Of a stretch of 64,000 bases of DNA, positions 1-64,000 are shown one piece after another. Every line of letters begins with the position of its first letter. Within the stretch, counting starts at the first letter, position 1. Location: contig OY783218.1 in assembly GCA_963678705.1 (NCBI GenBank), forward strand, positions 13,340,152-13,404,151, given 5' to 3'. The DNA is from Panorpa germanica. Taxonomy: Eukaryota; Arthropoda; Insecta; Mecoptera; Panorpidae. The position numbers were made by a program, and so were the translations under genes. The notes under the pieces are model-generated. The model had not been told where the DNA came from. It worked only from the letters and a program-made list of their open reading frames with translations, and made no database searches.

Positions 1-1701
1 AAATAGCAGTATAAAAGTCATGTCCTAATCCGAAAATAATAAGTGTTAAAATGATGCATATTATTAATATTTATAAATACTTTTATTAATTAGTATTAGA
101 TTGCGTTATTTATGTTTTATATTAGTTTTAATATATTTATAAAATAAAAAGTGACAAAACATTGCATAAGCTAGAATTTATATAGAAATTATACAATTGA
201 CTCAAGTTTATTAAAAAATAGAATATTTTTATTATTGTAAAAAAACAACATGTAAATCATTTGTTTTTATTTTAAATTTTGCATTGATTTTACATGTGAT
301 TGCAATATGTCTTTCAATTTGCTGTAAGCATTTTATTCCCAGTGAGATTTTTATAGCTTAGATAAATTATGTATTATATTATTTAAATATATTAGCTTTA
401 GCATATTACCTCTATGAATAATATTGATTTAAAAGAAAAATGTATTTTGTAATTGTTATAGTCTGTTGCAATTATGAACTAAAAATTATCATCTGCAATG
501 TAACAAAAACTCATGCTTCAGTAATAGAAAACTAATTTCGTAATTTCTAAATATGGAAGCATCAAAAATGAAGAGGCAAGACTATTATACAAAAAAAATT
601 AATAGAACAACGAGAGAACAACAAAAAGATGCAAATATATTGACGATATTTATATCAAAAGTATAGAAATCAATTTTTAGTGTAAACACAGGTCAAGAAA
701 TGGACTGTTGATTACAATCTATGTATCCAACAAGGATTATATTTTACGTACACACTTTTGATTGTATACTCTTATATATTTATAAAAGTTGTTGGGAAGA
801 TATTTATTTATTAATTAAAAAATCTCTTGGTTAATGTGTATCTTTCTTTTAGGTCAATGATTAAACATAAGATCGTTTTATATTTAAACTTAGACGACAC
901 TTCAATTTATGAATGAAGAAAAAACATTTTATATAATATAAACAAAATTAGAAGAATATTATAGGCTTTTATAAGTTAATTTGGAAGGTAATAAAAAATT
1001 AATGGCTGCTTAATGATATTTAATAGTTAACATATATAAAGGATGATTAATAAATATATATATATATATAGTAATTAAAAAAATGCAATTTTTAGGTAAT
1101 ATTTTTTAATGCAAAATAATAATTTTTAACAATAAAATGACATTTACCGTACATAATTAATTAACCAAAGATCTTACAACAAATTATAGTTAATTTAAAA
1201 ATAATATTTATTAACTTTAATTGCAATTTATGTAGAGTATAGTTAAAGTATCATTTATGAATACATGTTGTAGGTATTTTAATACATGTATAAATTTATT
1301 TTGTGCAGTTAATCTACATAAATTTAAAACTTGAATAATAATCGAGTTTTAATTAGGAACGAGTATATTGTTTAAATTATTTGAAATGTAAACATTATTA
1401 AAATAACTTTTGAACAATGCGTTGTAATAAACGATTTAACAACTTATATTTCTTATTTGTTCCAAGCAGTAAACGGCTTAATTCTTTGACAAGTATTCGT
1501 AAGGATACATTTCTAAAGTGTATTAAAAGCATAATTATCTAATACGTTCTGTTTAATTAACAATACTTTACATTTATTGCAATAAGTTTGTTTTTCATTT
1601 TAGCATAATATATGTAAATAAATTATCAAATGTGTTTTGTTATACTTATTTATTAGCTTAAAATTTACATTTAAAAATTTTAAGTTATAACACTACTCAG
1701 T
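1..1701. other. AT-rich intergenic DNA, no gene recognised
   Basis: Very A+T-rich sequence with short TA runs (for example near 1050-1075). I found no convincing open frame, splice pattern or RNA gene on either strand. The right edge must include the 3' untranslated region of SRP9, which ends at 1702 on the minus strand. Confidence 0.6.
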
Positions 1702-2007
1702 TCATTCTTTAGAGGCCATGTGACTCATTAAATTGTTAATGAATTTATCAATTTTTTTTAAATCCTGTAATACTTCAGTTTTAAATTGTAGGCACTGAAA
1801 ATAAATTAATAATATTTAGTATGTTTATACTTAAAATAAGTAGTTGCATAGGTTAATTGAACATACCTTTTTATCATTAGTAAGTTTTAGTATTAACTGT
1901 CCTTTATTGTGTGTGTATTTCATGGTATATCTAACTTTTGATGGATCCTGCATGTATAAACTTTCTGCAGATTTTTCAAATTCTTCCCAAGAGTTAATAT
2001 AAGTCAT
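1702..2007 (-). CDS. SRP9: Signal recognition particle 9 kDa protein (SRP9)
   Basis: SRP9 pairs with SRP14 on the Alu domain of the 7SL RNA and contributes to elongation arrest during co-translational targeting to the ER. There are two coding exons, 1867-2007 and 1702-1794, joined by a phase 0 GT-AG intron, giving 77 residues. The N-terminal block SWEEFEKSAESLYMQDPSKV and the following KYTHNKGQLILKLTNDKK match the SRP9 fold, and exon 2 supplies the helix DLKKIDKF and the ending SHMASKE. The frame stays open 12 codons further upstream to a Met at 2043. I chose the Met at 2007 because family members begin right before the W-E-x-F motif. The gene lies head to head with eIF6. Slightly shorter than the human protein (86 residues). 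Family assignment is strong; the exact start is inferred. Confidence 0.9.
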
Positions 2008-2224
2008 TTTATTGATATTTTTATAAACATTACCAATAACCACCTAACAATATTAAAGAAAATGACAATATGCTATGATGTGTCAACCGTAGTAAACGAG
2101 TATTATTTATATGATCTCTGAACAAACCCAGAGACAATTTATAAAGATACGAGCCTCCTACTAGATCAGAAATATTTTTTGCAGCAAATATATGCACATG
2201 AAAGTTATTGATTTTCAACGTGAA

Positions 2225-2886
2225 AATTTGTTGTCTTTTATTAAAGAGATTTTATAGCATTTTATAGTTTATGTTAGTTTAATACAGTAGCCTTTGATTT
2301 CCGTAGGCACCTGCTTAGCATTATCTCTGCTTAGCATATCATGCGCCTGCGCCATTAATCTGTAGTCGCCATCTTTATTAATGAAAAGAATGGCCGTCAA
2401 TGCCCAAAGGCCGTGTTCTTTAGCTCGCGATGTTATTATGTAAATATAATGAGATACTTATTAAATAATTATTATAATTAAGTAATATTATTATTTTATT
2501 GATAAATCATGTTCGTAAAACAATTACAAGAGTTCAAATTTATTTTGTGTCATGTTCCAATCGGAGAATTTAAACACGAGGTAGGGTTATGTCTAATATT
2601 ATATGAGTTTGTTACTGTACATTTATAGGGTATGATTATTAATTAATGTATTATATAATAAGCTATATATAAACCTTGTTGCATCAGTCATTATTATTTC
2701 TTCCTAGTAAAATAATCTTTGTTTACTTAAAACTGTACATGCCTAATATTTTTTTATGTTGCGACTAATAAATTAAGCAAATAATTTCTTATTTTGGATT
2801 GGATTTCTTAATATAAATTGTTTTTGTTTAATGCTGACATTTATTTTCTTCGTGTTGCAGCTACAAGAACTCCAGCAGCTACTGCA
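2225..2886 (+). repeat. Copy A of an inverted duplication (partner 9755-10420)
   Basis: Read on the plus strand, this segment matches the reverse complement of 9755-10420 over most of its length with substitutions and small indels. Shared landmarks include TTTAGCTCGCGATGTT against a near-identical TCTAGTTCGCGATGTT, TCATGTTCCAATCGGA, AGGTAGGGTTATGTCTAAT, and AGAACTCCAGCAGCTACTG at the right end. Similarity stops after ACTCCAGCAGCTACTG. The segment fills most of the gap between SRP9 and eIF6, so it overlaps their upstream region. It could be an old non-autonomous transposon pair or a segmental inverted duplication. No terminal inverted repeat was found. Confidence 0.75.
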
Positions 2887-3141
2887 GGGTACCAGAGATA
2901 ATACAGGGTACTAGCACTTAGAGTAAAATTATTGGACATGGAATAAACCGCTTTAGGCGACCCCTGTTGGAATAATATAGGCGACTCAACATCTGAAGAG
3001 AAGGAAGGGTGAAGGGAGTACACTTCAAAATGTTTACAATTCACTCAATTCACTTGGTTGTCAGCTTTCATCAGTGTTTACAGTGTTTACTTGTTCACTT
3101 GGGACTAAAATTTGTTATATTTTAATTATTATATTTGAAAA

Positions 3142-5847
3142 ATGGCTGTTCGAGTTCAATTTGAAGATAATAATGAGATTGGAGTCTTCAGTAAATTAAC
3201 AAATTCATACTGTGTCGTCGCAATTGGAGGATCGGAGAATTTTTACAGGTATGGTTATTAGGTTATAAATCAGTGTCATATTTGCCATACACGTGTATTT
3301 GTTGCACAACATCTCGAAAATCAGATTTGAACACGTGATATTTTTATATTAGCATATTTGAGGCTGAACTTGCAGAGACGATTCCAGTTGTACATGCCAG
3401 TGTTGCGGGATGTCGAATTGTGGGGCGAATGACTGTAGGAAATAAAAATGGCATGCTAGTACCGAGTTCCATTAGTGATACCGAACTACAACATTTAAGG
3501 TAACTATTAAATAATTGTACAGCACGCATGTTACATTTGTTATAGTAACACAAATTGTATTTTAGAAATTCTTTACCTGATACCGTGAAAGTTCAACGAG
3601 TAGAGGAGAGATTGTCGGCACTTGGTAATGTAATCGCTTGCAACGATTACGTAGCTTTAGTTCATCCTGATCTGGATAAGGTGAGATAATATTTCATAAA
3701 ATAGTAAGCTCACATTTTCTCCAATAATTATATAACTCATTTTTATCAAAGGAAACTGAAGAAATCCTGGCAGATGCACTGAATGTAGAAGTCTTCAGAC
3801 AAACAGTTGCTAGTAACGTACTTGTAGGATCTTATGCCGTTCTTAGTAACCAAGGAGGCTTAATACATCCAAAAACCACCATTCAGGACCAGGATGAGCT
3901 CTCATCTTTGTTGCAAGTGCCCCTAGTGGTAAGTTTACTTTATATTATATGTTTATATGTTGATTATGCGTTCAAGAATAACTCATTTTGCAAAATTATT
4001 TAGGCAGGAACTGTAAATAGAGGAAGTGATGTTCTGGCCGCTGGCTTAGTTGTCAACGATTGGAGTTCATTTTGTGGTATGGATACGACCTCGACAGAAT
4101 TATCAGTTATTGAGAGCGTTTTCAAATTAAACGATGGTCATCATTCTGCAATCACCTCAAAATTGAGAGCGTCATTAATAGAAAGGTATTATATTTTTAA
4201 AATTATTTAACTAAGTACAAATTAAGTTTCGTTTAAAATGTGGAAGAATGATTTACATATTTATTAATAATCAATTTTGTTATACGGGATTATTTGTTTC
4301 TGAGACACGTGTTTTTTTTTTAAATACATAAATTACTTCTTTCAAATATAAATATAATTGTAAACAAGAATCAACAATTGTTGGGTTCGTAACAAAGTAG
4401 TTTCGGTTTTATACTTTGGAAATAAAACTATTCTCTTATATAAACAATAAACTCAACATCAATGGGCTTGTGTCCTCATTTTTTAGTGGTCGATTTTTCA
4501 ATTGTTGATTGAAATTGATGTTAATAAATGTGTATTGGCGTGTCTATTTTATTAAATATCTAAATGTTGACGGAGATATAGCAATTAAAAATTTGAATTG
4601 TAGTTTTAGCGCTAGAAATGGTCGCCCATATTTGTATGACATGAAATGCATTTTAACGTCAGTTATTTGTTGAGTAGGTCAGTGCTGTGGTAATGTTCTG
4701 TAGCTGTTGGTACTCAAATAATCAAGTCAAGTCACAGAATAATAAGTTTTTACTTTATTTAACCCTGTTAAGGCAGACATAATATTGAAATTTTATTGTT
4801 CCTTGAAATAATTGTAAATAATATTTGCATATAGCAGAGATTTATGATCTGTAAGGTTGGTAACCTTACACACGAATTGTGATGTCACATGCACTTGGAG
4901 TTTGTACAACGTTGAATCCCTTTAATAATTAAAGAGACAAAATGACTTTTTTAATTGTTAATATCTCCTAACATATAAGGAGTTATTAAAAAACATTTGA
5001 GGTTCTAGTAACCCACTTTATCAATATATAGTACACTTTTATAGAAATTAAGACATAGGACACAAGCCCATTATGTCTCGAGGAGCTGAATTCCTAATGA
5101 GACTTGAAAACAATTGAACCATTCTAAGAGCTTTGCAAACTTTGAAATAAAAGTAATCTGATGCGACATCACTTACCAGTATTTTCTATGAGTTAACAAA
5201 AAATGTGATGTCATTCAGTTTTTGAATTGGTTTGTGTTGGTTCATCAAGTTAGGACCATGATCGTTTTCGATTGATGTTATTGTTACTAGTGATAATTTG
5301 CTTAAGAAAGGGAAACTTACATTGCGTTTGAAATGCATATTGCACAGAATTTTTTAAACAAATTCTAACGAGTGCGTTTTGTTATGAAATCAACTCTACA
5401 AACTTAATATTTCTCTTTGTGATTCTCGATTGGTTTCAGTCAAAGTAGTCGTTTATGCACTGCATGTTACACAAACCTCAAACTAACAGCTGCATAATTG
5501 TAAATTCCTATTTGCAAAAGCCGAAATTATTTAGTGTCAATCTTATACAACATATTTCTATAAAAAATAAATTAATTGGGTGGGGGTCTAAGATTTAAGG
5601 AATATAAAATAGAGAACATCATTTCTAGAATATTTTAGTAATTAGAGTAGTGGTAAGTTATATCGAGGGTTAGGTCAAACAAGTGTTGTTTTTGTTTGTA
5701 AATTGTATCTTCGTTAAAGGAATGGAACATTTACAAACAATTACAAGTCATATTTGTATTATAACTTATATAAAGTATACTATTTACAGTTTTATTTACA
5801 TTTTAATAACAATTATGTTTTATTGTTGTTTCAGCATGTCTGGATAA
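3142..5847 (+). CDS. eIF6: Eukaryotic translation initiation factor 6 (eIF6)
   Basis: eIF6 binds the 60S ribosomal subunit, prevents early joining with 40S and is needed for 60S biogenesis in the nucleolus. Six coding exons: 3142-3248, 3353-3499, 3566-3680, 3752-3928, 4004-4185 and 5835-5847, giving 246 residues, close to the 245 of the human protein. The start [20 protein letters not shown] and blocks such as [42 protein letters not shown] and [17 protein letters not shown] are diagnostic of the pentameric-fold family. The last exon is only 13 nt long and encodes the end S-M-S-G. It is reached across a 1.65 kb intron that contains a complete MITE (4461-5072). That tiny exon is my inference: it is the acceptor in the right phase that gives a family-like end. 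Confidence 0.93.
4461..5072 (+). mobile_element. MITE family A, copy 1 (in eIF6 intron 5)
   Basis: A 612 bp element bounded by AATGGGCTTGTGTCC at the left and its inverse GGACACAAGCCCATT at the right. Close copies lie at 33501-34139 (same orientation) and 35823-36420 (inverted). No coding capacity was seen, so this is a non-autonomous DNA transposon. I could not see a clear target-site duplication, so the superfamily is not assigned. It lies wholly inside the last intron of eIF6 and in the same orientation as the gene. Confidence 0.88.
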
Positions 5848-5984
5848 GTTGGGGGAGGGAGGTACTCCTCTATCAGCTACCATCCCACTAGAGCCTTATT
5901 TTTATTAAGGGAGGGCCCCATCCCAAAAATTAAAATATAAACCCAAGTTTGAAAGATTTTTCAGAAAGAAAGGGTAGTGGAAAG

Positions 5985-6078
5985 GCAGGTGAATATATAT
6001 ATAGATGATCTATATATAGATATATATCTATTTATATATATATTTATACATATATATATAAAATTATTTATTTATGTA
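5985..6078. repeat. TA-rich low-complexity tract with short palindromes
   Basis: Runs of TATATA broken by GATGATC and ATCTAT motifs that can fold on themselves, such as CTATATATAGATATATAT. It lies about 140 bp downstream of the eIF6 stop codon. Confidence 0.7.
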
Positions 6079-6169
6079 TATATGTATAAAATTGATATTT
6101 AATAAAAGAGACTATAATTTAATATCCAAATGTTTTCATTATATATAATGTAGCGTCTTCCCACATTCC

Positions 6170-6590
6170 ATTTCCAACCACGACTCGTCATCCAACATAG
6201 TTTTGATTGACATGTAGTTCCAGTCAATCAGCATAAAGGGTAGTACCTGTATCACAACCATTGGTACCATTTTTATAGTATAGAGATAACGCCAGCTACT
6301 TATCCAATGCTTGAACCAATCACAATTTGCTTCAGCTTTTTAAATATAGATGGCAGAGGCGTTTAGCGAAGACGTCAACCATTGTAGTTCCGGTTTTATA
6401 ATGTAGATGGCTGTAGTTGTTTATCCAATATAGCAACCAATCTACTATTTAGTTCCGGTCTTACATTGTAGATGGCAATACATGCTTATCCAAGATCACA
6501 ACCCGTTACTATTTAGTTCCTGTTTTGTCATGTAGATATGTGCTTATCCTAGATCACAACCTTTTACTGCTGCTGTTACTTATTCAAATT
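6170..6590 (+). repeat. Degenerate tandem repeat, unit about 62-68 bp
   Basis: Successive units share TAGTTCCGGTTTT, then TGTAGATGGC, then TTATCCAA and ATCACAACC. The clearest three begin near 6385, 6454 and 6516, and decayed units extend leftwards to about 6210. Function unknown. It lies between eIF6 and the tRNA-like array. Confidence 0.65.
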
Positions 6591-7549
6591 CAATATTGTA
6601 ATGGCGGACATAATAAAAGAAAAAAATTTAATTATATAAAGAGATACTTGATAAATAAATATTCAGTGTAGTTTTAGAACTACTCCAGTGAGGATGGGGG
6701 TATACGTCAATTTTTTTTTGAGGTATAAATAATAATTTTTTGTTAACACTCGAAGTCGTTGTATGTTTCGCACTTGATATATCAAAGTATAGGAGTAAGG
6801 GTGTGGACGAGCAGACGTGGGTGGGGCCACACACAAACGTTTTTAAAAAACGTGCTTCTTAAATTTAGCAAGCTTTGTATCAGAGTTTTTTTTTTAATAA
6901 ATAATAATTTTTTTTAAATTATTTTTTCAAGGTCAGCGAGAGAAAAAAAATATGGAATGGCCAACAGGCCATTCCATCCACCCACTAACTACAATACTCG
7001 CATTCACCGGAGTTGGTAGTTGTGGGTGGTACCTTAGCGGTTAGCTGCAGTGTGACGCCATACAATGATATATATATACTATCATATATATATCAGTGGC
7101 GATTTCATGTGTTTTTTGTTGTGTGAACAACAGTTTTGTGTTTTGTAGATTCTGGAAGGTCTGGAAGGTCTAGAAGTTCTAGAGCAGAGTATATGCAATG
7201 TATGAATGACACTCCGGCCCACACGTTGTCTGACCGTCCTCAGAGCTTCCACCAAAGTATCTGCTTCATACAAATTATATCCTCTATAGGCTCTCTTATA
7301 GCTATGAGAATAGCTACGTGTATATGCAACTTTAACTTTGTACGAAGCAAGACTATTACTAGTCTCCCCCTCTCTGACGTCTTCAGAGCTGCTTGGTGCA
7401 TACTGTCGTATACATACACAACCGCTTACAAGTACTGGTCACAGTACAAGTGCATATACAAGCGGTCATGATCTTCCTAATGATAGTTCGTACGGAACTA
7501 TTGAATAGAATCTTGAAATAATATTTTAATTAATTAAAGTATTATTTTC
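6591..7549. other. Intergenic stretch with a perfect hairpin; no supported gene
   Basis: Open frames of 63 to 111 codons exist on both strands but none resembles a known protein or has a splice context. Positions 6952-6962 and 6967-6977 form a perfect 11 bp inverted repeat (ATGGAATGGCC, loop AACA). Next to it, CCACCCACTAACTAC (6977 onward) pairs imperfectly with GTAGTTGTGGGTGG near 7016-7029. A short direct repeat TCTGGAAGG occurs twice near 7150. Confidence 0.45.
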
Positions 7550-7910
7550 GGATTCGAACGCTGGATCTTATTTAGAATCAAGGCAGAGTTAGAAAACCCG
7601 AACCGACACTTTGCCAATGAGCCACGGTGGCTCGAAGAATAAAGGCGTTTTTAACTTATATAAGCATAAGACAAACTCATTAATAATGAAAATAAAATAA
7701 TTAATTTGGGTTCGAACTCTGGTTGGGTTTGGAGATTCGATTTCAAGTCTGGTTCTTTCTTTACCATGGTGTGTTAACCAAATAACGTTTATATAATAAA
7801 AATATATACAAAACAAATAAAATATATAAATTAATTTGGATTCGAATTCTGGTTTGATTCAGAGATTCGATTACAAGTCTGACACTTTGCCACTGAGCCA
7901 CGGTGTCTTA
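7550..7910 (-). repeat. Tandem array of tRNA-like (SINE-type) units
   Basis: Three diverged units lie at about 7550-7635, 7708-7779 and 7838-7910. On the minus strand the best unit (the third) reads GTGGCTCAGTGGCAAAGTG, an A-box-like start, and ends in GAATTCGAATCC, close to the B-box consensus. This is the layout of an internal RNA polymerase III promoter. The first unit has the same elements; the second has a decayed A-box region. The units and their spacers recur at 158 and then 130 bp. None can fold into a full functional tRNA by eye, so I read this as an array of tRNA-derived SINE or pseudo-tRNA copies rather than tRNA genes. Confidence 0.62.
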
Positions 7911-8189
7911 AGGAAAAAAAGTTAAAACTTCTATAAGTATGTAAAACGAAAGATAATACAATAGCAATAGAAATAAAAGAAGTAAATGTCGCTAGAGTAT
8001 TTTTATTTTCATATATGTTTTTACATAGTATTTTTCTTTATACTATTTCTTTACATACTACTTCTTTCTGGAAGTCCACAAGTGTCCACAAGAGCACGCA
8101 TCTTATGACTCCTGGAATAATAAGTAAAGTTATATGAATTGTATTGCGACTAGTACTAGACTAGTTTCTTAAAAGTAAGGAAAGTAAGA

Positions 8190-9075
8190 ACTCTGGTTAA
8201 AAATGATAGAAAAATTTAATTTCTAATTCTAACAAAAAATAAATTCTCTGCATTTCCTCGAGATGATAGAAGGTAGTATATAACCTTGTAAAAAACCAAC
8301 GAAAAATTGTTAAATTTTAAAGTTTCCAAAACTAAAATTTTATCTTATTTATGAGATGATAGAAGTGTTATAACCTTCTTAAAAATGTAAAAAAACTAAA
8401 AATTTTAAACTTTAGAAAAACATTTTTAATATTAATTTTTTGTCGAAAGAAGACTATAATCTTGTTAAAAATGATGAAAAGGTTCACTTTTATGATTTTA
8501 AAAGCAATAAGATTTTCTCCAGTTCCTGCAGCAAAACAAGTGTATAACCTTCTTAAAACCCAAGAAAAAATTGTTGAATTTTTAAGTTTACAAAACTAAA
8601 ATTTTCTTTAATTTTTGAGATGATAGAAGTGTATAACCTTCTTAAAAATGTGGAAAACTTAAAATTTTAAACTTTAGAAAAACATTTTTAATATTAATTT
8701 TTTGTCGAAAGAAGACTATAATCTTGTTAAAAATGATGAAAAGGTTCACTTTTATGATTTTAAAGCAATAAGATTTTCTTAAAAACCAAGAAAAAATTGT
8801 TGAATTTTTAAGTTTACAAAACTAAAATTTATTTAATTTTTGAGATGATAGAAGTGTATAACCTTTTTAAAAATGTTAAAAAACTTAAAATTATAAACTT
8901 TAGAAAAACTTTTTGAATATTAATTTTAATTTCTAATTTAAGCAAAAACTAAATTCTCTGTATTTCTTCAAGAAGGTTATACTCTTGTTAAAAATGAGAG
9001 AAAAATTAAATTTTCAATTTTAACAAAAACTAAATTCTCTGGATTTCCTCAAGATGATATAAGTATAGTCTCTAA
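8190..9075. repeat. AT-rich satellite/minisatellite with higher-order structure
   Basis: A block headed by GATGATAGAAGTGTATAACC and continuing through AAACTTTAGAAAAAC recurs at about 8353, 8618 and 8844. Between the first two headers lies GTCGAAAGAAGACTATAATC, which is repeated almost unchanged about 250 bp further on. Shorter internal motifs (TAACCTTCTTAAAAA, TCTTGTTAAAAATGA) recur within each unit, so long units of roughly 225-265 bp appear to be built from shorter sub-repeats. No coding potential. Confidence 0.78.
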
Positions 9076-9754
9076 TATATATTTTTTAATTATTATTACA
9101 TACTTTTCGCATTGTGTAATTTAATCCATGGTGATTTATCCATTATATTTGCTCCTTGTACAATCTACATTCTTCAACTGGAGAACATCCTGTTCCAAAT
9201 AGCCTCGAAGCTTCAAAGTTCAAACCCAGGAGGTCTTTATGTATTTGTTGTCCTCCAATACACAATGTTGCTGCTGTTCCATGAGTATAGAGAGGATTCC
9301 TCAGCTGATCCTCAAATTGGACTCAAATTACCACCAGATCGTCCTTCTTCATCGCCTAAACAAAGAAATTATTTTAATGCAATAATCTCGAGATAACTTA
9401 TTTCTACTGTAATGTCTTATACAGATAAAACATAACATTTGGATATTTAAAAAAATAAAATCGCCGATACATTAAAATTTATTTCAATCAAAAATTTAAA
9501 AAAACACCCCTAAAAAAGAGTTCACAAACATTATACCATTAAAATTGATTTCAACAAGAGGTCAAGGTAATCGATACTTAATGAAAAGGAAGAGAAACTG
9601 TTGCAAACCCTAAACGTGTAATAGATAAAATATTATTCAAACTATGAACTTACTTGAAATGAAAAGTCAATAATCCATTCGTAATGGCGAAGTTAACAGC
9701 AAAATGTTGTAAGTAGGCATAAACTTTAAAATAATGACGTCCACATACACCTTG
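9076..9754. other. Intergenic, one unsupported 94-codon frame
   Basis: A plus-strand frame at 9112-9396 is open but I recognise no family in it, and neighbouring sequence gives no splice or transposon context. It may be a decayed transposon fragment. Nothing else was seen. Confidence 0.35.
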
Positions 9755-10420
9755 CAGCGTTCCAGTAGCTGCTGGAGTTCTAGCAGCTACAAAAAGAAGA
9801 AAACAAATGTTAACATTTAACACAGACAATTCAAATAAGAAATCGAATGCAAAATAGGAAATTATTTGTGTAATTTCAGTCGCAGCATAAAAAAATATTA
9901 CACTTTGCAATTATGTACAGTTTTAAGTAAAAAGTAGGAAAATAATAATGATTGATGAACCAAAGCTAATATATAGCTCATTATATAATCAATTAATTAA
10001 TAATCATAGCCTATAAATGTACAGTAACAAACTAATATACTATTATAAGTAGAAAGAACACATTAATATTAGACATAACCCTACCTCCTGTTGAAGTTAT
10101 CCGATTGGAACATGACAGAAAATATATTTGAGCACTTGATTGCTTTACGAATATGATTTATCCATAAACTAATAATATTACTTAATTATAATAATTATTC
10201 AAAATAGTGAAGCAGCTCATTATATTTGCATAAAAACATCGCGAACTAGATAACTTATCTGTCAGAGATTACGGCCATTTTTTTACTAAGAAAGATGGCG
10301 ACCAATGGCGACTTATTATCTCTGTGGCGACTATGCGAACATAAACTATATGACGACATAAGCTATAAAAAGCAACAAACTTTAAAATAATTAGAACCTA
10401 ATGAGATTTCTTTTATTTGT
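9755..10420 (-). repeat. Copy B of the inverted duplication (partner 2225-2886)
   Basis: The reverse complement of this stretch aligns with 2225-2886. The two copies face each other across about 6.9 kb that includes eIF6, the tRNA-like array and the satellite. Copy B lies next to no recognisable promoter, whereas copy A lies between SRP9 and eIF6. By eye the identity is moderate, with several indels, so the duplication is not recent. Confidence 0.75.
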
Positions 10421-11058
10421 AAGCTATAATAAAAAATACAATCAATATTAATAAATAGATTGTCAAAATTCTTAATGTGGTCCATTTTGATACAATGTAA
10501 TGCAGTGTATCAGGGGGCCACTGTGTGTATAATAGTTTTTGAGCTCAATTAACTTATGTCGCTTTATTTAATATTTTTGAACCACCACACCTACATTGTT
10601 TATAAACTATATTGTTCAAAATATATTTGTTTACTTCTTGTATTTTAATTTTTATAGTAATAGATTCACATTTTATATTTACAGTTACTTATTCTTACTT
10701 TCTAAATGCTTTAAGATTATAACTAAATAACATAGCTAATGCATAGATAATACATATTTTTAATTTATTTAACAAACGAGGTATAAAAACTTATGTATAC
10801 TATAAATACTTCGAGTTCTATTTTTTACATATATAATAAATAAACGAGATTTTTTTTAAAGGTAAGATATTTCCAAATAATTACCTATTTAGTTGCAAGT
10901 ATTTCTTCAATGGATATCTGAGGGATCCTTGCATTCGTGAAAACGGGTTATATATTATTTATAATTAGTTAAATATTGTATACATATCAAATAAACAATA
11001 TATCTATTGATCACATTTTGTACTATGATGGTGATGAGCTTGCGCTATGCAGATGACG
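10421..11058. other. Intergenic, 3' flank of the KAT7 gene
   Basis: AT-rich sequence without a supported gene. It must contain the 3' untranslated region of the acetyltransferase gene that ends at 11059 on the minus strand. Confidence 0.5.
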
Positions 11059-14698
<3,640 letters not shown>

Positions 14699-15455
14699 TT
14701 TGTATTAAGGAAATAATAATATTTTCATTTAAATAAATATAAATAATACTTGACACTTATAATCACAAATTAAATCCTATTTGCCATAGAAACAGTAATA
14801 TTTACAGTAAGATACGAATCTTCTGCTCAAAATTTTTTTTGGTAGCATACTAATGAATTGGCGCTTTCAGAATTTTAATATGGTTAACGTATGAATTAAA
14901 TTAGCATTTCAAAGTTTTAATAACTTGTATTAATTTGCCGCAAATTTATAGTAAATCATATTTTAGATTATTGAGTATTTATTTTCTATAAAGAACACTG
15001 TTTATATATTTTGATAAATCTTAGTTAAATGAAACTGTCAATATTTTCATTTAGCATAGTCGATAATGACTACGATAAATGTTTCACTGCAGAATGCCCT
15101 CGTTATTAATTGTTTATTAAAAATTGCATTTGCATGCAATTGTATTCAGATAAAAACATCAAATTTAAATACAATCACCAAAGATAAGCATGCTAAACCG
15201 CCTCCTGGGGTTTAATTACCTAAACTTCAACCATGATTATAATTCATATATTAGCGCGAATTTTAAACGGGATAAATTTAAAATATATTTGGTTTGATTT
15301 GAAAATATGATTGCTTATTGAATTAAATTATAAAACCTTTTAAAAGATTACAACACTCTGGATAAATTATCTAGGTAGACTACTAAAAGTGATGAAAAAA
15401 TTAACGAATTTCGAAGTTTTTTAAATACGTAAAATTCAACATTACTGTGAATAAA
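14699..15455. promoter_or_regulatory. Divergent intergenic region between KAT7 (-) and TLCD5 (+)
   Basis: The two start codons are 757 bp apart and point away from each other, so the interval must hold both promoters. It contains ATTGGCGCTTTC near 14857, resembling a GGCGC/E2F-type core. No TATA position can be assigned. No RNA gene was seen. Confidence 0.5.
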
Positions 15456-17161
15456 ATGTTTTTTGAAAAAGAAAAATCATCGCAGAATGATCTATTTCAA
15501 TCTTATGCATCGGTTATTTCCATAACTATATCTTGGATTACCTTTTATTTAATATTGAAATGTAATATCACTCAAAGTCCCGAATTTGTATGCCGTATTG
15601 TAGCATTTTTTCACGGAAGTTTCACTTCGATCGTTGGAATTTATGTTTATTATTTGTCACAATCTCGTGAAATAGGTAAGTAATCGACATTCATGTATTA
15701 TATTTTACATAGAGACACTCATAATAAGTACTACGTTTTCATATTAAGATGTTGGCGAGGGACGCAAAATAACGTACTCATCATCAACAATTAAAATTGA
15801 TTGACCCTAATCGCTTTTCTTTGCAGTAATGTGTTATCCTGTTTAATTCCCACACACATGGATGTTACCTTACATTCTTATATTATTTTACTTTAGCAAA
15901 ACCTAGTAATACTTAATCTAAAGGGGTCTTATTTTAATTCTTTATTATGATTCGTTATTTTTGTCCGGAACTCTTACAGTTGCTCTTCGGTTCTACACTA
16001 ACAATCCTTTCAAATTTATTAAAATATTATTTATATAATGTAATTTTCTTTCGACATCAAAAACGAGTATATTCAAATTCTGCAATAAAATAGATTAAAT
16101 GAATGATTCAATAGTTTCACATATATGTCTTAATACAATTCTTTTCAGAAAATTTCCCACTTCTTACATTTACGCTGTGTAACAGTTTGGGGTACTTCCT
16201 GTTTGATCTCATGTGGTGCATATATTACCAATCGGAAACCAAATTAATGATTGCTCATCACGTGTATTCAATTGTTGCATTAAGTCGATTACTATTTAGG
16301 GATTCTTGGAAAATTAGTGCCGTAGCTGGATTAGGTGCTCTGGAAGCTACTAATCCCCTGTTGCAAACCAGATGGTAAAATACGTATTTTTTTAAATTAT
16401 TAATAAATGCAAAACAACGTTTGTTTCCATCAAATTAAAAAACAAAGATTTTTACTTAGAAAAAATATAACAAATTTGTTCGTAGTACATATCCTGCTTT
16501 CAAGGTGGAACTAGATAACAACTTTCTTTCTTTCTAGCTCTCATCACATTTTCAGTTAATGCAATTTCAAATTCATTTATATCCATTCACATTCTACTCG
16601 TCTTTGTTCGAGTGATCTTTTATTGCTCTCGTAAACAGTTGTTATAGTGGACGCTGCACACTCTTAGATTGAAGCAGACTGCTTGCGACGCCAACCCTTA
16701 CATTAGGGTGTATTCGAGTAGTTCGCATGTAGTCTGTTCCAGTACAGTCAATTAACAGCCATTAAATCATTTACACAAGAAGAAGTTCTAAATATTTACA
16801 TTTTAGTTGTTTAGTAGAGCTGAGCATAAATAAACATTTATTTTCCAGGTTTCTGAGAACTCTGGGGTACATGAAGACTCCCTATTACTCCATTGTTGAA
16901 ATATGTTTTCTTACGTCGTTTGTGTGTATCCGAGGAATTGGAGGAACACTTTATGTATCTTCTGTCGTTGTATCCCAAGTTGATTTAGAAATAAAGATAT
17001 ACGCCATTATAATACAAATTATCAGTATATTGTTCATGATAAATATGTTTAGTTTTATTAAGAAGAGATATTTCCAAATCGAACTAATGGAGTTTCCTAT
17101 AGAACAGCAAGAAACCCCATGCCTTTGTAGTGGCATACATGGCACTATGTTGTTACAATAG
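15456..17161 (+). CDS. TLCD5: TLC domain-containing protein 5 (TMEM136-like)
   Basis: Multipass membrane protein of the TRAM/LAG1/CLN8 (TLC) superfamily. Relatives act in membrane lipid handling, but the function of this member is not established. Three exons: 15456-15675, 16149-16374 and 16849-17161, giving 252 residues. The open frame extends three codons upstream only through a GTG; the first ATG is at 15456. Hydrophobic segments follow each other (VISITISWITFYLIL, IVAFFHGSFTSIVGIYVYYL, YFLFDLMWCIYY, IQIISILFMINMFSFI). The conserved early RIVAFFHG and the central AHHVYSIVAL, with the paired His of TLC proteins, are present. It is divergent from KAT7 and convergent with RBM7 (376 bp between stops). 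Assignment to TLCD5 rather than another TLC subgroup is likely but was not tested. Confidence 0.82.
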
Positions 17162-17537
17162 TTAAATGTTATCAATCACAAAATTATTTTATAAAAATAT
17201 AAAAACCAAAAAAAGAATGAATACATTATTTACAAATATAATTTTACATAATTTATTTCTACAGTATTAAAATTGTAAATAATCATTAAAAATTCCATTC
17301 AAATTTTCTATTAAAAAAAAGTTGCCAATTTTCCACAGGCGAAAAGATAAATTAAGAATTTTCATTCTTAAAATTTTATTAAAATGAATCATTTTGATTA
17401 ATACTAACAATTAAAATATTTCATGTTTCATATATACACATTATATGTAAACAGAAATATTGTAAAATATGAATAAAACAAAAAAAAGTGTTTATTTTTA
17501 TGTACAGACTTACTTTAAAACAATGTTTTATAGAATG

Positions 17538-18315
17538 TTAATAATGAGAACGCCGTCGATCTTTGTCATAATTGTAATTACTTCTTCTGTTACGATTACT
17601 TCTGCGATCAGACTGATGTCTAGCGTGTCTTTGATTATTACGATCACGATTGTTTTCATGATCTGTTACTTCTGAAACCTGTGTTTTATGGGTATTATTT
17701 CTATAATTATAATTTGTTGTTCCTTTATAAGAGTCCTTCATATTTGTTGAAAGTGTATTTGCATCTGCCAAATACATTTGGGATCCTAACTGAAGTAAAT
17801 TATCATAACTCAAAGGATTAGGAAGAATAGCTACTCGTCCATTACTTGGGAGTATTGTCGGGACCATGTTTTTTGATCTTTGAAACATACTAACACCATT
17901 TGATAAAGTATTATGTTGAAAGTTTTCAACTCGTTGTTGTCGTGCGTTTTGTTGTGTTTGTACATTAGTAATATTTCTACATTTCATTGTTAATGGTTTA
18001 TTGAATAAACAAGTTCCTTGAAATAAATTTAACGCGTAAGGGATTGATATTTGATGGACGTATGTAACAAAACCAAATGTTCTAGGACGACCGTCGCGAT
18101 CTCTAGGTATTGAAACGCGCTCCAAAGGACCACCCTGTAGCAAATAATTACAAAATAAAAATAATTAAAGAAAACAATTGATATAAATTGAGCGATTTTA
18201 ATTGTTAAATTACGTGTTCTACCTGAAGAAATAACTCATAAAGAATAGCATCGGTAACTTTGTCAGACAAATTTCCACACCAAATCGTGCGTGAATCTTC
18301 ATTATTGTCATTCAT
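17538..18315 (-). CDS. RBM7: RNA-binding protein 7 (RBM7), NEXT complex RRM subunit
   Basis: RBM7 joins MTR4 and ZCCHC8 in the nuclear exosome targeting complex, which sends promoter upstream transcripts, snRNA extensions and other short nuclear RNAs to the exosome. Exons 18223-18315 and 17538-18134 give 229 residues. One RRM occupies about residues 8-85: RNP2 is TIWCGNL and RNP1 is RTFGFVTY, followed by SIPYALNLFQGTCLF, as in the RBM7/RBM11 group. The tail is low complexity, rich in Asn, and ends in an Arg/Ser/Tyr/Asp-rich stretch (RRSNRNRRSNYNYDKDRRR). The gene is tail to tail with TLCD5. An E2F-like TTTGGCGC lies upstream at 18579. Confidence 0.87.
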
Positions 18316-18578
18316 TTTACATAAAATAATGTACTATTCTATATATACAACTAATCGTGAATTTGTATTTGTTAATCTAGATATGGCAATGATACGTAAA
18401 AGCACGATTTTATTAATTTACATTAATTTGTTTTTAAAATGACACTAATACACTGAAAACTTATTATCGTGGCACCATTTTGTTTTCTGGTAGTTTCTCT
18501 ACTTCACACCAGATAACCATAGACATGCGCGTCGAAGAGATAAAACTTCATACAATATTATCTAATGCTACCAATATA

Positions 18579-18590
18579 TTTGGCGCAAAA
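18579..18590. promoter_or_regulatory. E2F-like site upstream of RBM7
   Basis: TTTGGCGCAAAA fits the E2F consensus TTTSSCGC. It is about 265 bp upstream of the RBM7 start codon. GCGCCA-containing motifs also occur close to the starts of ATP5MG and ATRIP. Motif match only; no evidence of use. Confidence 0.35.
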
Positions 18591-18834
18591 TTTAAAGTAA
18601 CTGCAACTAAAGATTTATTGATTGAAAAATAATAATTCTCAACGATAAAATTTGTATACTTTAATTAAGACATTACATATTTCCGATCCCGAGCTCTATA
18701 ACATACGACCTTCTACATGTTGAAGGTATTTATGGCGTCTTCGCGTCCCATATGCACAACTCCTCAATAAGTTGTTACGATTATGTAAACACGTTTTAAC
18801 TTTTATATCAACCAAAACTAGAAATATAGCGCAG

Positions 18835-18900
18835 GTCTGGGGATCGAACCCGAAGACACAGCAATCTGGCTTCAGACATAAATGCCTGGGCTAATAATTA
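18835..18900 (-). repeat. tRNA-related SINE fragment
   Basis: On the minus strand the sequence has an A-box-like TAGCCCAGGCATT (18893-18881) and, about 30 nt on, GGTTCGATCCCC (18850-18839), an excellent B box. The spacing fits a tRNA-derived polymerase III promoter, but the acceptor stem does not pair, so this is not a tRNA gene. It lies between RBM7 and the 3' end of TOGARAM1. Confidence 0.6.
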
Positions 18901-19153
18901 AATACATTTGAAAACAACCAAATCCTGAAACATATCGCTGCTCCGGGGGCTTTGTGCCTGCCTGACTATCTATTTTAATATTAAAAAGAGGATTCCCTTA
19001 AGTACAATGTTCTGTTAAATACATTTTTATTAGAAATATTTTTAACTAAAAATAAATATAGGGTTTACATTTTATAACCAGGTAATGATACATTAGATAA
19101 ATTTTTGTAATTATTTAAATCAAATATTATGTAAATATATGTATTTAAATTGT

Positions 19154-21462
19154 TTATACGTTACTTTGTAAGCATTTTAAAGTTTTTGCAATATTTCTGT
19201 AAGTACGTGTGGGAATAACATCCATAATAATTTTGTTAAAATACTCGTATTGACATAATTCTTTAAATATTTCTTTTGCAAATCCTCTTGTTTCCAAACT
19301 TCCTTCTAATAAAAATTTACTACCTGTTATTAAAATTTTATCCCTTATATCTTTATGCATTGCGAATACCTTAGCGTAGCCAAGTTTAATGATAACACCA
19401 GCTAATAATCTAGCGCATGCGCATCTAACAACAGCGTTTTGATGGGAAGCCCCTTTTCCAGTTAATACTCCAATCACTCTATTGGTTGGTAGATTATCAC
19501 ACATAACATCTAGAGCAGCAATGGAATCAGATCTGAGGAATTTATTAGTGTCGGCTGTTCTTTGCAACAATGGAACCGCCAAATCTTCCATTTCTATATC
19601 TAGTCCCTTCCTCGGTATACTAAATAAGTCCCCCGAAGTTTGGCATGCTACTCGAGCAACTTGGGATCGTAAATTTTTGACATGTTTAGCGATTAAAGTG
19701 ATAACTACATGCATATTTTGTTCGATAACATCGTTATGAAACGCCAGCAGTCTTGAAAGATATTTAAACCCATACATTGTCTTCTCCCAATCAGGACTTT
19801 CCAAGTCCTTAACGGTTTTTGTGAAAACGTCTTTCGGATTATCCAAAGCCTGGTTCGAATTGTCAACTTGAGTCTTGATGGTGTACGAAGGCTTCACTTT
19901 GTTTTTAAACAAACTTGACGATTTCGGCAATGGTATTATTTGTTTTCTACGCCGCAACAGAGCACTCGTTCGTCCAGCATCCGCCAATGCAGGTATGTCC
20001 ATGTCTGATAATCCGGAAACGGAAATCAAGGAACCGTTATCTATTGCCGAGTACTGCGTCGTTGTACTCGGTGAAGAAGTTTGACTTTTAACGTCGCTGA
20101 TATCCATGTCGTTATCAACTTCTTCGACATCTTTAACAATTTCTGGAGTCCTTGCAGATGGAGGAGTCCTTGCAGATGGAGGCGTCCTTGCAGATGTAGA
20201 TGTCCTTGTAGATGTAGGCGTCCGGGAAGATACAGATACCGGCGTCTTCGTGCGCGCAGAAATTGGTGTTCCTACAGAAATTGGTGATAGATCTGATTTT
20301 ATCGATTTCGTTGAAACATTTATTGATTGTACTGATGGAGTTTTAACAATTTCTACCGCTTCCGAGCGGATGATATGTTTTTGTAATTCTTCTATTAATT
20401 GTTGTTCCACCAGGCGAAGATCTAAAAATTGCGGACCAGGATCTTTTTCAAATTCAGTATTTGATGCAACGTTTTCTTGGTTTTCATCCTGAATTTCAAG
20501 AGGAGCAGATTTTTGTTTGGAATCTATTTCAAGTTTTAAGCTTTCATTGATAAACTCCTCTTGTACTTGATGTTCAATCGATTCTTTTTCAATGTTTTCT
20601 AAAAATTTGGAAAATCTATTTGAATTTGCGCTGTTGCTTCCACTTTTACTTAAATTTGGGCTACTCTGACCTGTAGTGATTGCTTCAATTGAAACGCCAT
20701 CTCCAATAAGAACTGGCGAAGGTGTTTTACGATGACTCTTCTGATGACGAAGTTGGCTATTCTGAAGTTGGCTATTCTGAAGTTGGCTATTTCCTGTCTG
20801 AGTTGTTGCTTGTCTGGTGTGTGATCCGGGTGAAATTTTTGGTAAACTATTTTCACTTTCGGGACTATTTGGGGTACTTCCTGTTTGAGTTGCAAAAGCT
20901 TGACGACTGGTTCGAGATTTAGAGTTGATGCTGTAGCGGTCTCCATCGTCAATGAGAGGGGAAGTTTTATTTCTGGAGCAATAGAAAAAATAAAAAATAT
21001 ATTATTAATAGAAAAAAGACATTGCACTATAATTTTTTCTAATAGAAATAAGACAATGATATTTAGATATTAAATTAAACTAAATAATAATAATATACAT
21101 ATAATGAATATCCTATCAAATGTTCCTTTATAAATTTAACTTTCAAATAGTTAGTCGCAAAATGCAGTTACTAAAATGCATACACACGGGTTACACAAGT
21201 TTGTATTTCTGAAAATATATTAATCAGGGAAATAAACCTACAAGTCTACATGTGGTTCCAACGCTACAGGAATAATTGGCGTGTGTCTCACAAGTTCGCC
21301 ACTGTCTTCGCACGGGGCCGAGCTTACTGGTTTTCTTAACCTAAAAAAGCATGGACAACACATCGTGAAACTCCCGATTTTATTAAACGCATTATTTGCG
21401 CCAGGATTGTTATTATCATCGTCAAAATCCGAACAATATTTTGCGCATATTTTAAACACCAT
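19154..21462 (-). CDS. Putative short TOGARAM1 isoform from an alternative first exon
   Basis: A 221 nt exon (21242-21462) begins with an ATG, encodes MVFKICAKYCSDFDDDNN and then a Cys-rich patch with TMCCPCFFRLRKP, and ends at a GTAGGT donor in phase 2. The downstream 19154-20972 exon accepts phase 2, so the two join in frame to give 679 residues containing only the C-terminal TOG domain. The exon cannot be an ordinary internal exon: splicing exon 7 onto the nearest acceptor upstream (21473) runs into a stop. It is therefore either the first exon of an internal promoter or a chance frame. The adjacent cysteines suggest possible palmitoylation, which would place this form at a membrane. That is inference. 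Confidence 0.6.
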
Positions 21463-23514
21463 TTTTATATCTGTTTTTTATTATTTTATTACCAAATATT
21501 GTTATTTATTTATTTCATGTTTTCAAAATATTTAAAACACATGCAATTTAATTATAACACAATAACACTAATGCTCGGAAAAATAGTTTTCCTTTTTTAT
21601 GAAACTTACTGAATTATCCATTTCCCTAATGTGTTATCCTAATTTATTAAGAAATATTGAATTTGAAAAAATAATAATTTTTTAATAAAAAAAATAATAA
21701 AACATTAACACAAGGCTAATGGATTTTTATTATTTCGTGTTGTTCTACACTTTGGATTTAAAATATTTTGTAAAATGCAATAAAAAGTATATATTATTTA
21801 GTATATAATAAATACACTTTAAAAGCAAAACACAAAAATAATTATTCTTGTTCTAAATAATTTATAATTGAATGTAACAACCAGTTAAACAGTTACGTAT
21901 ATTTTAAGTTTATCTAACATAACAAAAATTATCTGTTACGTAAAAGATTATATCTATCAGCCAACGTTGTTTGACCTATTTTATTGGTATTTGAGAAATA
22001 AATTCACTCTTTTTCGCATAAAACAAAACCCTTTTAGATTAAATAATATTAGGTTTCATTTAAGTAAAATATTTAATAAATGTCAAGTATTTCACAGAAT
22101 TGTTTTTCCACTTTACATTGCGTAACGCATTCTCGCATTTACGTAATTAATTAAATATGTTTTACTTTAACAATTTATTTACTTTAAAAGCACCGGCCAC
22201 TACACTTAGTTTAATAATTATCATAATAACTATTAATTTAATGTTTATTTTTGATTAAAACTTGAACGTTTTGATTGACGTATCATACACAACACTTCTA
22301 ACCCATTAAAACATTTTTGAATACTCAATTTAACAGTTTCTTTTCTTTAGCGCAGTACTTGGCGCCTGGACAGTTACTACCCGCTGGACACATCGCTTGG
22401 AACAACATTTGTTTGAACATGTTTAATAATCTATTGAATGTACAGACCAATGGGGCTACGAATACGAAATGGAAGTTAAATGAAATAATATATGTACGTA
22501 GACCGTTCTCCCTCCCCTTCCCCATAGCCCTCGCGCTTCCGTAGCCTACAACCCCATTCCTATTTGAGCTTTGGTATGTTATGGGAAGGGGAGGTGGTAC
22601 ATAAACCTAGACTAGGTGTTTTTTCCACGTGACGTCATTTAGAATGAATTGATTATGTTGACCAGTACAGTCGATATAAAAAGAGTAATTGCTCAACAAG
22701 TTTTATACAACCATATTTTAATTTATCAGGATTTCAAATGTCCAACTACACTTAAAATTTCGACTTCAAAAAATGAGTCCTAAAAGTTAATCTCATAACT
22801 TCAAAAAGTTAAGTATTTACGTATATGGAATACTATACATTGTATCTATAATCAAAAATCTATCAATAAAATAAATAATTGAAAAATGACCTAGTGAAAA
22901 GTGTTATACATCAAAGTCGTACCGGCCTCCTGGTGGCAATACGAGACAACTACATGAGACTTCAAAAGCTCTTCAAAAGCTCTTAAAAAAGGCATTATTA
23001 AAGTGCTGTAATAATAAATTAGCTGTCAGATTTGAAGGCAAGTCATTTATTTTTGTTTGCGTATATAATTAATTACTTTTACGGTGTCGGTGACCTTTTT
23101 TCTATATTTAATAATATTATGAAATAATTTTAAAATATGTAGCAACAGCATGTTTTTTATACATTGATCATATTTACCATTTTTTTAGAATATTTCAGGG
23201 TAATAATAATAAGAGAAGGAGAGGAGGAAGAAGAAAGATAGAGGAAGTAAAAAAGAGGGAGATAGTGAGAAACGGGAAAGAAGATAGCTGACGCTAATAA
23301 CCGAATTACTGGAAGAGGTAACATGGAATGAAGGCACCAAAACAAGAAGAGGGAAGTAGAGATAATGAAAAAAAAATTCAGATGAAGTTTCAGAAAGAAG
23401 GAGATATGGGGAGCTGGTTAAAAGACAAGTAATTAAAGAACAATAAAAAAAATGACAAAATGAGGTGGAATATATACGAATGACATTTTTGAAGGGGATA
23501 TTATATTGTAATTA

Positions 23515-23581
<67 letters not shown>

Positions 23582-26500
23582 ACATACATTTAAAAATATT
23601 AAAAAAATTGGTTATTTACATTCTTTAATTAAACCCTCACTTTAATTATCCATATAATTGCTAATATCTTTTACAATATATCAGAAATTCATATAATCGA
23701 AGACTATGGTAAAACAACTACCCAATTCACATTTCGATATAGAACGTTATACTTAGAGAATAAATTATTTTTAAAAGTCAAGGTCAATATACCTATTAAT
23801 TATTCGTGAAGAACCGGCTATGAGGGAGGGTGTATGGTGAGGCAGTCAATTGAGTGGTAAGGTGGAGGACGAGGGTGTATATACGGGCACCGTGAGAATA
23901 CAGTCGCAAAACATGTGCCATTATAAATGGATATTACTAGCCAAACAAGCAGAACAGCACGGATGCGTAAATGTCCAAGCTCACTACAACCACACCGAGC
24001 TATATATAGTAGTAATAGGAAAAAGTATATCTTGACATTAAGTACAAAACGTTAATTTTTTTATTGAAACTATTCAAAACTAGAACGTTTATTGTAGCAT
24101 GGACTAGCATATGTAAAAATGTATTGTGTAATAGCATCACCCCCAGTGTCCCCCTCTTTATTGGGTAAGCTATCACCCTGATCAGTCCGGCACTGCATAT
24201 ACCTGGTTTACAAATAACCGTTGGAAACAACTTATCAAAAACATAATATAATATGTAACAAAATTTACTTCAGGTCGCAGTAATATGCGGGCTCGTAGAT
24301 ACGAAGTCAAACAGAAGTTCTGAACCTTTTGATTTTGTTCTAAAATAAAACGTTGTTTTACTAGTGATATACTCCATAAGGTTTAACACCCCTGGTCTAT
24401 CCAGCTGTTCGATTAAAACGGTATTTTAAAACCATAATATTTTCTGATATCAAATCTCATTTCCGGATTAATGACGTATGACTTTTTATACCTGTATTCC
24501 GCTTTACCTTTACTGGACTATCGACTGGATCAATGATACATTGGACTTTCCTTATCAGAAATTTTATTTTGGGTCAACTCATTTTACTAAGTATTTTTCA
24601 CCCCGTCCAGTTTTATTTTATTGCATATATACTAGGCGTATGTTTTCATTTTTAAATTTCTTTATTGCATGACTACTAGTATTTTATTATGGATTATTAA
24701 AAACTCCTTTTTATATCAGTACAGTCTCTTAAATGGTTTTAAATAAAAGTGATTAAATCCAAAGTTAAACCCAATTAAAATAAATGAAAAATATTTAATT
24801 TTCTTCGACGAATTCAGTGAAGCTAAAGCTAAATGAAGTAATTTTAAATTATTTTTTTTTTCGAAATATTTTTACAAATGTGTACTAAATTTAATGACAA
24901 TAAAAGAAAATATATATACTTCAAGGTTACGTCAAAAATTGAATCGAATCGTTTTCATTCATCTGGCAAATCTGGCAAAATCAGAAATCTAATTTATTCT
25001 AATATAACTAAGAATGAATAATAAGAGAATGTGTTTATTAGCGTTGAAAAACATAGAACTAGTTCTCCACGATTCTCTCAGACAGATGATCAAATACAAA
25101 TCAAATATCATTGATACAATGATGCAATAAATTAGCCTACAAAGATAAAAAAACAAAAGACTTACTCTCTGGCTTCCATTTGTTTCAACATATTGATCGT
25201 GTCGTTCAGATTTGTGAATTGTTGTAAGCTCTCCTTCATTTCAGCAAAAATCTGAGGTGAAAAAAGCTTCGACATTGGATTTTCTATAATCTTCTGTATC
25301 TCCTTATCTACTTCAGATTTCCTGTATTCTGGAAATTCTGAAAACAATAAATAAACGTTAAACTATTGAAAAAAGAGATTTCTTATGATTAAATATCTAT
25401 TTTGGAAAGAAATATTAGGATAAAAAGGAATCTTTGTATCATTTAATCTTTTCGATAATTCTTGCATAGTACATTTATATTAATCTTATATTTAAGAGCA
25501 AAATTGTAAGCGCTTTTCAATGTCAATTGCTTTTTGAATCATTACTAATTTTTATTAAAGTCTACTACTTTACAACGATGCAGCTCTATATCTACCAGAT
25601 ATACAAATAACAGTTATATGCACAAACTCTATCAAATTGCTAATTAGTGTTTTTATCCTAGAACCAACTAGTAATGAGATATTGAAAAAAATTGTTGTTA
25701 GCTGCTATTTTTTCAAGAAGGGCGCCTACATCATTAAAATTAAGTCTGATAAACAAAATATTTGAAATCGGCCAATTTGAAACTAGACAAGCTTATCCGC
25801 CAATTTGCTTTAAACTGCTTCATATTTGATTCAACTAATAAATAATAAAAATAAATAATAAAATATAACATAAATAAACAAACCACAATATCTAACATCA
25901 ACTTTGGACAGTCTGGATAGGTAGGCAGAAACTAAGGAACAGAACACTCTAATCGTAACGAGTTTAAAGAATCTAGCATCATCCCGGTCTAAATCATCAC
26001 CTTGAGAATCGGAGGTATCAACGCTTCTATTAGATGAATAATGTTTTCTTGTACTTGGTAATATTTCCCGTTTTACTCCTGACGGTGCATGATGGATTAG
26101 ATGTATCTGCGCTTGGTTACTTTCTTCCGTGGCATTTGGGTGGTTAAGAATTCTCTTCTTATTTTCGTCCTTTTGACCATAAAAAGAGTATCTGGTTGCC
26201 GAATTTGTTATCAAAGGTATCCCAGACTTTTTAGAGCCTTGGTTACCTTTATAACTAACTACAGGCAAGGATTGAGCTTGTAGTTTCAGATATGCTGGAT
26301 AAAGAGTACCTGGAACAGGAAATACAAGTTAGAACATTTTGTAGACCTAACACTTTATTCAAATATTTAATTAAAACAATATTTACCATCAGCAGCTTGC
26401 AGTTGAACAGTTGAAGCTTGCATAGGAACAGCTCCCGAGACATAAACAGATGATTTATTTTTTTCGTTCTGAAAAACCATAATACAGATAAAATGAATAA

Positions 26501-29500
26501 TAGATTGTCACCACAGGAACATAACCAAGCTATTGCTACCGCTACGGGCCCTAAAATTTATTTTAGAACTTATATTAATTTTTATGATTGTCATTTACTC
26601 CATAGTTTTAACATTTTTTTTTACCAGATTTTGTGTTTTGTATATGAAAGGTGAATAGCCAACTATTCGACACAGCAACATTTTGTTTTTTAAAATTTGT
26701 TTTTCTATTCTATATGAAAACTAATTTAATTTTTGCTTTAAACACAGCAGAAATGTCGAAGTTGTTTGACTTAATGCGACGAAAGCTCACGTCGTTGTGT
26801 TATTATATGCTGATTATAACAGAAATTCGATCTGTTTTTATTGTGTCGTGTTTGGCAAACAAAATCGATACGGGAGCTAGAGAATCATGGAAGTTGTGGC
26901 GAAAATAATATAATATTATCATTTATTATTTGATAACTGCGTGGCATGGAGGAAGCTATTAAGAGGTTTGATAAATGTAGAATATTACTTATCTGGAATT
27001 TTCATGTTATATTAAAATTGCTTTCTGGAAAGAAAGTCAAACATCACCTAACATAAGATAAGCATACACCTCTTTCTCTACTATCCCTAGCTATAGAGAA
27101 ATCTTTTCATAATATAATAATACTTCTTCCCCTTTGCCGGCATCCCCTCTGATTACGTGGTTTTTTACACCGGTCTTTCAACAAGAGCGGTCATTTTAAA
27201 CCAACAGAAAACGTAATATTTCGGTGACATTTGGCAGATATTATGTTTCATTACTAACCTCAGTTTGTACTTTAGATTAAAATAAAAATATCACCACTTT
27301 TCACAATAATATTGCGTTTTTCTATTGATTTAAAATGACCACGTTGCAAGAGACCTGTTTATATGAACATAAGACATACTTACATTATTTTGCATGGGCA
27401 CTAATGTCCACGTAACTTGATCTTCTGAGTTGGGTCTGACACCAACACCTATGGCTACAAGTTCATGGGGCCTCCTTGTTACTTTTGGCCCACCATTTAT
27501 AACCACAGTACTATCAGTTCCATTTCTGCAACAAAATAAAGATACTTTTTTAATACATTAGATAATTCTTTTCATTTTATACAAGCATGTCTTCAACAGT
27601 AGTTATTTTATGAAAAAAATATAGATATCTATTAAATATATTTCATTTTATAAACTATACCAACACCATCTACTAGCAAATTACTCAACGAAGCAGACTT
27701 TCAAGAGAACTCAGATATTTTATTATCTAATAGATTCCAAACTTAATTGCAAACAAAAATCTAATAGAATGATCTTCCCATATAGTTACATCAGGGACAC
27801 AATTCCTGAGTTTCGCTCGCTCGAATTTGATAAAAGTGATAAGAGGTTTTCATCACATTATTAATGACCAAATGTCAAGAATCAGAAAAAAGAAAAGCTC
27901 TAGATCAGATATGAAAGTTGTGCTTTACCATTTAAATTTGTAATATTTAATAATATTAGCGCCATCTCTATTTAAAACACTGGACTTTTCAAACAAGCTT
28001 GGTATATACGATATATCGTGGTCATGATTACATTTTCCTAGAAAAACCTAAATACGTAATGACGTCAAGTCAAGTTTCTTTAAGATAAGCGTCAGTTTAT
28101 ACATGACTCATAGAACATAAATCGAGTCAGTAATTTCTAAGAAATAGCAAAAGGTTTCACATTAAGCGTTTTCCACATATCTTTTGTAAAACTTCTTTAT
28201 CATTTTTAATCAATATTTCGTAATATATAAGTTATTATGTTTAACTTTGAATTTAGTGCAAAATACAAGTATATCTATTCATTCAATTTTGATTAATTCG
28301 TTTCTTGCAATTTTAATAGATCCTATTATCTTTTTAATTGGACTTTCTATTGTGTTGGATTATTTTTAGGTTTTTTAGACATTTGCAAAAAAAAAGAATT
28401 TATAATTTAAAGGTAATTATGTTTGTTTTTCGTTATTAAAAATAACAATAGTAAAAACAGCCCAACCAGTAGAATATTTTTTAATATGTGTTACATTGTA
28501 CTAGATTCTCTTACACACAAAGCATGAGTATTAAATATAGTATAAAGTGCGTAATTAAACTTAGTAAAATGTTACTTATTATGTTCTTAATTTTTTACAT
28601 ACATACACCATTATATAACTAAGGTACATTTTACATACCATAGCACACTTTTATTATAATATTATTGTGTAAATGATATGTAAAATATATAGAAAAGCAA
28701 ACAGATATTAATGGATGATTATCGGTCGGACATATCGCAGACGACCTTTTGCTATGTTGCAGTTACTATATATAGTTATTTATACATTATATCAAATTTC
28801 TGTATCATTTACAAAACGTATTATTTATTTTCCTATTATTTTATGTAATGTTTACGTTGAATTTTAATTTTATTGTGACTAATATATACCTTTGCTTAAA
28901 ACTATCATCCAACTCCTGTAGTTTAATCCTTTCCTTTTGCTCCTGGCGATCCTTCTCCGAATTAATTGAATCATCGCTCCAGTTTTGCGCAGTAACAATT
29001 CTCCTTCTCTCTTCCCTCGATCCAGGAGAAACGCTTCCACTCCCAGCAACAATCCAGTCAACATCAGCCCCAAAAATATTTAACGGTCTTGGTGACGCTA
29101 TCCGCAAAGCGTAAACGACGCTGCCATCAACTCCCACAGAAGGCAGTTGCTTCCTAACTAACCTGGCCTTCACAGCAGACAAGAGGCTATCCTTGTCGTG
29201 ACGATGCTTCGCTACATCCTGGGTGACTTCCAATATGATGGTTGGTGAACTTATTTGACACAGGACGGCTAATGTGTCCAAGGCACATTGACGGACGCGT
29301 CGTTTCCTGTCCGTTGCTGCGAGGACGACGCGTCTAGACGTATCTGGGATGTTGAACTCGGTACTTGGAAAGGTCATCGTACTAAAAAGCACCATTTGAA
29401 TTGCGTGTTCTCTGAACTGGAAAAGAACAACCACACATTAATATCTAATTTGACATCATTCTAATGACTTCTTCAATTACACCATTTTATTTGTCTATTT

Positions 29501-32500
29501 GTGTTCTCTACTGAGTAGACGTCTTAGAAGCAACTAATTCAATTGGCTAGTCTTGCAGTGTATAAAACTGTCCATTCTTTTATCGTGATATACTAGCATT
29601 CTAATTGAACTACTACGATTTAAATATATGCCAATATATATGAATTGTCCAGTTCATTCAAATCAAGTAAAGGATCAGTGGCGTAGCTACAGCCGTATCA
29701 GCCATATCAATGAAACAGGGCCCCGGAATTGGACATTTGAGGTCCTGATATTCAACTTGATCAATATATAGTACACGCTTTTTTAAAATAAGACAAGGCT
29801 TCACCACCAGCAACCCTAATTCGGCTCTGCATTAATTAATGGCTATATCACAGTAAACAATTTGGTGAAGTGCCCTATTTAGTGACGTTTCTATCACTAT
29901 TTCACTTCAATTATATTTCGCATCAACTTTATCTTCATTTGTACTCCGACAGGTGGAGTAATTTCGCCATTTGTAGCCCATAAAATAGACATTTTATATG
30001 AAAAAATGTGAGAAACTGAACTATAAATGAACTCTTTCATGACAAAAAAATCATGACGCATCTTCAATATGATGTCAAAGTGACTCCAAAATGTTTACTG
30101 GGATATAACCCATATGAAAGTAACATTAAATGAATACTGATTGCCTACTATACAAAATAATGACCAGTCGTTTGAAAGAAATAGCTAATTATAAAATCAA
30201 TGCTATTGAAACAGAATAATGCAAAGTGTGATTACAGACTAGATGGGCGGTTTAATATGTATCTAACTAGTACATAATAACGCGTTTTCGCGTAAAAGGA
30301 AATACCTCAACATAATAGGTTTCATTTCCATAATATGTTACCAGTGTTAATGTAATATTTATGTTCTCTTTCTCTACAATGACACAAGCCTACTAAACAT
30401 AGTGATGTAACATTACACATATTACGTAAATTCATAAATACCTTTGCGGATCTCGCCTGCAGAAAATGTTCCGACAGAAGTACATTTACCACGTGACCAG
30501 GAGATAATCTTTGCATTAGACACTTCGCTATAGTGATACTATTAGGTCCACCATTTTTACAAAGGCCTGTTAAAATCTGTAGTAGATGGTTCTGCAAGTA
30601 TTCTTCTGGTAAATTGAGGATCAGTTGTCTTAGCACATCACGCTTTGTCTCCGAGACGGTGGAATGTGCTTCCGTGATGAGCAACATGGCGAGCAGTGAC
30701 GATAAATAAGGTTGCAGCGATTCCAGTTTATCGGATGAGTTTAGTATTATCGCAAGGCTTTCAAACCCATGCTGCCGATTGTGCCAATTCTCCTAGGATT
30801 AAAAGAATATGAACATGAATTTTCAACCAATATTATTTCTCTAATTTTACAGTCATCATTAATATTTATAACCCGGAAGCATTAAGAGAGTGTTCTTTAA
30901 ATAACTTTTAAAGCTAATGTTCAAGACGGTAGGTTAATATTAATCTGGGTCACCCTTAAATCAATAGAAATTAACGTACGCTAGGTCCTAAATGATCTCT
31001 TTAGAAAATCGCCCCAAATATTTTTGTAGTACTCATATCGTTGTGGAATTGAGGGCCCCGCTAGCACGCAATGTTTATTATTTCGTGTTGAATACCAGAG
31101 GGTATCATAAGAACAATTATTAGGTACTTTGAAATTGTATTCAACAATATTAAGAGATGATTATCGACAGAGGTGGACTACCGACGATTTGCGGGTGAAA
31201 TAACTTTCTAAAATTGCGTGAAAACTTTTTTAATTATTTACAGTCGTATTACAAAAAAGCCCAGTTGACAGTTCACCATTTAATCTTTACCTAATTAGAT
31301 ACTTTCTTGCGAACATCAAACATAATGTACCACAAATTAAAATAACATTTCTTTAAAGACGTATCTATTGAACATGCAACAGTCGACAGTAGACAATAGA
31401 TAATACATAACAAATGCGCTTATCTTCAACCAGGTTAAAGACCCGTAGGTTAACTCTTGGACAGGACATGCAATTGTCTTTTCAATTATCTTGATACACG
31501 TAACCACAAACGAGTCAAGTAGAATCGCTAATAAAATATTTAAACATTCAATTCGGAATGAATTTTCATTGTTAAATTATTCGTAAACAAAGTTCTATAT
31601 AGAAACTTTTTGTTACAAAAGTTTTCTTCAAAATTAGGTTAAGTTTTAGTTAACATTTTAAAAAATCAATCTAAAAGTGTGTCTAAAACTTTATTCCAAC
31701 AAATTCACGATACTGAAAATACGTCCAAATGTTATTTACGTAGATAATTTAACTTATTGTAACAAATTACGTTTTATTTAGCAAAATTTAACATCATTTT
31801 GTTACGTAGTCAGTAAATAAATTTAAAAGACATTAATTATTTTAATGTATATTAAAAAAAATTTTAAGTTAAGTTAAATTTTTTTTAAAATTTAATTAAG
31901 ATTTTTTTAATGAATATTATTCATCTTCAACAATACTCGTTATATTAGTTTTTTACATTGTTTTGGTGATTCAAAAATCCACGATCGGCAGGTCTGCGTT
32001 AGGTTTAAAACCTCTGTCTTACCATCGATGTTTACAGTTCTAATACTCGTATTCGTATAAACACATTATATACGGAGATTGAGGGAGACAGCGTGTGCCT
32101 ATTACCATTAAAGAAATATTTGTTGAAAAAGGATAGCATATACTTTAAACATACTGTTCTGAACGAAATACTTACAAGTATACAAGTGTAACGGTGAAAA
32201 ATATATTTTACTTGTCTAACCACATCTCGTTTCTCTCTCACTTTGGAATAAATGAGATGAAAGTGAACTTAAAAAAAATATATCCATGTGGGAAAGAAAC
32301 AGAAATACTTAATGAATGATGTTGGAAAAAGAAAGAATATTATTATGAAAAAATTCTAACACTAACACAAAATCTGTGACAGGTAGAGAACTTGTAAAGC
32401 GTTAGAATAGAATTGTACGAGTGACTCGAACTTCACCAAATAGGGCACTTCACCAAATTGTTTACTGGGATCTAAAATAACATTGTATAATTTGGCATAA

Positions 32501-35500
32501 AAAGTTTTATTAACGTCAGAAAACATAAATTTATGTCCGAAGGTAAGTGTTGTTATGTAATCTTACATTATATTATCCTAAAAATGTTAGGTAAACGTTT
32601 TTATGTCAAATAAGCGTTACATATACATAACTGCTTTGTTTAACAGGTATATACATATGTATATATAAAGTACAAACGTCTGCTTCAGACTTATTTAAAT
32701 CTATGTAAATTAAAATGTATACTTCTTTCGTAAAGTGCATATAAATGACATTTAATAAGTCCATAACCCCTGTCAAATATATAATTTGCATCCCCTATGT
32801 ATATCGCGTGATGTACAACTCTGAATAATCCAGGTCAACCCCCAGGACTTCGTACCTTGACGGTTTAGGTATTATATTCATATGCTTACACATTTACAAT
32901 GCAAGTTATATAATAAAAATATATACACATATATGTATAAGTAAACAAATATTCCACCATATTGAATCCGAAGTAGTACAGTATATTTGCAATAGAAATT
33001 GTTTTAATGTGCTAAGGATAATACATAAGATAATGTTTTGATCAATCGCAACTAAACGAGCAAAAGTTTCCTTACCCTGTATAACACACAGGCAAATTGA
33101 TCTGCTGGGTTTCGTGCAGTTATCTATATACCTGTCTTCAGTACACAGTACCAATGCATTGTTTATAAACAAAGTGACAGGTTATTGTTTTGAAACTGAT
33201 GTATTTCGTGCAATTATTAATCGTCAATATTTATTAAAACGTCATTCAAAAATAACATATATCATCTATAGCTAAAAATAGCAACACACTAGATGCGAAT
33301 AATAAAATACAAAACGAATGGCTATTTCTCGTAAGTTTGTAGCTCACTAAATACAGGACAGGGCCCGTATTCCTGAGTCTTGCGAGCAATGATCGTGATC
33401 GAACAGATATGATTTATATGAGTGAAACATTTTACGAATCACATTTAAAAGAGTATTCCTGTGAGTACGGGCCCAGGTTGAGACATGTAATAAATGCTGC
33501 AATGGGCTTGTGTCCTCATTTTTTAGTGGTCGATTTTTCAATTGTTGATTGAAATTGATGTTAATAAATGTGTATTGGCGTGTCCATTTTATTAAATATC
33601 TAAATATTGACGGAGATATAGCAATTAAAAGTTTGAATTGTAGTTTTAGCGCTAGAAATGGTCGGCCATATTTGTATGACATGAGATGCATTTTAACGTC
33701 AGTTATTTGTTAAGTAGGTCAGTGTTGTGGTAATGTTTTGTAGCTGTTGGTACTCAAACAATCCAGTCAAGTCAAAGAATAATAAGTTTTTACTTTATTT
33801 ATCCCTGTTAAGGCAGACATAATATTGAAATTTTATTGTTCCTTGAAATAACTGTAAATAATATTTGATATTTTGATATATAAATACATATAGCAGAGAT
33901 TTATGATCTGTAAGGTTGGTAACCTTACACAAGGATTGTGATGTCACATGCATTTGGAGTTTGTACAACGTTGAATCCCTTTAATAATTAAAGAGACAAA
34001 ATGACTTTTTTAATTGTTAATATCTCTTAACATATAAGGAGTTATTAAAAAATAATTGGACATTTGAGGTTCTAGTAACCCACTTTATCAATATATAGTA
34101 CACTTTTATAGAAATTAAGACATAGGACACAAGCCCATTGTGTTTTACAAGTAACGAAAACATGGACCAAAACAAACAACGTGTGCATTATGTTCCAGTT
34201 CGATGTTTGTTTATACTGTTTTTTTATACCATAGGCCGACGTTATGTATATGGTATGACGACAGGTATATGAGTATTATAAACACACTGTTGTTGATACA
34301 CATTAATACCCGAGATAAACAAGTAAACACAGTGACAAGTAAACAGAGCTTGTGAACCATGTGTTAATTCATTTAAAAATGTACCCGCAACGTAGAAAAC
34401 ATGGATGTTATCTTTAGTTAGTTCCCTTCCTGAATTTCGATATCTCTTATCTAATAGTGTATAAGAGAGCATAATAAAACGTCACATACTACTCACAGCT
34501 ATCTCGAGAAACACATAAAATTTTGATATTATAAATGTGGTAAACAAGAGCAAACTTCAATACTAATCGAGTGACGTTAATATGGTTAAAAATAAATTGG
34601 TAAAAACAGAAATTAAAATTTAAAATAACTATATTTTCGTCAACTTTTTTTCTTTCAATAAAATTTAAAAGAAAGTAGTCCACAAGCCCGTTTTACATTG
34701 CTGCTATATTACAGTTTACATGAAGATAACAGGTGTATAGATTGTAGAAACAGACAAATTATTTTATATTATCCGATGAAACAGAAATCATTATTTCTAA
34801 ATATATAATGAGTTCGAGAATAAATATTAAAATAAGATTGAGTTTATATCCAAGGTCAGTTAACCCCCGTATAGGTCGTCCCTTCATCGTGCCCGTCATC
34901 CTCATCGTGACCTTTTGTTTCACATCTGACATGTGTGATTCGTGGGTGGCCTCGAGTTGAAGAGGCCAACCTGGCCAGACCCAATGAATTAGGGGTATAA
35001 TTCTCTTAATATTTATATTTTTGGATAATAAACAATAAGATTTTTTTCATATTTGATGAACATGCGATAGAAAGACCTTGCTCAAAATATTACGCGGTAA
35101 TCGCAACATTTAAAAGCAACAAACTTAATTTGTGGTCAAACGCATAAATTATGATTACGCAGAAAATGAATTATTCATTCAAACTAAATATTGACATTTA
35201 CACTAGATAGAATGGAAACTGTGAAAAATTTACACAATATAGAACGAAAGATATAGTTTACTTCCTTATTATTAATAATTTATTAAGTTATAGATGTTAT
35301 TTTCGATGTTTTTTCAAGCCAAACCATTTCATCAAATCGTTTACAGGGTTATTAATGGTATCTGATTTCCTTGAACCCTTTTTCGAATATTTAATATCAA
35401 TGTCTTACAAGAATATTAACATATACAATAATTTGCGAGCTTGACATTTTATTTCAGTCATAATGATTAAAGGTCAGTCAATATGTACTCTATAATATTT

Positions 35501-38412
35501 TAATAAGCAAATATATTCTCTGATTATATTTAAGATATTCAACGATACGGAGTATCACGCTAAGATTATAGTTTGTAACACGAAATGTTAATATATGGCG
35601 TAGTATAAATGTAAGCAGTTCATAAATGTCTTATTCCCCATATTTGTTTAGTGTTTGTGGGATGAGTAATAAAAGTAAATATTAAGGGGTACCTCATATC
35701 AATAAAAAATGTTATTTTAAATAAAACTCATGATTACTCCAATCAAATAGGAATGGCATTTATCGAAGGCGAATTCGTGTAAAGTTCGAAATGAATTAAT
35801 CTGTGACCAATGTACTAGAGCTAATGGGCTTGTGTACTATGTCTTAATTTCTATAAAAGTGTACTATATATTGATAAAGTGAGTTACTAGAACCTCGAAT
35901 GTTCAATTATTCTTTAATAACTTCTTATATGTTAAGAGATATTAACAATTAAAAAAGTCATTTTGTCTCTTTAATTATTAAAGGGATTATCGTTCTACAC
36001 AATCCAAAAGCATGTGACATCACAACCGCTGCCAACCTCAGGAATCTCTGCTATATGTACTTATATCAAAATATCAAATATTTTATATAATTTCAATATT
36101 ATGTCTGCCTTAGCAGGGTTAAATAAAATAAAAGCTTATTATTCTTTGACTTGACTTGATTATTTGACTACCAACAGCTACAAAACATTACCACAACACT
36201 GACCTACTCAACAAATAACTGACGTTAAAATGCATTACACGTCATACATATATGGCCGACCATTTCTAGCGCTAAAACTACAATTCAAATTTTTAATTGC
36301 TATATCTCTGTCAACATTTAGATATTTAATAAAATAGACACGCCAATACACATTTATTAACATCAATTTCAATCAACAATTGAAAAATCGACCACTAAAA
36401 AATGAGGACACAAGCCCATTAATAATAATATATTATTTATATATGACATTTACCTCATCTCGCAGATTCCTGATGATATCCCCGTCCACAACATTCGCAT
36501 CCTCCCAATTAGCCACAGAGCTTTGCTCCTGCACTGTGCTGTAACTCTCAGTGCTAGAACCCGTCGTGCTCTCCGTATATTCACGAGTTACATCACTAAA
36601 CCTCTCATCAGAATTTCGTCTAGAACGAGAAGGCGAAATTGTTGGACTTCTTTGAAGGTTATGTAAAACTTCAATTTCGTTATGAATTGGAATTGGACTC
36701 ATACTGTCATCTGCTCTACTAGTTTTACAAAATATTTTGGGACTTCTAATTTTACTTGGAGTAGATTCTGCACTAGTTGTATCTTTAGGTTTACCATCAG
36801 AATGTACAAGGTTACCATTCTCCCAAAGATTTGGACTTTTTCTATTTGAGATACAATTATCACTTAGAGCACGTTTATTTAAAAGATTATTTTCCAATTG
36901 CAGATAGTTCTTTTGTTTCCTAATTTTTACAGGAGTTGAATTCTCAGAAGTGGTTTCATTTCTTAAGCGCAGATATTCTCTGGGAGTGCTAGTGCATACT
37001 ATAGGTAACGGTATATTACTTCTGGATACAACAGAACTTTCAGAATTAACAGATTTTTCTGTAGTGTTACTATAGTTAGAATCGGAATCTTCCTTCTTTT
37101 CGTTGACTGCGTTCAAACTTGAGTTAGATCCGGTTATATCAGATTGGGCAGCAGTTAACTCAGATTCAGCGTCGCTAGGTGGAACATTATCACTATCAGG
37201 GGTTCGCATTTTAACAATCTCTCCACCAAAACGAACCCTTCGTGGCGTTCGACGAGTTACATCAAAATCTTCATCATATTCGCTGTCAGTAAATATTTTC
37301 ATAACACCCGTGGAATTATCAAAAACCTCCTCGTCACTCTCCGATACATTTCCGTTGCTTTGTTCTTCTAATATCCTCATGGTGACGGCAGTTTCCGAAT
37401 CTATTTTGATTTCTGTTTCCATTATTACTTTTCCCATTGGAAATCCTGTATCAGGATCAATTTTAACATCATTATTATCAACATTGTCATTATCTTCTTC
37501 CAATGTTTTATCATCTTCATCTTCACTTTGGGAATCGCTGTTCCATTCTTCCGTATTTTGATTCATATCTACGGTCCAATGTGAATTTTTACTCTCAGTA
37601 CTTGACGGTACATGTAAATCAATTCCGGAGTCTCCTAAGTTGTTATTGAAAGATAACCCGTACACTTGACAAAGAAGATCAAAATCTCTCTTACTATTCA
37701 TTTGGCAGTCATTTAGATAAGTTTGAAACTGTTCTTGTCCAATCATATCTCTAATTTTAACTAAAACCCGAAGAGCTACTTCCTGGTAAGTTACTTGCAC
37801 CAATTTTCGATCAAGAGCTTGAATCACATTCGCTACCATAGAAGAATGTTTCAAATTATTCGAAATTAATGTAGGGTAGATGAGCGCTGGTAATGATAAA
37901 ATTAATCCAACTGCTACATTATTTTTTTCATTATGATCAAAGGAATTATTTTCTAAGCCCAAGTCTAAAATTTTCCTTAACGTATTTTCGGACTGTTGAC
38001 TATACTGCAAATAAATATTTAAGGTATCCAAAGCACCTTTTCTGACCGCAGGTGCAGTGTGTCCTAAATTTCCAATCAAATCTTCTAATATATAATCCAT
38101 TTGGACGTCTAACATATCCCCTAATACTGGAATAACATCTACCAACACTCTTAGAGCATGCTGTCTTACTTGCCATTCTGGATCTGTTAATCTCTCAGAG
38201 AGTTCTAGAAATATCTCACGTGGATTGATATCATTTGGAAGTTGATGCGTACGAACCACGTATTCCCACAAGGGTGTTAACTGCAGAACGGTAACACCTC
38301 GACGTTCATTCACTGATGGAGTTCTTGGAAATGTTGTTGATTGAGTCATTAAATGTGCGGACGTTGGTGCCGAAATTGGCTCCTTCTTACCAAAAACCCT
38401 TCGGAAAAACAT
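19154..38412 (-). CDS. TOGARAM1: TOG array regulator of axonemal microtubules 1 (crescerin/TOGARAM1), full-length form
   Basis: Crescerins use TOG domains to bind tubulin and regulate microtubules in cilia and flagella. Eight exons: 36454-38412, 30442-30792, 28890-29416, 27384-27525, 26387-26468, 26001-26309, 25166-25337 and 19154-20972, coding 1,786 residues. A first TOG domain lies at about residues 45-260 (DPEWQVRQHALRVLVDVIPV, then QVTYQEVALRVLVKIRDMIG). A Ser/Asp/Glu-rich linker follows to about 650. Exons 2 and 3 encode a second TOG (ESLAIILNSSD; DRKRRVRQCALDTLAVL). The rest is a linker with short repeats, ending in a TOG of about 220 residues (SPDWEKTMYGFKYLSRLLAF; VKNLRSQVARVACQTSGDLF). 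Only three TOGs are visible, against four in the vertebrate protein. The donor chosen for exon 6 (CAA-G/gtgatg) is inferred from phase. Intron 1 is 5.66 kb and carries MITEs. Confidence 0.9.
20138..20240 (-). repeat. In-frame 18 bp coding repeats in the TOGARAM1 linker
   Basis: Units of 18 bp (on the plus strand GGAGTCCTTGCAGATGGA and variants) encode repeats of S-A-R-T-P-P / S-T-R-T-S-T on the minus strand. A second set of 15 bp units at about 20752-20795 encodes N-S-Q-L-Q three times. Both lie in the disordered linker before the last TOG domain and are likely to vary in length between individuals. Confidence 0.75.
22511..22594. repeat. Imperfect inverted repeat with 14-15 bp GC-rich arms
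   Basis: CCTCCCCTTCCCCAT (22511-22525) faces ATGGGAAGGGGAGG (22581-22594) across a 55 nt spacer, with one unpaired C. It lies in the TOGARAM1 intron between exons 7 and 8, upstream of the alternative first exon. It could form a hairpin or be a pair of opposed protein-binding sites. Confidence 0.5.
23195..23582 (+). repeat. Purine-rich tract followed by a (TA)n microsatellite
   Basis: From about 23200 to 23420 the plus strand is almost all purine in stretches (AGAGAAGGAGAGGAGGAAGA). At 23517-23582 there is a long TA run broken once by TG. A decayed LINE 3' end with a simple-repeat tail would look like this, but no reverse transcriptase remnant was seen. It lies in the TOGARAM1 intron between exons 7 and 8. 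Confidence 0.6.
29727..29797 (+). mobile_element. Decayed 3' fragment of MITE family A
   Basis: AATTGGACATTTGAGGTCCT followed by ATCAATATATAGTACACG resembles the right-hand part of the family A elements (compare 34057-34125). The terminal repeat itself is lost. It lies in the TOGARAM1 intron between exons 2 and 3. Confidence 0.6.
33361..33474. mobile_element. Short MITE-like element (family B), 114 bp
   Basis: Perfect 9 bp ends GGGCCCGTA (33361-33369) and TACGGGCCC (33466-33474), each next to a TATTCCTG/ATTCCTG motif. It stands out by GC content from its surroundings and ends 27 bp before MITE family A copy 2. No flanking duplication is obvious. Confidence 0.6.
33501..34139 (+). mobile_element. 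MITE family A, copy 2 (TOGARAM1 intron 1)
   Basis: A 639 bp element with the same AATGGGCTTGTGTCC terminal inverted repeats and the same internal sequence as the copy in eIF6. It differs by small indels, such as an extra GATATTTTGATATATAAATA near 33867. It is inverted relative to the copy at 35823-36420, 1.7 kb away in the same intron. No coding capacity. Confidence 0.9.
35823..36420 (-). mobile_element. MITE family A, copy 3 (inverted, TOGARAM1 intron 1)
   Basis: A 598 bp copy in reverse orientation to copies 1 and 2; its plus-strand right end reads GAGGACACAAGCCCATT. It lies 33 bp from the 5' splice site of TOGARAM1 exon 1 (donor at 36453-36448 on the minus strand), so it is almost the first thing in that intron. 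The flanks offer TA/TA if the outer A and T belong to the target. The other copies do not show this. Confidence 0.9.
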
Positions 38413-38883
38413 AATAACTAATACTAAATAAACTTTTAATTAAACACTTTTAAAATCATGTTTAAATTATTTAATAAACGAGCTAGTTGTTGCACTATGT
38501 TAAACACATTTTTATCTTCTGAACAGGTGAACGATTTCCATGTGACTAAAAGCTTATGCCAGCAGTAACTGTGTTTGATACAATTATACATGCTCTACAT
38601 TCTAACAAAACAACGCGCGCATATATCGATTCATGTTTCTACAAATATAATTTTAATATTACGGTTTATCATATTTAAACACCTACCCCTTTGTTATGCA
38701 CTACTACGCTAACCTCATTATTTAATAAGTTTCATAAAAGAAATAAACAGCTATTTGATTTTATACAAATATATATAAAATATTAAGATACTTGTTTTCT
38801 TAGATAGATAGATCCAAAGTAGTAAATGGGAAATATGTATATGAAATTGAATTGAATTTAAATTTATATAGCCCAACTTAAAT

Positions 38884-39002
38884 TTAACACAAAATCCATT
38901 GTGTCTGGTCACAATTTACTTCCGGTCGAATATTACATGTAATTTCACAGTGCTTATGAGATTCTCCCCTCCTTGTCACGTCTTGGCACACTTCGTGGAC
39001 CT
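38884..39002 (-). CDS. Candidate orphan 3' coding exon, Cys-rich, unrecognised
   Basis: After an acceptor-like TATATATCAG, a minus-strand frame runs 38 codons to TAA: VHEVCQDVTRRGESHKHC and then five more blocks ending TQWILC, with five cysteines in all. Local GC content is higher than the surroundings. It lies between TOGARAM1 and senju. No upstream exon was found within the 330 bp to senju, and no in-frame ATG follows the acceptor. It could be an alternative end of a neighbouring transcript, a decayed exon or chance. Confidence 0.22.
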
Positions 39003-39331
39003 CTGATATATAAAAGAACAAGTAGAAATTAATTAAAAAAATAATTATAATTTAAAATATCTTAGTACATATTTAGTAACATAAATAACACATAGCAGAT
39101 AATCAAACACGAGTCATGTTAATAAATTCACACTGTCACATATAGATAATGACATTTCAAAATGTTTTTATAAATCTGATGAAACCAAATATTCTATTCA
39201 TATAATACTCATCCGTAAAACGAAGTTTTATCAAAAAAATATGTTCATTTATATCTAATAAATTGAGTTTCAATAATTTATATATATATTAATATGCTTA
39301 GCATTTTTTTAAACTCTATATAAGCACAAAA

Positions 39332-40697
39332 TTAATCATTTCCCCCTTCTTCTAATAATTTAACAGTATCTTCTTTCGAAACTTCCTTTTGCGTGTTTAC
39401 AACAGGACTTTGAGAATATAAAAATACAGCTAACGATACAACACCAATTGCAATTATGGTATTTAAATAAATAGGTATATCAAATAATATATAACAAAGA
39501 ACAGCTGTAATGATAAGCTCTATAGCACTTGCAAAAGTTTTTAAAATAGAATTTAAATTCTTCAAAAAGAAACTAGTAATTATTCCAACGCAAGCATTAT
39601 TTAACATAATCAGTATCACATTCAAATTAAGTAGCGCTTTTAAATTGGTAACTGTAAACGTACTAATTAAATTTCCCTGTATTGCTAAAACTAAAACATT
39701 ACATATTATTGAATCTAAATACATGTATATATTTTGTATAAATATATTAACATTTGATGCTACTCCTTTAAGTAGATACTCATTATATACCCCGGCAAAA
39801 CATGAACATAAGGTTTGGACTAGAATAAATAATGCACTGATACTAAAATTATATCCAGATGTGTTCTTTTTTAGATGAGAAGATGCACCAGCCTCCACTT
39901 CTGCTGGTTGATCGGAAAAATGAATTTGTTTAACCATACATCCAGCTGTTAGTAAAATCAGTGACATCCACTGTCTTTTACTTAAATACTTTTTAAATAT
40001 CACCTGAAAATAAATTTATTGGCCTCAGGTATTTAAATAATATATTATTAGAAAAATTAAGACGTAACTTGCCTGAAATAAAATTCCTGTTATAACAACT
40101 CGAACTTGCAATAATAGATAATATGTAGTAGGATCAAATGCAGCTAAATTAACAAATGCAAGATTGTTGTACAAACAATATAGAAATGCTGGTATCATAT
40201 AAAGACCCAATACGCGAACATCTTTAAGAATATTCTTTTTTAAGACTCCCACATTGTGACTGAAACAATAAATAAATTTCAAAGATGACGTATCAGTTAA
40301 TACCCTAAATAAATATAAATATCGTAAAAGTGATATATGATTTATTCCAATATCTAATTCAATATTTTCTTATTTTAAGATCTATATTTGTAAACTGTTG
40401 TTTTCAATTTTATTAAAATACTCACTCTTTGCAATATAAAATTGTAGAAAAAATCAGTTTAAGAACTTCTGTCATTAGAACAACTGTAACAATGCTGTAT
40501 TTATATTCATTGTCCGAATTTTGTGAAGAAGTAACTAAAATACCTAAAAAAAAATATTATTATTAATAAAATAACCTTAAAAAATTGTGTCAAATGTTAC
40601 AATAGTTACCTTGATTTACGAATAATGTCACGTAACCAACGAAAATAAATACAGCAAATTTTGTAGGAAATAATTCAGACCATATTATTGAACCCAT
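39332..40697 (-). CDS. senju: UDP-galactose transporter senju-like (SLC35A family)
   Basis: Nucleotide-sugar transporter of the Golgi membrane, exchanging UDP-sugar for UMP. Drosophila senju supplies UDP-galactose for glycans that restrain Toll signalling. Four exons: 40610-40697, 40426-40543, 40073-40259 and 39332-40003, giving 354 residues. Family marks: LFVNQGILVTSSQNS near the N-terminus, YKYSIVTVVLMTEVLKLIFS, and DPTTYYLLLQVRVVITGILF with KRQWMSLILLTAGCM, which is the core SLC35A signature. It is followed by NEYLLKG and four or more further hydrophobic helices. The junction between exons 3 and 4 uses a GC donor (CAG/GCAAGT). The nearby GT would put a stop in the next exon, so the GC-AG intron is well supported. 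The substrate is inferred from family. Confidence 0.85.
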
Positions 40698-41561
40698 TTT
40701 ATTTATTAACACTCAAAAGTTTGTATAATTTTGGTAAATAGATGAACCAGTTTGAACACTTTGGAACACTTGTAATACTAAGATATTACACAATGTAATG
40801 TTCACTTTGGTTTTTGTAATAAATATTTAAATAACAATCAGCCTAACTGAGAATTTAATTATACTAAATTCACTTTGAATTAAAAAAATTGTTAACATTC
40901 CCCATGGTGTTGTTTATCGCATTTGATAAACACGTCCTGTTTGAATGTACCATACTTACATACTCTATAGGTCCATACTAGTATAATAAGAATGTAAATG
41001 GTATAACATGTGTTTTAAAAAAAATTATTATTAAAATATTTTATTAGTATTTACTTATGCACTTTTTTAGAATTAGACAAAGCATATTCCTCATATATAC
41101 ATTGTAAACATTATGCAAAATATTTGTACTACTATACGTATATAAAATAAATATAGCATAAATAACACATTTGTTAAAGCAAAAAGTTTTTCAAAAGAAA
41201 TTTAGCAAATTAAAATATTTCATAAATATAACTCCTTCAATATATTATAATCTCAATAATATATTATACAATATATTTCCTTGAGCCAGTAATTTAAGCT
41301 TTATGTTAACTACGATTATATTTTATGCATGTAAACCGCAAGGATACATACTCTTTTTCTTATCAAAAGATTAGATTAGAAAATAATGAAAATGTGAAGT
41401 AATTTTATGTTCATTAATTAAGAAAAAGAAATAATAAAACTGATATATATTTTTATATTTTATAAACATCATAATGATTTATATTTATAATATATATATG
41501 TAATAAATTAAAAACATTTATAATTTTTATTATGTTCTCAAATAAAGAAATTTATCAAGAA
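40698..41561. other. Intergenic AT-rich region between senju and TBC1D23
   Basis: No gene, repeat family or RNA gene was recognised. It must contain the senju promoter and the 3' untranslated region of TBC1D23, since both genes run leftwards. Confidence 0.5.
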
Positions 41562-43703
41562 CTAATTATTCTTTACATCTAACTGCTTAACAATTTGATT
41601 AGATATAATTGCAGTAGCTTCACTGGCATTTGGTATTAAAAATCTATCCATATCTGAAATCAGTAATGTATCCCCATTGGGAATGCCATACTTGAACGTG
41701 ATTAAATCACGATGACGCTTTTTTGCTGTTATTTTTACGATATTTGAGAGTGGACGACTGACAATAACTTGAGCTTTTCCTTTCTGTCGTACTTGATCTC
41801 TCAGAACAATCAAATGATTATGTGTAACTAATAAATGACTATCAAACATATACCCATTCATATGAACTTCTTGGCATTTAAAAGAGCTTATTACATCGGA
41901 TCTTTTGAGCCAATCTTGAATTGTAACAATCTCTTTCGTTTCCTCTTCGAGATTAGTAGATTCCACTGGCAAACTATCATCATTGTCTTCATCAATACTA
42001 AAGACTGGTGCTACGTTGCGATACCGCTTTCCCTTTTCACTACTAGAAACATGACGTTCCATTACCTGTGTATTAGCTACGTTTGGATTTACGATATAAT
42101 CATAAAGTTTTCCCTTAACTTCAGCAGACTTAGATTTCATTGCTGCCGATAGTTTTCCAAATAGATCTGTTGATTGGCCTTGGCGTTCGCTTTGACTAGG
42201 TTTTGTACGAAGAACTCCGCGGTGATCTGGTTGACAAACTAAACATTGAATAGGGTCATGATCCTCTAAACAATCAGCCATTTGATCACCGAAATAATCA
42301 TGAATGGCAATATAACCGCCTGTAAGCAATGATACGTATTGTGTATGTTTTTGAAGGAATGAGGCAACAACCATATGAGTGTATTGATCTTCTTCTAGTC
42401 TCCCAGAGCCCAAAAAGCAAAGATGCTCCCCACCAGCATTTGAATTTATAGCGATAGCTTGACGCTGTGCTGAAAGTAAACCTTGAACAGCCATAGCAAA
42501 TGCAGATGGCTCTTGTAACATTAAATTACAATCCAAGTGAAAGGCTGTTGACAAATGACCTGCATTATATTGTTCTGCTGGGCGGCAATCCACAAGAAAG
42601 AACCTAACTGTGTCAGAATTAGCTGGAAGATCCATTGAAGCGTTTTCAACTAGTTCATGTACAGAGACAGGGAGACATAAGGCTTGCGAAACTTCTATAC
42701 TTTCGTCTTGAATATGAGCTCCGTACAATACTTGAAGCAAGTCCGTTTTAAATGAAGCAGGAGTTTTCATAGCATAATAGTGCGCTAAGGAACAGAAGTC
42801 GCTAACATCGTCAGCTTCTAAAGCACATGGCATGTTTGATAATACCTCAACAATTTCTTCTTTCGATTCATTTTTTAAGTTTAATATTTGATCCCGCTGA
42901 TTAACAATCATAATCAACGACAAAAAGAAAACGAAAAACGGATCAGATTGTTGAAAATATAAATCCCACATTGACAAAACCACAGGCAAAGTGCAGGTTG
43001 CGGCGAAAAGTGACTGAAACCATGAGAAACTATAAAGATCTGGTGTTATTCGCTTTGTATCTAAGAAAGAGCATAGCTCTGGATCATGATACAACAACAA
43101 CAATCTAAACACATGAAATGCATTTCCCTTGCTATAACAACCTCTCGGTATGTACGTATCTCTGATAGCTTCAAATAAATTATAGGTTTCTGCTCTAGGT
43201 AACTTTAATGCTATCAACGGCAATAATAATTCAATCCATCCATTATTGCTTTCATATTTTAAGCTACGATTTTTGCAATAGAAAGTTAAGATAGATTCTA
43301 AATCTGATATTACTGAAACTTTATCATCATCTTCATTCCCAAGTTTTTCTACGAATTGTTGACAATCATTTCTTAAAATATTCTGATTAGGTAAATCAAA
43401 GATTTCATTAAAGTGAACTAACTGGTTTCCTTTATCTCTCACATCCAAACATATCTGCCATACATCTGGCCTCAAATTTTCTGGAATTGCCTTTCCTTGA
43501 CATATTCTGTAGATATCACTTCCAACGCAATCGTCTAATAAAGCTGACTCCAGCTCAATCAACCTGACAGATAAACAAGAGAACATTGATATCAGATGAC
43601 TAATTCATATTTGTTTTGAAAACAAATATAAAAGCAATAATATATTTATGCAGGAAAAGAGTTTTATTATTTACCATGTACTATCCTCATCCTCTATCGA
43701 CAT
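41562..43703 (-). CDS. TBC1D23: TBC1 domain family member 23 (TBC1D23)
   Basis: Trans-Golgi tether adaptor: in animals it links golgin-245/golgin-97 on the TGN to the WASH complex on endosome-derived vesicles. Two coding exons, 43675-43703 (M-S-I-E-D-E-D-S-T) and 41562-43563, give 676 residues. Almost the whole protein is in one 2 kb exon. The N-terminal TBC domain (about residues 30-270; NLRPDVWQICLDV, ITPDLYSFSWFQSLFAATC, MWDLYFQQSDPFFVFFLSL) lacks the usual Arg and Gln finger motifs of active Rab GAPs. A rhodanese-like domain follows (RFFLVDCRPAEQYNAGHLS, GGYIAIHDYF). The C-terminus has the PH-like fold region (SDVISSFKCQEVHMNGYMFD; PNGDTLLISDMDRFLIPN). It is divergent from TOM70, with 495 bp between the starts. 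Confidence 0.94.
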
Positions 43704-44198
43704 TTTAACATTTTGTTTTAAATTATAGCACAAAATTTATCAACAAAAGGTTTTCCTTGCAATAATTTTCACAGCTGTGAATAAATGTCACCAATTCCGA
43801 CATTCATCGCATTATTGGTAACTGCTTTGTAATGGCATGGCAAACGCCTACTTGGTAGCAGATTTTATTTTTAGATATTGTTTAATTTATATATAACAAC
43901 AACTAAATTAATAATTAAAAATAAGATTTGATTATTTAGTTATGGCATAATAGTTTCTAATTAAAGAAACCTTGTAATTTCTAATTTTTCACACAGACGT
44001 GTGAGATTGGTTCAATTCCTACCTCTGCTTTAAATTGGTGTATTGGACTCCGTGGAACATTTTGGTACTAATAAAGTGTCAAAAACGTTGTGTAAGGGAG
44101 GTTTTCGTTAATAAATTAACACAAAATATTTTGTGATTACTGATATAATTTTTATTTTGAATTGATCCTCCAAATTTTTTATAACATATAATACTAAA
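43704..44198. promoter_or_regulatory. Bidirectional promoter region TBC1D23 (-) / TOM70 (+)
   Basis: 495 bp between two divergent start codons, so both promoters and both 5' leaders must lie here. Near 44005-44025 is GGTTCAATTCC, a B-box-like motif that may be the remnant of a tRNA-derived SINE. No A box was found at the right distance. Confidence 0.5.
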
Positions 44199-45971
44199 AT
44201 GGTTACTGGTAGTACAGGATCACCGTTTCCAAAGTGGCAGCTTGCTATTTTACTTGGGGCACCGGTCGCACTAGGATTAGGTTATCTTTACATGCGAAAT
44301 AGTACAGCAAAAGGATCAAACAGAGATAAAAAGAAATTAGCGGAATTAACAGATAAATCTATATCACTGGATGAAGACAACGCGGTGGAAGATTCAAAAA
44401 GTTCTGAAACCCCAGTTCAGAGATCTCAGCGCTTCAAAAATAAAGGAAACACTTTTTTCAAAAGTGGAAAATATGATGATGCTATTAAAATGTATAGACG
44501 TGCCATCGAAGAATGTCCAGACGACAGCACTTCAGATATGGCTACATATTACCAAAATTGTGCAGCAGCATATGAACAACTAAAGCGCTGGAGCATGGTT
44601 AAAAGCGATTGTACTAAAGCATTAGAATTGAATCCTAGATATATTAAAGCTTTGCACAGAAGAGCTAGAGCTTACGAAACAACAAATGAGTTAGAGGAGT
44701 GTCTTGAAGATATTACCGCTGTTTGCATAATGGAAGGTTTCCAAAATCAAAGCTCTTTGATCATGGCAGATCGTGTTCTAAAACAATTGGGTAGAACTCA
44801 TGCTCGAGAGGCCATGGAGAACAGAGAACCTGTAATGCCGAGTAAACATTTTATAAAAACCTATTTTTCATCGTTTTCAGAAGACCCCATTAAACGTACA
44901 ATTATTAACCGTCCAGAAGGTGATACACTTACTGGATACGCGAGAGCCAAACAAGCAATTGACGAACAGAACTACGATGATGTTATACCTGCATGTACAG
45001 AAGAAATAGATTCAAGTGAATCTGAAGCTCAATACAAAATGGAAGCGCTTGTACTTAGGGCAACATTTTATCTGCTAACAGGTCGTCATGATGAAGCTAT
45101 GAGTGATATTAAAACTGTAATCGACAACGAAGAAGCTCCTGTAAAAGTGCGTGTAAATGCTTTAATAAAACGAGGTTCATTATATATGCAACAAGAAAAT
45201 CAAGAACAATGTATGGCAGATTTTGAAAAAGCTTCACAACTAGATCCCACAAATTCCGATGTGTACCATCATAGAGGACAGGTAAATGAATATTACTTTA
45301 ATAAACGTTATAAAATTTAATATTTCATACATTACTAAATACAATTATTTTAATTTCAGGTACAATTACTAATGGAAAATATAAATCAAGCAACAAGTGA
45401 TTTTCACAAAGCTGTTGAATTAAATCCCGATTTTGAAATCGCTTTCGTGCAAAAAATTTATACTGACTACAGATACGCATTTTCTGTTAAAGATGTTGAC
45501 AAATTAAAGGCCGTTATGCTCGCATTTGAAGATGCTATCAAAAAGTTTCCTCGCTGCCCAGAATGTTACACATTGTATGCTCAAGTTTTATGCGACCAAC
45601 AACAATTTACCAAAGCAGACACATTTTTCCAAAAAGCTATTGATGTTGATCCTCATAATGCCACAATTCATGTTCATCGAGGTCTTCTGAGATTGCAATG
45701 GAATGGTGATATAGCAACTGCTGTTGAAATAATACAGCATGCCATTGAAATTGACTCCAAATGTGAATTTGGATATGAAACCTTAGGAACAATCGAAGTT
45801 CAAAGAGGCAATTTAGAAAATGCTATTTCTCTGTTTGGCAAAGCTTTAAATCTTGCCAAGACTGAATTGGAGATGGCGCATTTATTTTCTTTGAAAGATG
45901 CTGCCACTGCTCAAATGAAAGTTTCGAAAAAATATAATATTGGACTGCAGGGTCCTTCAGCTTTGCTTTAA
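44199..45971 (+). CDS. TOMM70: Mitochondrial import receptor subunit TOM70
   Basis: Outer mitochondrial membrane receptor that takes Hsp70/Hsp90-bound carrier and other hydrophobic precursors and passes them to the TOM pore. Exons 44199-45281 and 45360-45971 give 564 residues. An N-terminal membrane anchor (about residues 15-32, LAILLGAPVALGLGYLYM) is followed by a charged linker. Eleven or so TPR motifs follow: the first clamp-type set begins RFKNKGNTFFKSGKYDDAIK and includes CAAAYEQLKRW and KALHRRARAYE, while later repeats include YHHRGQV, AFEDAIKKFPRCPECYTLYA and GYETLGTIEVQRGNLENAIS. The clamp residues (KxxGN...N...KxxxR) that bind the chaperone EEVD tail are present. Its likely clients include the two mitochondrial carriers further along this window. 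Confidence 0.94.
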
Positions 45972-46421
45972 AGAGTTACCAAAAATTTTATTCTGTATAC
46001 ATTATTATTATTTCTAACTGTTTTTTTTTTTGATTGTTTTTAATCTCATTCCTGTAATATATCATTATATTTAATTTTATTGTTAGTCTAAAAACGTCTA
46101 TGTTAAACTTTAAATTTTTGTTAGTCAACGAAATTGATGATCATGATTTTATTTTGGAGAACTTTGAAAATAATAAACTTGTATGATGTTTATTTTCAAA
46201 TATAGTCTTATCAGGAATTGTAAAGATTTCTTGTATTACATATATATTTATATTAAAGAAAACACATTTAGCTATATACCAAGTGTTTCACTAATTTTAT
46301 TTAAGCATTATATAAGGTTGAAAAATTAATTGGATAAAAGAAGTAAATATTTTATATTTGCAATAATAAAGTATATAAGAAACAAATGATTTGATACAGT
46401 TGTTTGTATCTTTACACCACT

Positions 46422-46822
46422 TTACACATTGTATCCAACTATGTGCCATTTCCCAATGCATTCACCCATATAATACCAAGATCCAACTTCTATTGCGACC
46501 ACAGTATTAAGCCATGCTCTGCGAACTGGAATTTGTCGAAATGTTCCTCTTACCACAGAAAGAACTATGCGTTTAGTGCCATAGCAAATATCTCCAAGAT
46601 CCCCAAGAGTTGGTGGAGAAAGTTCAACTTTTGCATATCTCCAAAAAATAGCCAATTCTGGACGAACAACTTTATTCACAGCTAAAGTTGAAAAAATTGA
46701 ATTACGATCAAGTTTAATTTTTATTTACTTTATATAAACCATATTAATTAAAAAACCATACCACATATACCCTTGCAGACAGTTTTAAATACATTAAGTG
46801 AAGATCTAAGTATTGCTGCCAT
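46422..46822 (-). CDS. ATP5MG: ATP synthase subunit g, mitochondrial
   Basis: Small accessory membrane subunit of the F1Fo ATP synthase that supports dimer formation in the inner mitochondrial membrane. Exons 46771-46822 and 46422-46681, with a short phase 1 intron, give 103 residues, the usual size. The family signature is clear: RPELAIFWRYAKVELSPPT in the first half, then the single membrane helix WLNTVVAIEVGSWYYMGECI with the GxxxG-like spacing and the ending GKWHIVGYNV. It is convergent with TOM70 and divergent from the ZDHHC gene, with only 214 bp between the start codons. Confidence 0.93.
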
Positions 46823-47036
46823 TTTTGAGTTTCAAACTAGCGCCAAATGTTTTTAAAATTTTATTATACTCAACTTGTCCACTGAACTCTCTCCCTTTGG
46901 CATTTATTTTGACATTTGACAGTTCCTTCAATATATTAAAAAGTGGTCAAAATCAGTCAAGATGGTGAAAGTTTAAATTAAATACAATAACAATTAATAT
47001 AAAAAAATTATATTTGAATGAAATAGTCAATTAAAA
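46823..47036. promoter_or_regulatory. Compact bidirectional promoter ATP5MG (-) / ZDHHC (+)
   Basis: Only 214 bp separate the two start codons. The interval has AGCGCCAAA (46839-46847; inverse TTTGGCGCT, E2F-like), 17 bp from the ATP5MG start, and TTGACATTTGACAGTT near 46908-46923. A similar GTCAAATGTCAAA occurs upstream of ATRIP. No TATA box was seen. Confidence 0.55.
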
Positions 47037-48069
47037 ATGTTTGTAAGAGATCCGTGTGGTATTATTTGTATTTTAGTAACATATTTAGCCGTATTTTACG
47101 CTGATTATGTAGTAACTAGATGGATTATATTGCAGACAATGCCAAATAGGTATATAAACAAAACACTAATTCTATTACACTTTCAATTGTTTTAAACCGG
47201 ATCTATTTTACCTTCTAGCCTTTGGGGACCGGTACACGTTGTTGCTTTCAACAGTATTGTATTTTTATTGGGTATGGCACATTTAAAAGCAGTATTATCT
47301 GATCCCGGTACAGTACCATTGCCACAAAATCGTGTGGATTTCTCAGATATACTTTCCGGTGATGGTGAATGTGGGAAAGAGGAATGGACTGTGTGTACAC
47401 GTTGTGAAACATACAGACCCCCAAGAGCACATCATTGTAGAATATGTAAACGATGCATAAGGTGCTTATTACAAATCTAGAAAATTGGTTTAGTTTTCAA
47501 TACAACAAATATTTTACCAAGTATTTGATTACTTAAATATTTCAGACGTATGGATCACCATTGTCCATGGATAAATAATTGTGTTGGCGAACAAAATCAA
47601 AAATATTTTATGCAATTTTTGGTTTATGTCGGTGTTTTATCTGTTTATTCAATTGCTCTTGTTGTGGGGTCATGGATAACTGAATGTGTTGACTGCCCTG
47701 GTGAAACTCAAATAAAGCAAACGAGAATGTTAGTAAACATATAATATTAATATTTTATATAACATTAATAATAAATCAGATTAACAATAAGTTTTTAATG
47801 ATTATAGGATGCATTGTATTTTGCTGCTGTTGGAGTCATTTATGTTCGGTGTATTTGTTATTGCTATACTGGTTGATCAGCTTCAAGCAATCCTGGGTGA
47901 TGAAACTGCTGTGGAAGCAGTACAACAACGTGGACCTTGGAGACCATATCGTCCTAGATTAGCTTTACTTGGCGAAGTTTGTGGTCGAGGACATCCTATG
48001 TGCTGGTTGTTTCCTTGCCAAGGTGTATACCGGAAACAAGGCGAACGGTTACTAACACACGACGTCTAG
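47037..48069 (+). CDS. ZDHHC3: Palmitoyltransferase, ZDHHC3/ZDHHC7-type
   Basis: DHHC protein S-acyltransferase, a Golgi multipass enzyme that attaches palmitate to cysteines of client proteins. Four exons: 47037-47149, 47219-47461, 47546-47728 and 47808-48069, giving 266 residues. The start [20 protein letters not shown] resembles the FIRDGCGI start of ZDHHC3/7. The Cys-rich domain reads [15 protein letters not shown], then [18 protein letters not shown], then GEQNQKYF, with the catalytic D-H-H-C at residues 122-125. Four hydrophobic segments are visible (near residues 8-30, 45-65, 145-165 and 182-205). The conserved DPG after the second segment is present (LSDPGTVP). Choice between ZDHHC3 and ZDHHC7 is not meaningful, because insects usually have one orthologue of this pair. 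Confidence 0.9.
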
Positions 48070-49474
48070 TGCAATAATACAGACTCAAATTATTTATTTT
48101 AAAATTTAATATATTGTTATTATATTATCACTATATGTATATAAGTTTTTATACATTTTTATATATTTTGTTATTATTTATATTAAAAAATAGATATTTT
48201 TTATATTTAAAACATTTAAATTACAACATTTTTTATAAAAGATTGCAATGCAACCTTTGCAACAATGAAAATTCTGCCGATCATTTATCTGCACCTCTAC
48301 TTGGATGAATAATTGAATTTTCTATCAACATTTTCAATTCTTCAACTAAATCAACATAATCTAAAAAGAGAAATATCTATTTTGTTATCTATGATAGGTG
48401 CATTTTATCTTTTCTGCCTAATAACAAGATTTTATACGTACATATAAAATACTGTAGTCATATATTACTTCAATAGTAATAGTTTTTCTTTAATTGTAAT
48501 AATTTGTGATTCAAGATTGATATTTATAAGTGTAAAGTAGAGTAGTAATATTCTACATATACTTTGTGAAGACTTATACATTTAATTGCACAACACATAT
48601 ATAACAGTTTGCACATCATTACGCATTTATTATAAATCACTATTAAATCAATATAGTATAGTGTAGACTATTAGGTGAAAAATAAGCTTCATTTTTTAAA
48701 AACATTACTTTAATATACCTTATAGTATTAAGTTAGTCGTAGAATTATTAATTTTTTATTGAATGTAAGTGTATAATTCACCTTTTTACTATAATTTTAA
48801 ATGTTCATGATTTGTCTTTAAAGTGGAATTATAGATAATTGTTACTTATTATTAATTAGTGAAATTAAATTCTTTATTACAGAATTTGTCAATGCAGCTG
48901 TTTCGTTTCATACTCATATAGCAAGAAATTTTTCTGAAATTTGTTACGAAACGTATGACTCAGATCTTTTACAAACAAATTGCAATTGCCAGATGTTATA
49001 CAGCTGCTCCAGTATTGTTTATTAGAATAGTTATTATTTTATTTTATTATTGTACAAAATTTTTTAGTTGTAGTCTCTCAATTAAAAAAATTGCCAGTCT
49101 TGTTGCAGTTCACGTAATTTTATCCAGTAGAATTTGTCACATATTGTGCTATTTGTTTTTTTAGATTTTGTATTATTACTATAAGTTTTGGTTGTTAGCT
49201 TTTCAATAATTTTTGTATATAAACTCTTTATAAATAAAAAAAATTATAAAGTTAATATAGTTTGAAATATTATCCTTAACGATTAAAACTGAAAGTTTGT
49301 AACCACGTTATTGTTATTTAAAAATTTAAGGCTTTACTTTAAGGCTGCTATTTTTAAGATTTATATTTTTATAAGAGAATAAGATGTTACATTGTTGCCA
49401 AATAACAGGCATATTTACACGTAATAATGATTAACTAAATTTTATAAAAGGTATAAATATATCTATGAAAAAGG
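48070..49474. other. Intergenic between ZDHHC and ATRIP (convergent 3' ends)
   Basis: Mostly AT-rich. It holds the 3' ends of two convergent transcripts and two small exon-like stretches. One is described at 48281-48360 on the minus strand. The other is at 48885-49030 on the plus strand, where an acceptor-like ATTACAG precedes 47 open codons (EFVNAAVSFHTHIARNFSEI and on). The minus strand of that second stretch is also open, so it may be chance. Confidence 0.4.
48281..48360 (-). CDS. Candidate orphan last exon, unrecognised
   Basis: After a CTCTTTTTAG acceptor on the minus strand there are 25 codons to TGA: YVDLVEELKMLIENSI and then IHPSRGADK. The composition looks protein-like (an amphipathic Leu/Glu/Lys helix). 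No matching upstream exon was found before ATRIP, whose own stop is at 49475. It might be the last exon of an alternative ATRIP transcript or of a small unrecognised gene, or chance. Confidence 0.22.
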
Positions 49475-52320
49475 TTAATCTGTATCGTAGTATTGATCGA
49501 AAGTTTCTTCCCATTTTCCGTTAAACTCAACATTTTCTATAATTTTATTCATGCTATTTTTTTGAATAAACATATCTGCCATTAAATCATTAACAAGAGT
49601 ATTATATTTTTCCTCAAAATTTAATTTGTTTTTCAATTGATTCACACATTGCAATATTACGTAGCAGTAACTATCACACGGCGTAAGTAAATTTAAAATA
49701 TTACAATCTTTTGAAAATAAATATTTTAATAGAAGAAGACCCATTTTTAAATTCAAGCTTAAACTAGTTACAAAATTAGCTTCTGTAAATAATTGATTAT
49801 TATATTGTTCTACACAGAGAAATAATAATATAATAAAACAACTAAATATTTCTCTAAAGCAATCACATTTTGTAGATCTAGTATATGTCCATTCGGTTTT
49901 ATTAATTATTGCATTATTCAACAAGCTGATGAGTTTATATGTTAGTCTATGTAAAAAATACCATTCATTAGTTTTAGTAATAGATCTATGTAAGCTAGTT
50001 TCCAAAACAGTAGATAATACCTGTAATATGCAAGAGTCATCCGTATAGCGTTGTAAACCCTGATCAAATTCTAAAGCCCAGCAGTCTTCTGTCGAATCGC
50101 AACATAAAAAATCTAAAAACGTTGTTTCCCTATAACATCTTGATAATTTTTCTAAAAGGCTGACTACAGCATAGCTAACTTCAGGAGGTGGAGGAATAAA
50201 AATAATTTTTTTAATAATCCGTTTGACGTAATTAATATAGAGATGAAAATAATTACTGCAAATGACACTTTTTATAAATTTTAAGATAGACACTAAAAAC
50301 AATATTTCGCTTTGGAATCCATTATTCTGTATAATATAATCTAGGTCGGCTATTAAGCGTTCAAAACACAAATATGTATTTGATTCAGTATTATTCAAAT
50401 TACTGAAACAATGTATGTGAATTTTTAACCAGGAGTTGTTTCGATGTAGAATATTTTGAATAACATTATTATCATATGTTATATGATTTATTAAATATGG
50501 GCAGAATGGTGCCAATAGCGATAATATGGTTAAAATTTTCCTCTTTTCGTAATATTTCTCATTCAATGCATAATTTAAAGGGCTTATTTTCAACCGAGTG
50601 CCTCCAAGAAATGAACCATTCTTTGCAACGGCATAGCTAGCCCCACCTTTAGAAATAGTTTGTCGTAATAATATTTCATGACTAACACAAATTATTTTAT
50701 CTAAACATTCATTAACGACTGCAGAACTCAATTGAATGTCAGTAAACTTAACAAGTTCGGTTAATTTATCCAAAATACTACCTACAGATATACAATTTAC
50801 GTGACCGTTTTCATTTCTTTCAAATTTCTTTGTTAATTTTGGTTCACTTCTTTCACAAAGTTCCTTTGGCAATTTCTTTACCAAGGGATGAAATATAATA
50901 TGATTATCCTTGAGTCCATAAACTGATCCTTCCACATTCACCTGAGTTTGTATTGATATGTCATTAGTACGAGTAGTTTTTCCATCTATCTTTTTAAAGC
51001 CATTATTTCGATTAGAATGATTTGGATAACTTATTCCATTAAAAAGAGTGTCATTCATTCTTGAAGATTGTGGTTCTGCCAAACGAATTTTATTTGATTC
51101 AAGTAGACGGCATCGCTCATTTATTCTAGTAAGTTCCATATCCTATAAGAAAATATTTCTTAAAAATGTAAATAAAAAAATATAAATAATAATTTATATT
51201 ATTCACCTTAAATTCAAGTTGAGATTTCAAGTCTTGAATATGTTTCGAACCTGTTGCCAATTTTTCGGCATATTCTGTTTTAATTTTGTCTTCATATTTT
51301 AATCTTTCTACTTTATTAAAATCTGCTATTGTTTTACTGGCTTGTAGTTTTGATCTCAACATAGACACCTGTATAGTATTAATTATATATTAATTAAGAA
51401 TACTTTTACTAATCACAAAAAGATAAATAATGAGTAGATAACGGTATACCTCGCCATCTTTTGTCATACATTTGTCTGTAGCCTTTTCACATTCAACTCT
51501 TAATCTTTCACATTCTAATTTAATATCCATAAGTTTTTGAGATAAAATTTGACAGTCGTTCATATTTCCTTCACCTTGTAATGTAACTTGCTGAACATGT
51601 TCACCACCAGCTATGTTGTAGTTCGTAATATTTCGTGTATTAAAATTTAAATTTTGTTGTGGTTTAACAAATACGGGAGCATTAGTTTCCGCTACGTATA
51701 TGTTTTTATGACTTTGAGAAGGTATATTCACTGCTGGTTTAGGAACCAAAAAATGAAATTGTTTGTTATTCATATTACTGGTAGCATTAACATAATTTTT
51801 ACTTGAACTTGGCATAATTTGGAATGGTTTTTGAGCTTGGGATAATAAAGGAGGATTAATTTGAGTGCTTGTTGATCGCGGTGGTCTGAAATCACTGAAC
51901 GAAGGTAGCTCGGTTACATTATGAATATCAACCTAAAAATAGAATATCTTTTTCAATAGACTGATTAAAATATTGAATATAATAATACTTCTTATAATGT
52001 TAGCTACTTGTTGGGAGACTTGGCTTGCTAGTATTACACATTCTTCCACATCTTCTGCATCAAGATCATCTCCCCATAAGTCTTCTTGAGGTGCAACATC
52101 TAAAAATAATATGTGTTTCTATCATAAGATTCTACATCTGTATGTAAAACAAATTATAAATTGAAGTATAGTACTTACGGTTGAAACCATTTGACGTTGG
52201 AGGTTCTTGGGGCTCAGTACGTTTATTAACAGATTGTGAGTTAGAAATCGTAACATCTAATTTAGGTCTTTTAGATATTGATAAAGACGTACGCGAATTA
52301 CTATTTGTTCGTTTAGACAT
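49475..52320 (-). CDS. ATRIP: ATR-interacting protein (ATRIP; mus304-type)
   Basis: Obligate partner of the checkpoint kinase ATR; it brings ATR to RPA-coated single-stranded DNA at stalled forks. Five exons: 52179-52320, 52008-52099, 51450-51932, 51207-51368 and 49475-51142, giving 848 residues. Exon 2 encodes the acidic recruitment motif DLWGDDLDAEDVEECVILAS, matching the ATRIP N-terminal RPA-binding region. A coiled coil follows (about residues 200-310: LSQKLMDIKLECERLRVECE, then VSMLRSKLQASK, KSQLEFKDMELTRINERCRL), as in ATRIP. The long C-terminal part is all-helical and poorly conserved, as usual for the family. Identification rests on the order acidic motif - coiled coil - helical C-terminus. 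A GCGCCA motif and GTCAAATGTCAAA lie upstream near 52525-52555. Confidence 0.82.
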
Positions 52321-52765
52321 GATAAATAACAATTTTAATTAGAAGTATTATCAAAAATGTTAGTACTTAACCTAAACTTTTATAAACTATAATTCCAATT
52401 AATTATTATTCACAAAACTTAACCAAGTTACAATTAAGACAAATACATTTAGCACAACTATTGTAACACATAATTAGTTAAAGACAATATTTTAAGTTAA
52501 ATAATTAATTTTTAATAAAGTAACTGTCAAATGTCAAATACTGAAACGCGCCATTTATGTTTATAATTTTTGACGTTACGATGTCGCCACTTGGAAGTAC
52601 TATTGCCAGATATAAAAATAAATTTCATAAATTTAAAACTATACTATAAAAATGCACAGTATTTTAATTAATACAAATAAGAAGTTTTTGAATTTTTTAT
52701 TCATCAAAATTAATAAATTTAAACACAATTTAAGATGAAATTTAAAGCACAATATGTAAAACACT
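52321..52765. other. Intergenic, ATRIP promoter and carrier 3' flank
   Basis: Holds the upstream region of ATRIP, with TGTCAAATGTCAAATA near 52526 and ACGCGCCATTT near 52546, and the 3' flank of the proximal carrier gene. No gene was seen. Confidence 0.5.
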
Positions 52766-55700
52766 TTAAAACACCATATTCAAAACGCTTTGTGCTATTT
52801 CAAATCCTAAAAAGCACGCTGCATTTGCTGGAAATGCTCGTAACATAACTGGAATAACGCCCTTATATAAAGCTAAAGGTCCTTCATCCCTTAGTAAATT
52901 CGCAAATACACTTCTAACCCCATGTGGATATGTACCTTCCGGTGCTATTGGAGGAAAACGAATTTAAGTAAATGATTTAATTAAGAGAAAGTGCTGTTCT
53001 GCTTTAGAAACACTTCCGATACGGTTAATTTAAATTTTAATTTAATACAAAATTATTAAATTAAAATTAATAAAAATTAATTAATAAAAAGTATAAATTA
53101 TACTCCATCTCAGTTAATTTTGCGATTTGAAAGAACGTTAAGTAGATCAGACTACTTATATAAAATAATATAAAAAATAACATAGTTACCTGTTTGTAAT
53201 CGACTTTTAAGGATATCTGGCGGCATGGCAACGCACCAATTTAATATACCTGCAAATCCCCCTGACAGTATTGTACTACCTAAAGTGGAATGCTTAGCTC
53301 CACTTGCGTCTACTGGCTGAAATTGCATTTGTAGAAGTTCATATGAAGTAAAATAAACTCCAGATGCAGGAACATCTACAATATAAGGAGTGTCATCAGG
53401 AGTATTCATGAGAAGTAATGAAAAATCTGAACGCTCAGCTACTTCAAAATAAAAAAGGTCAAAATCCTAATAATAAACAAAATACATAATAATCTAAAGA
53501 ATTTGCAATACTAATGAAATAACTGAGATAAAAAATAACTTTTAGATATTTTAAATATTTTTCTCATAGATTGGTTTTTATAGATAATGTCTCCCACATA
53601 GTAAGTGCCAGATAAATATGATAGCTAGCAGTATATCATACTTCCGGTCCGCCTTTTCATTTCCTTTGCAACTATTTTATTTACTATGTTATTTTTTAGA
53701 TTATTGGCTGAGTGAGAAAAGGATCATTAAATTATCGAATGTAAATTACATATAAAATACTATTTAATATTAAAAACTCAAAATAGAATCATCAGATCAT
53801 TCTATAGAACTGCAGATAGTGAGGGAAAAAAGCATATATATACAATTAAATTTAGAGTGAGATCTAAAAAAATGTATACCAGTGATATAAACTACATATA
53901 CATTTTCCCAAAATGTAATGACTTTTATGATTAAGTTTTTAGCGGTGTAACGGACTCTTGCACGATAAAATAAGGCGAGAATAAAAGAAATAATAATTTT
54001 GTAAAAAGTATGATTTTGGGTCAGACTTAAAACAACTGTTTGCGATTGAACCTCACTGCGTTTACTGAGATTTCTTGTGTCCATCTTAAGACAAGAGCCT
54101 TTTTCAATTCATTTTAGGCCCAGTTTTGGACAAAAGAAACAAAATATGCTTAAAATGTAATTATTTGTTCAAAGCATTTCATTTTATCTTTCGACATGTA
54201 TTTTATCAACAAGTTTTTTATTCTAACACCCTTATCATTAAACGATGGATGTTAACGCTGTTGGCGTCAACGTATTGTTGTAGTATTTCTCTACATACTT
54301 ATTAGTTATTTATTGTTGAAAATGCAACACTGAAAATTTAAAATATTATGAAGAGTGAAGATAGGACAAATTAAATTCAACTTCTGTTAGTTTTTGTAAT
54401 GGTGATTTAAAAAAAAAAGGAAAAATGTGCAAATTAAATAATTATACAAGTTTAGTGATAATTTATTGTATCTTTGTCGTGGTATGTTAATAAAAAATTC
54501 AAATATTAATTTCATTTTATGATGCGGAAGTGATAGAATATAGAAACTATATCCGTTACACTATTATTTGCAATGCTATAATTTAACATCGTAATTAAAA
54601 TTTTCCGTGTATTATAATTACTAGTGATGTCACGCCATGATATAGATTTCTCCCTTTAATTTTACTGTGCCTTAAAATCACCCTTTTAATTTCTAATAAT
54701 TTTTTTAATATCAATACGAGTCTATACTACAATTTTAAATAATTTAGGACTGAAACTACTACCATTTGCTAATTTTAATTTATATTATAGGGAGCTCTAT
54801 GCAAATCGGCTCAGTGGGATAGAAATTCATGTCCCACTTCGTGTACGTGTCAGCAAAGTCACTTAGATGATTTGTCAATCTCACGATGGATCCAAGAAAC
54901 AGATACCTCCTTTGGTGGAAAAAAGGAATCAAATGGATATCCACAGACTAGCAATCAACAAGTTAATTACAATGACGATGATTCGCACGAAGACAATGTT
55001 AGTATAAATGATATATTTCCTTTCTACATATATAAGTATTTATTTGAGTGAGATATTTTTTTTAGAGCTTTGAAGAAGATGAATCTTCCGCCATTAGTCC
55101 GTTAGTGAAATCAATTTTATGTCTTATCCAAAGCGACCCCAAAGATCTTCTGAAGACAATACCCCGTGACGTTCAAGCACTGACTCTTCTACAACCAAGT
55201 GTTCATTTGGAAGGGGTGTTGTTACCATCCAGCATGTTTTTAGAGTTTCATGATTTAGTTGCTTTAGAGATTCGAGGAAAAGATACAAATTTAACATTTC
55301 TATTAGACAAACCACTGGAAGAACTACAGTACTTGAATTTAGAAGGCATAAAATTGAGAGGAATGGGATTCAATATGTACGACTCGACAGATGACCCTTA
55401 TGAGGGCTTTGATTACATTCCGAAAATAGAAACAAATATTTACAACTTAAATTTAGAAATAAAATCGGAGACAATGATAATTCCTTATGAAGAATACGTA
55501 AAACAGCAAAAGATTCGTGGAGAAACGGATCCTCTGGTGACATTCAATCAATGGAACGATCTTACCGTTCTACGAATTCATGACTGTGGCTTATTGGATA
55601 TTCAGTGGGAAATGTTTAACGGACTAAATCATCTGTTGTACTTATCACTGGAGCACAATGGACTTCGATTTATCCCAAGTCATGCTTTTCATGGTACACC

Positions 55701-58444
55701 AAATCTCAAAACTTTGTCCTTAGCTCATAACGATATCCTAAACTTATTCTACAGAGCATTAGCTGGTTTAATGCAATTGGAAAAGCTTGATTTATCGTAT
55801 AATCAATTAACTAAATTATCAGAACTATCATTTCCTCCATTTCCAAGTTTATTGACAACAGATTTACGTGACAATCCCATTAAGAATATATATCCCAGTA
55901 CTTTCGCGATAATGAATGCTACTAACTCTCTTATTATTGGATCGGAAGAAACCGCTTTAGAGTTAACTCCAAATGCATTTCTAAGTTTGGAATTGTTGCA
56001 GGTTTTAACGCTAAGTAATGTTAACGTCGATTTATTAACCAGTGATTTATTTAACGGTTTAGTTAGTCTAAAATCATTAATTCTTAAAGGAAAAATTAGT
56101 TCGATTCAATTTGATGCTTTTTCTGTAATGAAATCTCTTTCAATTTTAATTTTAAGGGATTGTAATATCGAAACTATATCAATGGATGCCTTCTACGGTT
56201 TGAAATATCTACGAAAACTAGATCTATCGCATAATCTTCTAAGAATTTTGCCACCAGGTTTGTTCGATGAGCATATCGAGTTGGTGGAACTATATTTAGA
56301 TAATAATCATTTCGTAGAGTTACCAGGCAGAATTTTTGTTAATTTAAAAGCAAAATTAATTCGACTGACCCAAAATCCTTGGCATTGCTCTTGCGCGATG
56401 TCTGATTGGAATCCAATGATTATTAATAAATATAAAAAGAAAAGTTTTAGTAAATGTCATTACGATTATGAAAAGGGTTCCATTTGTAAAACAGTTGATG
56501 AAAAATACGTTTACGAAAATAAAATGGCTCCAAAATGTTTAACTCCTTTAAAATATAAAAATTGGAGCGTTTTTCATGTATTAAGAAAACAAATTCGGTG
56601 TAACCGAAATATAAAAACGAAAGAACAAATAAAATTAGAGAAGAAAGCTTATTTAAAACTAAAAGCTAAGAATTACAAAGAATCAAACACCACAGTAAAA
56701 CCAGAGAATGTTAAAAATATTTTAGAAGAAATTAATAATGAAATTCCTTTTGCGAATATTTCTCCTGTTGATAAGTTTAGTGATTTGGAATCAGATGGGA
56801 AATTGGATCAGTTAAACGAAATATTAAATAAGCCGGAAGCTCGGCCATATTTAAATGATGAAATTAACGATTTAAACGAAATTCCAGTTCCTGTTAATAA
56901 TATGAACAAAGTGGACCATAGCCATGAGGATCAAAATAAAAATAATATCATTTTAAATAACTATAAAACAAAATTTGATCATAAGTTGAAGTATACTTAT
57001 CATAAACTTAATAATGTTTAATTTATTTAATTCTAATATAAGTAGATTTTAAGTTTGATTCTGTCATAAGCTTAGACACACACAAAACCGTCCGTGAATT
57101 AACACGAAAATTGCAATTAATATTATTATCGCAATATATATAATTGCAAAAAATTATAATCGTTATTTTGTATAATTTTAGTTACAAGATACCACTACGA
57201 AAAATATATAAGTTCCATTAGTACTACTAGTGATTTAGAATTACTATTTCAACTGAAATTTTTATTGTGGAAAATATATAAATATTTAACTCAGGCACCT
57301 AAAATACCCAATGCTCAATATTTTGTGTGTAAATAAGTTAGTATAAGTATGACAAAGATTATAAAACAATGATGTAACTATCTGTATATTTAGACTACTA
57401 TACTATAAGATTATAAAAATATTTTAGCGCTGGTACAGCAATATAGCATTTACGTAACGTTTACGCAGGATGTTCTGATACGGACGTTATAGATTCATAG
57501 CTGTGTTTTGTGGGTATATCTCATAAATGATATATTTGAATATAAAATAATTTGTATTTGTGTAAGAAATAAAATAAATAAATCTCAGTACGTATACTGA
57601 TCTTGATAAACATAGATTTGAATTTTTGGAGAGTGGTGTCACAAATTATGGCAATGGTTGAAAGAGACTGGTCAATATAGGATATTTTTTTTATAAAATA
57701 ATATCTCTAATATGTTAAGCATCTAACCTCTTAATAATGTGGCACAAAATCCTTTATAAATACTGCGTATACCACCCTCTCTATACAATTTCTTTGCACA
57801 ATCCCACATTCCATCATATTTTGGTGGATCTGATCCTCCTGCCTTAAAGAAAATTATATTTGTATACATTCATATATTTAACGCATTAAGATGTATAATA
57901 TACTCACTTGAATTTGCAGTAGACATTTAATTCTCTCTCCTGGAGCCATAACAAATGTTGTAAATACTCCAGAAAACATTCCAGCTCCGCCTATTTGTAA
58001 TGGAGTTAGTTCGGCTGAACCTGATCCTTGCATTATTCTTTTACCTACCCCAAAACCAAAGAAACTAATGCCTATAATAGGTGTGACAGCTGTTAATGGG
58101 GCTGTAATTCCTTTATATAATCCTCCTATACCTTCTTGTTTTATGATCTTTTTAGCACAATCAACTGTTCCTTCATAAAGAGGTTTTTCACCAGGTCCAG
58201 GAAGCGGCATAGTTTGCAACCGAACCTGATAATATTAGCTTAATAATTAGATAAAATTATTTCTTAAATAGTAGTATATGATTTAAAGGAAATTCTTTAC
58301 AAATGAAGTACTTCGAAGATGTAGACCTTTATTTAAAAATATTACAATTACCTTAAGCGTATCGAAAGGATGTCCTACAAGCACTTGTACGATACCTCCG
58401 AATCCTCCCGACAAAAAGTATTTTACTGGATTGACTTCTCCCAT
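52766..58444 (-). CDS. Mitochondrial carnitine/acylcarnitine-type carrier, proximal tandem copy
   Basis: SLC25 carrier of the inner mitochondrial membrane; relatives exchange acylcarnitine for carnitine to feed beta-oxidation. Five exons: 58352-58444, 57908-58225, 57728-57842, 53190-53375 and 52766-52944, giving 296 residues. All three carrier signatures are present: [23 protein letters not shown] and [11 protein letters not shown]. Each repeat has its usual helix pair. Intron positions and phases equal those of the neighbouring colt-like gene, so the two arose by DNA duplication in tandem. The third intron is 4,352 nt, against 64 nt in the paralogue, and contains the LRR gene on the other strand. 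Substrate is inferred; this copy may have diverged in role. Confidence 0.88.
54425..57021 (+). CDS. Secreted leucine-rich repeat protein, nested in a carrier intron
   Basis: Three exons: 54425-54481, 54791-54997 and 55066-57021, giving 739 residues. Exon 1 is a complete signal-peptide exon (hydrophobic [11 protein letters not shown]). Exon 2 carries a cysteine cap (CPTSCTC) and an acidic Asn/Asp/Gln-rich linker. Exon 3 holds at least a dozen LRRs between about residues 130 and 520 ([53 protein letters not shown]). These are closed by an LRRCT cap ([12 protein letters not shown] ... [12 protein letters not shown]). The remaining 200 residues are Lys/Glu/Asn-rich and show no transmembrane helix or GPI-type tail, so the product is probably extracellular. 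No orthologue is recognised. It could be an adhesion or acid-labile-subunit-like protein. It lies antisense within the third intron of the proximal carrier gene. Confidence 0.85.
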
Positions 58445-58705
58445 TGTCAAGCATTACCATTCATTTGAAATATAGTAATTTTTGTTTTAATTTATGTTTT
58501 TTAGATTCAAAGCGGCTTTAAAAATGTATTAGTATTAATCAAAACGGAAATAATCTGCATTCTACCTAGTGTGGTTCAATTTGTTAACTTTAGAATTTGA
58601 ATACCTTTAATGTGTTTAATAATAGTTCATTTTTAAGTTTTGACTTTTAATTTAAATATACCTCAACATGTTTGTAACATGTTTTTTGTTTTGATTTTAA
58701 AAAAA

Positions 58706-58906
58706 CTAATCTTCTTTGTTTTCGTAAAGTAGATACTCAATGATTTTATCGTAAAATGCTATTGCTGCGTGAAAAAAGTTATAACGATGCGCCTCTTCAG
58801 TAAATAACTTCAAATTTTTGTTAATGAGACATGTAATAAAGTTACTGTACATAATAAAAGCATTTACTCTTTTATTTGATATCACAATGGAAATTGAATA
58901 CTGCAA
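58706..58906 (-). CDS. Small unrecognised open frame between the two carriers
   Basis: A 66-codon minus-strand frame beginning M-Q-Y-S-I-S. Its second half (EEAHRYNFFHAAIAFYDKII and onwards to ENKED) looks protein-like, the first half less so. It lies upstream of the proximal carrier and downstream of colt, where a transcript from colt could read through. No family was recognised and no splice partner found, so it may be an exon remnant. Confidence 0.2.
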   Translation of the reverse strand: MQYSISIVISNKRVNAFIMYSNFITCLINKNLKLFTEEAHRYNFFHAAIAFYDKIIEYLLYENKED

Positions 58907-59184
58907 ACATTTTAAAAATATATAAACAATTAAGAACTATATCAATAATATTAGTTATAAGTTTTATTTAATCCTACCGGTGAAAATTTTTCTATTATAT
59001 ATAATATTATTACATTAAAATCCCACTCTTTTCTTAACTTCTAATATATAAAAAGTATTTATAGTTTCTTAATTCATAAAAGTGGAGAAATTCGTAATTA
59101 TACAATTTTAGTTTAAAAATAATAGAGGGCATTCGTTAATATAGGTTTATTTTTAAAATTATATTTTAACTAATATAAAAAAAA

Positions 59185-61036
59185 TTACATTCCCGGAGCA
59201 ATTATATTTAACACCTTCATACAAATTTCAAAACCTATAAAACATGCTGCGTTCGCTGGGAAAGCCCTAAGCATTACAGGCGTAACACCCTTATACAACG
59301 CTAAAGGTCCTTCTTGTTTCATTAATTGTCTGAAAACATCTCTAATACCATTTGGATAAGTGCCTTCCGGAGCTAAAATATATATTTATTTAATTTAAAG
59401 ATCTATTGCAATTTTATTATTAATAATAAACTTTCAATTTACCAGTTTGCAATCTACTCTTTAATACATCAGCAGGCATTCCAACAGCCCAGTTTGCAAT
59501 GCCAGCCATTCCACCAGCAAAAACTGTGCTTACTAATCCAATTTTGCCTTTCCTACCATCCGCATCTCTCGGACAAAGAACTTCTTGGATCCATTCATAT
59601 GTTAAGAAGTACATTCCACTAGCGGGAACATCTATAAATCATGAATTTATTTAGAAATATATACAATGAAGTAACACAACGTGAATGTTTCGAACCTCGA
59701 AGTAATGTAGCACAGCTCCCTTTGTAAATACTTTTAAGACCTCCTTCCTTGTACAATTGCTTTGCACAATCTGTCATTCCACTATATTTTTGTGGTTGGT
59801 TTCCTCCTTGCTGGTAAGTTTATTTTACATTAGCATAGTGAATCGTATATAAAATGGTGAACAAAAGTAAACATTAGTTTTTGATTATTTAGCGAACGAT
59901 GAGGAGCTGATCAACGTATAAAATGGGTTTAATTATCAGTCATTTACCTGATTCTTGGTATGACCAGGAATGCATGAAAATATACTTCATGTTTTTATTG
60001 TATCATTATATAAAAAAGTAAAATTTAAGTAATACTTTTTTACATATTATTTTTAAAATGTGCTGAAAATGAGCGTTACTATTGTATAACACATATTTAC
60101 CTGAATTTGCAATAAGCATTTAATTCTTTCTCCTGGAGCCATTACAGTAGTAGTAAAGACTCCGGAGAAAGCACCAGCTGCAAATAATTGTGGCAAGGAC
60201 AACTGCTCATCAGGCGTACTTTGTTGTAACTTTTTACCTACTCCAAAACCAAAGAAACTCATAGCAAAAATAGGAGCCACTCCAGTTAGAGGGGCAGACA
60301 TGCCACGGTATAGACCACGAAATCCTTCTTTTTGTACTGTTTTATTGAAGCAGTCAAATGTGCCAGTATACTGAGCTGGTTGACCAATTGTGGCGAGCGG
60401 CATTGTTTGTAAGCGAACCTATTCATCGAAAATAAAACTTCATAAAATGTCTTAAAACATACTACAATAATTTATTTTACAAATCTTTTTGTGTATTTAC
60501 TCATATACTCGTACAACAAAGAGAACATGATTTTTAGAGAAAGTAGTAGTTTTTTAAATTAAATTCTTTAATGTAGATAAACGTTGAATCATTATTATGA
60601 GATTATGTTTATCATTCTATTATCAGTTTTAATTAATTTTGTTATTAATTACGGTTCTTTAATCAGATACATTGTGGACTGATTTAGGTTTCAAATATGC
60701 CGCTCAATTTATTTTAATTAAAATAAATTGAAACAGATTCTAAAGAACCAGTGTAGTAACTTTAATGGATATCAATATAATTATTGAATTTAATAATAAA
60801 TTCATTTTAATTTATGGGTATAGATAAAAATATAGCTTATCATTATGACTGAGTAAATGACGTCGACGAGCTTATGTCAAACTTTACATAATATAACCTA
60901 AAAAAATTATAATAAAAGAATGAGAAATAACAAATTTTACCTTAATTGTATCTAAGGGATGCCCTGCAAGTACAGTGCAAATACCCCCAAATCCTCCAGA
61001 TAAGAAATATTTAATAGGGCTCGAACTTTCAGACAT
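59185..61036 (-). CDS. colt: Mitochondrial carnitine/acylcarnitine carrier (colt-like)
   Basis: Inner-membrane exchanger of acylcarnitines for free carnitine; the Drosophila orthologue is congested-like trachea. Five exons: 60941-61036, 60101-60418, 59696-59810, 59443-59631 and 59185-59372, giving 301 residues, close to the 301-306 usual for the family. The three signatures are [23 protein letters not shown] and [11 protein letters not shown], and the ending is [13 protein letters not shown] then [20 protein letters not shown] assign colt to this copy because its length and third repeat are more family-like than those of the neighbour at 52766-58444, but which of the two is the functional orthologue is inference. 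The third-exon donor is GTTCGA, a weak site; the paralogue uses GTTAGA at the same place. Confidence 0.88.
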
Positions 61037-62811
61037 TTTGAATATTTTATGTAATTACTAACGAGAAATAAATATTTAATTGAACACTTAATACACTTTT
61101 GATATGCTCAAATAAAGCACAACACTGTTTTTATTTTATTTATATTAACAGTTTTCTCAGCTGAATTGTTCATTTATGTATACATGTAGCTCACTCAATT
61201 CATTCCAATATGTTAACCTTTGGAACTTGGTATTATTATCTAATAAAATTAATTGGTGGGAGAGATTTATTCTTTGGAAAGTAATAAATGATATAATAAT
61301 ATATTAAGTTATCCAGAACACATTAAACAAATATTTAAAATTAGTCACAATACTTTCTTAGATTATTTAACGTGAATTTGAGGTTAAATATAAATTTCAA
61401 TGAATTTAGAAAGTTAAATCTGAATATAGCGATAACAAACTTGTCTAACTGGTAAACTGTGTTAAAGGTATATCCGACACTTTGTCATTGAAAAATATAT
61501 TTAATATTTTCAGAAATAAATATGCAAAAATATTTACTGTCGACATAAAATTTACTGTTGTGAAATACAAATGTCAGATTCCAGCACATTAAATTTTATT
61601 CATACTCTGCCATCTATTTAATTTGACCTGTACTACATACTTGAGGGTAGTTTTTTAAATGGGTAGTATGATTCATTTCCCAATGGTGAAGTAATAATAT
61701 TTGAAATTATAAATTCGCTTTATTCAATATTGACTTATGATAATGGTTTGACTATATCCTGCAGATTTCGAGCGGACTGAAAAAAGAAGGTAATTTAGGA
61801 TAAGTTTGAACTCAATTAAGACTAGATACAATTGGGAACTGAGAAAAAGTTATTTAAAGAAGTTTACCAAGAATTCCGATATATGATTTGTACATTTTTG
61901 GGATGTACTTTTCGCATGTAGGCTTCTAGCCCAAAATGGTTAAATTCGGCACTGTCTATAGTATCTACCTAGTATATATATGGAGATATTGATCCAGGAT
62001 GTAACAGCTTGCAAATATTACTGTTGGCTGCAAAATATTGAAGTATTAGTAGCCCGATACTGAATACATACTTGTTAGGACCAATGAAGAAAATTTGCAA
62101 CATCTACATTTATTGCTTTAAGCATTTTAAATATAAGAAAAGGGTTGAAATTGAGCTGTTGTCTTAAGTCATACATTTAAAAAATATGTAAAGTTTGTGT
62201 ATTAGGATATCAGATTAATCAGATTAAGTACACTTTAAAGAGATACTAAAATTAAAGAAATTCTCAAATATTGAATAATTTTATATGAAGCTTTAACACC
62301 ATAAAAACTGCCAACCTGCCAACCAGGGCGAAGTTAAATTAAATAAATTTTAAAAGGTTATAAAGACTAGATAGGATCGACTGAATACTATCATGGTATT
62401 TGATCTCTTGAATATTCAAACTTTTTACATAATCCCTATATCTCGCATGTAATCTCGTATGCCATTTTTTATAGATTGAATAGATTATATTTAATCTGCA
62501 TCTATGATGAACCATATTCACACCTTACCCTTTAAGATAACTAAAAATTCAGATATCTGAAATAATTGAATTAATGTGTAATCACTCACAAAATAAAGTC
62601 TAGTTGAATAGGTATCTATAGAGGGAGGTGGAGGGGTACCTTAGATTGAAAATACTTACAGAGATTTTCACTATAATGTCTTCAAAGATATTTGGAAGCA
62701 TTTTTTGTTACCAGCTACAATTATACATTTCTACCGAAGCTCTCAATTCAATTCTATCTTATAGTCCAAGATTCCAGATCTATGAACGTATGCCTACTTG
62801 CTAGCTTGAAA
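61037..62811. other. Intergenic AT-rich DNA, no gene recognised
   Basis: Contains the colt promoter at its left end. Beyond that I see only unremarkable A+T-rich sequence, and a 60-codon frame at 62339-62521 that resembles nothing. Confidence 0.5.
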
Positions 62812-63526
62812 GGGGGCGTCCATAAATTACGTGAGATGTTTAAGGGGGGGAGGGGGTCGAGTCAAATCTCATCTAATCTTCCGTTGGAGAGAGGGAGGGT
62901 CTCGGCAAATATCACGCAATTTTTTTTCTGATTGAAACAAAAAAAAATTATACTATTTTGGTCCATTTAATCTAGATTGTACATGCTTAAGGCCTGTCTC
63001 AGTATGGGACCGTATTTAAGCGAATTTCTGCCGGACGTATACGGGCTACTACGCTTTACCTATCCGAACCATGTAAATGTAATGAGATCGCTCTGGAGCT
63101 CTCAGACTGCACGCTACAAAGCCGTCCGAATACGGGCGGCACTACCTCGCACAGTAGAACCGAATAAAGGCGAATTTTATCCAAGCGTTACCACTACTAC
63201 AACGATATCCTATCCGAACCTTTGTAAATGCAAGAAGCCGCCTCAGACTGGAGGGGATACCTAAGATCGCTTGTTGTTACGGTGCAATACGGTTCAAATG
63301 AAATCTATCGGCGACATGGGTATGTTCTGCATGCAGTTTATGTTTGTATTTCAGTGAATCATGGACACGGATGCCGATACCAATACGAAACCCACATTTT
63401 GAAAAATCTCACGTGAGATTGGGGGATGGGGGAGGGGGTTGAATAAAATCTCACGACATCTCACCAGGGGGGGAGGGAGTGACAGAAAATTAAAAAAAAC
63501 ACCTCACGTAATTTATGGACGCCCCC
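62812..63526. mobile_element. MITE family C, 715 bp with 24 bp perfect terminal inverted repeats
   Basis: The left end GGGGGCGTCCATAAATTACG (continuing to 62835) is the exact inverse of the right end 63503-63526. Flanks read AAA on both sides, compatible with a 3 bp target duplication. Subterminal G-rich tracts are followed by a central block of about 480 bp (62990-63410) with much higher GC than this genome. That block holds a degenerate duplication (TATCCGAACC...TGTAAATG near 63060 and 63210) and may itself be a nested element starting AAGGCCTGTCTCAGTATGGG. Small frames inside show no transposase. Confidence 0.88.
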
Positions 63527-64000
63527 AAAGCGGGGCCCTTTTACATAAAAAAAAACTAGTCTGTGTGAAAGTACGATGGCTGGATTTATACATGTTTTAC
63601 AGAATATTAACCTCTTCACCTTTCAGAATCTAGCCTTGAAAATATTGAAGTACAGTAGACTTCTTGTGTTGATTGAAACTTCTCCTAGCGAGCATAAGGG
63701 TTGATCCAGTACTGTAACATGTAAAATAATAAAATTAATCAAATTTCTTTTTTATAATGATATTGTTACATCACTATTACGCCATACAGCAGGTGTTACG
63801 TTCTGAGTGACCCTTCTGCAGTCAACATAACTAACAATAATTTGGGGAATAATTCAATTTTGACACAAAATACCGTAAAATCTACACCCCAAAATAAATT
63901 GTAACAATAATTTGTTACAAATCTGGAAAATGAACAGTGATTAAGTCAGATTGACGTAAAACCTTTGACATATCAGTACGAGGGTGTTGATAGATTAATT
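63527..64000. other. Intergenic, no feature recognised
   Basis: AT-rich sequence to the end of the window with no supported gene, repeat or RNA on either strand. Confidence 0.5.

What the first reader, a model, noticed from the sequence alone, without database searches (positions are those of the whole stretch)
53376..57727. Complete secreted LRR gene nested antisense in an intron of only one of two tandem carrier paralogues
The proximal carnitine-type carrier and its neighbour share every intron position and phase, but intron 3 is 4,352 nt in one and 64 nt (59632-59695) in the other. The extra length holds a full three-exon LRR gene with signal peptide and LRRCT, on the opposite strand. Either the gene moved into the intron after the duplication, or the duplication and later loss left it on one side. 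Antisense transcription across a housekeeping carrier could couple the two genes.
Basis: partly seen in the sequence, partly recalled or inferred. Interest (0 to 1): 0.72.

Follow-up and report, generated by a model that had tools for sequence, protein, structure and literature searches.

The report
Secreted LRR gene inside carrier intron
In what looks like the German scorpionfly genome, a complete gene for a probably secreted leucine-rich-repeat protein sits backwards inside an intron of one of two neighbouring carrier genes, a tidy new example of an arrangement already well known in flies and vertebrates.

Summary
Two tandem carnitine-carrier-like genes (minus strand) share all four intron positions and phases (0,0,1,1). 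Intron 3 is 4,352 nt in the proximal copy (53376-57727) and 64 nt in the distal copy (59632-59695). The long intron holds a three-exon plus-strand gene (54425-57021) predicted to encode a 739-aa LRR protein with a signal-peptide-like N-terminus and no later membrane segment. No close copy of the LRR gene was found elsewhere in this genome. The carriers are old duplicates: 193/296 residues identical, synonymous sites saturated. Arrival of the LRR gene after the duplication is the most economical history, but no insect outgroup could be searched. Nothing here supports coupling: the only AATAAA/ATTAAA signals found between the LRR stop and host exon 3 end about 145 nt before that exon, so mature transcripts are predicted not to overlap. 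LRR genes nested antisense in introns are established (2mit in tim2, LRRTMs in alpha-catenins). Verdict: real, a new example of a known arrangement, modest interest.

The parts
52766..58444 (-). proximal carnitine/acylcarnitine-carrier-like gene (host), CDS span, 5 exons, 296 aa
   Evidence: gene model; Pfam Mito_carr E=7.8e-73
53376..57727 (-). host intron 3, 4,352 nt, phase 1, GT-AG
   Evidence: as DNA it matched only itself in the genome search, which skips very common words
54425..57021 (+). nested LRR gene, CDS span, 3 exons, 739 aa, probably secreted
54425..54481 (+). LRR exon 1: start codon and most of the hydrophobic N-terminus
   Evidence: splice model; hydropathy maximum at residues 8-26; codon score not informative
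54791..54997 (+). LRR exon 2: end of signal peptide, CPTSCTC cap-like cysteine cluster, acidic stretch
   Evidence: no Pfam domain at E<=1
55066..57021 (+). LRR exon 3: LRR array, C-terminal cysteine cap by eye, Asn- and charge-rich tail
57568..57582 (+). three AATAAA hexamers (57568, 57573, 57577), the only AATAAA/ATTAAA found between the LRR stop and host exon 3
59185..61036 (-). distal carnitine/acylcarnitine-carrier-like gene, CDS span, 5 exons, 301 aa
   Evidence: Pfam Mito_carr E=7.1e-77
59632..59695 (-). distal intron 3, 64 nt, phase 1, GT-AG

Best explanation
This is an ordinary host-nested gene pair. An old tandem duplication gave two carnitine/acylcarnitine-type mitochondrial carriers with identical exon structure. 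A self-contained, intron-bearing gene for an extracellular LRR protein then came to lie, on the opposite strand, in intron 3 of the proximal copy, arriving as DNA rather than as a spliced retrocopy (or gaining its two introns later). The host pre-mRNA is spliced across the 4.35-kb intron. The LRR gene uses its own promoter within the 1,049 nt of intron upstream of its start codon and its own poly(A) signal near 57568-57582, so the mature mRNAs do not overlap. The protein would be secreted and act outside the cell as an LRR binding or adhesion protein. Shown on sequence: gene models, shared intron positions and phases, old duplication, no close copy found in this genome. Inferred: order of events, DNA-level arrival, independent expression, extracellular role.
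For: Exact gene models with GT-AG splices. 651-codon open frame; LRR_8 E=2.9e-36. Best solved-structure matches are extracellular LRR proteins (acid labile subunit, LGR4, LRRC15, Toll-like receptors), best E=6.3e-29 (60 of 226 shown). Hydropathy peak at residues 8-26 and no 19-residue window above 1.28 starting after residue 60 (0.08 after 560). In the genome search 2 of 81 rows are the gene's own exons; the other 79 lie within residues 214-550 at 26-41% identity. Intron DNA matched only itself. Carrier identity 193/296, NG86 dN 0.29, dS 2.4. Identity is alike on both sides of the nested gene (113/175 in exons 1-3, 80/121 in exons 4-5, Fisher p=0.81). AATAAA only at 57568/57573/57577.
Against: No RNA evidence for either gene. 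No related insect genome could be searched, so the order of events is parsimony only. Ten minus-strand AATAAA hexamers in intron 3 could in principle truncate the host transcript. One search scored 61 of 551 candidates, so a distant full-length relative could be missed; skips very common words, so a highly repeated element could be missed. Exon 1 rests on splice fit and hydrophobicity alone. The promoter is not identified: TATA-like and initiator-like words occur upstream but were not tested against chance.
Confidence: 0.7

Rival explanations
1. The LRR gene was already nested in the single ancestral carrier; the pair was then duplicated together and the distal copy lost its nested gene and shrank its intron to 64 nt.
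For: Both carriers share all intron positions, so the host intron existed before the duplication. Losses of nested structures are documented in vertebrates: in 12 of 19 such cases the nested gene encodes an LRR-superfamily protein (PMC3933685, section read).
Against: It needs an extra event. No LRR relic was detected elsewhere in the window by tblastn and no second close copy in the genome. Nesting is said to be generally gained much more often than lost (PMC3240667, passage).
Confidence: 0.22
2. Antisense transcription of the LRR gene regulates the proximal carrier (interference or double-stranded RNA), and this helped the two carriers diverge in expression.
For: The LRR gene is antisense within the host, so interference is physically possible, and only one of the two copies is exposed to it. 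The proximal copy has more lineage-specific changes than the distal in each of three outgroup comparisons (17 v 8, 18 v 13, 14 v 9), though none is significant.
Against: Predicted mature mRNAs do not overlap. 2mit showed no functional relation to its host tim2 in the assay used (PMC3786989). Expression profiles of host and nested genes are said often to show inverse or no significant correlation, with functional relations usually unclear (PMC3240667, passage); inverse correlation would not by itself speak against this rival. Largest rate chi-square 3.24, 1 df.
Confidence: 0.08
3. The proximal carrier is a composite: exons 1-3 and exons 4-5 come from two partial copies that flanked an LRR gene and were later spliced together.
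For: It would explain an LRR gene with its own introns lying between carrier exons without any insertion.
Against: Exons 1-3 and 4-5 are equally diverged from the distal copy (113/175 against 80/121, p=0.81), and the junction keeps the exact shared position and phase.
Confidence: 0.03

Closest known systems
2mit nested in timeless2 (Drosophila, honey bee)
   Same: LRR gene with signal peptide, on the opposite strand, inside one intron of an unrelated host (PMC3786989, abstract and sections 5, 9, 11)
   Different: 2MIT is a 1,141-aa single-pass membrane protein of 2 exons; the present protein is 739 aa, 3 exons, with no predicted membrane segment. The host here is unrelated and is one of a tandem pair.
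LRRTM1-3 nested in alpha-catenin genes (vertebrates)
   Same: LRR genes antisense in a host intron; in clawed frogs one host, ctnna1, lacks its nested gene (PMC3933685, abstract, section 17 and first part of the discussion)
   Different: There the authors propose arrival by retrotransposition and multiplication together with the hosts in genome duplications; here the nested gene has introns and no close paralogue was found in the genome.
TipE cluster nested in CG18675 (insects)
   Same: Insect genes nested in an intron, with nesting and escape among lineages (PMC3240667, passages)
   Different: Several sodium-channel auxiliary-subunit genes, not an LRR gene; terminal exons of host and TipE overlap, which is not predicted here.
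colt and CG3476 (dMME1) of Drosophila
   Same: Two insect homologues of SLC25A20 (PMC7504413, passages)
   Different: Neither sequence was compared here, so which scorpionfly copy corresponds to which is open.

Membership tests
Host-nested antisense gene pair | Complete gene lies within one intron of another gene | tested here: met
   54425-57021 lies inside intron 53376-57727
Host-nested antisense gene pair | Opposite strand | tested here: met
   LRR plus strand, host minus strand
Host-nested antisense gene pair | Both genes transcribed | not testable with these tools
Extracellular LRR protein | LRR array | tested here: met
   LRR_8 E=2.9e-36
Extracellular LRR protein | N-terminal signal peptide | tested here: inconclusive
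   hydropathy maximum at residues 8-26 fits one, but no dedicated predictor was available
Extracellular LRR protein | LRRNT and LRRCT cysteine caps | tested here: inconclusive
   cysteine patterns by eye (CPTSCTC; NPWHCSC); no Pfam cap model listed at E<=0.001; exon 2 alone has no Pfam hit at E<=1
2mit | Transmembrane segment with cytoplasmic tail | tested here: not met
   no 19-residue window above 1.28 starting after residue 60, against 1.96 at the N-terminus
Carnitine/acylcarnitine carrier (SLC25A20/colt) | Three mitochondrial-carrier repeats | tested here: met
   3 stretches of PF00153 in each copy
Carnitine/acylcarnitine carrier (SLC25A20/colt) | Orthology to colt, to CG3476 or to SLC25A20 | not testable with these tools
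   no insect protein set to search; the solved-structure library returned 10 sequences, all other carriers; the name rests on recalled signature sequences

The most novel reading that the evidence does not exclude
The LRR gene's arrival in only one of two duplicated carriers put that copy under transcriptional interference or a new shared enhancer and drove the two carriers to separate expression domains: a natural before-and-after experiment in how a nested gene reshapes its host.
Probability: 0.06. Interest if true: 0.5.

Novelty: new member of a known kind. Interest (0 to 1): 0.22.

Why it matters
Paralogous hosts side by side, one with and one without a nested gene, offer an internal control for asking whether antisense nesting affects the host. 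LRR genes recur as nested genes in vertebrates and flies, and this adds what appears to be a mecopteran case. As it stands it is a good locus for a test rather than a discovery.

Tried and rejected
Composite-host idea tested by exon-wise divergence and rejected. Transposon delivery: no second copy of the intron DNA was found (but that search skips very common words and simple repeats, so it does not rule out a highly repeated element), and the local repeat scan showed no terminal repeats around the LRR gene (the strongest inverted pair, 53164-53186 with 53683-53705, is AT-rich and brackets host exon 4). Tandem Repeats Finder gave only short arrays. Parent copy of the LRR gene: none found. Corresponding introns of the two carriers: local-alignment scores of introns 2-4 are within shuffles (114 of 200, 32 of 60 and 119 of 200 shuffles reach them), intron 1 is marginal (5 of 200); blastn at E<=1 gave many short AT-rich hits between introns, mostly non-corresponding ones. 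Structure prediction from the single sequence gave no usable model (mean pLDDT 35.9), so no fold search was made. Relative rates of the two carriers with three other carrier genes of this genome as outgroups (four loci, L005 and L010 being the same gene, cut at its first methionine and so without its first repeat; L018 partial) gave no significant difference. For dN/dS, ML gave dN 0.24 and dS 18.2 and YN00 failed, as expected at saturation. NCBIfam on exon 3 gave two LRR effector models far below cut-off (33.9 of 450 and 23 of 500 bits). Telomere repeats were sought to find the insect order; no run of three units of the motifs tried in the 47 loci then held, 19 of them contig ends. Papers: I saw none on a colt tandem pair with a nested gene in the listings (1 of 1 shown; 20 of 37; 20 of 68; 12 of 382; 8 of 17; 6 of 6; 0 found); most listings were capped. 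Not run: the search for related loci, the DNA search and search_dna_similar, since their collections are bacterial, archaeal, viral or plasmid (no metagenome scan was allowed).
Full report
Identity of the window. The window lies at C15:13340152-13404151 of a 464,208,970-base assembly in 249 contigs. The contig lengths seen (C21 47,989,005; C7 22,111,551; C1 30,639,171; C15 15,303,954 and others) agree with the published Panorpa germanica assembly GCA_963678705.1: longest scaffold 47,989,005 bp, scaffold N50 22,111,551 bp, and the chromosome table (PMC11464959, two of four parts of the text read). The published assembly has 254 scaffolds and 464,228,243 bp, slightly more than is held here. So this is very probably chromosome 15 of the German scorpionfly (Mecoptera).

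The observation. Both carriers were rebuilt exon by exon. All eight introns are GT-AG, phases are 0,0,1,1 in both genes, and positions coincide in the protein alignment. Both genes are open from ATG to stop (296 and 301 aa) and match the mitochondrial carrier family in three stretches each. A genome search with the distal protein found no third close copy; the next best gene by E-value is 42% identical. That these are carnitine/acylcarnitine carriers rests on recalled signature sequences, not on a comparison with a named orthologue.

The nested gene. Three plus-strand exons (54425-54481, 54791-54997, 55066-57021) join in phase 0 to 739 codons plus stop. Exon 3 alone holds 651 open codons, with a chance probability near 10^-20.6 at this composition, and codon usage supports the frame in exons 2 and 3 but cannot judge exon 1. 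LRR_8 matches at E=2.9e-36. The best solved-structure matches are extracellular LRR proteins (226 distinct sequences matched, 60 shown). A hydrophobic N-terminus is followed by no other segment of that strength, so the protein is probably secreted. The N- and C-terminal caps were recognised by eye only; no Pfam cap model was listed at E<=0.001.

Copy number. In the genome search 2 of 81 rows are the gene's own exons and the other 79 fall within residues 214-550 at 26-41% identity (61 of 551 candidates scored, so distant relatives may be missed but a close copy should rank first). The whole intron as DNA matched only itself (that search skips very common words). No parent gene was found.

Age and order of events. 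The carriers are 193/296 identical with saturated synonymous sites (NG86 dN 0.29, dS 2.4; ML dS 18). Corresponding introns 2-4 are no more alike than shuffled sequence, and intron 1 only marginally (5 of 200 shuffles reach its score). Divergence is the same on both sides of the nested gene, so the host is one gene rather than two halves. The duplication is therefore old. Arrival of the LRR gene after the duplication needs one event; presence before it needs an arrival plus a clean loss. The first is preferred (my estimate about 0.75 against 0.22), but no outgroup could be searched: the genome has no relatives held and the other collections on offer are prokaryotic, viral or plasmid.

Coupling. 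After the LRR stop at 57021 the only AATAAA or ATTAAA hexamers on the plus strand before host exon 3 are at 57568, 57573 and 57577, so the LRR mRNA is predicted to end within the intron, and mature antisense overlap is not expected. In the closest published case, 2mit in tim2, the nested LRR gene showed no functional relation to its host in the assay used (PMC3786989, section 9). [quoted passage not shown] Coupling is not excluded; it is unsupported.

Comparison. Intronic genes are about 6% of Drosophila genes (PMC3786989, abstract). Among 19 old vertebrate nested structures not found in frog or chicken, 12 had LRR-superfamily nested genes (PMC3933685). The present case fits this pattern: a new example of a known arrangement. 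The LRR protein has no assigned orthologue here. The host may correspond to colt or to CG3476/dMME1 (PMC7504413, passages); this was not tested.

Confidence. That this is a nested gene pair without demonstrated coupling I hold at about 0.85; the full statement in Best explanation also includes the order of events, so its confidence is set at 0.7, in keeping with 0.22 for the pre-duplication rival.

Verdict. Observation confirmed, interpretation partly supported, interest low to moderate. The one attractive feature is the built-in control: two neighbouring paralogous hosts, one with and one without the nested gene.

Noticed in passing
G000:C5, about 1.0-9.3 Mb: 41 of the 81 rows matched by the LRR protein lie on chromosome 5; 15 of these rows sit in open frames of 755-768 aa, and several come in pairs with identical scores (for example 1,555,846 and 1,594,916): a large, partly recently duplicated LRR gene cluster. 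Rows are not genes; some genes give several rows.
   Followed up: no
window 49478 to about 52320, minus strand: Multi-exon gene just downstream of the proximal carrier; reads like ATRIP/mus304 to me (recalled), but the two ORFs scanned match no Pfam family at E<=0.001.
   Followed up: partly
window 41565-45968: TBC1D23-like gene on the minus strand (PF19430 E=1.7e-39) and a TPR gene on the plus strand that looks like Tom70 (recalled name).
   Followed up: partly
G000:C15:11596438-11597226: Carrier gene with a 379-aa open frame, 42% identical to the distal carrier, on the same chromosome about 1.8 Mb away.
   Followed up: partly
window 54830-55122 (LRR protein residues 33-107): The N-terminal cysteine cluster CPTSCTC is separated from the next cysteine (residue 107) by a long stretch rich in Asn, Asp and Glu, which seems unusual for an LRR N-cap (by eye).
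   Followed up: no
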